From assembly GCA_019044685.2 (NCBI GenBank), contig JAGTXX020000011.1:1612001-1676000 (forward strand): 64,000 nt of DNA, in the 5' to 3' direction. Within the stretch, counting starts at the first letter, position 1. Every line of letters begins with the position of its first letter. The translations under genes and the position numbers were made by a program. The DNA is from Nannochloris sp. 'desiccata'. Its lineage: Eukaryota > Chlorophyta > Trebouxiophyceae > Chlorellales > Chlorellaceae. Below are positions 1 to 64,000 of this stretch, one piece after another. Under the pieces are notes generated by a model. The model made no database searches. It was given only the letters and a program-made list of their open reading frames with translations, and was not told the DNA's origin.

Positions 1-143
1 GGGAAGACGAAAGCGACTTTAGAAACATGTTTACTACGTTTTATCCGACAGATGCAGCGATCGAGGCAGCCCAAGAGGCAGCTCGCCGACATGCTGAAGG
101 AGAAGAAGAAGGGGTAAAAGAGGAAAAAGCTAGTACTGGGTAG
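1..143 (+). CDS. 3' end of an unknown gene (partial)
   Basis: An open frame enters from the left edge (first full codon at base 3) and stops with TAG at 141-143. The visible 46 residues contain FRNMFTTFYPTDAAIE followed by an Ala/Glu/Arg-rich, probably helical and charged tail ending in KASTG. The amino-acid mix is that of a real acidic C-terminus, but no family can be recognised from this fragment. It converges on the SSRP1 gene. Confidence 0.5.
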   Translation, partial: EDESDFRNMFTTFYPTDAAIEAAQEAARRHAEGEEEGVKEEKASTG

Positions 144-487
144 ACAATTTTAATAGTATTGTATTCAGATGTATTTATATTATTCTCATGTACGAATAAG
201 AACTTGATAATTAATTGTACTATCGATACACTTTAACTTTAAAACAATTTGAGAATGTCTTTCGTTTATCTCACAGAATGAGCTCCTCCAGGAGAGAACC
301 AACTTATTGAAGCTTTTTCGCAGCAAGCTGCGTGGGTTGTAATGTATTCTTTACTCGACTGAAACTGTTTTTACACACGTAAACAAAGAAAAAACAGAAA
401 AAAGAGAAGGAAACAATTTTAACAAACTAAGATTTCTGTTATCTAATCGCTGTCCCCACCTTCCGCTTCCATGGGAGCAGATCCTCC
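144..487. other. convergent 3' intergenic region
   Basis: AT-rich sequence between the stop of the left-edge plus-strand gene and the stop of SSRP1 on the minus strand. It presumably holds both 3' UTRs. Short open frames here overlap the SSRP1 coding frame and look like shadows. No repeat or RNA gene was seen. Confidence 0.5.
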
Positions 488-2661
488 TCAAGTACCAGGA
501 GCCGATGCAGGATCATTATCACCATCAGAGTCAGATCCAGCACCAGCAGCCTCTGCTTTCTTTTTATTATACGCCTCCATCTCGAGAGCATACCGGCCTT
601 TATCCTCTTCAGCCTTCGCATCATATGGAGCCTTTTCCTCAGGAGTTAAGCTCCTCCAAAGCTCACCAAGTTTTTTGCCAACTTCTCCAAAGGCAATTCC
701 AGGGTTTTCAGTCTTAATTTGCTCGCGTTTTGCATTACTGAAAAACATAAACGCAGCAAGTGCTTTTTTGGGTGCATCCTTGTCTTTCTTTTTTCTGGAT
801 TTCTTGGCTTTGGTTCCTCCGTCAGTGCCTTCAACTGCTGCTGCTGCTGTTGAGGTGTTCTTAGGTTTCTTCTCCGTCTTGGCTTTCTTACGAGGAGCAC
901 CATCTTCATCTTCAGCAACAATTTTAGCGCCCCCTTCTCCGTCACTCTCCTCGTCATCATCGCTGCTGCTTCCTTCACTGGCAGCAAAGTCTTCATCCTC
1001 TTCATCGCTGCTACCACCGACGTCGCTGTCACTACCAAAGGCAGCTTGAGCAGCAATACCAGCATCGACACCGCCAGCAAGATCCTCGGCATAAGAGGAG
1101 ACTACAGCACCTGGGCCCCTTTGGGCTTCTTTAAAGTTCTCAATACGAAGCTGTTTGGCTTGAATATATTCAAACATGTTCGCCCATTCAGAACGAGGGA
1201 TACTACGGAAGACGTGCTCTTGTCCGCCCTTCATACGAACAGCCAAATCGAATGTCTTTGCTGCGGTAATTCCTGTAGCTTGCCGTAAGAACTCAACAGA
1301 CTCAACATCGTCGTAGGGCATGAGAAGAGGAGGTTTCTGTACATAGAAAAACGCACGTTCCAAGGGGTAGATATACCCATCATCAGATTTGTAGTTGCAA
1401 CGAACAGCATATCCTTCTCCTTGGGAATCACGGAAGGTTCCAGGGCGAGTGAGTTTGGCACCAGAAAGGCCACGTAAGACACGAGCAAAGACATCATACG
1501 TCGCACCACGCATTTCTTTGCTAAGTTTGGCACCTTTAGCGTTCTTTGCAGCCAGTTGTTCTTCAGACAGGTCCACTTCAACAGTGATTTCTTCATCATT
1601 GTGGAACTGGCAAAGCATCGTGTTGTAGAAAGTTTGACCTTTACGGATGGGAGGGTCTAAACAGACAGCGACGAGCGTTTGCGGGGTGTTGCTTTTAGGC
1701 AGTACAAAAATACGCTGTATAGAATCGTACTGCACACGGAAATCTTGGGCCTGGCCGACCAATTTAAGAGTTGAGGCGTAGAGCTCAGTATCAAATCTGC
1801 CACGAGGAACAAGCACACCAACAGAGTCAAAGGTAGAAATCGCGTCGCCAGTAGCTGCAGCAGCATCGACAAAGCCGCTGACAACGTCGAAAAAGACTTT
1901 GGAAGAAGGGAGAAGGGGAGGGGCTTCTCCGTCGGCGCCTTCTGCCATGGTCGGGGGAGCAGGAGGGGCAAAATCGGGGCATCCTTTGGGGATGTGGAAG
2001 GCAACTTCAACGAGTGAATCTTCACGGTCACTGGCACCAGTGTCGTCAATAGGGAACTGGACAAGAACCTCATCTCTGCCTTGATTCACTTGAGCCACGT
2101 CGGGGAGAGGAATTACAAAAGAAGGCTTTCCACCAACTTTGAAAACCAAGCTCGCGCCATCTACCTCCATGCTACCCCAATTGTGACCAGAAACAGCCAG
2201 AGGAGACTCCTCAATAGGGCCTAAATTTAGGTTTTTAATAGCAGAAAGGTCTACTTCCCGGAGACCAATGAAACTGAGAGCAGAAGCCTCCTTACGCTTG
2301 GTTAAGAGCATGCAAGTTTTGGGAAGGATGACCCATTGGAACCCAGTAATCTCTGGAGTGGAACAAATGCAAAATTGGAGAAGATATTACAGAAAAAGCA
2401 AGCAATCAAACAGCCCAACTCAAATTCAAGCCTACCTCCTGCAGGAACTTCCACTGTTCTACCTCCTCCATCTTTCTTCCAGACCAGGCCTGATTTGTTG
2501 ACCTTTAAAGTGCCAGTGTTCTGCATGGAAAGAGACATCAGAGCCTTAACCACCATGCTCGAATTTGAATCATTAATTTGAAAAAGAGCCAACTTACGGT
2601 TCCTGAGCGAGTGCCCAGCGTCACTTTCGCAAAATGATGTTCACCCTCAGCGTCACCCATT
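488..2661 (-). CDS. SSRP1: FACT complex subunit SSRP1
   Basis: SSRP1 is the HMG-box partner of SPT16 in FACT, the nuclear histone chaperone that loosens and rebuilds nucleosomes during transcription and replication. The main exon is 488-2352. The intron before it has its acceptor at 2354-2353. A middle exon at 2436-2520 encodes NTGTLKVNKSGLVWKKDGGG, the family's N-terminal LKV..GG..WK..GGGK block. The first exon ends at 2598 and carries HHFAKVTLGTRSGT. Then come the Pob3-like PH domains (FQWVILPK, FIGLREVD, AFFYVQKPPLLMPYDDV), an acidic Ser/Asp/Glu linker and a Lys-rich stretch. A C-terminal HMG box follows (APKKALAAFMFFSNAKRE to YALEMEAYNKKK). Length and order match plant SSRP1. The ATG at 2661 is one base out of frame with the conserved HHF block, so the true start is unresolved. 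The gene is divergent from OGFOD1. Confidence 0.93.
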
Positions 2662-2977
2662 TGATAAATTTGATATTTATGCACCACTGACGCTTTTGTT
2701 TGTCTCTCTTTTAAATGCGCAAGTGATCGTGTATAGTTGCGGGTCTAGCCGGCGTTACTGAGTTACGTTTTGGTGTTTTAGTGAAATATAGTAAAGATGC
2801 ATTGAGCCCAAGGCTCGTATGTAAGAATTTTTTGGCTGTAGAAAGAAAAGAGAGCTTTGGGACTGCTCGGAGTCTGGCAAAGCAGACTCTGAGAGCAGGC
2901 GACAGCAAACAGCTGCGTGCACCTCTATAAGTGGCGTTCATACGACTATTAATTCAGTTCAATTACATTTCATCACC
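2662..2977. promoter_or_regulatory. divergent intergenic region SSRP1/OGFOD1
   Basis: About 316 bases separate the probable first exons of two head-to-head genes, so this is probably a bidirectional promoter. No distinct TATA box or known motif stands out. Part of it may be SSRP1 5' UTR or a missed first exon, because SSRP1's conserved frame stays open upstream to a TAG near 2745-2747. Confidence 0.4.
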
Positions 2978-4916
2978 ATGGGAGGTACGTAACAAGCCCA
3001 CCTGTCAGCTCCTGAGCCTCTTAATTATGCACTTAAACTTGCATCTTACACATTTTAAATTTTAAAATCTATGCATCCGTTAATCAAACCCTTCACCTCC
3101 CTTCTATTTCACTTTAGTAGGCCCTACAACGAAGAAGGCAAAGACAGAAATGTGTGGAGAGGGTGAAATCATCCGTTCCTCTCTGTTAGCCGACCCTTCG
3201 TCCCGCCAGACGCTCGCTGCTTCTTACAGAGCCGCTGGACCCTACCCTCACTGCGTCATCCCGGATATCTGCAATCCAGACATGTTACGTCGCGTTCGTG
3301 AAGAGATTATCGATAATGTCGAGGCAACGTACAAAGAAACTGACCTTTTCAAAATGTTTCAGACGGGGGATCTTGCCAACATGGACAAACTAGACCCCGG
3401 ATCGGCTGCAAAACTGCCTACAGTGCGTGCATTACGTGATGCAATCTATTCTACAGAATTCAGACACTTTATCTCTGATATTACAGGCTGTGGAGAGCTT
3501 TCGCATGTAACGGACTGTGCTTGTAATATTCATCCAATAGGTGGACATCTACTCTGTCATGATGATGTGATTGGAGATCGTTTAATATCTTATATCGTGT
3601 ATTTAACCGATCCAGAGGATCCATGGACTGCAGAAGATGGAGGTGCACTTGAATTGTACCCCGAAAAGAAAGGTCACCCCAACACACCTGATGTAGTACC
3701 TACTGCTACCGCTCTCCCTATTTGGAACACCATGGCTATGTTTCAAGTCCTTCCTGGACGTAGTTTTCACTCTATTCAGGAAATATACACCTCAGAAAAG
3801 CCTCGAATGTCTATTCAGGGGTGGTTTCACTCCCCAAAACCTCCAACTGATTTTGATTTAGCGACATTGAAGCAATTGCAAGCGTGCCCTGGAGAAGACG
3901 ACGTTTTGGACAGGTTTGAACCGTTGCAATGGAATAATACTAGTAGTAAATCAGCTGCTACTAGTACTACCACGAGTGACGGTATTGATCCTGCAAGACT
4001 TGGCACCAGCGCTCCCCTATGTTCCACTGACATCGCTCTCCTTAGAGAATGGATAAACCCGGTATATTTAGATGCATCTGACGCTGCTATCAGTAAAATA
4101 CACAAATGTATACAGGATGATGGCTCTGTACAGCTTCACAATTTCTTATGTGAGTCTAAGGCGAAAGAAATTGGCGCTGCAATCGTAGAGGCAGACGCTG
4201 CAGACGCTCTAGGGTGCGGTAAAGTTCCACGGTACACTGCTGGCTTTGAGAATGGGTGGAGCGCTGTAGGACCATGCCATAAACACCGTTACATGCAATA
4301 TTCTACCACTACTACAGAAAAATGCCCTTCATCTTCAAATTCATCAAGTCCTTTAGCGACAGCCGGTGAGTTGTTGAATAAAGTAAAAACTGAGTTATTT
4401 TCTTCCCCTTCCTTCGCTCGTTTGCTTCACCGTGTGACAGATTTCACACTAACCCACTACCGCGCCGAGGCACGTCGTTTCCGTCCCGGTTTAGACTATA
4501 CTGTCGCTCATTACGGCTGCCTGACGCAAGACCCTCGACTGGACGCTGTGCTGTGCTTTGTTGCGGACGGGGCTGAAGGAGCTAGCGAAGCATGGGAATC
4601 TGGTGAAATGGGAGGTTATGAAGCGTATCTATTGGCTGGTGAAGATGAAGAAAAGCCTGCCGAGGTCTATAGAGGCCCTCAAGATGATGAAAGTGGTGTT
4701 TTGAATGTCTCTCCGGCGTTTAATTGTTTGAGTCTAGTGTTGAGAGACGAAGGGTTGATGCGATTTGTCAAATATCTGAGTGCACAAGCACCTGGGTCAA
4801 GGTGGGATGTAAGTGGAGTGTACGTTCCTGAAGATGATAGTGATGAAGAAGAAGAAGAAGAAGAAGAAGAAGAAGAAGAAGAAGAAGAAGAAGAAGAAGA
4901 AGAAGAAGAGAAGTAA
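2978..4916 (+). CDS. OGFOD1: OGFOD1/Tpa1-type 2-oxoglutarate prolyl hydroxylase
   Basis: The family uses Fe(II) and 2-oxoglutarate to hydroxylate a proline of ribosomal protein uS12 (RPS23) and influences decoding accuracy and termination. The first exon is only 7 bases (2978-2984, ATGGGAG) before GTACGT. The second exon starts at 3118 or 3121 and gives MG(V)GPTTKKAKTEMCGEGE. The catalytic half has HxD in LLCHDDVIGDR, the EDGGALELYP strand, the distal His in GRSFHSIQEI and the 2OG-binding Arg in PRMSIQGWFH. The C-terminal half is the second, non-catalytic double-stranded beta-helix typical of OGFOD1 (RFRPGLDYTVAHYG, LSLVLRDEGLMRFVKYLS). The protein ends in a long Glu run from a GAA repeat. 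Predicted length is about 600 residues, normal for the family. The acidic tail could bind ribosomal proteins, but that is inference. Confidence 0.92.
4845..4909 (+). repeat. (GAA)n microsatellite coding poly-Glu
   Basis: About 21 uninterrupted GAA triplets at the 3' end of the OGFOD1-like gene encode a Glu run just before the final Lys and stop. Glu could have been encoded by GAG as well, so the pure GAA run points to slippage and probable length variation between strains. Confidence 0.9.
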
Positions 4917-5205
4917 ATGTCAAAGTGTATTGCATTTTTATTGGCGGCTCTGGTTTGCTGGTACGGTTTGTCGCGACTGGTAGAATTAAAAGAGAGAGCT
5001 GTGAAGTGTAAAGGATACTGATGGATGTAATCATCTCAAAAAGGGAAACAAAATAAAGAAATTATGAGGGGTCAAAAGAATCAAATAAGGAAGAAAAAAA
5101 TTAGGGCTGAGAATTAAGAATCAGGGAGTTGATCTATCGTACGAACAGATAGAAAAAGGATGCATACTAACGAATTCATTTATTGCTATTATTCCACTAT
5201 ACAGT

Positions 5206-7323
5206 CTACCAAACATCTTTCTGGTACCGCCCAGAATCAAGCAATTCCTTCACAGCAGCTTCCCCTTGTACTGCATTCCCGTCAGCAGCCTCAGTCGCTA
5301 TTTCTATCAAAGCAGCATGAACATCTTTCGCCATATTTTTAGCATCACCGCATACGTACAAATAGCCTTTGCCTTTTGGGCCTAATAAATCCCATACAGC
5401 TTTGCCTTGTCTTTTTAAATGATGCTGGACATAGTCCTTCACCGCTGCTTGCCGACTAAAGGCTATGTTTAATTCAGATAAAGCTCCATTTGCTACTGCC
5501 GTTTCCAGCTCTTCTTTGTAAATATAATCTTGATCTTCACGACGGCATCCAAAGAATAAGACTCCAGGCCCTAAAATGGTATTTTTACTCTTCTTAACCA
5601 CCACCGCCGCCGCTCTCTCCTGAATAAATCCTCTAAATGGCGCTAATCCCGTACCAGGCCCTATCATAACAACCGGGGTCGATTGGTCTTTAGGTAATTT
5701 AAATGCAGAATGACGTAAAACCACAGGTACTTTCGTACCAGCTTTTGCTGCAGCAAGCCATGATGTTGCGACGCCATGGTGTACTCGCCCTGTTGGCATG
5801 GTTTCTTTCACCACTGCAGCAGTAATATGAACCGATCGCGGGTGGACAACTGGCGAGGAGGAAATAGAATAATAACGAGGTTGTAATCGAGGGGCAATAG
5901 AGCCAAAGAATGCACCCAAAGTAGGTCGTGCAGAAGGAAATTCTTGCATAATTTCTAATAAACTGCGTTTTGAGGCGACTATATAAGAGTGATACGTATC
6001 TCTTCCTTCAATAGAAGCTAATTGATTTAATTTAGCTGCCTCTTCAGGGTTTATAGCAAAGGCAGCTAAGGCAGATAGCGCTCCTTTATCTGGGGAAGAT
6101 AAGACATCTGCGTAGTGAGCTAGGGCATGACGTAATGTTAAAGCGGCACCAGCAGCACCGGGGGGAGCCGGGAGGCTTGTACTTGGGCCTGCTGAAGGGG
6201 TTCGTAAAGTGAAGCACATGTCCAATGGGAGGCCTAATACTTTCGCAGCTGCGGCAGCTACTTCAGGAGAGTTCTCTGCAAAGACTCCAACGTGGTCTCC
6301 GGCTTCATAGGTCGCAGAGCTGTTTGAAATATCAACTTCAACGTGAACGCAGGAGCGATCAGAAAGTGAGGTGTGAAGCTCTTTAACAAGGGTAATAGTC
6401 GCAAGATGAGGGGAAGAGGTAGTTAATCCATTCCCATTGATCATCACATCGATAGCGCACATTGGAGCGTCTTTTATTGCTTCTACCAGGTAGGCAGGCA
6501 CTGAATCTGGGGTGGCGGCAGCTGCGGAGCCTGCTTTTAATAATGGTGATGCCTCTAATGCGGTGAAAAGGTCAGCAGACCATGCTTCAAAATCTTCTTC
6601 AATGTCATCATCGTCATCTCCTGTGCCGATACGGACGACAGGGGTGGCTCCCAGTTCTTTCATTGCTTTTTGAATATGTTTACCGACTGCACAGAAATGT
6701 TCATATTGTCGGTTGCCGAGGCCAAATACACCGAAACTGACATTCTGTAGCGGAAAATGATATAAACGCAAGATTATTAGTTTAAATATCAGGTTTTGTT
6801 GATGATTATAGCAGTATGTAGAGAATTAAACTGGTTATTTAAATGAGTTTCTTACCTCGCAGAGCGGTGCCTCCATGGATGACTCTTTGGCTTGAGCAAG
6901 AAGCCAGTTATAAAAGTCTGCTGCGTTATCCGTGGGTTCACCGTCGCCATACGTAGCCATTAAGAAGAATACAAGCTTCTCTTTTACCAAATTTTCAGCA
7001 ATATAATTCTCTACATCGACCACATCGAAAACAGTGCTGGCTCCATATTTGCTTTCAAGCTGAGATTTTAGGGATTTGGCAAAGCGTTCTGCAGTTCCTG
7101 TTTGTGTTCCAAACAGAATGGAGCAGTGTTCTCGGGTGTCAACGATTTCTGCTTTGGCAGCAACAGGAGTTGCAGCAACAGAGCCATTTGCAGTAACTGC
7201 AGACTTTCGTCTTTTATCTGCCCAATTTAGAACCAGGGCGGCTACTGTGGATAGTGCGAGAAGCACAGCGCCTATCATTCCCAACGTCCCAGGGAAGTCG
7301 ACAGTGAGCAATTCAGCCACCAT
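5206..7323 (-). CDS. POR: NADPH-cytochrome P450 reductase
   Basis: This ER-anchored diflavin enzyme passes electrons from NADPH through FAD and FMN to microsomal P450s and other acceptors. Two exons, 6856-7323 and 5206-6744, join in phase 0 (donor GTAAGA, acceptor CTACAG) to give about 668 residues. The N-terminus has a hydrophobic anchor (LGMIGAVLLALSTVAALVL) followed by ADKRRK. The FMN domain shows LFGTQTGTAERFAK, FLMATYGDGEPTDNA and GVFGLGNRQYEHF. The FAD and NADPH domains show RYYSISSSP, GVATSWL, GPGTGLAPFRGFIQER, FFGCR and YVCGDAKNMAKDV. The terminal Trp (QKDVW) stacks on FAD in this family. No P450 gene lies nearby. Divergent from the DHH gene with about 226 bases between starts. Confidence 0.96.
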
Positions 7324-7549
7324 GGTTTGAATTTATTAAAACTAGCTAGGTGGCAGAGCTCTCAGTGTCCCTCGTTCGGGGTATTGGTATGTATGGAATA
7401 TAACAATATACAAGACCCATCGGTCCAAAGGCTCCAAAAGTCGCTGCAGCGGTTGGCAAAGTGAGAGGTGACCAAGCCATGCAAAGCAGCTCCATTGACC
7501 GTCTATAACCGGCCGAATAATGGCAATTCGGGCATAAATTTAATTACTT

Positions 7550-8583
7550 ATGGCTCTTTCTAAGTGTCTTTATCACTTCCCATGCCCCGATGGGATCACT
7601 GCTGCCCTGGCATGCCATTTATTTCATACACAAAAAGGAATCCCACTTCAACTGATCCCACATACGACTTATGCCGACCTATCCATTGATGATCTTGATT
7701 TAAATGTATGTTTGTTTTCTAAAATTAGTGCTGTTCAATTTGATTAATCTCTCTCGTTACCGCCATTACCAAAAAACATTGTGAAGACCAAACCGTCTAT
7801 TTACTCGACTATGCTGGTCCACCCGGCTTTGCCATCAAGCTCGCTGAACGCGTCGCCAAGTGCATTATATTAGACCACCACAAGACCGCAGCAGAGCATC
7901 TCACAGGCCCTGCAACAGCCTCTCTTCCTTCAAACCTCCACGTCGTCTTTGACATGAACCGCTCTGGAGCCATGCTCGCTCTAGATTACTTCAAACCAGA
8001 AGGATTATCTCCTGAAAACATAGATTTCTTCAAACACATTGAAGATGGAGATCTATGGAGTTGGAAGATACCTGGTAGCAAAGAATTCTATTCAGGTTTG
8101 ACCACCGCTGGATTAAATTTCGATGCTAGGAGTAACCCTCAAATATTCGATCAATTACTAGCGATAAACCCATCGAAACTAATCGAAATAGGCATTGCAG
8201 AGCTAGAGAGACAGAATACGCTAATCGCTTCAGCTATGGAGAGAGCACATGTTGTGAATCTTGGAGGTAAGAAAGGGGAAGCGGCAGGCTGGGGAAGGGC
8301 GCTGGCGTTGTTTGTTGAGGGCGAGTTGGTGCAAATACGAAGTCAGCTGGGCAACGCGTTAGCTGCAGAATCGAGTACACGCGGGTTACGACCTATGGCT
8401 GCTGTTGTGTACAAAGAACCAGGTATAGATGCTGAGAAGAGTATACTTAAAGTGAGTTTACGATCGATCGGGGAAAAAGAGGACACGACATTGATCTCTC
8501 AATTTTATGGTGGCGGCGGGCATTGCAATGCGTCTGCATTCTTATTAGAAGAGACTGAGTTTGAAAGCTGGAAAACTACTTAA
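7550..8583 (+). CDS. DHH-family phosphoesterase-like protein
   Basis: The protein resembles DHH/DHHA1 phosphohydrolases (RecJ, NrnA and oligoribonuclease-like groups), which use Asp/His-bound metals to cleave phosphodiesters. The N-terminus has YHFPCPDGITAALACHLF, like the FHxDxDG metal motif but with Cys-Pro in place of the first His-x-Asp. A VYLLDYAGPP strand follows, then the DHH signature LDHHKTAAEHL and an FDMNRSGAMLALDYF segment. The C-terminal motif is QFYGGGGHCNASAF, like the usual GGGHxxAAG substrate-binding loop. One intron is needed. The best fit is donor GTTTGT at 7710 and acceptor after 7786, giving 319 codons including stop. An earlier donor, GTATGT at 7706, is possible only with an acceptor I could not find. 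The substrate is unknown. Confidence 0.75.
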
Positions 8584-8662
8584 TAAGTATCTTGCACTGT
8601 CTTATTTAAATACCTTGTGAAATTCATTATTGATCTTCTGTTGCTGTTGTTGTTCTGTTTTT

Positions 8663-9453
8663 TTAAACTTTATTCATTATGAGTGTATGTAGCGCCCGTC
8701 TCTTTATGTCTAGCTCTCTCGCTCCCACCTGTTTAGGATATATTTTAAGATCAATTGTGCCTGTACTGCTAGCAACAAAACGTTCGAAGAGGCTTTCTGC
8801 AATAGCTAAGACCATCATGCCACAGTCATAGTTGTTCTCTTGTTGAGGACAACAGAAACCACCACCACCACCGTCGTCGTCACAATTTTCTATTAATTTT
8901 AACTTTGGAGGAACTACAGGCAACAAAGCACCATAAAGTAATTTCGCGGCATGGCTATTGATACCTCGGCATGAATCGTAGTGGCGTAGAGTGTTGTCAC
9001 TGCGAGTATAAGCTACGAGAGTCCAATGCGAACCGCCGGCGGGATGGGAAACATCCGGGTTGTCATTTAGGGCAAAGAGGACGAGCGATTTACTGGAGAA
9101 ATCAAGAGGATCTAGTACTATAGGAGCTATATCAGGACCTGTACAGATGATTTTGTATTTTGAAAAACTTAAGGGGCACTTTCTTTGTAGTGAGTTGGCG
9201 GTGACCGCCAGATGCTCAGATTAGAGAAAAATTTCGTTTAGATTCAGAACGCACCAGAGCTGGTTAAGAGGTATGTTGCTGCTCCTGGTATAAGTAATAC
9301 CTCGGATATATCTCTGAATTGCTCTCTTGCAAGGAATTCAAAATAAAAAGCTAGGAGTTGATCATTCAACCAGTTCGGACCTGTGAGGAGATCTACGTCT
9401 CCTTGCCTCAACACCACATCGAAGTAACTAAGAACTTTATCATCAACCGGCAT
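8663..9453 (-). CDS. NEDP1/SENP8-type deneddylase (C48 peptidase)
   Basis: Ulp1-like cysteine protease, closest by eye to NEDP1 (DEN1/SENP8), which matures NEDD8/RUB1 and removes it from non-cullin substrates. Two exons, 9255-9453 and 8663-9138, join in phase 1 (donor GTGCGT, acceptor GTACAG) to give 224 residues, the size of human SENP8. The start MPVDDKVLSYFDVVLRQGDV aligns with the family's N-terminus, followed by LLTGPNWLNDQLLAFYFEFL. Catalytic elements are all present: His in GGSHWTLVAY, Asp in HYDSCRGINS, and Gln and Cys in QQENNYDCGMMVLAI. A Gly/Asp-rich insert sits just before the Cys. It converges with the DHH gene, with stops about 80 bases apart. Confidence 0.88.
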
Positions 9454-9659
9454 TTTATTGAGCATAAGTAAAATATAGTAAGGTTTTGGTTCTAAATTGG
9501 ATGCCAACTTGTATACTGCAAGGTCCCCCCGCCATTTCCTTCTTTCTGGTGGCGAAATACCACACCTCAACAAAGTTTAGATGTCAATATTACAAATAGA
9601 ATATGTTGATAGTATACGAAAATAGCGAATTCAATGAGTTTTAATTATCCCAAGTTCTC

Positions 9660-10542
9660 CTATAACTCGCCATCAGCAGCACCCATTTTCAGTTCTCCGC
9701 TCTTCTTGATGACAACCTTCTTCAAAGGCTGACCAGACTGGCTGCCAACTGCCTCCACCTTGAGTACAACATCCATACCTTCAATAACCTTTCCGAACAC
9801 GACGTGGCGTCCGTCGAGCCTGCAACAATCAATAATTCAAGAAAAGAAAGCGAGCATCAGCGGTTATGTTGGATCATAAGAAAAGAACAGATAATTTCTC
9901 GTTAATTTCACCTTCGCATACGACTTACCAGTTAGTCTTGATAGTAGTGATAAAGAACTGAGATCCATTAGTATCAGCGCCAGCGTTTGCCATAGAAAGA
10001 ATGCCAGGTCCAGTATGAGTCAACTTGAAATTTTCATCGGGGAACTTGCCACCATAGATAGATTCACCACCAGTGCCATCAGAGTTGGTAAAGTCACCAC
10101 CCTGGAGCATGAATTGAGGGATAATCCTGTGGAAAATGCTGCCTTCGTAGGCTAATTTCTTGCCAGACTCCCCAACACCCTTCTCGCCAGTGCAAAGGGC
10201 ACGGAAATTCTCCGCAGTCTTGGGGACGGTCTTTCCGTAAAGACCCATGACTATCCTGCCTGCAAAAAGTCATATTTATTGAAGACGGTGTTCGACTAGT
10301 GTATTGATGTCATGATCAGAGCAGGCAACGAATACTAATTTAGCCAACTGCAATCATTTTCATCTTATTATGATTTAGCAATTAAGGACTGATAAACGCC
10401 ACCTACCAGCATCTTTGCCGTCAATTTCAATGTCAAAATACACCTTGTTGGTGATCTTGGGTCCACGCTTCTCCTCAGCAGAGGCACATGCCAAAAGACT
10501 TGCCAAGATGGCAAACAAGATCGCGCTCCTATTGAAGCGCAT
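9660..10542 (-). CDS. secretory cyclophilin (peptidyl-prolyl isomerase)
   Basis: Cyclophilin B-like PPIase that speeds proline isomerisation during folding in the secretory pathway. Three exons, 10407-10542, 9929-10259 and 9660-9819, give 208 residues. All junctions are GT-AG and the reading frame closes exactly. Residues 1-22 ([20 protein letters not shown]) form a clear signal peptide. The catalytic core is intact: [15 protein letters not shown] with the active Arg, NGSQFFITT, and the cyclosporin-contact Trp in [11 protein letters not shown]. The C-terminus ends in DGEL, weakly like an ER-retention signal, so ER residence is plausible but unproven. A retroelement is inserted about 100 bases upstream of the ATG, so the native promoter may have been displaced. 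Confidence 0.95.
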
Positions 10543-10642
10543 TGTCGCTTGTCCTGCTCACACAAATCAATCGAGAATTTAATCTGCTGGCCAATATAGG
10601 AACATGCAGCATATCTGTGCAGCTGGCCATAGAAACACGTCA

Positions 10643-10688
10643 CTTTCTTCTCAACCATTGATAGGAGAAAGGGCAATCAGAGCGAACA
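10643..10688 (-). repeat. retroelement outer B repeat (B2)
   Basis: 46 bp starting CTTTCTTCTCAACCATTG and ending AGAGCGAACA, repeated without visible difference at 11001-11046. It forms the cyclophilin-side end of the element. The first eight bases, CTTTCTTC, are the putative recombination core. Confidence 0.88.
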
Positions 10689-10885
10689 TAACACAAGCTC
10701 TGGCCCCATTAGTTTACATATATTTAATTTAATTACTGTAGTAAATCAGATAATATATATAAGAAAAACTAGCAATGCTAGCTAGACACAGAAAAACTAG
10801 TATGAGAAAAGTTAGCATAAATTTTTTTTTTTTTTTTTTGTTTGTCGGCGTTGGTGAGGAGAAAGAAGGGGAAAAGGTAGGGTGG
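10689..10885. other. spacer between B2 and A2 repeats, with poly-T tract
   Basis: About 200 bases of AT-rich non-coding DNA inside the retroelement between its B2 and A2 repeats. It includes a run of about 19 T near 10820-10839. Standard split-direct-repeat elements have A2 and B2 adjoining, so this spacer is a variation. The tract could be a poly(A) remnant on the minus strand. Confidence 0.5.
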
Positions 10886-11008
10886 GAGAAATAAACCTCA
10901 GATCAATAAGATTACACAAGATAACCAGCTGGAAGCTGTCCAGCTACCTATAAGCTGGTTGCTTCAGAAAGCCACAGCTTTCTTGCCAGAAAGCTTTCAC
11001 CTTTCTTC
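10886..11008 (-). repeat. retroelement A repeat, internal copy (A2)
   Basis: 123 bp repeat, apparently identical to 15533-15655. It contains nested inverted words (AGCTGGAAGCTGTCCAGCT, and AAGC/GCTT stems), so it can fold. It overlaps the following B1 repeat by the 8-base core CTTTCTTC at 11001-11008. Confidence 0.9.
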
Positions 11009-11046
11009 TCAACCATTGATAGGAGAAAGGGCAATCAGAGCGAACA
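11001..11046 (-). repeat. retroelement B repeat, internal copy (B1)
   Basis: Second copy of the 46 bp B repeat, directly downstream (minus strand) of the recombinase ORF, whose stop is at 11069. With A2 it makes up the internal complementary region expected of split-direct-repeat elements. Confidence 0.88.
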
Positions 11047-11068
11047 AGAGGTAAAAAGATGACCTACG

Positions 11069-12253
11069 TTAGTCCAACAGCCGACTTGATATTGTAATAG
11101 GTCGTCTGCCAGGACGATGGATCACTGTAGGAACGCTCCGAGGAGTGGGAGTAGCCCGGCGGTATCGCCTGCGAGCAACGACGGGCGGAGGGAGGGGAAC
11201 CATGGGTTCTGCTAAAAGGGGATTTGGCGAGGGATCAATGGAAGGTTCTTCAGCTTCAGCTGCTGCTAGTGCTGTGGGGACATGTTCTGCAGAAGCGATT
11301 TGATGTACGTAGCCACGTGCAGCAGAGGTGGAGAGCCAGCGGCCATGGGCCATCCATTGAGCTTCAGCAATATTAATGCTGGCTGCCAAGGTAGCACCTC
11401 CTACTCTCAGGGAGTGAGTACCATAGGTATCATCCAGCCCAATGGCGTGAAACAGTTCTTTAAACTGTTTGTGACAGCGGTTGTAGTCAATAGCGATCTC
11501 AGTGGGCAGAGAGTGATCAAAACGCATAAACACGGGGCGGCGAGTGCCACGGAGGCCGGCTCGAGCGAATAATTGAGTCAGCAGAGAAACCGGACAATAA
11601 AGCTTGCCAGGGCAAGCGGAGAAAGAAATGGAAGCGCCACGATGCAGTTGATCAGTTTTAGAATAGGGCAAGAAGATGGTAATCTTCCGTTGGGACATAG
11701 ACACATGATTGGCCGTGATGGCGGCCAGATCAGAATAGCGAAAAAATCCAAAGAAGCCGATGGACATAGCTGTGACCAGCATATGCTTCTGGAGGGAAAC
11801 CGAAGGGCCACTAAAGCGAGAAGCCAGCTCAGTGAGGTGGCGTAATGTCAGCGGAGAGCGTTTGCGTTTGGGGGTCTTCAGCAGGCGCTGGGCGCCTTGC
11901 AGCAGTTGCTTGATCAGAAAATGTTGAGTAGGAGATTCATACCCACAGAGCTGGTGTAAGGTAGAGATAGCATCTCTAGGGCCAGTAAGCACGGAGACAG
12001 TTTGGTTTTTTGCTTCAGCGCGTTGTAACAATGAACCAAAATAGAAAACAACAGTGCGAAGATCAGCTGGCACAGCACTGAGCTTGTGCAAGGAGCAGAA
12101 CGCAAAATAACCACGGAGATGGTTGTCATACTTAGTCTGAGAAGAGAAAGCGCGAGAATGAATCAGTGCTTTAAGCACAGGTTCCAGGAGTGGAGCCAAG
12201 GAGCCATTAGCTGCTAATTGAGGCACTAAGTGCGCGAGTTGAGCAGTCTGCAT
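11069..12253 (-). CDS. retroelement tyrosine recombinase (YR)
   Basis: Phage-integrase-type recombinase that would insert the circular cDNA by strand exchange. The open frame extends upstream to 12316, but the start MQTAQLAHLVPQ at 12253 lies just after a good splice acceptor (TTTCTTTATAG) and is preferred. The N-terminal SAM-like region contains TKYDNHLRGYFAFC. The catalytic set R-H-R-H-Y is visible: Arg in FGFFRYSDLAAI, His and Arg in YGTHSLRVGGATL, His in MAHGRW and the nucleophile Tyr in ARGYVH. A disordered Pro-rich tail ends PITISSRLLD. No disabling change was seen. Confidence 0.93.
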   Translation of the reverse strand: MQTAQLAHLVPQLAANGSLAPLLEPVLKALIHSRAFSSQTKYDNHLRGYFAFCSLHKLSAVPADLRTVVFYFGSLLQRAEAKNQTVSVLTGPRDAISTLHQLCGYESPTQHFLIKQLLQGAQRLLKTPKRKRSPLTLRHLTELASRFSGPSVSLQKHMLVTAMSIGFFGFFRYSDLAAITANHVSMSQRKITIFLPYSKTDQLHRGASISFSACPGKLYCPVSLLTQLFARAGLRGTRRPVFMRFDHSLPTEIAIDYNRCHKQFKELFHAIGLDDTYGTHSLRVGGATLAASINIAEAQWMAHGRWLSTSAARGYVHQIASAEHVPTALAAAEAEEPSIDPSPNPLLAEPMVPLPPPVVARRRYRRATPTPRSVPTVIHRPGRRPITISSRLLD

Positions 12254-12339
12254 CAGAGCTATAAAGAAACAGAGGAGAAATATTATGCGCGAACTGCATA
12301 GAGGGTAGGGTACCAACTAATTGTCCACACTCTCAAGAC

Positions 12340-14439
12340 TCATTTCAAATTGCGAAAATCAAGGCGCAAGGCCAAAACCTTCCAGTGAGGGGAGCCAACA
12401 GCGTGCTTGTTGCTATGCTTGGGACCAGGCAGAAAAAGGTCTGGAACGGTGGGAAGTTCACAATGATTAACGACAAACGAAGCCCACGGCTTGCCATCGG
12501 GCTGAAGCAACGGCCACCAAGGCCGGCCTGGCCACTGAGGGCAGATCATCGTGGCGACGGCTTTGCATTGACGGAGGTGGCGAATGACCTTGCCAATAGC
12601 ACCGAAAGGGGGATTGATCCAGCAATTCTCCCCAGCCCAGTTATGAGCGAAAGCATCGACACCACTGGTGGAGGGGCAGTGATATAAGGAATAGAACTGA
12701 TCACAGTGGTGGTTCAGTTCGCTAGCGAAAATATCAACAGTGTGGGGACCCCATTCGGGGTGGGAGTCGAAAATATGAAAGAACTTGGGGTTAAGCATCC
12801 AATCATCGCCGTCGTGGAGTTTGGACAAGATATCAGCGCGTTCGTTAAGGCAGCGGGGCACCCATTGAACAGTCAGCTCGATATTATGTTGCCAGCAGAA
12901 TTCGAAAATCTGTTTAACCACGAAATTAATAGCTGGTACTCGACTACCTTTAAGCATGATATAGGTTAAACCTAAATTGTCTACGTAAGCGCGGACAGCG
13001 GTAGGGGAAGTAGAGGAGGAAGCTACGCAACGCAGAGCGCGAGCCAGTGAGGTGAATACTCTGTCCAGGGCGAATGTTTCACGGAGCGTAGAAGAGGTGG
13101 CAGGGCCTTGCTCCCAGGGCTCAAAATAGCCTTGAGCTTCGAGCTCGTCACCGCGAAGGAGCCCATGGCCACCCCAGCCAAAATCACTGGCATCAGAGAA
13201 GATTTCCATAGTGGTGACAGAAGTGCTGCGCCAGATGGGAGTAGAGTTAAATTCGTGGAAGCGACGAGACCAGAACTCGAGCTCAGCTCGGGAGTCGACA
13301 GTATGACGCCAGTGATGGGAGAGATCGCGATAGTTGCTTAGTAGCACATAGCAGGCTCGAGTGTAAGCTCGAGTGGCAGTGCCCAAAACGACAGTCATGG
13401 AAGCGAGCTGACCCAGGAGCCGAGCGAGCTCCGAGCCACGGGGAGCCTTCTTATGCTGGACGATGGCCAGCTGAGACATAAATTCAGTGACACGCACAGG
13501 GCTGACTTGAATAGTGTTCCACTGAGTGTTGAAGACGAAGCCAAGAAATTGCTGAACAACAGCAGGAGCCAATTTGAGCTTCGGGATGGAAAGAGAAAAA
13601 CCAGCATCCTGGATATCGCGTAATACGCGACGCTGCACGAGCCCAAAAGGGATAAGAGCACTGGGATGAATAGCAAAGAGAAAATCATCCAGGTAATGAA
13701 GCAGGCGCCGGCCACGAGAGCGCCAGTGTTGAACCAGCACGCGAGTGACCTTGGTGAATACCCAGGGAGCAATGCAGAGGCCGAAGGGGAGAGAACGGAA
13801 GACGTAATACTGGCCTTGCCAGTAAAATCCCAGAAATTGCCAGAATGCAGGGTGAATATCAATATGGTGATAGGCGCTTTCCAAGTCGACTGTGAACATC
13901 TGGTCGCCAGGCTGGAGTACCGTAGGTGCATCAGCGACCCCTTCAAACCGGAATTTGTAGGGGTGATCAGCTTTATCAGGGATGATATGCTTATTCACAT
14001 GGCGGAGATCAACGATGAGGCGGTTTTTGCCTCGGCGAGGGATCACGTTGAGCGGGCTGACGATCGTAGGACGTTCAGCGACAGGGGTAATAGCACCAGA
14101 GAGGAGGAGGGCAGCGACAGCGGAGGAAACGAACTCCGCATGTTCAGCGGTGGGAGGATGATTTGGCTCCGACCAAGGCTCAGGAGGAGCTTCAGATGCC
14201 CAAGTCCAGGCTACACCGTGTTCAATCCAGTGAAGGACGGTTTTGGATCTGCAGACCTTTTGCCAGAAAGGGAGCTTATTGCGTAAAGCGTGATTCAGCT
14301 GGGGGTTGCCAGGCGGTGGTGGAGGCAGCGGCTGGTCAGAGGGATGAGAGAATTCTGCTGGAAAATCAGGTTCATCCTCAAGCAGGGCAGGGAGTTCTGA
14401 GAGAGAGACAATAAAAAGAGTGTAAGTTACACTGGGCAT
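12340..14439 (-). CDS. retroelement reverse transcriptase-RNase H
   Basis: A 699-residue polyprotein. The RT domain shows PLNVIPRRGKNRLIVDLRHVN, the first catalytic Asp in FTVDLESAYHHIDIH, FRSLPFGLCIAPWVFTKV and the active YLDD in LLHYLDDFLF. The thumb segment is QQFLGFVFNTQW. RNase H follows with FSDASDFGWGGHG, AYVDNLGL and WVPRCLNERADILSK. The C-terminal tail (TVDIFASELNHHCDQFYSLY, ENCWINPPFG, PQWPGRPWW) is the segment found after RNase H in DIRS-order elements. A splice acceptor (CTCTCTCTCAG) lies near 14400, so the N-terminus may come from an upstream spliced exon rather than the ATG at 14439. Confidence 0.94.
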   Translation of the reverse strand: MPSVTYTLFIVSLSELPALLEDEPDFPAEFSHPSDQPLPPPPPGNPQLNHALRNKLPFWQKVCRSKTVLHWIEHGVAWTWASEAPPEPWSEPNHPPTAEHAEFVSSAVAALLLSGAITPVAERPTIVSPLNVIPRRGKNRLIVDLRHVNKHIIPDKADHPYKFRFEGVADAPTVLQPGDQMFTVDLESAYHHIDIHPAFWQFLGFYWQGQYYVFRSLPFGLCIAPWVFTKVTRVLVQHWRSRGRRLLHYLDDFLFAIHPSALIPFGLVQRRVLRDIQDAGFSLSIPKLKLAPAVVQQFLGFVFNTQWNTIQVSPVRVTEFMSQLAIVQHKKAPRGSELARLLGQLASMTVVLGTATRAYTRACYVLLSNYRDLSHHWRHTVDSRAELEFWSRRFHEFNSTPIWRSTSVTTMEIFSDASDFGWGGHGLLRGDELEAQGYFEPWEQGPATSSTLRETFALDRVFTSLARALRCVASSSTSPTAVRAYVDNLGLTYIMLKGSRVPAINFVVKQIFEFCWQHNIELTVQWVPRCLNERADILSKLHDGDDWMLNPKFFHIFDSHPEWGPHTVDIFASELNHHCDQFYSLYHCPSTSGVDAFAHNWAGENCWINPPFGAIGKVIRHLRQCKAVATMICPQWPGRPWWPLLQPDGKPWASFVVNHCELPTVPDLFLPGPKHSNKHAVGSPHWKVLALRLDFRNLK

Positions 14440-14557
14440 TGATGGGACAATGAAAGGGATGGCTTAAGAGAAGCGGTGACTTGATAGAAAGTCAATCATG
14501 TAAAGAAAAATTGTGTTTTTATGAGGAAAAACAGTCTGCTGAGGCAGAATTGGTCAG

Positions 14558-15454
14558 TCATTTGTGCTGAGCTGCTTTCAAGCGAAAACAGTCTTTAGTA
14601 ATGTGGTTGGTTTTGCCACAGACGGCGCACCCTTCGGGAGTGGCGGCCTGCTCGGTCTGAGCAGGGCGGTGCTGGCCAGAACCGGAGCCACGGGCGCCGG
14701 AGGAACCGCCGCGCCAGTTAGACTGCGAGCGAGGGCGCTTACTGGGCTGAGCCTTAGCCGCATCCTTCAGGGCCTTGTCAAGAGCAGCGGCGTAGTCGCT
14801 GTCGTGGCCAAAACGGTTAGGCACCCGGTTAGCTTGCAGGTTGCGAGCCACCTTCTGCCCATGGGTGCCCAGCACGATGAGGTTGCGTATTTGCTCCTGG
14901 ACCACAGGGATCGCTGAACAAAGAAGGAGAGAAGTATTGAGAACTTATCGGTACGGGGGACCGCAGCCAGTACTGAGGACTGGGGACGAATGAGACGTCC
15001 AACTAACGGAGATTAGGAGAATCCCGAGTGAAGATTTGCAGCTAGTGAGCTTGGCAATAAGACAAGGGCAGCGAGACTTACCGATAGCGAGCTGAGCGCT
15101 CAGCGTTTCCTGGAAAGCTTCAGGAGGGTGGTCACCGGTGGTGAGCATGTTGGTCACTTGTTGGGCTGTGCCCAATGCGGTGTAAGCTTCGCCCAGGGAG
15201 CGAAGTTCAGCCCGCTTGACCAGGGAGTCCAATTGGACAATCTCTGCGTCAGAAGGAAGTTCACGACGCATGGCCACAGGCAGTGCGGGGAGTGGAATAG
15301 GGTCGAACATGAGGATCTCGGATTCCTCTTTTTCGGCAGCTTCCTTCTCGGCGGCCGCTGCAGCTTCGGCGGCGGCTGCCTCAGCAGCTTTAGCCGCGGC
15401 GGCATCAGCTCTCTTCTGCTGAGCAGCAGAAAGGGGCTTAGGAGTAGGGGCCAT
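14558..15454 (-). CDS. retroelement gag-like protein with zinc knuckle
   Basis: First ORF of the element, coding for the presumed nucleocapsid/capsid protein. Two exons, 15082-15454 and 14558-14913, join in phase 1 across an intron with donor GTAAGT and acceptor TTCAG, giving 242 residues. The N-terminus is Ala/Lys/Glu-rich and probably coiled coil. The C-terminus has an Arg/Gly/Gln-rich stretch and one CX2CX4HX4C knuckle (CAVCGKTNHITKDC). The joined reading gives AIPVVQEQIRNL across the junction without a stop. An intron within a retroelement gag is unusual but is supported by consensus splice signals. Confidence 0.8.
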
Positions 15455-15532
15455 TGCAGATGAAAAGGACAGTTGAGATCTAGATTTGAAGAAGTAAACT
15501 AATGGGGAAGAGCTTGCGTAGGACTTAGAATA

Positions 15533-15655
15533 GAGAAATAAACCTCAGATCAATAAGATTACACAAGATAACCAGCTGGAAGCTGTCCAGCTACCTATAA
15601 GCTGGTTGCTTCAGAAAGCCACAGCTTTCTTGCCAGAAAGCTTTCACCTTTCTTC
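15533..15655 (-). repeat. retroelement outer A repeat (A1)
   Basis: Copy of the 123 bp A repeat at the 5' (minus-strand) end of the element. It ends in CTTTCTTC at 15648-15655, after which host-like sequence begins (CCACCATTTTCTTCC). Confidence 0.9.
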
Positions 15656-16004
15656 CCACCATTTTCTTCCTACCACTGGTGGCATCTCTATCAAATTTAG
15701 TTCTTGCTAAATTCACGAAGAAGCTTGAGCGACTTAAAGACCGTTCGTGCTCAATTTAGTGTCAAAGGTTTCATTCTACTTTTGGCTTGAGTACTGTGTT
15801 GGCGAATATAACTGCTTGAATATACTTGTTATCTGCTTAAAATTCATTGATTGTTGCTTTTCCATTTAAATAGGGGTGGCCTGAAGTCGCGCTGGCGGCT
15901 TCTCACGATCCCCTAAGTCACCCTGTTGGGGTTAATTTGTTTTGTTTTGCTGTGTTTAATGTGACTGAAATTTACCTTCCCTTCCTCCTTCAAGGTTCAA
16001 TTAA
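15656..16004. other. intergenic, retroelement flank and transporter 3' region
   Basis: Non-coding sequence between the right edge of the retroelement and the stop codon of the SLC35F-like gene. It holds copy 1 of the structured repeated element at 15871-15933, and otherwise AT-rich 3' UTR-like sequence. Confidence 0.5.
15871..15933 (+). ncRNA. structured repeated element, copy 1
   Basis: A 63-base element whose ends match the copy at 43669-43730: TAGGGGTGGCCTGAAGT at the left, CTTCTCACGATCCC in the middle and CCCTGTTGGGGTT at the right. As plus-strand RNA it folds into an outer stem GGGGU/AUCCC, a 5x5 internal loop GGCCU/UCACG and an 8-bp hairpin with loop GCUG. A short linker and a CCC-UGUU-GGG hairpin follow. 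It lies about 70 bases past the stop of the minus-strand transporter gene, antisense to its 3' UTR. Function is unknown. That it is an RNA is inferred from base-pair-preserving differences between the two copies. Confidence 0.55.
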
Positions 16005-17522
16005 TCATGTTCCACCGTCGCCAACACAGTGGCGATGCAGCTGCCGCCTTTTCAATTTCTTTCGAAGTTGCATTAACGCCAGTGCGACACGAATTCGTGC
16101 AGGACCAGCAATACGTGCAGGTCTGACAGGAATTCTTCGTTCCTCTAGACTCAATCCTGCTTCCTCGCGCCTTGAGAGCTCCAACAACCTCGGCATAGTG
16201 ATCCTGAGCACAGCCCACCGCTCTCTTGCTCTCCTTTGCAAGCACGCTTTTAGCTCTTCCGTGTGCTTTTCTTCACCAGCTGCATAGCAGGCTGTGCCAA
16301 GCACCATAATAACAAATCCTAATAGCTGTATCCAGCTATACTGTGTCCAAGGTTCTCCTAAATGACCCCCTTCTGCTCCTTTAATTTTCAATTTATAATA
16401 TAAACACAAGTCTACCGTCCACACCAATAAAGTTCTTAACGTCTCAGCAATGGTTCTGGAAAGCGCACCCATACTTTCAGTTACCACCATTCCAGCTAAA
16501 TTGTACGCAGCCATTAGAGCTACATACACTACAGCATATTGTAATAGCTGTGGAGATCTTGACACCATTAAAATAGATTCTATGCTATCCTCTTGAAGGC
16601 CTTTTCCTTCTTTCCCAAAACGGGAAAATTGAAGCGCAGGCAGCAAAAAAATGGTGAGTATAATCAACCCAAATGCACCTTCATATCCTACGACTTCTAT
16701 TGGGGGTATTTGAGTGTCTGCAGCAGACATTAAAAAGTCTTCAGCCACAATTTGGAGAGCTTGCACGGCCTCGGCCGCGATGATTAAAAAAATGCCGAGG
16801 AGAGTTTGACTGACTGGCGTAGAAGAGGACGATGCAGAGGAAAACAAATCGTAGTTATTATTATTTTGGGGGCCTTTAGAGCTCAATAAGCCAGAGTATC
16901 CCACAATAGAAAGACCCAGAGCACATAAGGTAAGTCCAAGTATGTTCTGAGAATTCAAATGACGGTGTAAAACAAAGACAGACAACACTGCAGTAAAAAT
17001 GATTTCTGTTCCACGTAGCATTTGGTATAAAGATGCTGATGTGTATAAAAGACCAATACTGAGGAGTCCTGAGGCTAACAGATCGAAGAAAGTAGGAAAA
17101 AGGACAGCGTCATATTTTCTCCACCAAAGAACCGAAGCTTCTGCCATTGACTCTAAAGCCAGAGAAGATTCTTCTTCTTGGTTGTTTTCATTATTTTCAC
17201 GATCAAGTAGGGGTTGTGATTCCTCTGATAAAGAATTGTTGTCTTCAGAGCGGTTGTTGCCAACTGAAGTGCCGTCGTGGCCTGGAGGCTGTTGGCTGTG
17301 TCTTTTCAAAATTAAACGCCAAACAAGAGAGCATGGGAGACAGATGAACATGCCTACAAATGTGAGAGTAGTTGAAAACCATGGCTTGCTGAAGGGTTTA
17401 AGGAGATCATCACGGCCTGGAGACTTTAAGCTGTAGAGGATCTTGCCTACGACATTTGAAAGGGAGCCTGCAAACATGAGCAGGCCAATGCCGCTATAGT
17501 GTCGCGGTACTCGAGGACCCAT
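16005..17522 (-). CDS. SLC35F6-like multi-pass transporter (DMT superfamily)
   Basis: Drug/metabolite transporter-fold protein resembling SLC35F6 and nucleotide-sugar-transporter relatives; the substrate is not predictable. The start at 17522 (MGPRVPRHYSGIGLLMF) is preferred; the frame is open to 17573. About nine to ten hydrophobic segments are visible. Family-like stretches are FFDLLASGLLSIGLLYTSAS, LYQMLRGTEIIFTAVLSV and ESMGALSRTIAETLRT. A hydrophilic loop (HDGTSVGNNRSEDNN to ESSLALES) splits the first and second halves. The C-terminus is basic and rich in Arg (RRKKLKRRQLHRH). The gene is apparently intronless. Its 3' flank carries the structured element. Confidence 0.8.
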   Translation of the reverse strand: MGPRVPRHYSGIGLLMFAGSLSNVVGKILYSLKSPGRDDLLKPFSKPWFSTTLTFVGMFICLPCSLVWRLILKRHSQQPPGHDGTSVGNNRSEDNNSLSEESQPLLDRENNENNQEEESSLALESMAEASVLWWRKYDAVLFPTFFDLLASGLLSIGLLYTSASLYQMLRGTEIIFTAVLSVFVLHRHLNSQNILGLTLCALGLSIVGYSGLLSSKGPQNNNNYDLFSSASSSSTPVSQTLLGIFLIIAAEAVQALQIVAEDFLMSAADTQIPPIEVVGYEGAFGLIILTIFLLPALQFSRFGKEGKGLQEDSIESILMVSRSPQLLQYAVVYVALMAAYNLAGMVVTESMGALSRTIAETLRTLLVWTVDLCLYYKLKIKGAEGGHLGEPWTQYSWIQLLGFVIMVLGTACYAAGEEKHTEELKACLQRRARERWAVLRITMPRLLELSRREEAGLSLEERRIPVRPARIAGPARIRVALALMQLRKKLKRRQLHRHCVGDGGT

Positions 17523-17873
17523 TTGTTTTATAATTTGCAGTTTGCCGAGAATGGCTGAGAAATGCGCTTTCACTTCCGACAGCTCTGTTTGTCAAACTGC
17601 AGACGTGGCCAGATCTGCAGCAGATCACTTCTTTTCAACAAGATGGTTCTTGCGCATGGTTTCATGTTCGTTTGATCATATTCTCCAACATTTCATGTGC
17701 ATCAGCAGCGAGAAATATGAGTTGATTTTGGATGTACACTGTGCTGCGGTTTTGGGATTTGGAATCTTTGCAGCGGTTAGCATGCCATGATGACCTCAAC
17801 TTGGCAAGATCCAGGAATTGCAGTAATACTATTATAAGATTTCGGTAAATATTTCAGTCCAAATTGGCAACCG
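17523..17873. promoter_or_regulatory. divergent intergenic region
   Basis: About 350 bases between the starts of the minus-strand transporter and the plus-strand small membrane protein gene, so a shared promoter is likely. No specific motif was recognised. Confidence 0.35.
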
Positions 17874-18489
17874 ATGTTAAAGGTTCGTATATCTAGAATT
17901 TTTAAAGATCAAGATCGACCCACCGTAGCAGCGATGGGATGGTCAGATCAAGTGCACGCGAATAGAATTCAATCAACTAATCGAAAAAATCATTCATTAC
18001 AAAGTAACATCCCAACTCCAACTCCTAGGAAGCCAAATGCTAGTGTGTTCCCAATAGCATTAGTAGCTGGTGCAGTGTCATCAGCTATATGGTGGCGCAA
18101 GGCTGGCCATAAAAATTTCAAAGGCAAGGACCCAGTCGGGGAACTTGCAGCTTTTGTAAAACGCCTCCTTGGAGGATCTGGAAAGAAGTTAGCACAAAGC
18201 CAAAGCGGCAACTGGAAATCAAATAGACCAGGAAATATGGCTGCAGCGGCGGCAACTCAGCGCGCACAGGTAAGCCTTTTAATTTTCTTAGGAAATGGAT
18301 TACCGTTTATGAGAGTGTTTACTTTTTCTTGTTCTTGGATAATTCGCTAAGTTATTTTTTCATTGAATATTTTCTTCATTGATTATCCTCCAGGCGTCTA
18401 CATCTCAGCAATCATCAACATCTCAAGCGTCCCAGAAGCAGGGTGGAGGAGCAAAGAAGAAGAATAAAAAGAAGAAAAGGAAGCACTAG
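17874..18489 (+). CDS. unknown small basic protein with a hydrophobic segment
   Basis: Two exons, 17874-18269 and 18394-18489, join in phase 0 (donor GTAAGC, acceptor CTCCAG). The product is 163 residues, or 143 if the second ATG at 17934 (MGWSDQVHANR) is used. One hydrophobic stretch, ASVFPIALVAGAVSSAIWW, could span or enter a membrane. The C-terminus is Ser/Gln-rich and then strongly basic (GGGAKKKNKKKKRKH). No family was recognised. The open frame and consensus splice sites argue that it is real. Confidence 0.6.
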
Positions 18490-18669
18490 AAGAAAACGCT
18501 GTGCATACATTTCTTTAAACTGACTGAGATTATAGCAATACTGATTGATTACATTGATCGACGTAATACATATACGAGTATACACATAAATATACAATAG
18601 AAATATATACTAATTAACCAGGGTAACTTTGTAAAATGTTAGCTCATTTTGGCCCAGGTCAACATCGGC

Positions 18670-19038
18670 TCAGTTTGTTCCTTCCTTCAGCTCCGCTACT
18701 TGTTGCTCCAATGCCTGAATTGTCCGCCGCATGCTAGCTATTTCCTTAGAGTACTGAACACTAGCAAGGGCAAGTGCTTTTTGAAGTTGCCGATTCCTAT
18801 TTTGGAGCGTTGCTAACCGAGCTGCGGTGGCGTTGCAAATATTTTCATTACCAAGCGTTTGGCTAGAGGGTGTGCATGAAGTCATACCAGTACCCTTTCC
18901 GTTGTCCTTATATTTCATTTGACGAGTTTTATCGTTCAACTCTACTAGCACCTCGCTCAAGCTATCTGTATTTTCAAATTCAACTAACGATGAGAGCGAT
19001 CTTTCATCAAAAGCCCCTAGTCGAATGCCCTGCGCCAT
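18670..19038 (-). CDS. small coiled-coil protein, unknown
   Basis: A 122-residue ORF beginning MAQGIRLGAFDERSL. The C-terminal third has heptad spacing (LATLQNRNRQLQKALALAS, then MRRTIQALEQQVAEL), a probable leucine-zipper coiled coil, after a polar linker. It could be a dimerising subunit of a larger complex, for example a shugoshin-like, BLOC-like or kinetochore protein, but nothing identifies it. Convergent with the preceding plus-strand gene. Confidence 0.55.
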   Translation of the reverse strand: MAQGIRLGAFDERSLSSLVEFENTDSLSEVLVELNDKTRQMKYKDNGKGTGMTSCTPSSQTLGNENICNATAARLATLQNRNRQLQKALALASVQYSKEIASMRRTIQALEQQVAELKEGTN

Positions 19039-19695
19039 GGTTTTCGATAAAGCTTATAATTGTAGTTTTGATTTCTAGGAATTGTTTTTATTCTATTGGG
19101 GGAGGTGTGAAAGTATCTATGTGCAGTCTTCAAGAAGCAGGTCTGCAAATTTCAAATCAAATATCCCCTCCCTGAGTCCGTGTGCTGCCCCAATACGGGC
19201 GCCCAATACCTACCTGTGCATGGCTCCTCGTGGAGGCAAATAGGAAACAGAAACTTTTCTACGACCAATTTGTATACGGATAGACTTTATTCTAGGGCCA
19301 GTATCCTAGTCTCCATTTAATTCAGTGCCTCTAGTCTTCCATACGCTTCTTACCAACGTCGGCATGCATCCCCGCTCCACTCTTGCTACGACTCTTTTCT
19401 GCTGTCTTCTTGGAGAATCGATTCACTCCTCCTATGTTCATCTTACGTGATACTCTACCTGCCTCTTTGCTTTTCTGGAGGGGGGAGGGTCTGATAGCCT
19501 TGCAGTTCTGAGTGATGCGACCTTTAGTAGGAGATCCAAAAACTGGAGATCTAAAATTTCTGTGACAATCAATCAATCAATCAATCAATCAGCCATTTTT
19601 ATTACATAAATACAAGGGTTTCCCCCCTACTCTTTACATTCAAAATGCCATAGGTTCAATTTAATAATAAATTCTTACTGCTGTAAAGAAAACAA
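19039..19695. other. intergenic with tetranucleotide repeat and weak ORF
   Basis: Region between the coiled-coil gene and the Hsp70 stop. It includes six AATC units near 19567-19590 and Hsp70 3' UTR-like sequence. A Lys/Arg/Ser-rich open frame on the minus strand (19331-19573) lacks an ATG, though a splice acceptor (GTCACAG) precedes it. It might be a terminal exon of an unrecognised gene, but no first exon was found. Confidence 0.35.
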
Positions 19696-22395
19696 TCACA
19701 ATTCATCATGCTTTGGCACTCCCTCTTCTGTCTCGTTCCCAGCCCCACCGTTCTTTCCTCCCACGTCTCCCTCAGGAATGGTCTCAGCCTCCTTCTCCTT
19801 TACACCCTCACCCTCAGTACTATTCTTATCACTGTTAACCTCCTCAACAACAACAGGCTTCTTTTCAATAGGTTTCGGCTTATTATTTAACCGAGTAAAT
19901 GCTTTCCTCACTGGATCCATTTTCCTTGCAACATCAGCTACCGTAAAAAGTGGATCTTCATGAGGATCTTTTTTATCCTGTTCAGCTGAGCTCTTCTCTA
20001 CCCATTCTTTGAGTTCTGTCACACTCTTCGTCACTTCTGCAGCTTCCCTTTCATTCAACCAAGGCTTTATTGTAGGCCAGGAATTTGCCGCTTTCAACGC
20101 AAGGTCGGTGAAATCTAATACTGTTTTTACTGCTGTAGAGCGAGAGGCCGCTTCAGCAGCACGGTGATCTATCTTATCTGCACCTTTACGGATTAATCTC
20201 AACTTCTCACGAAGCTCTGTGGTGGTAGCAGCTTCACCATCACCATAAAGCCAATCCTCTGCATCCATCAAGGCCGAGATAATTTCCTGCCGCTGTTCTT
20301 CTGTTGATACAGCTTTCAGAGTGTCACTGATATCGAGTTCTGCTCTGGTACTAATAATGTATGATTCCAAATCATTTCGTGCTTTAGCTGTGGCACGTTT
20401 TGCCTCGTCACGTTCACGCAGCATGCGCAGCGTCTTACGGGAAGCAGCAAATTGTTGAATAGAGAGACCAGGCATTTTGAGAGAGCCTGTGATGTTCAGA
20501 GGGAGACGCACGGTGTGTTTCCACATCTTAATGACCTCTTTCATGGCAAGGGTGTCGTCTTCTTTCTTCTCCTTCTTCTCTTTCTCATCTAGATCCTTCT
20601 TCTTCTCAGAATCACCGTCAGCACCGTCAGCAGCCGTGTCGTCTTTCTTTTCTTCCGCATTACCCTTCTCTCCAGCAGTTGTTTCGTTAGCGGACAAATC
20701 AGGAACCTTTATTTTTATCTCCTCTTCAATTTCCAATGCTGCATCAGCACGATCTAACGAAAACACTCCACTTTGATCAACTACCGTGTGCAAGGCAACT
20801 TTCCCCGAGTGGCCATGCTTGGTGACGACTGACTGAATACCTTCTACCTGGAAAACCCCAAGCTCTTCTTGACGTACGCAGCATGGAAGCACGGCTCCAG
20901 CGCTATTATCGTATTGAAGAGAGACAGAAAAGCTGTCTACAGTGATATTATGCAGCGCAATTGCTCTCTTTGTAGGGATTTTTCTCAAAGCGGGGACTAA
21001 GACTCGAGGAGCACCAGGGTCATTAGCACCTTCTTTGTGCTCTTGCTCTTGCTCATCTGCCCCCTCAAGTTTAAATGTGACGGTGTACGGTGCTTTATCA
21101 GTCATTCCAAACTTTCTTAATCGGAAAATGGTGGAAAGATTAGCTGCAAAAAGTCCCGCGCCAAGGACTACAGCCTCGTCAGCATCCATGTGCATATCCA
21201 GCGCGCGCCCGCCTAGAGCTTCAGTCAACGCTGCTTTGACACGTGGCACACGAGAACATCCACCCAGCAACTCCACTGCGCTTAAATTCTCTCCAGTTAT
21301 GTTGTTGCGTTTTAAAATCTCAGCGACGGGAGCTGCTGCCCGGGTCCATGCACTGCTAGCCAGCTCTTCAAACTCTTCTCTGGTGATTTTACTCCGGAAA
21401 TCTTGTCCAGAGAGTAGCTCTTCTACAATAACATGCGCTTCAGAGTTTGCAGAGAGGACTTCTTTAGTACGCTTCACTTGTTTGCGTAATTTGGCAACAG
21501 CCCGGGCATTAGAAAGTACCGCCTTGGCACCTGCTTGATGCTGCGCTGCGAAATGATTGATCAACGTAGCTTCCAATGCGTCACCTCCAACGCCCTGCTC
21601 CACCCACGCGACATCTTTAACCTCAAATTGTGAGATTGCAGCGCTGCCTGCAGGAGCGTCAGCGGCTTGAAAAGAGGAAAACCGGACCAAAGCGGCCTCA
21701 GCAGCACCGCCACCAAGGTCATAAAACAAGACATCCTCAGTTTTGTTGGTAAAATCACGTTCAATACCGTATTGCAACGCAGCAGCAGCATGGCTATGCA
21801 CCAAAGACATTACATTCAAGCCAGCCAGCTCCGCAGAGTCTAAGAGAGCTTGTCGCTGAACAGGGCTCCAAAAGGCAGGGACTACAAGCACACAATCAGT
21901 CACTGGAGATCCATCGGCTGCTTCATTGGCTAGACGCTTTGCATAATCGAGTAACGAAGCCACCATTTCTTCTGCAGTGTAAATTTGAGCCTCTTTGCCA
22001 GTGCCAACTTGAATAGCAGCGGTGGTGCGGTTGGGGGCTTGAACCACAGTATAGGGGAATCTAGACTCGCTAATCATTCGCAATACAGCAGGGTCATCAT
22101 ACCGTTTGCCCAACAGATCGCGCAATCGGAAGAAAACGGTGTCTGGGAAGCGCACTGCCAACGCAGCTGCTTCATCTGCGAGAAGGCGGTCACCATTGAC
22201 AAATGCCACTGCTGCAGCGGATTTACGTTTGCTGATTTCGTTGTTCACGATGGAGATTGGTATTTTTCCTGGCTTTAGAATGGAGATTTTCAGGTACTCG
22301 CTGCCTAAGTCAATGGCCATGATCGCCGCACCGGTGCCTCCAACAAATAGTGCCAACGTCACCAGGACAGCTAGATTCAAGCCTGGACCCCGCAT
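19696..22395 (-). CDS. ER luminal Hsp70-family chaperone (HYOU1/GRP170/Lhs1-like)
   Basis: Large Hsp110/GRP170-class protein that acts in the ER as nucleotide-exchange factor for BiP and as a holdase. The ATG at 22395 gives 899 residues, near the family's usual size. A signal peptide (LNLAVLVTLALFVGGTGA) precedes the ATPase domain. Visible motifs are AIMAIDLGSEYLKISILKPG, CVLVVPAFWSPVQRQALLD, FYDLGGGAAEAAL and LLGGCSRVPRVK. The substrate domain is followed by an acidic/Lys linker (KEKKEKKEDD), a helical bundle and an acidic tail. The last four residues are HDEL, a canonical ER-retrieval signal. Apparently intronless. Divergent from the SDR gene. Confidence 0.95.
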   Translation of the reverse strand: MRGPGLNLAVLVTLALFVGGTGAAIMAIDLGSEYLKISILKPGKIPISIVNNEISKRKSAAAVAFVNGDRLLADEAAALAVRFPDTVFFRLRDLLGKRYDDPAVLRMISESRFPYTVVQAPNRTTAAIQVGTGKEAQIYTAEEMVASLLDYAKRLANEAADGSPVTDCVLVVPAFWSPVQRQALLDSAELAGLNVMSLVHSHAAAALQYGIERDFTNKTEDVLFYDLGGGAAEAALVRFSSFQAADAPAGSAAISQFEVKDVAWVEQGVGGDALEATLINHFAAQHQAGAKAVLSNARAVAKLRKQVKRTKEVLSANSEAHVIVEELLSGQDFRSKITREEFEELASSAWTRAAAPVAEILKRNNITGENLSAVELLGGCSRVPRVKAALTEALGGRALDMHMDADEAVVLGAGLFAANLSTIFRLRKFGMTDKAPYTVTFKLEGADEQEQEHKEGANDPGAPRVLVPALRKIPTKRAIALHNITVDSFSVSLQYDNSAGAVLPCCVRQEELGVFQVEGIQSVVTKHGHSGKVALHTVVDQSGVFSLDRADAALEIEEEIKIKVPDLSANETTAGEKGNAEEKKDDTAADGADGDSEKKKDLDEKEKKEKKEDDTLAMKEVIKMWKHTVRLPLNITGSLKMPGLSIQQFAASRKTLRMLRERDEAKRATAKARNDLESYIISTRAELDISDTLKAVSTEEQRQEIISALMDAEDWLYGDGEAATTTELREKLRLIRKGADKIDHRAAEAASRSTAVKTVLDFTDLALKAANSWPTIKPWLNEREAAEVTKSVTELKEWVEKSSAEQDKKDPHEDPLFTVADVARKMDPVRKAFTRLNNKPKPIEKKPVVVEEVNSDKNSTEGEGVKEKEAETIPEGDVGGKNGGAGNETEEGVPKHDEL

Positions 22396-22788
22396 CAAAT
22401 ATGTATTATGTTTTTAAGAACTGCTGTCCGTTGAAGATCTCAAAATCACAGTTTTTATTATGATTATGGAGATTTCTCTAGAAGATTTGATCAATAAAAT
22501 ATACACAAAGTATCAAGTCACAGCACCTCCTCCTTATGCAGATAAACTTTGACAAATATGATATGATGCGAAGCACCCGAATGTGTGCTATTTCAGTCAC
22601 AGAGGGTGCTGCATCGTGTCTATTTGTACCTCCAGTGTACCCTCATTCTTTAAAAGACTCATGAACTCGGTGACTTTTTGACCATGACCTTTTTGAACCA
22701 CTCAAATTTCCAACAATTACAAACCTCCATTCAAACACTTATTGATTAATTTACTACCCATAGTATTCGTGAAAACGAGATCGACACA
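22396..22788. promoter_or_regulatory. divergent intergenic region Hsp70/SDR
   Basis: About 390 bases between head-to-head genes. A TTTCTCTAGAAG sequence near 22472 loosely resembles a heat-shock element but has the wrong spacing between TTC and GAA, so no regulatory site is claimed. Confidence 0.35.
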
Positions 22789-23628
22789 ATGCGCTTTGAA
22801 TCAGCAGGCAGATTATTAGGGAGACATCTCAAATCTCACATCCAGCGCTCGGCATCATTCTCCACCACCAGCACAGAAGCACCGATTTTCCTGGTTTATG
22901 GCGCTACTGGTGGTATCGGTGCGGAGCTTTGTAAACGGCTCGCAACACACGACGGAGCTCAAGTCATCCTAGCTGGCAGAGATGAATCTAAACTGGCAGA
23001 GCTCCACGCCTCGTTGCCCAACTCGTCTCAAGCTTCTATTCAACTTGTAGACGTTCTCTCCCCTGAATCTGTCGATGCAGTTACCGCTTCAGTAGTGAAA
23101 CAATACGGAAAACTCACTGGAGTCGCTAATTGTGTAGGAAGTGTAATTTTAAAATCTGCTCACGCTACAACAATGGATGAATTTGAAAATACATTGCGAG
23201 TAAATTTGTTCAGTTCTTTTAATGTTTTAAAATCCTCAGTCAAGGCAATGATGAAGAATCCAACTGGTGGATCTTTAGTCTTTTGCTCTTCTGCTGTAGC
23301 TAAACATGGGTTAGCAAACCACGAAGCTATTGCAGCTGCTAAAGGCGGCGTAGCAGGCCTGGCGCTCAGCGCCGCCGCCACGTATGCACCTAAAAACATT
23401 CGTATTAACTGTGTTGCCCCTGGACTTACAAAAACACCCATGACCTCGAAAATCACAGGAAATGAAGGAATGCTCAAGGCCAGTGTTGCCATGCATGCGT
23501 TAAAAAGAATTGGAGAACCAACTGACATCGCAGCAGCGTTGGAATTTTTATTGGACCCTACAAATAGTTTTATTACTGGGCAAGTATTGGCTGTAGATGG
23601 AGGACTCAGTAGCTTGAGACCGATGTAA
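22789..23628 (+). CDS. short-chain dehydrogenase/reductase-like protein, organelle-targeted
   Basis: A 279-residue classical-length SDR with a Ser/Arg-rich N-terminal extension of about 30 residues that looks like a mitochondrial or plastid targeting peptide. The Rossmann nucleotide loop is YGATGGIGAELCKRL, followed by LAGRDESKL, ANCVGSV in place of the usual NNAG, and VNLFSSFNVLKSSVKAM. A catalytic-region Ser lies in VFCSSAVAKHG. The YxxxK motif reads IAAAK, so the catalytic Tyr position holds Ile. The C-terminal PGLTKTPMT and TGQVLAVDGGLS are typical. It may be a divergent oxidoreductase or a non-catalytic fold. Apparently intronless. Confidence 0.88.
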   Translation: MRFESAGRLLGRHLKSHIQRSASFSTTSTEAPIFLVYGATGGIGAELCKRLATHDGAQVILAGRDESKLAELHASLPNSSQASIQLVDVLSPESVDAVTASVVKQYGKLTGVANCVGSVILKSAHATTMDEFENTLRVNLFSSFNVLKSSVKAMMKNPTGGSLVFCSSAVAKHGLANHEAIAAAKGGVAGLALSAAATYAPKNIRINCVAPGLTKTPMTSKITGNEGMLKASVAMHALKRIGEPTDIAAALEFLLDPTNSFITGQVLAVDGGLSSLRPM

Positions 23629-23978
23629 CATTTAAACTTAGTTGTACACCTTAGTATTGTACTATTTTCTTTGGTGAATGGCATCAAGAAGTTAATTTAG
23701 GATTTTCACACTTTCTTTTAAAAAATCACCCGATTTCCCAGCCATTTTTGGCCATTTTCAAAAGGATTCACCGCTCTGTAAATTTGATAACATCGCCTAA
23801 AACCCGCATATTTCTGAATCAAAAAGCAGTCGCCACAAAGTTATAGAGATTTCTTGTAATATACAATGCAACGGAGTCTTTTCCTTGAGGACTAAATACC
23901 GAATCAAACCAAAATGTGTACAACAATAATTTTGCGTAAAACATCACTAAATTCAACTGTTATTTAACTGGTGCTAAG
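23629..23978. other. convergent 3' intergenic region
   Basis: About 350 bases of AT-rich sequence between the SDR stop and the glycosyltransferase stop, presumably two 3' UTRs. Nothing else was recognised. Confidence 0.45.
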
Positions 23979-25034
23979 CTAATCTCGTTTATACCATTCT
24001 GCTAAGACATGAACATCAGTCCCCATAGCATACGCTAGTAAAATAGCTTGATTAATCAACGTTGTTTGCACGAGGCCTAGAGCTTGCCATCGACGTCCTG
24101 AGGTTTCGATTGGTTCCCTAACAATCGCAGGAGCGCCACATTGTCTTTTTAATTGTTTCACTAGCGCAAGGTCTTCTAAAAGTGGCCAGTCTGGGTACCC
24201 TCCTGACCGTGTATATGCAGAGTTTGTAACAAAGATGCCTTGATCTCCGTATGGTCGGTGACATAGCAAAGTTCGGAGACGGACCCCATGGTGTACTAGC
24301 CAGGAAGATATTGGGCCGGCCTGAGAAGAAGAAAGAAGAAAGAGAAAATGATGTAACTGATTTGTAGCCATAGAAGTACGATAGGTAGAAACAATAATAA
24401 ATTAAGCTTACATCTATAGAGATAGTCTCGAAGCACCCCCATTGCCGAGGTGGTGGTGGTGGGGGTGGTGGCGGAAGTTGACCTTCCTCCGCCCTACCAC
24501 CTTGTGTTGCTGGTGCCATCGCTTGTTGAACACGTAGCGCCCAATCTTCAGGGAGTTTACTATCTGCATGAAGAAATAAAAAAACATCTCCTCGTGCCTT
24601 TGCGGCCCCTGCATTAAGCTGGCAGGCTCGGCCTCTTGGTGCAGTAATTACATGGGTGGCTCCCGCCTGCCGAGCGGTGCGGGCTGTTAAATCCTTGCTA
24701 CCGCCATCTACAACAATAATCTCACAGTTATGACCACATCGTTTAGCACTGTAAAAGATAGAAAATGGAGGGAGGGTGTGAAATATTTAGGATTGTTTTC
24801 TTAAAGAATCAAGAAAGTGATCGCCGTTGGGGATGCAATCACGCATCCTTACACAACTCGCCTGCGCACTGCGTCGCCTATGCTGCGTTCCTCATTCTGC
24901 AGAAAAATTATTGAATCCATTTCAACGACACTGCACACTATTTAAAGCAGAATGCATATCAGATCAACATACTAAAATCTCACCAATGCAGGGATAATTA
25001 CCGAGAATGCCGGCCTGCTCCCACCGTTTCCCAT
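23979..25034 (-). CDS. family 2 glycosyltransferase (TIGR04283-like)
   Basis: GT-A-fold transferase of the group best known from cyanobacteria and other bacteria. The donor and acceptor sugars are unknown. Four exons fit: 24984-25034, a short exon 24853-24896 (or ending at 24862), 24412-24748 and 23979-24320. Together they give about 255 residues. Motifs in order are SVIIPALNEERSIG, CEIIVVDGGSKDLTARTA, GRACQLNAGAAKARGDVFLF, LHADSKLPEDW, a poly-Pro insert, RPYGDQGIFV, GGYPDWPLLEDLALVKQL, TSGRRWQALG and the end TDVHVLAEWYKRD. HAD plays the role of the DXD metal site. The second exon has two possible donors, one GC-AG and one GT-AG, both in frame. Confidence 0.88.
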
Positions 25035-25202
25035 CTAAATTAATGTTTTTACTTCTAAAAAATTTTCTAATTTACAAATAGCATTCATTCAGATGGCTTT
25101 TCAGCCTTAATATTGTACAATAATATTTTCCCGTTTAAAAAAGGCGCCGAGCCCGCTGCTAACACAAACTGAACCCCTAATTGCATCTTCATAAACGAAA
25201 AT

Positions 25203-28200
25203 CTATCTCCATCCTTGCGCCACACGATGCTGCACCTCTGCAATCTTCGGCAAAACCGCTGCCTGCGCTGCTGCCAACATCTGCTCCATCGCTGCTGCTG
25301 CCATTGCATCATCTACCCCCAACAATAATCGTTCCTGCACTTTTAACATTGCCTTTTCTGGATCGCTACGTATATCAGGGATAGCTGAACCAGCCATAAG
25401 ATGTATCAGGGATAACAGCAAATTCGCAGATTTGCGTAATATATTAAAGGCTTCTCCACATAGGGTTACAAATTCTCTATAGTGAGTGCTATCGCTGCCG
25501 CCCATCCCGTCCACCATGGCTCTACTCAACACCAACGGTGCAGTAGAAAATTTAGGATCTCTACCTAGGATATACCCAAAATCTATATGAAATAGTCTTC
25601 CATCTCCCGTAAGCATGAGATTGTCCATGTGACGGTCTCCAATACCAAGCACGTGGGTCATCACAGCGTACCCAGCGTTTGACCGAATATAATTAGAAAG
25701 CACAGCTGGATTCAAAGTATAGGGACCTTTCACGCTGGTGTGACGACGTGAAAGGAATCGGTGAATACTGCCGTGTTCTTTAATCACTTGGGAGATGGGA
25801 TACGACCCTGGAACAAACTCAATCAACCCATTGGTGGCAGATGTTGGCAAGACTTGATAGGCGGTAATTCGAAGATCGAGATGTTCTCGTTTGAAAAGAC
25901 GATCCATAAGGGAGATGAGTTGAAGAACAAGCTGATCTTGGCGTAAATCATCGCCAGATTTATATATTAAGGAGAGAGTTGTGGTGGTAGGGAGGGCCGG
26001 GGTGGTTGCTGCAATAGTTGTCGGTGATTTATTTTTATTTTTATTGGGTTGAGGAGGTGCGTTTGTTGAGGAGGTGTGTTTAGTATGTAGTGGTGGAGAA
26101 GTAGGGGGAGATCTAGGAGAGGCAGTAGTCGTAATGGCTGCCGCAGCAGCAGCAGAAGGGGAAGACAGAGGCCTCTTTTCAATTTCTTCTTCTTCTTCTT
26201 CTTCGTCTTCTTCTCCTCCAGGCCTACCTAGATTCAAAGAAGCTAATCGAGACGGCGTATCTAATACAATACTATCAGCATCTACCACTGCTGCTCCAGT
26301 ATCTTCCTCGACTGCCAAAGAAGAAGATGCAGTGGCTTCCGCTGCCACCGCTGCAGCAACAGCTCCTGGGACTTCCACCTTGAAAGTAAACCTAATGGGG
26401 CTCACTTTCGATCTAAATACTGAACATCCCGATGGCACAATCCCTAATAACCTCACCTCTGGGTCTAATGGACAAGGACATTTAAATGAAGTCAAATCTG
26501 AACAGGGTCCGTTAGGGCTTAATAAACTTCTTAATTTCTCAGTTTTCCTATCTGCTGATCGCTCGGTGCGCAGCTCTCCGTCTAAATGCTTCATTCGAGC
26601 GACTAGATTAACTTCAGGTTGAATGATATCTTCAGAAATCGATCTGGAAGAACTCAAACCAGAACCGAAAGAAGGCACTGCTCTACCTGCTGCTGCCGCC
26701 GCCGACGTTTTTGCGAGCAACATAGTTTGTACTTGTGCTGCCTTTTCAGCAAAGGAAGGATCTTCCAACTCCGCACATAGATACCAATATAATGCAGACG
26801 AGATTGATGGACTTTTGGTTGCTCTTTCAACTAAAAATTCTGCTAGACAAGACTCGACTACATTATGTTCATACCTCAACGCTTGCACTAATTGCAACAA
26901 AAAATGCAATAACTCCTCATCACTGGTCGATTGTAAAGCTTCTACAGCATGTGCACGGACTGAATCTACTGGATAATCTGGAGAAAGTAGCTCTAATGCG
27001 TCAGCCATCGAGATTTTAGCCCACTTTGTCATTAATTCTGATGCTTGCCGGGATTCTGCCGAATCACTCCAGTCTACACTTTTCAAGAATCGAGTTAACG
27101 CACGCCCTTCTTTCGTTAATTCACCACGGAAACGCCAGAGAAGTTCTCTATCATCACGAGATAATGGTCTACCCGGTGGCTGAGCTAGTACATCATCTAT
27201 TTTTGATTTTTCCGATGTGTCTGGTCGGATTGTTCCAAAATCGACATCTCGTCCAATACGACTACGAGCGAGTTTTTGCGCCTTGATTTCTGAAGGGTTC
27301 TCTTTACCGAGTTCTGGATCGTCGATGAGGATTAATCGACCAGTGCCTGATGCGAGCGACGCGCAGAGAGTTTCTGTCGAAGGTTCAATACTAGTTGGTG
27401 TTGTTGCTCCCTCCGACGACATCCCTGCTGCTGCTGCTGCCGCCTTTGATGTTGAGGCTACAGCAACACCAGAGCCTGAAGTTCCAGGCATGGGTGTCCC
27501 TAACGCGTCCACCACCCTCCTCTCGGCTTCATATTTTGCCGATGCAGCACTATTAGCAGTAGCTGATGAAGGTACTCCTACCGCACCCTTAGCTGTAGAA
27601 GAAAGAGGTACACACGAGTCTTGGTAGAGGACAGGTAGATCAAAAGACGGTATATCAATTACTAATTCTAGTAATTCACCGTCTTTCCGTACTTTTTCAG
27701 ATTCAGAAGCTAAAAAACTTTCTGCTATTGGAACTGATAATGCATCCAGCCAAGAAACTGGATGCAATTCACCTCGTTGATGTTTTTCCAAAGTCCGCTC
27801 GACATGCCCAGCATGGCCTCGTTCAGAGACTGGAACTTTGCCTGGAGTAGATGATGGATATGCGATATCACCTTCTTGGCTTAGCCATAGCTTTAACGTG
27901 TGATTCCCAGCCTTTAACCGCCCTTTTTTACTAAATAAACGCATTGTTGTACCACCGAGGGGCGATGGAGCTTCTTCGCCTTCTCTTACCTCCCAAACTG
28001 TCAACGCGATTTGTGCAGTAGGGCCTAAATCGCGGTATTTTGGTGCAAAAGATAATAAACTATCCCAGCTACAGCCATCGCTTTCAGCTTCTGAATAGTG
28101 AGTAATTGAAGCAATTCCTAAAGCGCCAAATTCATCGCAAAGCACCGCTGCAGCGTAAAGAGCAGAAGGACGCACAAACCCTTCAGGCGCTAGTTCTGGG

Positions 28201-28451
28201 TCTCGATAAGCAGGAATACAACCCAAGAGTCTGTTCACTCGGAGTTGGACCTGGGAATACAAATTTATGGCGTAAGGAAAATGATGAGATCTTGTTTTCT
28301 AGTCTTGGCGGGAAATGCAAAAAGAAAAATGTGTTCAAGGTTCTGAAATTCTTGCGTAATGAAGACTTACGTGTGCATTGATGTCACTCGTTACACAGAA
28401 GGTGAAGTGGGGAGTCTTAGAACCCTGACGAGGCGCCGAAGGCGAAGCCAT
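25203..28451 (-). CDS. VPS34: class III phosphatidylinositol 3-kinase VPS34
   Basis: Makes PI3P on endosomes and autophagosomes with VPS15 and ATG6/Beclin. Two exons, 28371-28451 and 25203-28250, join in phase 0 (donor GTAAGT, acceptor CCCAG), giving about 1,042 residues. The N-terminal C2 domain begins TFCVTSDINAHVQLRVNRLL. The helical PIK domain (SVDWSDSAESRQASELMTKW, EDPSFAEKAAQ) follows. The kinase domain has YKSGDDLRQDQLVLQLISLM, catalytic GIGDRHMDNLML and HIDFGYILGRDPK. The C-terminal helix ends EVQHRVAQGWR, matching the lipid-substrate helix. Long Ser/Ala/Thr-rich and poly-Glu inserts, coded by repeats near 26,000-26,200, interrupt the C2 and kinase N-lobe regions and make it longer than plant VPS34. 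Confidence 0.95.
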
Positions 28452-28822
28452 GTTGTCCCGAACGGATTAATTAAAGAATAATTAAGAGTTGGACCAAGGG
28501 CAATTATAGCCCTTTTAGGGCGATGTTCTGCATACTGAGTTGTACCACTAGATTGTTTAAAGATAAATTACTTTATATTTTGTAGCTGTCAGGCTTGAGC
28601 ACTATCTTTTTGCGGAGCAAGACTCTGAGAGCAAGCCAAAAAAATACTATTTGAACACAATTTTCTCATGATCGCTTGAAGTCTAAACTAATACTGAGCT
28701 TTGTTGCACCCTAAATTCATCCAGGAGGTGAACGCCGGTCTTAAGTTTGCTAGAACAACAATTTATTCTTAAACAGCTTTTAGCAACATTTTTTGGAATT
28801 TCGAAAATAATTGCTCAGTTCA
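28452..28822. promoter_or_regulatory. divergent intergenic region
   Basis: About 370 AT-rich bases between the VPS34 start and the start of the plus-strand unknown gene, probably two promoters. No motif was recognised. Confidence 0.35.
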
Positions 28823-30652
28823 ATGAAACGATCGGCCCCCGCGCGCCCTAAGAGTGCATCAAATGGCAAAAAGCAACAATCGCTCAAAACATCGTTCACC
28901 AACGCCGCCAAAGCCTCTCCTGGCCCAGCTCCAATTGACGTCGCCAACACCAACCTCCCTATGCTTGGCCAAGGCCAATATCAAGACATGGAAAGCGCCT
29001 TTGACAACTACTGTCACAGCTGGGGTGAGAAATGCCACAAGGAGAGTAACATGACCCGTGGCGGTGCTGCTCGCGAAGATATAGACCTTGACTTTCGAGG
29101 TATGCAATTCATCTCTACCTTCAACAACGCTACGCAATTAGCAGCAGCTCAAGGTGTCTCGATGCCTCCTCAATTCTTGGAAGCTTTGGTTCTTATTATC
29201 CGTAATGATGTGGTACATCAAAATACCCATGTTTCCAGGGCTGCTCATGCTTCCTTAATGGCGTATTTCAAGATTAGACCTTATGCCAAACTCGGTCACT
29301 ACACATCTGCAGCCGGAAACTCCAAGCAAACACCTTTTGTTTCTACTAGCGGGACAAACGTTTGGTTGCCTATGGAAAAGGAACGTACTGCCTTTACATC
29401 TAAATTTATCATGCTTCCCGATATGGCCATCGCTGGTCGTAACTACCGAACTGAGCATAGTACCGGCACCATTGCTCCAAGGCATCTTCGTGACGTCGTA
29501 TGGGGCTGCCCTGCTGAATTACTCTTACACTGCGTTGAAAAGGCGCTTCAATCTGCCGAAGTCGATTTCAACGGAGATCTGCTTCTGTTTCAGTATTTAA
29601 TTTCAGTTATGGAGCAAGATTCAGAGGTGAGGTTGGCTGTTTATAGCCAATTAGGTGGAAAATTGCCTGGAAGTGACACCAAAGAAGAAGACACCGATAA
29701 GAGTAACAGTAAGATGGAAGGTCCCCGCAGAGCTATGCTAGAAAACAGTCTCGCATGGAGACTCTTTGCTGGACAGCTTGTGAGTACTAATATTCAACGT
29801 GAGCTTATTCGAGGCTTGGCCAGTCTTCTCGTGTCTACAGCTGATACTGCCGGCAATGATGGGGACATCGACGAAGCTGAAGATGAACCTGAAGATGATG
29901 CTCCCGCAGGTGCGTGCGTATTTACTCGCCCTGAACTCGCTGCCTTGGCAGCACGCTTACTCCGTATTTTGCTGTCTATCTTTGGCACTGCTGAAGCGTC
30001 TGGGGCATTCTTATCAACTGGGAAGCACCGTAGTGCTGGAATCAATCACCGTATGGCTCTGGATAGCTATCTTTTAGAAGCCTTGGCATCTGAAAAGGGG
30101 GTTTGTAAGACTCCAGAAGCATTACGGTCTGTATTACGTGTGCTGCCCCCTCGTGATTGTCTTCGTCTTGTCGGTTTACTGGCTGCTCAGAAATTTTCCA
30201 AGACGTATAGCGAGATGGATGTTCAAGGAGCCTTTAGTAAATTAATTGGAGATATCGGTACGTATTTACATGACATGAATAACATGCTCAACCGTGGTTC
30301 GGATGTGGCTACTTTCTTCCAAGTGGATCTCTGCCCTGTGTTGGCATCTTTATATAGGGAACCTTCCCGTGCTATGAAGACGTATAAAAGCGCAGATTAT
30401 TTAGCTGGTATGCTTGCTACAATTGCATCTGCTGCACAGGCGTTAGCTGTATCTGGCCAGCAGATTCCTACTGGGGCTAGCGGCATTGATGGATTTATAA
30501 AAGAGCTTGCTGCCTCTATTACCGCCATTGCGGCACTGGGCAAAGGAGAAAAAGAGACGAGTGCGGTTAGTCATGGGCTGCAGCTGAGCAAAGATGGAGT
30601 GTGTAACCTTGTCTGCGCTCAGATGATTTTGGAATCCATGTCTGGAAACTAA
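28823..30652 (+). CDS. large conserved-looking protein of unknown function
   Basis: A 609-residue intronless ORF from the ATG at 28823. The basic, disordered N-terminus (MKRSAPARPKSASNGKK) contains QQSLKTSF, which loosely resembles a PCNA-interacting PIP box but lacks the first aromatic residue. The rest is alpha-helical in character, with an acidic loop (GNDGDIDEAEDEPEDDAPAG) in the middle. Distinct stretches are FRGMQFISTFNNATQL, VHQNTHVSRAAHASLMAYF, VVWGCPAELLLHCVEKAL and LLFQYLISVMEQDSEVRLAV. It may be a HEAT-like scaffold of nuclear origin; this is inference only. The long open frame and even codon use make it a real gene. Confidence 0.75.
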   Translation: MKRSAPARPKSASNGKKQQSLKTSFTNAAKASPGPAPIDVANTNLPMLGQGQYQDMESAFDNYCHSWGEKCHKESNMTRGGAAREDIDLDFRGMQFISTFNNATQLAAAQGVSMPPQFLEALVLIIRNDVVHQNTHVSRAAHASLMAYFKIRPYAKLGHYTSAAGNSKQTPFVSTSGTNVWLPMEKERTAFTSKFIMLPDMAIAGRNYRTEHSTGTIAPRHLRDVVWGCPAELLLHCVEKALQSAEVDFNGDLLLFQYLISVMEQDSEVRLAVYSQLGGKLPGSDTKEEDTDKSNSKMEGPRRAMLENSLAWRLFAGQLVSTNIQRELIRGLASLLVSTADTAGNDGDIDEAEDEPEDDAPAGACVFTRPELAALAARLLRILLSIFGTAEASGAFLSTGKHRSAGINHRMALDSYLLEALASEKGVCKTPEALRSVLRVLPPRDCLRLVGLLAAQKFSKTYSEMDVQGAFSKLIGDIGTYLHDMNNMLNRGSDVATFFQVDLCPVLASLYREPSRAMKTYKSADYLAGMLATIASAAQALAVSGQQIPTGASGIDGFIKELAASITAIAALGKGEKETSAVSHGLQLSKDGVCNLVCAQMILESMSGN

Positions 30653-30857
30653 AGAATATTTAATATAGTAAAGCTTTCTTGGCGGGAAATTTTTCAACTT
30701 TTTTTTTCTTTCCTTTTCCTTTTCGAGCTGCTCAGGTGTAAGATCTTGTTCAACAGTATACCTATTCCTTTCTTCGGACATTGAAACACGGCAAGTATGT
30801 AAATCAAAAAAATCTAGAGAGAAAGTCTAAATAAGATAATGTTTCATATCGACTATT

Positions 30858-32924
30858 CTACTTCCCGCCACCACTACCGCCAAATCTTGAGCTCAACCCC
30901 TTCATATTTTTCAATAGCTCTTTAGGATCTCTAGATCCACTTGGCTTGATTTCTAGATCTTTTTCTCTATCAAAAGGTCTCCAAGGATGCGCTTCACGAT
31001 CCCAGTCTTCTTCTTCTTCTTCACATTCTCCTTTCCCACTACCAGCACTAGAGCTTAGCTTCTTTCTCTTCTTTCCAGCAGCAGATATGTCTTTGGTACT
31101 CTCCTTGTTGCTGGTCTTCTTTTTCTTTTTCCGATTCTGCTGTTTTTCTAAATGTTGCTCTAATAAAGATTTCCCTCGAGCTACAGAATTGTACGCAGCA
31201 ATAGCAGCAGATGCTCTTTGATCACTACCTCCATCATCAGCAGAACCACCGGCCATTAGCAACGCAGGCCCCGTCGCTGGTCCACTCAAAAAACCATTGC
31301 CGCCAAAGCCACCGCCAGCTTCCGCTTCCGCAGCAGCTGCTCGTTGTTGTGGTGTCATTGTCCAGCCAGAAGTATCCCCTCTAACTTGCGGACCACGTGC
31401 ACTAAATGCAGTCTGGTGGCCTTGTGGGGGGAGTACCGAGGCAGTGGCTGCTTTTTCAGGTGGCAAGTCAGTCATCCAACTATCCCGACCAACGGGATTC
31501 ATATTATTTCTTGCTGTTATTATTTTATCATCAGCTTTTGCGAGATCTTCAGCTGTCGCTTGACCCCTGGCAATACGCCATTGCCGTTCCCTAGCTTCTT
31601 GAGCTGCGTATTCTTCAGTAAATCGACGTAATTCTTCTTCTTCTCGTCTCTTATCGACTCCAGCTCGACCAGCGGCGTCTTGCAGCGTGTGCGCTGCCGT
31701 GGCAACCGCTTGAAAGGCGACTGCCGCCTGGGGGTGATTGCATTTATCAGGATGGATAAGCAGAGATAACCTCCAATACCGTTTTTTAACCTCCCCAACT
31801 GGCGCTGCAGGGTCAACGCCAAGCACTAAGTACGCATCGGCTGGTAGCGGTGCCGGCGCAGCTCCACCGGAGCTAGGAACGGAAAGTTTTGCGTTGTTGC
31901 CGTCGAGTTCGTGTTGCCGGAGTACTTCCATAACACGAACTACTTCTGTAGAACGATCATTCATTGACGCTGCGTCTGTTTCAATTAAATATTCAGGAGG
32001 AGGAGGGCCAACAACGAAATCATCTTCTTCAGTGATAAAAACGCCGCCGCCGCTGCTGTGATCTGGCAAGGTAGCTGCTATTGGTATTGCAGCAGCAGTG
32101 GCAGCAGCAGCTTGTAACAGTTCTGGGGGTGGCACTGCAGGACCTAAGACTCTACGAGGACCTACCACTGTTGTTCGTTCAATCGGTAAAGCTTTGGTGG
32201 TGATGGTGGTGTTTTCCTCTTCTTTATTTTTTTCCGATGGCCCCGCCTCTGCTGCTGCTGCTGCTGCTGCCAGGGACGGTGCATCAGATGGCGGTAACTG
32301 AGGCTCTATTCTCACTTGATCAGAGGCTTCTATATGACCAGCAATAGGGCCAATTTTCTCAACTTCTTCATGCCTACTAGCTTGTGTTGTGCCCACCTCC
32401 TTGGTAGCCTTCCCGTCTGTTGCTGTGGCTACTTGTATCTTGTAAGGTGCTAAAGAGGCTGCAGATTCTTCTAAAATTGGAGCTACAAACGATGTAACAG
32501 TCGAAGCATTCGAAATTCGCAGATAATGACCAGCAGATGTCTTTTTTAATTGCAGTAAGTTATCAAATAAAATACAGAGACGATCACGAAGAAAGATGTC
32601 AGCGAGATCTGATATGTCAAGAGCATTTCCAGCATCTAAATGGCGCGATAGCTGTCTAATTTCCGTTCTGAGAACATAATTGTAAGCTAAGATTTCTCGT
32701 AGAGCGCGTGCTGCTGCACGGCCCATAGCAAGCTGGGTGTTTACATTGACACAAGGCGGGGCATCTCCTCTGGTGCTGGTAGAACTTGTATCCGAGTCTG
32801 ATGAGTAGTCTCGTCGTTTCGTGCGGTCTTTCTCTTTTTTATGACTCTTCTTGTGTGACTTTTTGTGCTTCTTGTGCTTAGAGTGTGAGTCTTTCGATGA
32901 TCTGTGCTTTTCATCCTTGCCCAT
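30858..32924 (-). CDS. J-domain protein with GPALPP/DUF3752 C-terminal region
   Basis: A 688-residue nuclear-type protein. The Lys/His/Ser-rich N-terminus (KHKKHKKSHKKSHKKEKDR) is a likely nuclear signal. A conserved helical stretch follows (ARALREILAYNYVLRTEIRQ, DLADIFLRDRLCILFDN). Then GP-rich motifs (GPRRVLGPAVPPPELL, FVVGPPPPEYL) resemble the GPALPP signature. A J domain near residues 360-425 (DAYLVLGVD, RYWRLSLLIHPDKCNHPQA) has an intact HPD. The C-terminal part, SWMTDLPPEKA and GDTSGWTMTPQQR, matches the DUF3752/GPALPP pattern. A role as Hsp70 co-chaperone in RNA processing is inferred from this combination. Divergent from the Nopp140-tail gene. Confidence 0.85.
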   Translation of the reverse strand: MGKDEKHRSSKDSHSKHKKHKKSHKKSHKKEKDRTKRRDYSSDSDTSSTSTRGDAPPCVNVNTQLAMGRAAARALREILAYNYVLRTEIRQLSRHLDAGNALDISDLADIFLRDRLCILFDNLLQLKKTSAGHYLRISNASTVTSFVAPILEESAASLAPYKIQVATATDGKATKEVGTTQASRHEEVEKIGPIAGHIEASDQVRIEPQLPPSDAPSLAAAAAAAEAGPSEKNKEEENTTITTKALPIERTTVVGPRRVLGPAVPPPELLQAAAATAAAIPIAATLPDHSSGGGVFITEEDDFVVGPPPPEYLIETDAASMNDRSTEVVRVMEVLRQHELDGNNAKLSVPSSGGAAPAPLPADAYLVLGVDPAAPVGEVKKRYWRLSLLIHPDKCNHPQAAVAFQAVATAAHTLQDAAGRAGVDKRREEEELRRFTEEYAAQEARERQWRIARGQATAEDLAKADDKIITARNNMNPVGRDSWMTDLPPEKAATASVLPPQGHQTAFSARGPQVRGDTSGWTMTPQQRAAAAEAEAGGGFGGNGFLSGPATGPALLMAGGSADDGGSDQRASAAIAAYNSVARGKSLLEQHLEKQQNRKKKKKTSNKESTKDISAAGKKRKKLSSSAGSGKGECEEEEEDWDREAHPWRPFDREKDLEIKPSGSRDPKELLKNMKGLSSRFGGSGGGK

Positions 32925-33144
32925 GGTGCCCTCAAAACCACCTTGTGGAATTCACACGTTATGTACACGACAACAAGTATTTTTCAAATTATTATAGAGG
33001 CGAAAAACTTCGGAATAAGGCTGATAAGCCTGTGAAATGTTCTCAGAACAGTTCTGCCAGAGCAGGCACAGCAGTTCTCCGCCGCCTTAGATCCCGCGAA
33101 AGGCCCGATGTTGCTTTCAAACACCCAATTATCAAATTGATACA

Positions 33145-34180
33145 ATGGGTAGGAAGGAGAAGAAAGCTGAAAAGGAGGCTGCAGCCGCAGCAGTAGCTGA
33201 AGAGAAGGGAGTCGTCAAGGTAAACATCTAAATTTTGAAATCGGAATCTATGCGTAGATTAAATTTAAATGCCAATGCTTGCTATTAAATCTACACCCTA
33301 CTAGTTTTATTATTTAATTCCATACTGCTCTAGACGTAAAGCGTGCATGCAGCCGAGATTTAATTGTGCTTGCCACCCATTACCTAAATTTGCATTTCAT
33401 TTTAAAACCATTTAGGTAAAGAAGTCTAAGAAAGAGAAGAAAGACAAAAATGAGGTCGCTGTGGCTAAAGAAGAACATGTGAAGGCCTCTGATGATAAAG
33501 CACAAAAGGCGGCAGCCAAAGCTGCCGCCAAGTCTGCAAGAGCAGCTGCGAAGAAGGAAAAGAAACTTAAGAAGAAGCAAGCTGCCGAAGAGAAACTTAA
33601 AAACGCACCCAAAAAGGTAAAAAACAAGGAAAAATGTGAATCTAAAAGCAAAAAGAGAGCAGAAGCAGCACTAGCCAACGGGGAAGAAGCTCCAGAAGTA
33701 AAGGTCAAATCTAGCAAGAAGGACAAAAAAAGGAAGAAAGAGGAAGCTGCTGCTGAGGCTGCTGAGGCTGAGGAAGCTCCATCTCCAGCTACAGAGGAAA
33801 AGAGACCCGCTAAAAAATCCAAAAAGGATGATGACCATACGGCCGTGGATGCAAACGGGGCTGCAGAGTACAACGACGGCTATTCGTCTGGCGGAAATGG
33901 TGGCAATAACACAGGAGGCGAAGGCACTGGCACTGCCTCGAAAGCCTTCCAGCGAGTCAAAGCTGATGAATGGCTGGGTAAAAAAGGTTCCTGGGACAAT
34001 TCCTACGTCGGCACCTTTGGTGAATCTGGTTGGGGTTTTAAAGCGCAACAAATTTTAGGACAGGTACGAGGAAAAGATTTCCGTCATGAAAAGACAAAGA
34101 AGAAAAGGGGAAGTTACCGTGGTGGCATTATTGATTCGGGGAATATCTGTTCCTTTAAATTTGATAGTGATGACGAATAA
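33145..34180 (+). CDS. Nopp140/SRP40 C-terminal-domain nucleolar protein
   Basis: Two exons, 33145-33219 and 33416-34180, join in phase 0 (donor GTAAAC, acceptor TTTAG), giving 279 residues. Most of the protein is Lys/Glu/Ala-rich and disordered with repeated KKxKK clusters. The last 75 residues form the SRP40/Nopp140 C-terminal domain: AFQRVKADEWLGKKGSWDNS, YVGTFGESGWGFKAQQIL, VRGKDFRHEKTKKKRGSYRG and a hydrophobic end ICSFKFDSDDE. Family members are nucleolar/Cajal-body chaperones for snoRNPs and ribosome assembly. It lacks the long Ser-acidic repeats of full Nopp140, so it is a short version. Confidence 0.88.
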
Positions 34181-34344
34181 ATATCGTATAGATAGTATTA
34201 TTATAATCGTATTTAAAGTACGGTTATACAGATAGATAGCATATATATATAGTACGAGAATTAATATTCTTACAACATTATATCTAGAAATATCTATGTC
34301 AAATTTATATAATATGAAAAAATGTATCATATAAGCAATTTATC

Positions 34345-35759
34345 TTATACAGAAGGACTGCAGGAATTGTCACTATTAGAATTAGGGTGTACGTTGTAAG
34401 ACTGGGAATTAATTGCAGCTGCAACTGATCTCCATCCTCTAGTACTACATTCCATATTATTGCTCTGAATATTCGAGGTTTCCATGCCACTGCACGCGTT
34501 GCTACTGTTATTGCTAGGCCCAGCACCACCGATGGCGACCGATGGCTCAGCACTGACAGCAGCAGCAGTGGGAGCTGTGAAAGTAGCTAAAGGGTTTGCA
34601 TTCCAGGTCACCCCCTGAAGTCTATTTGACGAAAAGCCTAATGGAGAAAATAATTCCGTTCGAGTGGGGTAACTGTAAATGGCAGGGATGGTAAATTTTG
34701 AAGAGTCATTGCGGACAAAGGCAGGTTGCTGAGGTGGCGGCACTGCTGCTGCTGCCGCTTTTCCTGCCACAAGTGGTCGCGCTGGCAACAATAAGCGTGG
34801 AGAAAGAGCGGCATATTTACTTCTTAAAGAAAGCGAAGGATCGTCAAACAGAGTATTGGTCTTTTGAAAGTGCGAATCAGGGCCTGAACGGCTATCTCGT
34901 CGAGGGTTGTGAGAAAATTTTCTGGAGCCGCAATTGACCGCCACCCAGATCAAGCCCGCCGCTGCAATAACAAAAGGAATAAAAGTGAGACAATTGACAA
35001 GAAAACAGAGCTTAATGGGTACTCACTTGCAGCTATTCCAGCACTAATACCAAAGATCAGTCCAACCCATTGTCCAGCACTGACTTTCTTCGGTGCATCT
35101 GCTGGGGCAGGTGCTGGGGGAGGAGGTTGTGAAGGAGAAGGGGAATAAAAACGGGGAGAGGGGATTGTTGGCGGACTGCTGGGCGGGAAAGGAGTAGGAC
35201 TAGGGGCCAAGGGAGGCAGGATCGGCGGCAGTGGCGGCGGCAAAGATGATGCAGGCGGTGGTGGTGGTCCTGGAGGGGGATGATTTGGAGGTGGACTACC
35301 TGCAACTACGGGTGACGGGGGCAATATAAGAGGAGGTGGAATGGTTTCCGATTCGGGTGGTGGTGGTGGAGGTGGACGTGGGGAAAGTGGCGGGTTCAAA
35401 TAATTTGGTTCGTTTGGAGGTGGGCAGATGCAGTGTGTAGTCGTTGTACATTGCCCATCCAAACATTCTTCCCAACTATCCAAATAGCAACCTACACAAT
35501 GCAGATAACATTGAGTTTGAAAAGGGGAATGTTAAGAATTAGGATAAATATAGCTTTTACCTTCTGCACAGCCTGAAGGCCCTCCGCTATCCTGCAGACA
35601 TATGAAAATTTATTGAGAACGTAATAACGGTCCTGGATTACTCGTCAGCCGCATGGGCTTGGACTTTGAAAATACCTGTAGCGTTTTTCTAGATATAGTA
35701 TAGCTTTGGCATAGGCTTAAAAGCTGTAGAAGGAAAATTACAAGCCAGTTTGTCTTCAT
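34345..35759 (-). CDS. proline-rich single-pass membrane protein A
   Basis: Four exons, 35676-35759, 35561-35591, 35027-35491 and 34345-34961, close the frame exactly to 398 residues. The N-terminus is a signal peptide (MKTNWLVIFLLQLLSLCQSY). A small Cys-rich segment follows (GCYLDSWEECLDGQC, HCICPPP). Next is a Pro/Ser-rich ectodomain with PPPPPP and SPPP runs like hydroxyproline-rich algal wall glycoproteins. One membrane span (GLIFGISAGIAATAGLIWVA) is interrupted by an intron. The tail is a polar cytoplasmic region of about 190 residues rich in Ser, Asn and Ala. Probably a cell-surface or wall-linked protein; no enzymatic domain was seen. Confidence 0.75.
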
Positions 35760-36015
35760 ATTTCTCTTAATTTCATTGAGGTTTGTTTCGTTGCCTGAGG
35801 GCCCTCAAACTTCATTGCGGCCTTACTCTGTAGCCTTGTTCTCTAAATTAAACTTGATATCTATTCGAATAAAACATGTAAATTAAAATTGTCTTGAGTA
35901 CCGCTCTATATTAATTTATTATCTTGGCTTATCGACCTCACAGAAGCTCACCTTTCAAAAAGTCAAAGCGGCGCCGGCAGCTCAATTTCATTTTTTCTTA
36001 AATGGAGGGCTGCAT

Positions 36016-37675
36016 TTATCCTGACCTAAAAGACTGCCTTCTATTTAAATTCGCAGCTGCTTTCTTTTCCAATGACTTCTTCCTCGCTTCTTTAAACCAT
36101 CCAGCTAGCACGGCAGGCGGGGGAGACTCACTATTGCTTGACCGGTTGCTCACTTCGATGTGCCCTGCCACCGGCGCCTCTCCATCCCCTTCAAAAATAT
36201 CAGCTAGCGGATTCTCAAAGACCACTAGAGAACCCCTTGTATTTGAACAAGACAATGGTACTATACTAGGGCGTGGGGATACAGCCAGTGAAGGAGGTGG
36301 AGACCCGCGGTTAGGGCGACCTTCCATCTCCACCATTCTTTGTTTCGCTGCATACAGCTCTCTCAAGCTCAAGTCGTCATCACTTGATGCTGATACTGTC
36401 CTTCTAATAACCAACACAGGAGGCATGATAGGTGCCAAAGGCGTAACAGGGGAGTTATTATTCTGGCTTCCGGTAGCTTTCTTCATATTAGAAGCTACTT
36501 TGTATAACCAAGCGTATTTCGAAGGTGGCCGAGGATGGCTGACACCAACCATCCCAGCACCACTTAATCTGCCACCACGTCGCCGCCGCTTTGAAGCCAT
36601 CATACTAACTATGCCACCAATAGCACCTGCCAGGACAATACTGCCAATACAAATTCCTGCCCAGGCCCCCGCTCCAAGCACGCGTTTTACTTTTACTTGA
36701 AGGACATCAACAGCGCCAAAAAGCCGCTCGGGAAAGACCGAAGATGGTTTTGTTTGCAGCAAATCTGCCATTTTAACAGCTACTTCCCCATCTTGCTTTT
36801 CAAATAAAGCTTCAATGTCTACTGTCACGCCGGTAGCTAGGAGTAGGCGGCCAACCGAGTCTAGTGGTGCTGCTACACTGACAATCACAACTTCTGGAGG
36901 ACTCAAAGCCCCCGAGAGCAATGCTGCGCCTTGAACAGTGGTGAGTATCAACTTTTGCTGTGTTGATGAAAATGATCTTGCAGAAAATACGGGTACATTT
37001 ATAGAAAATGCGAGCTTGCGGCGAGCCTTGCCAGGTTTATCTCTAGGGGCCGGTGGTGGCAATGGCGGCGGCGGCAGCGGCGTTGGAAATTGGGGTGTCG
37101 ATGTCGCAGGAGGTGGAGAGTTTTGTTCTTCTGGTGGTACACTTGGCACATTTATTATAGGCGAGGGAGGGGACATCAATGTAGGGGGCGTCTCCCCAGC
37201 TGCACCCTCGTTTTCAAAAGAGGACTCGAATTCATAGTCTTCTATGATCTGAACACCATAATCGAGAGATCCAGGTGATGGAGGTGGTGGGGATGGTGGT
37301 GGAGGATAAATGCCCGGAGGTGAAGGTGGAGGAGGTGATGGAGGCAGAGGTGGTGGGAATGTTGCAGGTGGAGATTGCTCTTCCCCTGAACCGGCATCAT
37401 TCAGATCTCCATACTCACTATGCGAATCTTCTGACGGCACGGAATCACTCTGCTGCAAAGCAAGTGAAACAAAGTAAATAATTTGTTAGATTTTGTATGC
37501 AGTTTTTTATTGATTTAGTTGAAATAAATATGTCTTCAAAATAGGATCACTAATTCTCTAGTTCAGCTCTCACTTTCAAAGACCTGGTTCTAGCTCGGGT
37601 GTGCACTGAAGTAGCAGCCACAGTCGAGAATAATATGAAGAATATGGCTGTTATAAACGCGGCGCGCCGAACCAT
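36016..37675 (-). CDS. proline-rich single-pass membrane protein B
   Basis: Two exons, 37574-37675 and 36016-37452, join in phase 0 (donor GTGAGA, acceptor TTGCAG), giving 512 residues. A signal peptide (AAFITAIFFILFSTVAATS) precedes an acidic stretch and Pro-rich blocks (SPPPPSPPG, PPPPSPPPPSP). A compact domain of about 115 residues follows, RKLAFSINVPVFSARSF to FGAVDVLQVKV, with alternating strands that resemble small SEA-like or algal extracellular modules. The membrane span is AGICIGSIVLAGAIGGIVSM followed by ASKRRRRGGR. The cytoplasmic tail is long and polar with KKSLEKKAAANLNRR at the end. It shares organisation and strand with its neighbour A and may be a distant paralogue. Confidence 0.75.
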
Positions 37676-37895
37676 ATTTATTAAATGTACTTTTAGTAAT
37701 TATCGTTTATTAATATTCCGATAACAAAACTCTAATGTCGCCTGAAGTTTGACTGACAAAACGCCTCTGGTGGGAGCGCTGGTCAAAATATTGACCGCAG
37801 CGTAGATTTCCTCACTAGATTTCTTTCAAGTTAACTCTTTTTCTATAGTTTAAAGCATATATTACCACATCATATAGCTGTATCATTTATATGCA

Positions 37896-38944
37896 ATGAT
37901 TCTTACAACCCTTTGCGCTCCTTTCAGCATCCTCTATATTTGTGGGGGATTAGCACTAATAGTGGTTCCCTTGTTTATTGGCGCTTGTTTAAGTGTCTAT
38001 CTCATCAGCGATGTTAGTCCAGGAGAAATAGGAAAAGCTGATATAGCATCTGCCTCCGCTGCAACAGGAATAGTCGTCGTATATCTTCTAGTGGCATTTT
38101 ACATGATCTATTGGAGGAACATCGAGTCTTACTTTACAAGCCTCCCCTGGCTATCTACAGCAGAATCTAACCAAGAAAAAGTCGGTGACAGAGTTTATCA
38201 AAAGAAATGCCCGTTTACAGGTCAGTTCGTGAATCGTTCCTAGTCAAACTACATTTTTTCAAAAATCCAGCCTCGCTGCTGCTTGCTTTTATTAACTTAC
38301 CCTTGCTTTTAATCACTCAAAACTAATCACATCAAGACTAACGCCTTTCCTCCGCAGGTCTCCGCCCAAGGTACCGCTGTCCTAGCTGCCAATGCAGAAT
38401 CAATGAAAAGGCCTTTCATCAAGCAGATAAATTCATTGCAATGCCTGCCGGCGAAACTGTTCTTCGGTGGGACCGTGCCAGCGCAGTAGCAGAATCTGAC
38501 GATACCACCAATGTAGAGAAAATCAGGTCTGCTTTAGACGAGGCAATAGATTTTCGAGGGAATGTATACAGTCAGAGCGTCTCTCATTGCTGCATAGGCT
38601 GTGCTACCTGGCAAAAATGCTTTAATTTGGCGCCACGGTTGTCCTTGTCATTGGTCCTCACAGCTCTCTTTTTTGCCTACGTACCCTGGGCATTTCCCTC
38701 TTTTCTAGAGCTTATCAAAGGCGGTGGATCTATCGTAAAGATGATAACCGGGTCTGCTTCTGTTGGATTTGCTGCGGCTGCGTTGTTAGTACAAGTACGT
38801 GCCCTCGGTCGTGCTACCGCGTTTTTATCAAAATATTCAGAAAAAGTTCCAGCTCTCAAACCTCTTGAAGCGATGCGGAGGAGGAAAGATACAGATGCAT
38901 TGTGGAAACTACTCTTTTCTACAGCATGGGACCCTCTTATGTAG
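37896..38944 (+). CDS. multi-pass membrane protein with zinc-ribbon-like cysteines, unknown
   Basis: Two exons, 37896-38220 and 38358-38944, join in phase 1 (donor GTCAGT, acceptor CGCAG), giving 303 residues. The N-terminal half has two membrane spans (ILYICGGLALIVVPLFIGAC and TGIVVVYLLVAFYMIYW). A Cys-rich linker follows (KKCPFTG, RYRCPSCQC), which could bind zinc, and later HCCIGCATWQKC adds more Cys. Two further spans are LVLTALFFAYVPWAF and a Val/Ala-rich helix near ASVGFAAAALLVQV. The first pair plus Cys cluster and second pair give a four-span topology. No family was recognised. Confidence 0.65.
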
Positions 38945-39343
38945 GTTGAAATTCGTAAGGTTTTTCTAATTACAATGAACTTTAATTAGTACGAGGAGTA
39001 TCAGCAAGCGAGTATCTATTATTATGCTATAATTATGATATGTAAAAAGAAAGTAGAAAAGCAGGTGCAACGTATACATGCACAAAAAAGCATAAGAATA
39101 TTCAATCTGGTCAATCGTATCGAAAAATGGGATATAAGATTCATGCAAGGCGAGATGTAAAAATTCAAAAAGAAAAAAGTTATAAAAAAGAAGGGAAAAT
39201 GCGTCATTCAGTTCAAAAATGGGCGTTGTGCCATATGCTGAAGTAGAGCTATTACGCGTAAAATAAAAGAAAGAAGAAGATTGCTACTAGCAATATATAG
39301 TACAATCAAATAAAACATAAAAAAAATCAAAAGTACCCAATAA
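38945..39343. other. convergent 3' intergenic region
   Basis: About 400 AT-rich bases between two converging stops. Short open frames here are Phe/Leu/Ile-rich and look like chance frames in low-GC DNA. Confidence 0.45.
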
Positions 39344-41274
39344 TCAAGACCCTTTCCAATTTTGGCTGAGGCTTCGGAGCAACACAGGAGACGAACCACG
39401 CCTTCCTCCAACACCACCATGCCCAGCACCTGTAGTACCCCCTAAAGGTAATGACACATTACCTTTAACACTGCCACTACCACCATGCATTGGCGGTATT
39501 CGAGCACTATCTGCACTTCCAGTTAGACCACTAGAATAAGGAACACAAGGAACACCCTCAGCGGCAACGGCAACCGCAGCTCCAGAAAGTCTGGCCACAG
39601 GTCCTTGCGGAGTTCGAATCCCTAATAAACACGCTCTCACCACTTCGATAAGCGCATTTCTATCTTGTGCAGTCCCTAAACCACCTCCCTGGGGCATGTG
39701 GACTAAGAATCGATGAATCTCCTCCATTGTCGCAGTCGCACCGGCAGCGTTTGGCGAGGCTGGTGCATCCTGTTCTTCAACATACACATCCGCGCACGCA
39801 ACACCCAACCCTGCAGCACACAAACCTTGTGTCACATCAAACGTAACTCTTGGACGGCCACGACCACCTACATCCACATTTGCAGCTACAGTCAACTCAG
39901 TAGCCGCCCCCTCCATCACATCTTGGACGGCAATACGGACAGGTAAGGTAGCTGCCTCCCGTAAGCGTTCAGTCAACTCGGATACTAACTCAGGATCTTC
40001 TATACGGTTATATTCACTATCTTGTACATATAACTCTGCAACACATTCGTTCGTCTCAGGGTCAACATCAACACGCCCAAATGCTAGTCGAACATCGACC
40101 TCTTTAAGTTTCAACAATAAATCATACAGAAGCCCCTTTCGGTCTTTGCAACAGAGAGTGAAGAGGGTGTGGGAAGAGCTGGCTGCGTTGTCGACCTCAA
40201 CACTGATTGATTCAGGGCTGCTGGATCGGTAGAATTCTATAGGTGCGGCGGTTTGTTGGTGGTGGTGTGATTGAATAGATTCATGAGAAGAATGTTCAGA
40301 GGTTGCTTTTGAAGGAGGCATACGGCCACTTTCACTGCTGGATGTAGAGCCAGGGGTGGATGGAGCACCAATACTGCTTGCGCCTTTTTTTCGGGTGCCT
40401 ACTATGTTGCGTAGGTTATTGCTGGATGCGATATCTTTGCATGCCATACGACGCAAGGTAGGATGCACTCCTTCAACAAGACCACCGGCATCTAAGGGAT
40501 GCACAGGGCCAAAGGGTCCTCCGCTAATAGGGACGGCATCACCAAAGGACTCCTCAGAACCGACCGGAGCCAGCTCGATTTCACAAACAACCTCCGGTCC
40601 TAATGCTCCTTTAACTCTATCACATATTTCTAGTACACGATGAGGCTGTGGCAGTTCATTTCTGTTGTCGTAGAGCCAAAATGTATCTCGCACCTCGCCA
40701 CTTGTGGGATCGGTGGTGACATGGGCTTTATATACAGAGGTGTCTGATTCCCACATGGCATGTGAGAGCGAGTGAAGCATCCCCTGTCGATCAGACGGTC
40801 CCGAAACATGTACGGCATATGGAGTGCATTTCTTAGGTGTATCTGGACAAAGAAGGCGGAAAAAAGAGTCGGTGTCGGCAGGGCAGACTTCAACGAGCCG
40901 TGCCTTGAGAAGTTGCCAACGAGGGGGTGCTCCAGGGCTGAGAGCGACTATTAGGATGAGTAAACACCAGGTTCCGTCGGTTGTTATGTCGGCTTTGAGG
41001 ATTCTAAGGCCAAAATCAAGTAACACTCTGAAAAGGTCGCAGCCAAGCCCGGTGAGGTCGGGGCAATTGATGCGCAGCTCCCGAACCCTAGCTGGATCTT
41101 CTCCTGGCACATGTCTGCATAGATTTGGCAAGTATGAAAACCCCAAGGTTAGTCAAGTTGTACAATAAGAAGACTGGTCCACTTAAACAAAGGGTTAAAG
41201 GAGAAGCGATTACAATTTAATCAGAGCAGAAAAACTCACTTTAGGAGAACAGTCTCGTCGTCCTCGAACGACAT
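39344..41274 (-). CDS. ACT-domain repeat (ACR) protein
   Basis: ACR proteins carry several GlnD/UVR-like ACT domains and are thought to sense amino acids or nitrogen status in plants. Two exons, 41240-41274 and 39344-41114, join in phase 2 (donor GTGAGT, acceptor ATGCAG). The first twelve residues are MSFEDDETVLLK. The product is about 601 residues. ACT-like units are LRINCPDLTGLGCDLFRVLL, VSGPSDRQGMLHSLSHAM and LFTLCCKDRKGLLYDLLLKL, the last with VDVRLAFGRVDVDPETNECV. Ser- and Gly-rich linkers separate them. The C-terminal 120 residues are less conserved. No nucleotidyltransferase domain is present, so it is a sensor rather than a GlnD enzyme. Confidence 0.85.
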
Positions 41275-41810
41275 TTTCGTATAACTTATTTATGCAAATA
41301 ATTTACACGGTCTTGAACGCGCTGAGCAGCACGAATAAGGGTCGTTAAATGAGGCTAAGATTGCATTGAGAAGTTTTTAACGATCTCTGCTCACCAAACT
41401 ACTCCGCGCAAGCATCGATCCAAAGAAAGCAAGGTAGCAATGCAAGCAAAATAAGGTTTGCAGCTCTGCGCTGAATTGCTGCGTTATGAGGGCGTTGCCG
41501 CCGTTGATGGTCGTCTTTTTGCTGGCCTCGAAAAACGTGACGCGCAGTGTCTGACTTTTGCCCTGCAGTCGGCCTGCAGCTCCAACGCCTTCGAGTTTGG
41601 TCAAGTTCTAGCCGTTAAAATTCGAAAAGGGAACATAGTAATCAGAAAGGGGATGAATCAAATGGTACTACTGAAGGAATTATTATTATTTATATTCATA
41701 TCATAATTATTTATCTTATAAAAAATTGCAAAAAGGGTGCCCCTATGCCACTTTGGTTGTGGACAGAGAAAGAGAGAGAGAAGGAAAGGAAAAGAAAACC
41801 CTTCACTCAA
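41275..41810. other. intergenic with unexplained antiparallel ORFs
   Basis: About 536 bases between the ACR start and the NARA5 stop. A minus-strand open frame (41377-41604) contains a hydrophobic stretch (TLFCLHCYLAFFGSML) but starts at TTG. A plus-strand frame (41458-41706) overlaps it. Neither has homology I recognise. A small gene is possible but not shown. Confidence 0.35.
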
Positions 41811-43312
41811 CTACGCACCATCCATTGCGGCGACTTCACTACTTGTTGTAAACGTTTTACTCATACTTTGAGCACCAGCAGGTAATGCAGCCACCACAGT
41901 AGCTGCTGCATTTTGACTCATCGTCGCACCGTGACGAGCAATGACAGCAGACGCAGCGCGCGCAGCAACCCGTCCCATATTAGTCACATCAAGTTTCTTC
42001 ATAAATCCAAATAATAGACCAGCTGCGTAAGCATCTCCAGCTCCACATGTGTCAATTGGAGGTGTCTCGGTCCAATGTGGTGGGACGACATGCAGCTGCC
42101 CAAGAGCAGTCAAGATAGAACCATTGGCGCCATCTGTAACGCACACTAACGAGCAGTGAGGTCCTAAAGCTAAAGCAGCAGCTTCCGAAGACCACATGGA
42201 CGGAGGAACGTCAATAGCATGAGCTGGAACAGCACCTTCAGGGGCACATGCAACGAGCGCTGTTGCTTCACTAGCATTTGTAAATAAAAGGTCAATGCCG
42301 GAGTCAATTGCTTCCCAAATTTCACTTCCGTGACGTTCTACAACTCCAGCATCACCAGCAGTCATGGCGACGATGGTCCCATGGCGTTGGGCTGCTTGGA
42401 TTGCGCCGTGAATTGTTGTACCAGCTTCCGGCAATTCCCATAGATAACCCTCAATAACAAGCAGAGAAGATCTTGAAATAGCGTCTTCTAATCGAGGATC
42501 TATTGGGATTGCAGCAGGAGTGCCGAGATATGACAACATAGTTCTCTGTGCGTCTTTACTTGTGAGGACGACAACAGTACCTGTGTTGGCACCGTCAGTG
42601 GGTGGGGATACGACGTCAACGCCTGCACTCTTCATTTGAGCAGCATAAAACGAACCTAGACGATCACTGCCAATTAAACCAGACATGGCGACGTTGAGTT
42701 TTGGGTTACCTTGCAGCTCTGCAGCGGTACCAAGGCGGGACAAAGCCATCAATGTGTTAGATAAAGAACCCCCTGCAGTGATTTGATAAGACTCTCCTTC
42801 AAGTTTTTCCAAAATTTTACCGCGTTCTTCTACTGATATGAGTTTCCTAGCGCCTTTTTCTACCTCTAATTCTTCTAACCAGTTGTCGCCCACCGCCGCG
42901 CTAAAATCAATCATCGCTTGGCCAAGACCTAGAACGTCAATACGGCCATTAGAATCGGAAATTTCATCGACGTATGCGTAGAATTGGTCAGGTTCAGGGA
43001 ATCCAAGCTGGATATCTGCTCTTCTGTTGTGAGAATTGATTTGCACCGACCTGTTGAGAATCAAGAGATTTTTAGAAAAATCAAAAGACGTGTATAAGCA
43101 TTGATCGGAGGAGGACCACAGATTGTCTTAACGACGATTATATAAAAGTAAAGAAAGCAAATATGCAGATTTTTCAATGCTCACCTCTGAACTTGTGGAG
43201 CTGCATGCACGCCGGAACTTGCTCCTAATGAGTGATTAATTGACAATGTAGGAGTTTTCCTGGCATTATTTGGTTGCAATTTAGCACCTTGAAAGGCGCA
43301 AATTGAAGCCAT
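41811..43312 (-). CDS. NARA5: NARA5-type PfkB-family protein, plastid
   Basis: Resembles Arabidopsis NARA5 (At4g27600), a chloroplast PfkB-family protein needed for plastid-encoded photosynthetic protein accumulation. Two exons, 43185-43312 and 41811-43050, join in phase 2 (donor GTGAGC, acceptor CAACAG), giving 455 residues. The N-terminus is a Ser/Ala/Asn-rich transit peptide (MASICAFQGAKLQPNNARKT). The kinase fold has DVLGLGQAMIDFSAAVGDNW, ARKLISVEERGKILEKLEG, TAGGSLSNTLMALSRLG, AQRTMLSYLG, VIEGYLWELPE and the catalytic signature DTCGAGDAYAAGLLFGF. Each block lines up with NARA5 in order. The substrate of this subgroup is not established. Its presence argues for a photosynthetic host. Confidence 0.92.
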
Positions 43313-43668
43313 CTTTAATGATAAGCTAGCCGGCGAAATGCTGCAGTCTGAATGCAAATAATTTGTTTTGCAAAAGCGAACGGACTACCTCCCTTGCGGC
43401 ATGTAACCCGTTGCTTATCATATGAATACCAAGAGTTGATATTAAACCGGACAATGCACCACCATTGGCTTATAAGTTGGAACCTTGCGGCTGGCTGGGC
43501 TGGCTCGGCTGCTTCGTCCCCGATCAAGAGGCCGCCGCCCTGCTGATTGAAATTGAAAGGTTTCGGAAAAGTTTTACAAAGTTAAGGTTATCAAAAGTTC
43601 AAGGAAAAACTCATTTCTAATCTCAACATACTTAGTTATGTAGGTTAATCTCTTTATTACTTTTTACA
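43313..43668. other. intergenic region upstream of NARA5
   Basis: About 356 bases between the NARA5 start and copy 2 of the structured element. Probably holds the NARA5 promoter. Short overlapping frames here are not credible genes. Confidence 0.4.
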
Positions 43669-43730
43669 TAGGGGTGGCCTGAAGTTGCGTTTGTGACTTC
43701 TCACGATCCCTCGCGTTCCCTGTTGGGGTT
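43669..43730 (+). ncRNA. structured repeated element, copy 2
   Basis: A 62-base relative of the element at 15871-15933. The hairpin core GAAGTTGCGTTTGTGACTTC differs from copy 1 at five of twenty positions. Three are in the stem and all keep pairing as plus-strand RNA (U-G to U-A, C-G to U-G, G-C to G-U); the other two are in the loop. The flanking blocks GGGGTGGCCT, TCACGATCCC and CCCTGTTGGGGTT are unchanged. It lies 31 bases past the stop codon of the adenylyl cyclase gene, antisense to that transcript. Function is unknown. Confidence 0.55.
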
Positions 43731-43761
43731 TATTTTATTTAGTCAATACAGTATAATTTAT

Positions 43762-46700
43762 TTATTTTGTTGCACGCACACGGATACGCTGCAAACTAAA
43801 CGCTTCTTTAAGCGATCGTAACTGCTGCCCATGCCCATCCCCTCCGCCGTCACCATAATTGGAATTCTCCTTACAGCCGTGTCTTGAAGAAGCCCTACTT
43901 GCATGACCTCCACACCCTTTCGCTCTCCTTAGCGCTACTCGAACATGTTCCCTCACAATGTACAGCGCAGATCCTTGCTGTATGCGACGAGGACCTCCAG
44001 CCAGATACTCACAGATCCAAAGTATATATCTATAATTTGAAAAATTAAGCTGCCATTCAGAAGATGCCGCCACGACTGCTGCCAGCATTGCCACAGCAAT
44101 GAGTGTCTCTGTTTGTTCAATATGGAACCCATCGTCTTTCTCGGGTTCTAATTTCGCCAACGTAGCAAAATCCCCAGCTAAAGTGGCGCGTATCAAGCTC
44201 GTACTATCAGGCAAGGCGCCATAAGATGTATCATTGTTTTTTTTTCTTGTTCCGATGCTTTGAGTAGCATATATTTTCACTCGCCCAGCTAAATTCTTCA
44301 ACAGTTTGACTGCTTTACTAGATTTTTCCAACTTTATTGCCTTTTCACTTGCCTTTTGGTACTCTTCAGACCACGGCATGGGGACGTGCAGCAGATATAA
44401 GGCCCGTAAACAATGGACTATCGATGCTTTCTGGCTATCACAGTTCCCATGGAGAGGAACGCCTTTAATTCTTACTGCAGAACATGGTAACGGAGCTGTT
44501 GAAGACGCTGCTATAGTTTGGTGTTCGTCTTCGGTGTTCTCCCCGTCTGATAATAACAACGCAGCTGCAGCACACCGTTCCCACCGAGCCCGTCGGCACT
44601 CCACTACCAAATCTGGTCGAGCGTTAAAGCTCCCAGTTGGGTGGGGCTGGACGAGAGCGTTCGCCATGATGGTGGCATTGTGTAGGAGAGAGACTTCTTC
44701 ATCAAAAGAACCAGAAAGAGATGCCTCGGACGCTGCACGTTCCCACCAATCGATCGCTTGAAGAGTCGCTTGCCACTCTGTCGTCTCGACTCCCAAGGCC
44801 GCTTGGCTCCAATGATAGGCAATAATAGCAGGAGGGATAGCTCTTCTACCACTATATGGATTACTCTTATTACTAGTAGTATTCATGAACCCACTATAAC
44901 TGTTCGCACCACCACCACCACCACCACCAGCGCTAGCAGCAGCAGGAGTGTTATTATTTCCAAACCTAGCCATCGCTGCAGCTAAACGAGCTTGCCACTC
45001 TCGACGTTGTGTTAATGGAATCATATCCCAGACAATATCACGTCCTAATACATCGGTGAATTGCCACGTGGAATTGCTTGTACGGTCGAGCAGAGGGTCA
45101 CGACTCCTGCCACCACCACCACCAAAGAGATCGCTTTGTTTTGTAAGAAATCCAGCTGCAGCTAATGCTTGTAAATTTGCCTGTAAACGCCTCATAGACG
45201 GATTCTTCGGATGTGCAGCTTGCAATAAATCAGAATAAACAGTAGCGCCCATGACCGAGGCCACTTTCAATGTAAGCTGCTCATCGGGTCGAAGGCGATC
45301 TACTCGTGCAGGCACAATAGAGTGTACGTTCACAGTAGCACGGACAAAGTCCATACCTACACGAGCGACCTCGACCATAGACGCATCTGCAGAAAGCACG
45401 CTGCTAGGCATTCCAGCAGCAGCTGCGACCGCAGCAGAGGAGATTATAGTTGGAGCGGTACCGGAGGTAGGTCTCCCACGTGCGATTTCTTGCGCTCGAA
45501 TTTTGAAAAACAAACACATTTGTTGTAGATATGCAGGCATACCAGCTGATTTTTCATACAAAAGCTGTGTTGCTGCCCACGGGACGTCTGAACCGTCAAC
45601 AAGCGACTCTGATATAAAGCGGCCTGTTTCCTCTAAAGAGAAATTTTTTAAAGTAATACGTTCTGAACCATCTCTCCACAGAGCTCCCTCATAATATTCA
45701 GCTAATTTACGAGAAAAGACTTCATCAGGTCCTATCCCACCAGGGGCAGCGGAGGGAAGGCCATTTGGGCCGATTGGTGTCGTGGGCATCTCTCCAGGTT
45801 TGGGGAGCGGTAGTTGGTGAGATTTACTACTATACCTAGGAGCATCAAGACCAAGAGGCAGAGACGGTGTCTGTTTAGCGCTTGGCAAAGGTATTACTGG
45901 CCGTAATGTACACATGAAGAGTACTTCTTTCTGGCAGGATGTAAGCATCGCCAGTAAGAGCCGCCAGGACAGGCCATCAAAAAGGTGAACGTCATCAAAA
46001 ACAATGAATAAAGGAGCGTGTGCAGCGACAAATTCACGTACAATAGCGACAAGTAATCCACGCATCTTTAAAGCGCGTAATTGTGGGCTCATTTCAGCTG
46101 GAGGTAATGCTGGTCTAGCTGTTCCACCAGCGCCACTCTTGTTGCTGACATGTATAGCACTGCTCGCTCCACCCTGCGAGTCAAGTGATGCTCCATTGTG
46201 GTTGCTAGCAGAGGAATCAGGACGCCCAGGATCAAGATTCCGTGCTGAAACGGATATTCCAGAATATTGAATGCGGCATTGTGCAGCACTAAAACTCCTA
46301 CTACTGCTACTATCATCAGGTATTCTCAAGGTTAACCCGCTTTCTTCTCCCTTACTGGCAATGCCATCATCGCTGTCTTTTATTATTGCATCAATGACAG
46401 CCAAATCTGACGCTGGAACATGATTGAACGTATGCGCTCTTGCCTTTAACAGCACCGACACGTCATCGACAGCAAAGAGCCCTCCCCGACGAGCAGCTGA
46501 AGCCCGCTGAGCCGCACCGGCAAGTGCCACAGGGAGCTCTTCTACTCTCAATCCCAGAGCAGAAGCAATCACAGGTCTCCAAACAGCATAATCAGGAACA
46601 TTTTGAGCTAATCGGACCGCTAAATCTGAGGCTACAAACCCTTGCTCTTTAGAAAAAGCGGAAGAAAAAGAAGTCGATGACACTCCTCCCTCTTCCCCTG

Positions 46701-49700
46701 CCAGAGCTCTTCTCTTGGCGCTTCGTTCAATGTCAATATTAAATATCATGCGAAAGACACGTCTCCAAGGGTTCAACGGCTCTGATTGACGCATAGCACG
46801 CCCAGCGCTGGCGATGACGATGCATCGTTGACGTAATGGAGCAAAGCCTTCTCCCCAAGCAATCTCTTCTATAAGACGAGATTTGCCCACTCCAGTGCCT
46901 CCTTCTACAAACAAAGCACCACCACCACGGCCGTCGACGAGATCAGCAAGACGGGATCCTGCAGCTGAGAGTTCTTTCTCTCTTCCTACTAACGGAGCAA
47001 AGCTGTTTGTTGTTATTTGGAGAGGGTTGCGCTGGACAGAATCGCCAAATTTATGTACGTCAGATGAAGGCTCTGTTGGATTCCCCTTATTTAACATAAT
47101 TTCTTGGGTAGCTTTTAGTAATAAATCGTGGTTTTTCACAGCCGCTTCTTTCTTCTGTAAGGTGGTTGTCGCTGTTGTCTTCACCAAAGGAGGCAGCCCA
47201 CTCTTTGACATTCCTTTCTCCACAGAATCTTGTTGTTGTTGATGATGATCTTCCTGTTGTTGTTGATGCATATTTCGGTCGTGTTCCTTCTGCGCTGCAT
47301 TTAAAAATTGTGGCAGAACCGGGGAGTCATCAAAAACGACATCAGTCATGCCTGTAACAGTCCATTGATCTCTTGGGGACACTTTAAACGCTCTCAAAGG
47401 CTGAGCTCTTCCCTTGACGGGTACAGAATCTAGTGCAGTATAATCAGCTACAGGAGCAGCCATCCAACGCGTCGGTTCATCGCATAAGACCGGACCGAGC
47501 TCAGGATTTTTACTCGCTCTCACCATAAGCCGTGCAGCGAAATTGATAGCATCGCCAAACACCGTATACTCTGCTCTTCTACTGGAACCTACAACCCCAC
47601 AGAATAAGTTCCCGGTGGTCACACCTGCAACAGCAGCGTACCCCTGGCGTTGTAAATTTGAAACGACTGCAAGGGCTGCTTGGACGCCACGAGCAGGAGA
47701 GTCTTCATGAGATCTGCCAGGTAAACCGAAAGCACAAAGAGCTATATAGCCTTTTTCGTCGCATCTCATTTGTAAAAAAAAGCCACCGTCTTGATGCATA
47801 CGGCCTTGAGCAGCTTGGGTGACAGATTGCACCGCAGCGAGGCTCTCGGCAGGTCCGCCGCTTTTTTGAGTATCGAGAGAAGGGAAGCCTAGAAAGACTA
47901 CTGTACAGACTCTGACCTCATTGACAGAGTCAATGTGGCCCGATTCTACACGGGAGCGGACGTTGAAAGGCACATGGGACCTTAGAATCTGCAGAGAAAG
48001 AAGAAAAATGTAAAAACACGTATTTTGAATGAATGAACACCTGATTGTAAAAGCTCGAGTACTTACTTGGTATGCATCAACGCGCTCTTGAGGCGAAAGA
48101 GAAGATAATCTGATACACTCTGTCATAATTTGACTATTTAACCCAGGCCTTGACCGCATCTGATTACCACCAGTACCACCATTTTCCATCATCATGATCA
48201 GCTCGGCAGCGCCATCTGAGAACTTGATTAATTCAGCATCACGTGCAAGTACATGCGCAACTTCTTTAGAAACAACAACATTGCCTGAACTCGCGTGGCA
48301 TTCAGTTTCTTTCAGCTGCTTAATAGGGCCTCTACAAGTTTTCTTAACATGAAGAGTGTCGGTCGGTGTTTTCTCACCACCACCACTATTACCACTATGC
48401 CCGCCCTGTTCTTTCTTTTTCTCTATATTTTCCTGGTATACTTCTTCGTTATCATCAGCATCAGCAACAAAGAATTCCCATCGGGCTGCTTCGGGGCACC
48501 CTTCTGTTGTTGGTTCAAGTACCCCGCCAACACGATACGCACACAAGGTACCAGCAGCGAGGGTCACTTTCAAAGAGAGAAGGTCGTCAGGTAAGCCATC
48601 AGTGACGAAATTCAAAGGGGCAGAATCTTGACCGGTAAGAGGAGGTGAAAGTCTCTCTGGAGTAGCAGCAGCTGTTGTACTATAGTCTCGGTAGCCTAGC
48701 CCGCCGGCCCCAAAAGAAAAAGAGGACTGTGTTGGGCCTGGTACGTCTTGACCACCACCATACGCACTGCTACGAGGACTTCCAGGTGGAGAATTCTGAG
48801 GTGAAGTAGGCGCTGACTTAGACGCTGTGGGGTGGAGCACACGTTGTTTTAAATCTTCTCTGAATAACATCATGGAGGAAAAGTCACCGCCATCACGACT
48901 GGTAGCACTATATACTGAAGAGGGATATTCACTAGTACTAAACGCGCTATTACTTCGTTGATTTTGGTGGTAGGGAGGGTGGAACTGGGAGGTCGTGGTG
49001 GATGAATATGTGCTGCCTTGACGGCGGACGGTGCCACCCCCACCCGCCCCATCCACGCTATTCACTCTACTAGGGTGAAGAGAAGAATTATTGTTGTCTT
49101 CGTTGGCTTCTTGTGACGGTCCGAATCTAAAGGCACGGGCTACTAGCTTGCGAACAGTAGATGGCCACGCCACTTCTCCACCCCGGCCACCGCCACCATC
49201 TACTTCTCTTTCAGAGACAGATGGCAACCGTGGTGCTATCGGTCCCCTATCCACCAGATTATTATAACCAACTCCATCGACGTTAGTAAAGCTACCAAAT
49301 GAATTAGTCCTATTCCTCATAGCCATACTACTGGCATTACTCGTCATCGAGGCAGCTGCGCTGACGACACTGGCATCTGATGGCGTTCTTTGCAAACTCA
49401 GGCTATCGATAATGTTGTCGACAACGTCCTGGCGACCTATGAAACTGTCATGGGCGTAGGTGGTGGTGTATATAGTACCAGGCGCAGACTTTGGACGAGT
49501 TTGCTGTTGCGTATGCGTGTTCCCAGAGGAAGGCAAAATGCCACTGGCAGCAGCAGCAGGTGCTGCTGCTGTTTCAAGTGCAGTTGGCGTCCCGCCATCG
49601 TCTTGTTCTTGTTCTTCGCTTAATGGACGAACAGGCAAAGGCGGAGGCCGTACTTTCAACAGTGTTCCTCCAAGAAACGCTTCAGCAAGACCAGTGAGGG

Positions 49701-52192
49701 TACTTTGGTGAATAGCTCGGATAATTTGAGCTTCTTCTTCTTCTTCAGTGGGATGGTTCCGCTGTTTCTCGTCTCCGCGAGCATGATCTTCTGTCTGTCC
49801 TACCGCTGCCGCAGCTGGTGAAGTTTTTAATCTGCCAACAACATCCGCTTTTTTTGCAAGATCGAGTATATCAGATGCACTTCGTGTCTTCGTAATGGTA
49901 GTACGCAAAGATGCAGAACCGTTGGTACTAGTAAGTGTATCCTTGCTGCCACCTCGGACACCACCGTCTTCTTTTTCTTCCTCCAGCCAGTCCATCCAAA
50001 GCTCTTCTTCCTCTTCCCCTCCTTTACAAGGATACCGCCTCTTCTTACCATTCCCATTTGTACTGCTACTACCACCAGAAGTATTATTTTTCGCTAAATC
50101 CAAGTAATTTATTCCGCTATTAATAATTCTTAACGGCCCACTCAGCGCCTTTGAACCTGCTTGCAGTGGCATTGTACCCATATATGCAGCCGTTCGAGCG
50201 ACTTTTTGGCCAGTTTTCGCTGCTTTTCTATTAAAAGAAACAGCAGTTTGAAATCCAACGGACGCACCACGACGTAGCAGACTTCCTTCACTAGCAACAT
50301 CACTAGCCCCAGTGGCGCTCGGTTGCCGCACAAACTTACTTCCTTGCCTCACAACTTGTGTTCTCGGCACAGCAATTGCTTCTCCAGTTGACAACATACT
50401 CATAACTCCAAACTTATCAACCAGCTCTTTTGCCGCTACAGTAGCACGCCGTGTTGCTGCGCCAAGACCTCCATCATTAGAAATATTAGCAGCAGCAGTG
50501 GCAATCTCCTCCTTTGTCGGGGCAAAAACGATCAACATGGCATCGCCTGCAAACTTGGAGACATCTCCGCCATGAAGGGTCACGAGATCTATAACTTGAG
50601 CGAAATATGAGTTCATACAACGTGTCAGGAGCTCTACACCGCCCGGTCCAGTCCGCGTAAGTGCCTCGGTCAATGAAGTAAAACCAGAAATATCAGCAAT
50701 CGCAATCGCCGCTTGAAACGATATAGATTCTGCTTTCATTTCTGTGTCAAGACGCCATGTAGATGGGGTTGTAGAGTGGTGAGAATGGGTGTGATGCTGC
50801 GCAAATGCATCTTGATTGTGGTCGAGGTCTAAGGAGAAACATTGTTGTAAACTTGGCTGTGGCGGCAGAGTTGATATTGAATCATTAGTAGAATTTTTAA
50901 TAGATCGAACAAATCTACGTTGATTTGGAGGCGTCAATATATCGTCACGAAGCATATGCGGTGCAAATGGAGCCAGTAAAGGCCATAGTCGCTCAGCTGC
51001 AGCTGCACGGAGCTCGACGGGAACTGAAGGCGGCGCACCGGGTGTTAACATAGGGGCAGGGGAGAGGGGTATTCCACAACTTGCTTCTGCTGTTGGAGTA
51101 GGTATTGCAGCCATGGATGGGGTGTAGCTCACGTCAATACGCAGATTACTAAGAAAACTACTCCCTGTTGCTCCAGGCGTTTTCTCTATTGCAGCCGCAG
51201 AAGCTGGTGGCGTCTTCATATCAGCAGGCCCCCTGTCCGTAGGAGCATCTGCCACAGGTAAAGCAGGTATTGTAGGTGGTGTGATGTACGATGCTGATTC
51301 TGGCCTCAAAGTGTTACTTTCAATCTTTTCAGCAGCAGCAGCATCACACAGTTGTGACGGCACAGCCCCTGCTCCTGCTCTTGCTAGTCGTGTTGGAGTT
51401 CCAGCTTTGCCACCTTCAGCCAAGTTTGAAAGAAGCTCTCCCCACGGTGATGGCTCGATTGCTTCTGGGCGCTGTGGTTTTCCCGCATTTGCATCAGTAC
51501 CGCTGCCGTCAGCGGTACTAGCAACACCAGAGGCACTAGAGGAAGGTCGGGAGCTAGTACGAGAATAGCTTGGATGCTTTTGAATAGCTGCTGCTTCCCA
51601 CACTGCTTCTTTCAGACTGACTCCCTTGGGTGTTTGTAACACTGTTAGGCCTTCACGGTCGCCATAACCCTCATCTGCAGAGAGAAGAGAACGTTGAAAA
51701 CAATAAAACAACCAACTATCCGGAAATTCTGCCAAAAGGAAGGGTTTATTTACTATCTATAATATTACCTGTTTCACCTTCATCCTGTTGCCCTTTCTCT
51801 AATCGAATGAAATGTTGCCGAAGATCTACCCCCGGCAACAATATTCTAGTCTCTCGAGCCCCGTCTGGTCTTTCTAGTCCACTTAAAGCGAGCTCTAAAG
51901 GAGCAGCGAGACGAGAATCCGCACGAGATACAGAACGAGGTATTCTAAAGCTCGATGATGTTGAGAGCTCTGGGCTCAGAGGGGTATTTGTGGGGATAGA
52001 AGGAGGGCTACCTCCACCGCCACCGCCACCGCCATCGTTATTTGCCGGGACCGTTAGTCCTGCTTTATTATTGCAACGTGGCGACAAATCAAATGGGCTT
52101 CTCGATGTATCTAGACCACCAGAACTTATGGACACCTTTGGCGGGGACTGAGGCTTTATGTCGTCTCCAGCGTCAGGAGTTTTGTCGGTCAT
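43762..52192 (-). CDS. giant soluble-type adenylyl cyclase (ADCY10-like)
   Basis: Class III nucleotide cyclase of the bicarbonate-stimulated soluble adenylyl cyclase type, producing cAMP in the cytosol or cilium. Exon 1 is 51769-52192 (MTDKTPDAGDD), joined in phase 1 to 43762-51674, with a 78-base intron at 47989-48066 inside. Assembled length is about 2,752 residues. Cyclase domain C1 near residues 460-600 has ADISGFTSLTEALTRTG and GGDVSKFAGDAMLIVF with both metal Asp. A disordered linker of about 770 residues follows. C2 near 1370-1560 has VAGVTTGNLFCGVVGSS and EYTVFGDAINFAARLM. Next comes an AAA/STAND-like ATPase with Walker A EGGTGVGKSRLIEEI near 1710 and Walker B LFIVFDDVHLFD near 2008. 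Helical repeats complete it. The C-terminal region is likely TPR-like. Long Ser, Gly and Asn runs inflate the linkers. Confidence 0.92.
47989..48066 (-). other. 78-base stop-free intron in the adenylyl cyclase gene
   Basis: Donor GTAAGT and acceptor CTCTGCAG flank 78 bases that are a multiple of three with no in-frame stop. Read through, they would add 26 hydrophobic residues (including FIQNTCFYIFLLSLQ) between VDAYQ and ILRSHVPF, immediately before the C2 domain. Splicing restores a smooth sAC-like sequence. Confidence 0.75.
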
Positions 52193-52602
52193 GGTGGAGA
52201 TCACTCAACAATGCAAGCTGAACAGGGGGTTGTTCAAAATGCGAGAATTGGACAAACCTAGGCTGAGATGAGCACCCATTTCTATCGTTTATTGGGGTTT
52301 ATCTCACAAGTTACTCTAACAAGAAGAAGGTTGGAAGTAATACCAACAGAGAAAACTGGAGATCACTACAGGTAGGAAAAGTTCAGAAGAGTCCACCTAG
52401 ACTGCTCTCTATCTCATATTCAGTGCGACCCTATTTATGGATTTTTTGCGTTAAATTTGGAGGGCTTCAAGCTCCCAAACCCAACCTTTGAATCGTGCTT
52501 CGCTTTTTGAGAGTTTTGTGCTGCGCTATAACTCGATTTCTCACAGACCCAAAATGCATTTCAAATTCCATGGAATAAGGGCAACTATCCACATCATTCA
52601 TC
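52193..52602. promoter_or_regulatory. divergent intergenic region sAC/COX11
   Basis: About 410 bases between head-to-head genes. A minus-strand open frame (52467-52688) with a CDRC motif overlaps the COX11 first exon; I treat it as a probable shadow. No regulatory motif was recognised. Confidence 0.35.
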
Positions 52603-53664
52603 ATGTCCTTGCGGCGCAGCGCTTTTAGCTGCCTTAGAGCTGCATTACAACGATCACATAATTCAAGTGGTGGCTGCACAACAGTCATTTCTTCAGCAGC
52701 TATAGGCCTTCCACCAAGCGCAACAGCTTTACTTAGATCCTCAGAGTATGTGTCACCGAGCTGGTCTCGTATTTCAGCCTTGCAGTTGACTAATTTGCGT
52801 GGATTTAGTTCAGTGCCCCGGCAACATATGGCTCGCCAACAGGCTCAGAGAAAAGTGTCTGATCAGGGGATGTATTTGGTAAGATATATAGATTCTTGTT
52901 CAATATACTTGCAGTTTTTATGAATACTATCAAGGGAGGGGCAAGAAATGACCGTAGAAAAATGCATTATTCAATCTCCGTGATCTTGTGCATTCACGGC
53001 CCCAAAGAAAAATATAGTAAAATGCCACCAAAATAACCAGTGTATTCCTTTTTATTTGCTCCAGTTTGCCGTCGTAGTTGGTATGATCGGCCTTACCTAC
53101 GCTGCTGTCCCTTTATATCGCATGTTTTGCCAAGCAACCGGTTTTGGAGGCACAGTCAAAGAAGGACGCAGCGTTGAAGAAAAACTACGCCGGAGAGAAG
53201 AAGAACGCAATGAAACCTTAGAAGCAGCTGCAGCACAATGCCAACTCACTGTCAATTTCAATGCTGACGTGTCAGATGGTCTCCCTTGGAAATTTGTACC
53301 TACACAGCGGTCGGTCAAAATCCACCCTGGACAAAGCACCCTCGCTTTCTATACAGCTCACAATACCAGCGACCATGCAATTACAGGGGTTTCTACGTAT
53401 AATGTCGCTCCACAGCAAGTAGGACAGTATTTTAATAAGGTACAATGTTTTTGTTTTGAAGAGCAGCGGTTGAGAGCAGGTGAAAAAGTCGATATGCCAG
53501 TTTTCTTTTATATAGATCCGGAGTTTGCTACAGATGTTAGAATGCGTGGTATAGAGAATATTACGCTGAGCTATACGTTCTTTAAAGTGGCAGAAGATAA
53601 TGGGGATGATGATGAGGTCGTACAAGAGACAGTTGGCGGTGTTGTTAGGGACAGATGGGGATAA
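52603..53664 (+). CDS. COX11: COX11 copper-delivery protein, C-terminus replaced
   Basis: COX11 is an inner-mitochondrial-membrane protein that places copper into the CuB site of COX1. Two exons, 52603-52878 and 53065-53664, join in phase 0 (donor GTAAGA, acceptor CTCCAG), giving 291 residues. The N-terminus is an Arg/Ser-rich mitochondrial presequence (MSLRRSAFSCLRAALQRS). The membrane span and next segment are VVVGMIGLTYAAVPLYRMFC, then QATGFGGT. The copper-binding motif CFCF is in [12 protein letters not shown], followed by [15 protein letters not shown] and [11 protein letters not shown]. The last 208 bases before residues RDRWG are duplicated at 58139-58346, and the residues after GGVV come from unrelated sequence. 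The conserved fold is complete, so the protein is probably functional. Confidence 0.93.
53439..53646 (+). repeat. 208 bp direct repeat, COX11 3' end, left copy
   Basis: 207 of 208 bases match 58139-58346, exactly 4,700 bp downstream. The one visible difference is a silent A/G change (CAA/CAG) at 53445/58145. The repeat lies inside the COX11 last exon and ends after GGTGTTGTT. Confidence 0.95.
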
Positions 53665-53703
53665 TAACTTGAGTGTAAAATGCGACCCCAACTTAGTATA
53701 TAA

Positions 53704-56098
53704 TCAGTAGATGGCAGTGCCATTGATGGATACCTTGCCATTCTGGCCATTCAGGGTATTGCTGTCAGCAAAGGCAAGGCCCTTGGCCTTGATGTTCCTG
53801 AAAGCGCCAGTGCCTGAGGTAAAGTCCATGGTGCCAGTGAAGGCAATATAGTTGGCAGCCGGATCAGTAACAAAGGTGGCCGTGGCATTCGCGCGAATGA
53901 GACCAATGTCAGATACGATACGGACCCTGATAGTGGCGCTGCTCTTCTTAAAGTCGATAGTGTAGGTGAGGGACACATTTCCAGTGCCGATGGGCAGGCC
54001 AGACATACCGCCCTGGTCGGTGATGCGATTCACTATGACATTGGTGGTCTTCACGTCAGCAATGAGCTGAATTTCACGTGGGATGGGGCGGGGCGCCATG
54101 CGAACAGACTCAACCTCCTTGATCTTCTTCCTTAGGCGAGCAAATTCAATTTCTTGAGCAAGGGTGCGCTTGTAGTTGGGTGCTGCCAGGTTCTTCACTT
54201 CATTAGGGTCCTTCAGCAGATCATACATCTCCCACTGACTGCGGACCTTGGTCTCCTCACGAGAAGGGTCGTAATACTTGGCAATTTTGTAGCGCACTTC
54301 ACGCACAACAATCAAATGGCAGGGCTCCTTGACATAAGGACCTCTGTCCTGTCCAGCCTGGAAATCATCGTAAGTGAAGGGGATGTACTCCTGGACAGGC
54401 TTGGCAGTCTTAGGATTAAGGATGATGGAAGAGTAGTCAATGCCTTCCCACGCAGCACGTTCAGTAGCTGGAACATCAAACAAGCTGGCGATGGTGGGGA
54501 CGAAATCCACGTGACCGACCAGAGAGTCGGTCTCAACGGGCTCAGGGAAGATCTGGGGGTTGGAAAAGATAAGAGGAATGCGCTGCAAGATAGAGGATAG
54601 AATATCATGTTAGAAATATTAATCAATCAAATTATGAGCGATATTTATTAAAACATTTAAGAAAGAAACAAAGAAGTTGGGGCAGCTTTAGCAAGGCAGG
54701 GATCGACGGCGGCAAGGTCCCCAGCACACTTGAATTTCTATCTCTACAACCAGGCTATTCTCTCATGATTGTACACAAATAGCTATTGAACTCACCAAAG
54801 ACTCCTCATACATGTTGAACATCTTCTGGCTGCACATATCAAGGGAAAAGGAAATATAAAGTGAGAAAGTATGGGCTGGGTGGAGGCACAGAGCGCGCAG
54901 CAGGGCGACGAGCTTTTAATTCGCTAGTCGCAGTTACCAAAAACTTACCGCTGGGCTCCGTGAGCAGTGCCCATCTCTCCATGATCAGAAGTGCGAATGA
55001 TGACAGTGTTCTCATAGAGGCCAGCCTTCTCCAATGCCTCGATGGTGTCGACCAGATAGGAGTCAGTCTCCTTCATAAGGTTGGCATAGAAGTTGATGTA
55101 AGCGAGCTGCTGCTCAGGGGTATCAATAGCACCTCCCAAGTCAAAGATCCTCTTGAAGTTAGCCTGCGCTTGGGGTTTGGTGAACAGGCTTTCATTCACA
55201 GTAGAGGGGAGCCCAATGGGACCATCCAAATAAGAAGAGCTGTAGTTGGTGCTGCTGATGGTTGAGGGGTAGAAGAGCACATCGTGGGGGTTGACAAGAG
55301 AAATAACCAGGAAGAAGGGCTGATTCTGTGCTGCCTCAGAAGCGATGTACTGAAGAGCTCCCTCCTCGCAGTCTTCTACATTGCCTTCGCTGTACATAAA
55401 GCGGTAGTCGTTGTTAGCATATGAGCCACCAGCCTCAGACAGACTCTGGTTGGCGCCAGCGTCAGGGCAGTTCCAGCGGGAGAATCCATACTTGCCCAGG
55501 TCAGAAGGCTGCCACACATAATCGGGGCTAGATGGCTTGTTCAAATGTGATTTACCTTTGTAGACAACCTGCTTGAAACCAGCAGCCGCTGCAACAGTGG
55601 CCAGGTTGGGAATTATGTCGGGAGTAGGCAATTCAACTTGCGGGTAAGTAGTGTTGGGCATTTCCTGCTCCAGGGTGTAGCGCACACCATGCTGAGCGGG
55701 TAAGAAACCAGACATAAGGGTAGAACGTGCGGGGGAGCACATGCAGGCGTTGGTGAAGGCCTTTTTGAACCAAAGGCCATTCTTCTTGAGACGGGTCATG
55801 CCAGGCAGGTTCTCCTCCTCCCAACCGGGGGGGAAGTGCATCACGGTACGCTCCTGATCAGAGATGAACATCACGACATTTTTTCCCTTGAAGGGGTTGC
55901 CTTGGGCTGCAGAGAAAGTGTGCAGGGGGGTAAGGCATTAAATTTGTTGAGCTGAGCAAAAGGGAGAAGGTAAGAAGCATGCAACTTTATTGCAAGCCAG
56001 ACCCCAATTATGATTTCCATATATATGCCACATAATTGCTTACCGCTTGCTCCTGCGGAGCACAAGGCCATGGCCAGGACAGTCAAGATCATGCGCAT
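53704..56098 (-). CDS. secreted sulfatase with C-terminal beta-barrel-like domain
   Basis: Type I sulfatase that would hydrolyse sulfate esters outside the cell or in the secretory pathway. Four exons, 56044-56098, 54949-55906, 54796-54829 and 53704-54582, close the frame to 623 residues. The signal peptide is ILTVLAMALCSAGASG. The metal-binding start is NVVMFISDQER. The formylglycine site CSPARSTLMSG has the convertible Cys in C-x-P-x-R. Later motifs are SDHGEMGTAHGAQRQ and MYEESLRIPLIFSN. After residue 500 an additional beta-strand domain ends FTGTMDFTSGTGAFRNIKAK and NGQNGKVSING, like allene-oxide-cyclase-type barrels. Codons lean to C/G endings compared with neighbours. It lies within the block bracketed by the COX11 repeats, so it probably arrived with it. 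Confidence 0.9.
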
Positions 56099-58138
56099 TT
56101 CGAAAGGGTAGGATGGAGAGAGAGAAAGCCCTACTGGCACTGATATCCCACGACCCAATTATATGAATATGTATATAAAAGGTTGAAGGTGTCCTATTCC
56201 CGCTATGTTTCCCGCCGCCCGCCAGTTTCCAGCTAAATCTGCCTAAAAGCCACGTAACCGTTGCGTAACGGTCAAAAAAAAAAAAAATCAAAAAAAAAAT
56301 CTCCGGGTTGAACCGTTACGTTGAACCCTCTGCTCCTGCAGCAGCTGACTGAGCGCCAAATTTATAACATAATATATGAGCCATATTTGACTTTTACATG
56401 ATTAAGTTCTACCACTACTTGCGTAGCAGCTGCCTAACCCCACTGCATGCCTGATCTTTGATCGCTTCGCCAAAGCCTTTGGAGAGGTTTTTAAATAGTA
56501 AGGGTCAGCAGAATGACCTTTGGTGTCCCTTTACTTAACACCGATGGACATCGCACCGGCTGCAATTGAACATGCGGCCATGGAGCTTTGCGCAAGGTTG
56601 GCACCAGCCGAGCTGACAAATGGTGGATTATCTGAGAAATGATCTGAGAAGGGTGGCGCTGACCGAGTGCAGGCTGAGAGCAGCATTGTTGGCAGGCAGC
56701 ATAGCCCTGGAAAGCATTGCACCGGCCTGCTGGCTATCAATTTAATGCTGTCAGGATGGCAACTGCTGTCAAAGATAGGGTCTCTAAAGGAGATTAGAGA
56801 GTGCTGGTGGGGCGGCGGTTGCACATGAGCACAAGCGCAATTTAAATTACAGTGGTGTTGAACCAGCAAATTCTTGCGTGATCTACAATCAAACAACCGA
56901 AAGATGTTAGCGTATATCTCTATCGCATCAAGGTGAGGCTTTGCCCAGCAGTTCATTATAATGTAGGGGCCGTCGCCCGCAACACGTCTTGCCATCCCGT
57001 CTCGACAATTGCTACTTCAAGCTTGCGTTCTATTAATAGTTTGACTCTCGCTTCCTTTTGGATGCAGGATATTTACTATTTACATGGTCTATGTGATGTG
57101 GAAGGCAGGTTTCGTGCTGCTGCCCTTTGCTGCGCAGCACATTCTATCCGGGCGCCTGAGCGGTGGCCGCCTTTGGGCTCAAGCAGAGTACATAAATTCA
57201 CAACAGGGTACCGAAGCCTATCAGCTATGGGATTGCAGAAGGCCTTGCTAGAGATATGTCAACGTTTTTAATATTGTTTTAAAGTAGATTTTCTGCCATC
57301 TCCTGCTAATTAAGCCTCTGCAGCTGCCGCATAGGCATGCATGCGCAAGCAGGGCGAAGAATCTGTGCTGATCAGTGTCATCTTTAGTTTAAGATGACTG
57401 CTGGCATTGTAGCTCATGTTGCAGGAGAAGGTATACCTATATATATATATATTAATATATAACGTTAAACCCTAAACTTCCAGAGCATTAAGATATATAT
57501 CGATATTAACGGGTCGAACCTTACTTTAATCACTGGCGCTGTGTCCTGCGCTGCGACACTCGGGCAGCAACACTAGGCGCTGTTTCTTGGCAGCATAGGG
57601 GAGCTCTGGCTGCAACTCGCTCAGTTCATATGGCTGAGGCAATCATATGTAGAAGACTGGGTTTATTGATGAGAAGGGCACTATAATGTGAGCGATGTGT
57701 GCCGTGGCATGGCTTTATCTGCCGCTAACAAACTGAGAGTGGGCGGCGTGCTCCCCATTGTAGCTTTGAAGCTGGGCTGCATAGCTGGGCACTGACATTA
57801 TCAATATCTGCGTCCTAAGGAATCTACGTAATTGTCTACTATGGAAGGCTTAGGCTCGCCTGGAAGCCTTTTTGGAGGCAGCTAATCAGATGCTGCTATA
57901 TTTATATCTGGTAGAGTGGCTCTGTATTCATAGACCAGCGCAGGTGCTCTAAAGTTCTGGAGGTGGCGCAGGATAGCTTGGACATGAGCGGCCAGATTGG
58001 CGGCAACAGATTTCAGGGGTGCGTTGCCTGGCTGGGGTGCTAATCCTTGCTGCTGACAGCATATTAAACCCGTGCTGCTATGTGCTGGTGCAGGACACAT
58101 GTTGTAGAGAGTGATCCAGCTCTCATGGGGACTGCTTC
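56099..58138. other. gene-poor 2 kb segment of the inserted block
   Basis: No credible gene. A 154-codon minus-strand frame at 56531-56995 starts at ATG but has no domain and an amino-acid mix typical of noise. Features seen are poly-A tracts near 56274-56300, an AT dinucleotide run near 57438-57461 and one telomere-like word (TAAACCCTAAAC near 57463). Many CTGC/GCAG words also occur. The texture differs from the compact genes around it. Confidence 0.5.
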
Positions 58139-58379
58139 GGTACAGTGTTTTTGTTTTGAAGAGCAGCGGTTGAGAGCAGGTGAAAAAGTCGATATGCCAG
58201 TTTTCTTTTATATAGATCCGGAGTTTGCTACAGATGTTAGAATGCGTGGTATAGAGAATATTACGCTGAGCTATACGTTCTTTAAAGTGGCAGAAGATAA
58301 TGGGGATGATGATGAGGTCGTACAAGAGACAGTTGGCGGTGTTGTTCCCGTGCAGGCAGCCACTACTGCCACTCAATAA
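58139..58379 (+). pseudogene. COX11 3' fragment (right copy of the direct repeat)
   Basis: The 208 bp repeat continues in frame to [19 protein letters not shown] and a TAA at 58377-58379. This tail is absent from the left copy and may be the ancestral COX11 C-terminus and 3' UTR. Upstream of 58139 there is no COX11 exon, so this copy cannot make the protein alone. It is read as a fragment left by the insertion or duplication event. Confidence 0.85.
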
Positions 58380-58670
58380 TGAACGAGTAAATGAATGTCA
58401 GACAAAGCACTGGCCGGATATCGATATTATTTTGATGCTTTTTGGTTGGTTAAAACGAAGGAAACAGTCATTTAAGAATGGAACATATATCTATTAAATC
58501 CATCACTCGGCGGGAAGTATAAGAATTGGGAATGGTGTCAACAAAAGAAAAAGAAGCTTATCAAACGAACAGAGAAGGAAAAGCAAAAAAGTTAAAACCA
58601 TCAAAAATCGAAGGGGGGCGGGTATATAATGAAATTAAATTATAAAATTTTAATGGAATACAGGGGTTCC

Positions 58671-59712
58671 TTACTGAGAAATATATTTGAATAAAGCGAC
58701 GGCTACAGCACCAACAGCACCGACAGCCAACACACCTACAGCAGCAGTGGCGACCTGAGCAATCGCGTTGCTGTTGCTGCCAGCACCTTCCTCAACCGAG
58801 ACGCCCTCAACATATACCTTGGGCTCTAATCCATATACATTGTTATTTTCCAAAGAGGTATCAGATCCACCTTTCGTCAAGTTACCGCCAGTAGCTCTGG
58901 TAGTAGAGCCAGAGATATCAACTGAAATTGAGTCTTGTCCAAGCTTGACGGGATAGATTTCAAGATTACGGCAGGTATCCTGAGGAGTCAACATACGGAG
59001 TACGAAATTGTTAGGATACCACGAGATAATGGATCCATCTTTGAGGGAGAAAAGAGTACCGGTACCAGGGCATTCAATAGCGAAATCTTGGGTGAATTTG
59101 GCACGAATGAAGCCTTCAGAGTATGCACCCTCGGCGGGGGATCTGGCTTCAATTGCGTAAATTGAGTTGCGATACCAGAAGATAAGGACACCTTTGCCCT
59201 CAACACGGACTTCCTTACGGGTACCTGTAGAATAAAGTGGGGATAATTAACGATCAGATGAGGGGAAGTAGTGGTGGAGAATATTATTACTAAGAACAAG
59301 ATCACTTGGTGATTTCAATAGCCGGGATAGATTAAAAGAGACAAGAGTGGTTTCTTACCCTTGGGGAGATCTTCGGGTCTCATGACGGGGATGAAAACCC
59401 CGTCAGATTTGACTCCGCTAGCGGAAGCCTGTGCGGTAACTGCCAGTAGGTAAAATAAAATCATAAAAAGTGAGAGAAGGTGGGTGTGATGTGGTAGATT
59501 GGCCGACATCAGTCCGTTTCTTCAAATGAGAAATTTCACCACAACTTACCAGTCATTGCTCTACCCTGCATTTTTTTGATGGAATTGATACGCTTGGCAG
59601 TAAAAGAAGCTGCCTTAAAAGCCATGGGTGTAGGCATGTGGCAGCTCTTGGCTTTTGGGGCCAAGCAAATTGGGGCCGTGGCCATTGCTACGGAGGAAGC
59701 TACGATCTGCAT
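58671..59712 (-). CDS. PSB33: PSB33/LIL8-type Rieske-like thylakoid protein
   Basis: Closely resembles Arabidopsis PSB33 (At1g71500), a thylakoid protein that helps maintain photosystem II-LHCII balance. Three exons, 59550-59712, 59359-59439 and 58671-59224, all phase 1, give 265 residues. The N-terminus is a Lys/Ala/Met-rich plastid transit peptide (MQIVASSVAMATAPICLAPK). The Rieske-like fold shows KEVRVEGKGVLIFWYRNSIY, AIEARSPAEGAYSEGFI, CPGTGTLFSLKDGSIISWYP, NNFVLRMLTP and LEIYPVKLG. The CxH and CxxH cluster ligands are missing, as in the plant protein, so no iron-sulfur cluster is expected. A C-terminal span (VATAAVGVLAVGAVGAVAVA) ends FKYISQ. It shows the host is photosynthetic. Confidence 0.92.
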
Positions 59713-59872
59713 GATAATTGGTTTGAGAGGAATTAGATTACAAGCGTGGCAAGCGAAAGGCCAAGAAAAGGGAATGTTTGTGGCTCAATGTTGGCGCAGA
59801 GATCATCGGATTTTCTTTTGCGTTCGAAAATGTGTTGACCTGATTTTGCAGTTGCAGTTGAAACATTAAAAA

Positions 59873-59947
59873 ATGTCCATAAAATTGAACGCTGAAGTTA
59901 CGAATACTACAATCAAAGAGCTGGCCATATGGCACTACGCCGTTTAA
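59873..59947 (+). promoter_or_regulatory. overlapping upstream ORF
   Basis: A 24-codon frame begins at an ATG 56 bases before the main ATG of the coiled-coil gene and stops at 59945-59947, inside that gene's coding region in another frame. If it is in the mRNA it could reduce translation of the main protein. The transcript start is unknown. Confidence 0.3.
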
Positions 59948-60633
59948 AAGATTGCATAGAGGAGCTGCATGAAAATCGAGGTCCGAACGCAGCGGAATTG
60001 GAGCGTATGACCACCTCAGCTCTGACAACCCCCAATTGCCCATCATCTAAACAGTATATTAAATGGGACGAAGTTCGTGACTTTCTCCTGATGGCAGAGG
60101 AGGCTTTGCGTGCCAAGGATTTAGCTACGCAAAGGTAATTGTTGTAATTTCTTTTGCTTGCTTCGGTAAATTCAATTCCACATTAAGTCTTTGATTATTA
60201 TCATCCCCACAGAGCTGTTGAAGAGGCCAAGAATCTCGGTTCGAGTGACGAGGTGGATTTTTTACTCCAAGAGATTGGAAAAATCTCCGAAGAGCGCTCG
60301 ACTCTTCAACAACGTGTCCAGGAGCTGATGCGTGCCAACCAGTCCCTGACAGAAGAAATCACAATCATTAGAGCGCATATTGAGGCTGCAGGAGATGCTG
60401 TACCGCCTAGCCCTGGGTTCCCTCCCTCTGATGGACAGCATTCTCATCAACTCGCTGAGGAGAGAGCTCGCACCGCCGCCCTTGAAAACGAACTTGATAG
60501 GTTAAAGATAGAAATAGAAAGCCTGCAAATGAAAAATGACGCTAAAGACGAGTCCCCAAACTCACCCAGGATCCGTGCTGGGAAAAATACCAATAGGAAA
60601 AGGAAGAATACCAACAACAGGAAGAAGCCTTAA
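59929..60633 (+). CDS. coiled-coil protein of unknown function
   Basis: Two exons, 59929-60134 and 60213-60633, join in phase 2 (donor GTAATT, acceptor CCACAG), giving 208 residues. The N-terminal region is helical (MALRRLKDCIEELHENRG, WDEVRDFLLMAEEALRAKDL). Two coiled-coil segments follow (EIGKISEERSTLQQRVQELM and ENELDRLKIEIESLQMKN), separated by a Pro-rich hinge. The C-terminus is strongly basic (RKRKNTNNRKKP), possibly a nuclear signal. No family was recognised. Convergent with MMACHC. Confidence 0.7.
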
Positions 60634-60837
60634 ATAGTAATATCGATATTGTTTTTTTTACCCCTCCCCGTCCATACCTCCTACTCTATTATACTAGCTA
60701 GATGACTGATTAACCCTCCTTTCCTCTATCAATCCTCATTGCGAACCATGACATTGTAACAGAATTGTAGAGAGATAGAGGTAGATATGTGTGTATAGTA
60801 ATTAAAAAAGATAGTGAGTAATTTATTATTCATTCAT

Positions 60838-61752
60838 TCATTCAGCGGTAATTGTTTTTTCTCTTTTTGTGAAATCAGATACGAGTTTTCGTAGTAATTC
60901 TCTATCTCCTGTATAATGATACAAAATTTGCTGTTTATCATATCTATATGGATGTCCAGGCGCAGCAGCATCGCGTACAGCAAGCCATTTCTCCCATCCC
61001 GCACGAACATCCTTCATTTCAGGGAGCTTCCCATCTGCACCGTCAATATCGTTATTATCATCATTACTATTACTCGAAAACGCTGCTGCTGCTGCAGCCT
61101 GCACGTTCAACATAGTCGCATTATCTAAAGGGCATGTCAAGGGAGTTGGTTGAATTAAAGATCTCGTATTAACACCATCAATCCCATTGCCGGAAAAAAC
61201 GACGGTGCACCGTAGAGAAAACCACGGCCCAAATGTTGGATGGAAGGATAGATGACAGGTGTGGTCGAGATATGCAAGCCCGCAGCATTCTGCCATTCGT
61301 TGCATGGCTACAAAACCTTCTCTTCCGCGTAAATTTGCAGTGGTGTGAGACCAGTAAATCTTATAATTATCGCAAGAAGGGGATGAGGAAGAAACAGAAG
61401 AGGGGGGTGGGGCTCCTGCCGGGAAGGATTGAGCCAGTGCTGTACTAATACTGCGTTCAATATAAGCATTTAAAGGGTGCGGATCGTGTAATATAGATGA
61501 ATTAGATGCACAGTAAGCCAAAAATTTAGGCCAAATAGCTTTGGAATTGCCAATTATGAGCGTAAGAGGATCATCCTTGGTGGCGCTGCCACAATCCTCG
61601 GCGGTTGGCGGTGGTGGTGGTGGTAGTGGAATTTGAGAGGCTAGAGCGTGTTCTGGGAGACAGTTGTTGTACCAGCTGAGTGCTAATGGCTGTACAATAT
61701 CAATTCCGTAGGTTTCAAGCGTAGATTTAAAGGTAGAGATAGCCTCCTCCAT
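60838..61752 (-). CDS. MMACHC: MMACHC-like cobalamin-processing protein
   Basis: MMACHC (CblC) removes the upper ligand of cobalamin in the cytosol with flavin or glutathione so B12 can be turned into cofactors. The 304-residue intronless ORF has the family's landmarks in order: IDIVQPLALSWYNNCLP (compare the human FEVYPFQVAWYNELLP region), DPLTLIIGNSKAIWPKFLAY, GREGFVAMQRMAECCGLAYL, the hallmark LSFHPTFGPWFSLRCTVVFS, and a C-terminal YDKQQILYHYTGDRELLRKL. A Pro-rich loop and an Asn/Asp loop are extra. This implies the alga uses exogenous B12, probably for methionine synthase; that is inference. Confidence 0.85.
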   Translation of the reverse strand: MEEAISTFKSTLETYGIDIVQPLALSWYNNCLPEHALASQIPLPPPPPPTAEDCGSATKDDPLTLIIGNSKAIWPKFLAYCASNSSILHDPHPLNAYIERSISTALAQSFPAGAPPPSSVSSSSPSCDNYKIYWSHTTANLRGREGFVAMQRMAECCGLAYLDHTCHLSFHPTFGPWFSLRCTVVFSGNGIDGVNTRSLIQPTPLTCPLDNATMLNVQAAAAAAFSSNSNDDNNDIDGADGKLPEMKDVRAGWEKWLAVRDAAAPGHPYRYDKQQILYHYTGDRELLRKLVSDFTKREKTITAE

Positions 61753-62460
61753 TTTATATCTTCAGATATGTAGACTATCTTTTTTGCCACAACGGCAAAA
61801 GTTTCTAGTCTGCAGCAAAGGTAAGTGCGTTTAGATCGACTTTTAAATGTGAATAAACTAAGATGAATTTAAATAAAGAAAGAAGTGTCCTCAAGTGTCT
61901 CAGTCCTATCGATCTGCCTCCATGGTGAAGTCAGTTAAATATAAAGCATGAAGTTTGGTGTCGTCACCGACAACTTGAGATGGTGCATTTTCAATGTCTA
62001 ATTTTGCATGGAAACTTGGTATGATGGCGCACTTACTGTTCATAACATCATCTTGTTGGTTATGCTATTCTGCATTATCAGTGATCGCCTATACTAACTA
62101 TGAAAGGCGGCCTTGTTTGGCAATCGGCATGCAAGCTTAGATAAATTCAAAAAGCTTTGTAATCTTAAATACTTTTGCCATTCTGATGTCGATCTTTATT
62201 TACAAAGTGTGTTGATGTTACTCAAAGCTGGTGGTTATGCAGCAAAACTTATCTGGAGAGATTGAAAAAGAGGAAGAAGGCCAAAGAGGTCGGCAAGAGA
62301 GGTCAAAGCTGTGAAATAAACGCCGATGAACACACCTATCAATTCATATTATCCTTAAAAAGTTATTTTTGTTGCGCTCATGCGTGTGCTCTAGTGCCCA
62401 TTGCAAAGATCAGTTGTTTTGATCAAAATCATTCACACGTTATAGTAAAATCTTGCAGCC
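61753..62460. other. divergent intergenic region MMACHC/TML
   Basis: About 708 bases between head-to-head genes, presumably two promoters and 5' UTRs. A 99-codon plus-strand frame at 62262-62561 overlaps the TML first exon in another frame and looks spurious. Nothing else was recognised. Confidence 0.4.
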
Positions 62461-64000
62461 ATGCTTGGAACACAGTTAGCAATAGTGCTACGTGCCAAGG
62501 GGGGCAACTTTATGATCCAAACGTAAGTGCTACATCGGCAGGCCAATTTTTAATTGTTTAATCATGTGATTTGCAGTATTTTTGTGATATTCGCTCATTC
62601 CTCTTTCTTCTCTTTAAATCTACACAGCAATGGCATCTCTGGAAAAGCAGTTCAAGAGGCATCAGCAGAAGCTCTGACATTGTTAAGTCGGCAGACAGCT
62701 GAAGGATCAAATTCCCAAATCTCGCTCGAAATATCTGGCGACGCTGCACCAAACCTTGCCCTTGGCCAAATCGCCGTCCTTCAAGGCCGGTACCTCGTCA
62801 CATACAGAATGATCCACTCCATCCTTGTTATGCTTATTAGTGAACCTACAGCCAACGCATTTGTATGTCTACGCCTTTTAGATGCAAGTGGCAAAATTTT
62901 AGTAGGAGCGTGCAAGGGAGTTGATGTTACACCGGAGCGACTTTCTAAAAAATACGCGGATGTTCATTCGTGTCTAGATGGTCTTGTATCAGGGGGTCTT
63001 ATGGCGCTTCCACCAGCGTTTACGCACGCTTCAGCGACGGACGGGAAGCTTCTTGCTGTGCCGTTATCAACTGCCGACGCAGCCAGGAGACTAAAGAGAG
63101 CTCAAGGGGCTCTTGGCGGGAAAGTTTTTACAGCAGAAAAAGCTGGAGAACCGAGCGAGAATGAACCTACACCGCTGCCAATGCCGGAGACGCCGTCAAA
63201 GAAGGATGGAAAGCAGTTTACAGTTGATGGAGGGGACCCTCTTCGGGGAGTTGAATTCCATATTCCTGCTGATGCTCTCCCCCCGCCACCAGCACGAGCC
63301 ATGGGAGCGAAACGTAGACCTCCTTCTCCACCACGTGAAGCACCATTTGTTCCACCCGCAGCCTTCAAGGGAGCCATGGAAGAAGAGGCCAAGGGTCCAG
63401 AAGAGGCGGAAGGCTTTGGAGCGTTTGGCGAGGTGGAGGTCATGGAGGCGGAAAAACAAGAAGAGGCTGAGAAAACGAAATCTGGAGAATGGGAAGCTGA
63501 GTTTGCAGCTGAAGCTGGACCTGCAGGTCCCTCTATTAGTATTAAAGATCTACAAGAATCGTTGCAACTAGTTGAAATATACCGTGGTCAAGTGGTTGCC
63601 GGTCTGCTTCACCGGGCTACCATTGACGGTGCAGTACGTCGACGACTGGCTCCATTTGGATTAGAAACAGCTAAATTTAGACTGCTTCCATCGTCTACTC
63701 TAGTAACGAATGCGTGTTTACAAGTAGCCACGAGGAATACGGCTCATGCGAGTGAAGTTGATGATAATTTTGGATTTACAGCGAGATTGACAGGTGCTCC
63801 GATGGATTGTTCATATATTAAATATGCATTACCATCTGTAGCATGTTTACCGCCATTACAAATCGACCTTGCGGTAGCACCACCTTCAGGCACAGGTGCC
63901 CCACCGGCTTCTCTCGGTTGGGAAGGGCTGATTGTTTTGCGTTATGTCTCGAATCCTGAGCTTCCTGGTCCATTATTAGATGTCATTGTAGAAGTAGATT
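62461..64000 (+). CDS. TML: TML subunit of the TPLATE/TSET complex (partial, 5' part)
   Basis: TML is the medium-chain, muniscin-like subunit of the plant TPLATE complex (TSET in other eukaryotes) that acts at the plasma membrane in endocytosis. Exon 1, 62461-62522 (MLGTQLAIVLRAKGGNFMIQ), joins in phase 2 to an exon starting at 62628 (donor GTAAGT, acceptor ACACAG). That exon stays open to the window edge. The N-terminal longin-like region has QIAVLQGRYLVTYRMIHSIL and CKGVDVTPERLSKKYADVHS, matching Arabidopsis TML. An acidic/Pro-rich linker follows. The mu-homology domain has SLQLVEIYRGQVVAGLLHRA, SYIKYALPSVACLPPL and LRYVSNPELPGPLLDVIVEV. The C-terminus lies beyond 64000. Confidence 0.9.

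Follow-up and report, generated by a model that had tools for sequence, protein, structure and literature searches.

A structured 3'-terminal module common to a likely Dualen/RandI-type LINE and a short SINE-like family in Nannochloris sp. 'desiccata'

Two copies in the window and their relatives in the genome

A short element with a conspicuous predicted fold occurs twice on the plus strand of the window, the whole 64,000-nt stretch analysed here (G000:C11:1612001-1676000), and raises the question of what kind of RNA it belongs to. Both elements were present where the original prediction had placed them, with invariant blocks common to both, and they carry the only two exact occurrences of GGGGTGGCCTGAAGT in the 64,000 nt. 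As predicted, five positions distinguish their 20-nt hairpins (15883-15902 and 43681-43700), of which three lie in the stem and two in the loop. All three stem differences between copy 1 and copy 2 (U-G to U-A, C-G to U-G and G-C to G-U) keep the plus-strand pairs; in a comparison of these two copies alone, each is a one-sided wobble change.

The distribution of the element was analyzed in the 21.55-Mb, 18-contig genome. The 15-base core, GGGGTGGCCTGAAGT, was found in 25 exact copies (14 + 11 by strand), while the reversed pattern, used as a control, gave none. With up to 2 mismatches, 126 places (64 + 62) were obtained compared to 16 (5 + 11) for the reversed control, and the copy number at this tolerance is about 110. 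A 76-nt query yielded 100 candidates; 40 were scored and all 40 matched. All-against-all BLAST of the exact copies (n = 25) revealed, among the matches listed, that the 3' end is fixed and the 5' end varies, as 5'-truncating reverse transcription leaves. A covariance-model scan of 88 sources, with a model of 13 alignment rows, gave 68 matches at E up to 0.1. By a letter test of the upstream 45 nt, 26 of these were LINE-end-like, 15, with L023 as a distant relative among them, resembled a short repeat termed family A, and 27, copy 2 among them, fell into neither class. Family A is ~490 nt long. A search of the genome with a 331-nt piece of its body gave 15 places; identity was 95-100% for the ten longest matches (296 to 331 nt, the query itself included). 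In a second set of core copies the upstream sequence is a different one, in which a protein frame ends.

The entire copy 1 (15784..15948, +) is a 5'-truncated member of family A, 98% identical to L005 from position -89 relative to the core. It consists of 89 nt of body, followed by the structured module (15873..15932, +) and a T-rich (GTTTT)n tail (15933..15948, +). Copy 2 (43599..43736, +; module 43671..43729, +) is likely the degraded and 5'-truncated 3' end of a LINE. It is 88% identical to L018 across -72..+69 (BLAST); its protein-frame end motif is mutated and fails the end-motif test that L018 passes, so the LINE origin of copy 2 is taken from L018, which has the motif. The model matched copy 1 at 15870-15939 (100 bits) and copy 2 at 43668-43736 (81.3 bits), both copies being among the rows from which it was built.

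Several further repeats were noticed. Copy 1 lies 125 nt beyond the end of a likely DIRS/PAT-like retrotransposon (10643-15658, -). Its frame at 12340-14463 has an RVT_1 match and a Dam match just under the cut-off, and it shows split direct repeats of 126 nt (10886-11011 / 15533-15658) and 46 nt (10643-10688 / 11001-11046). Elsewhere in the window, a 208-nt repeat with 100% identity (53439-53646 and 58139-58346, 4.7 kb apart) flanks frames with sulfatase matches. Locus L004 (1363-1500) looks composite: 94 nt upstream of its module there is another family-A piece (-44..+1). Loci L016 and L020 have 3.4 kb in common at 98% between C10 and C13, with three module copies each.

Predicted fold and compensatory changes

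In the predicted fold of copy 1, an outer stem is formed by GGGGU (15873..15877, +) and AUCCC (15908..15912, +), both nearly invariant. It encloses an apical hairpin of 8 pairs with a 4-nt loop (15883..15902, +), for which the fold prediction is joined by compensatory changes, and is followed by a 3' hairpin, ACCC-UGUUG-GGGU (15920..15932, +). RNAfold returned the originally proposed fold for copy 2, while the outer stem of copy 1 was shifted by one base; the proposed 5x5 internal loop was found in both copies with one extra pair placed inside it. Folding energies were lower on the plus than on the minus strand for copy 1 (-29.1 vs -23.7 kcal/mol; z -2.83 vs -2.59) as well as for copy 2 (-23.3 vs -15.2 kcal/mol; z -2.19 vs -1.71). 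Across the copies, the strands GGGGUGGCCUGAAG and CUUCUC(A/U)CGAUCCC are nearly fixed.

The 13-row alignment gave no covariation signal (232 and 233 of 500 shuffles reached the observed paired share), and therefore a set of 55 distinct copies was used. On the plus strand 95.0% of 859 cells were paired, compared to 84.5% for the fold of the complementary strand, which supports the proposal of a plus-strand RNA under structural constraint. Changes on both sides of a pair were seen in 16 cells (4.7 in shuffles; 0 of 500) and at five pairs (2.8 in shuffles; 20 of 500), where the rows are related to each other and their alignment to the model biases the counts in its favor. All but one of the 16 cells sit in the apical helix. 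Its arms read GAAGCUUG/CAAGCUUC in L088, L103 and L104 and GAAGUCGC/GCGGCUUC in family A, while in the main LINE the helix is short (GAAGC/GCUUC). The apical stem is held paired by compensatory change, in the LINE as in the SINE-like family, and the changing stem with kept pairing that had been noted in two copies extends to alterations on both sides.

In the upper apical stem, 65.9% of cells are paired on the other strand vs 91.5% on plus. The lower apical stem is strand-neutral (98.1% vs 98.6%), and the 3' hairpin pairs in 96.2% of cells on the other strand vs 93.8% on plus. The outer stem, whose 5' strand is biased by the core letters used to find the copies, is nearly invariant, and both it and the 3' hairpin hardly covary, which counts against reading the module as a recognition tail.

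An alternative pairing has to be considered as well. The 5' arm of the 3' hairpin has a predicted second partner, GGGUGGC at the module start. This rival helix, GGGUGGC/G(U/C)CACCC, fits about equally well: in the 13-row set it reaches 98.9% pairing, and four diverged copies (L017, L021, L023, L024) are predicted to fold with it. In addition, neither fold is predicted for L016, and L007 does not fold better than its shuffles. These observations, too, count against the recognition-tail reading. It is conceivable, though rather unlikely, that the LINE has a two-state tail, in which the almost unvarying GGGGUGGC would have two alternative partners, GAUCCC, with which it closes the apical hairpin, and G(U/C)CACCC, which belongs to the 3' hairpin in the predicted fold. 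Binding of the dual-endonuclease protein might then switch the RNA between mRNA and template forms, and a single handle would serve several subfamilies of the LINE as well as a short rider found with two LINE tail types. The apical loop seems to tolerate inserts: L017 (1922-2018, -) carries UAGUG...CACUA, which is able to form a hairpin itself, and L024 (1932-2018, -) carries CUGCCAG.

The LINE and the short family that shares its 3' end

The protein frames upstream of the module are represented by L085, a single frame of 2463 aa. An APE endonuclease (PF03372 at 322-553, E 3e-12), a reverse transcriptase (PF00078) and an RNase H (PF00075) were identified, as well as a 2A-like GIEPNPGP near the N-terminus. 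The C-terminus has an RLE-like domain, with CCHC, RH, PD and E columns (nearly) invariant in 12 relatives. A 12-sequence profile of this domain matched R2 proteins at E 1e-5 to 1.7e-5, with two weak stretches summed, and silkworm-type R2 entries only at E 0.18; the Pfam RLE search of the C-terminus gave no match, and its predicted structure (mean pLDDT 35) was left unused. From this domain make-up, L085 is likely a LINE of the Dualen/RandI type. The best protein match was a hypothetical protein of Nannochloris sp. 'desiccata', with 100% identity over the last 404 residues and 94% over the RT part. The RT piece is identical in three copies whose frames are still open (2365-2511 aa), which suggests that the LINE was recently active.

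Downstream of the L085 stop codon follow 21 nt, the module and a short (ATTTT)n tail. A genome search with the C-terminal 403 residues gave 41 matches, 25 of which extended to the last residue, and in 24 of these the core was found on the same strand 25-29 nt past the last codon, among the cores listed. For the remaining match (C15:221440), the listed cores stop short of any 2-mismatch places on its contig. When LINE subfamilies are compared, similarity is in most cases higher in the module than in the final 120 nt of the frame (L085/L080, 90% vs 73%). Some pairs do not follow this, such as L088/L018, with many gaps (module 80%, frame end 84%), which counts against the tail reading. Subtelomeric LINEs (L025-L054), whose loci reach just ~1.5 kb past the RT stretch, gave no covariance-model match. 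Many near-identical reverse-transcriptase frames of another LINE group were seen near the contig ends of the genome and along C8; the best-scoring ones reach 1255 aa.

Family A carries the same module as the LINE on an unrelated body. Its tails read TAATTT(GTTTT)n or TCTTTT(ATTTT)n with varying n, apart from small departures in L001, L009 and L022. Two copies, L002 and L015, agree with L085 in their 3' hairpin and in the (ATTTT)n type of tail; the remaining copies examined have the TTTTG tail type or are broken. For the 17 family-A copies whose 5' boundary is defined, the terminal word of the tail recurred in the 5' flank above mismatched pairs (sum 88, p 0.00012); this value is indicative, as the test was tightened after a first, looser version (p 0.033). 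Flanking repeats of at least 6 nt were present in just 6 of the 17 copies compared to 19 of 272 cross pairs, the best being TTGCTGTTCA in L011. A clear flanking duplication was looked for around copy 1 and none was found. No pol III B box was present in L005 with up to 1 mismatch, a point against the tail reading, and ARAGORN found no tRNA in the window. Family A is therefore termed SINE-like; it is a short element whose 3' end also occurs on a LINE of its genome.

A viral or prokaryote source was rejected: the two-block pattern had 0 exact matches in IMG/VR and GTDB contigs. P0003 had no relative in IMG/VR.

Proposed role of the module and relation to known retroposon tails

The module very probably forms the 3' terminus of the predicted RNAs of a likely Dualen/RandI-type LINE and of the ~490-nt family, and likely serves as a handle by which the reverse transcriptase takes its template. 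It is taken as a template-recognition tail because LINE subfamilies and a family with an unrelated body both carry it, and because L002 and L015 match L085 in hairpin and tail type, the other family-A copies seen being of the TTTTG type or broken. The LINE protein would bind the module on the plus-strand RNA, nick the genome and prime reverse transcription at the tail, that is, by target-primed reverse transcription. Early stops would yield 5'-truncated copies such as both copies in the window, and family A would move by bearing the tail of the LINE.

The module could instead act mainly on the LINE mRNA, as an element for its 3' end or its stability (processing, export or translation), with the reverse transcriptase reading the T-rich tail only. 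Its position 21 nt behind the stop codon would suit such an element, as would the T-rich repeats that follow it in family A of either tail type. A short family with an unrelated body that carries the same module and both LINE tail types is, however, what is expected if the enzyme reads the module, and we regard a pure mRNA element as improbable. A double role, as mRNA element and enzyme-read tail, is possible.

The original prediction had favored a selected RNA. An independent ribozyme, small RNA or cis-regulator acquired by retroposons would explain the strong predicted structure and the copies with little or no known body 5' of the module (L009 from -3, L022 from -2, L004 from -10). Yet 24 of 25 LINE ends bear the module, among the cores listed, and T-rich tails with variable 5' ends are features of retroposons. 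The window gave 0 Rfam 15 matches at gathering scores, and a permissive Rfam scan of a full family-A copy reached a best E of 2.2; known ribozymes and riboswitches were rejected on these grounds. An independent RNA is thus very unlikely, and instead of a separate RNA gene or ribozyme the element is read as the 3' terminus shared by a LINE and a family of short retroposons. A match to a known transposon end had been named beforehand as a finding that would refute the prediction, and a LINE 3' end is of that kind. The highly fixed blocks might also point to a signal at the DNA level or to the terminal repeat of a DNA transposon. Since G-U pairs are kept on one strand only, and the ends are one-sided, carry simple-repeat tails and are linked to a reverse-transcriptase gene, we consider this extremely unlikely.

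Read as a template-recognition tail, the module would be a compact RNA element, available in natural compensatory variants, that belongs to a LINE of the likely Dualen type, from the group with two endonucleases. For this group, the rule that the LINE enzyme reads the 3' tail becomes directly testable, because open LINEs, their subfamilies and a rider share one small genome. A model from the module also serves the recognition of such repeats in related genomes.

Titles and abstract openings from the literature search contained no description of a LINE from this alga or of a Dualen-tail fold. Dualen/RandI LINEs are described as combining APE, RT, RNase H and, at the C-terminus, an R2-like endonuclease in a single protein (PMC4640811). 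L085 resembles them in the first three domains and in its R2-like C-terminal signature, and stands apart from that description by its 2A-like motif. For stringent LINEs such as R2, SART1 and UnaL2, the 3' UTR is reported to be needed for retroposition, and SINEs borrow it (PMC3747384). The module appears to behave like these tails, being a 3' structure common to LINE and SINE with terminal simple repeats. It is larger (about 60 nt, two hairpins), is known here from sequence alone and gave no Rfam family match at gathering scores. Sharing of tails between LINEs and SINEs is already known in green algae: Chlamydomonas SINEX-1/2/4/5/6 bear tails of RandI/Dualen LINEs (PMC3747384), and the present module has no Rfam 15 match at gathering scores. 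Like family A, the SINEX elements are short retroposons of a green alga with a RandI/Dualen 3' end, a likeness drawn from the tabulated description. Their tails, (ATT)n and (CTTT)n, differ from (GTTTT)n and (ATTTT)n of Nannochloris, all being T-rich, and the Nannochloris elements are distinguished by a structured module with compensatory changes.
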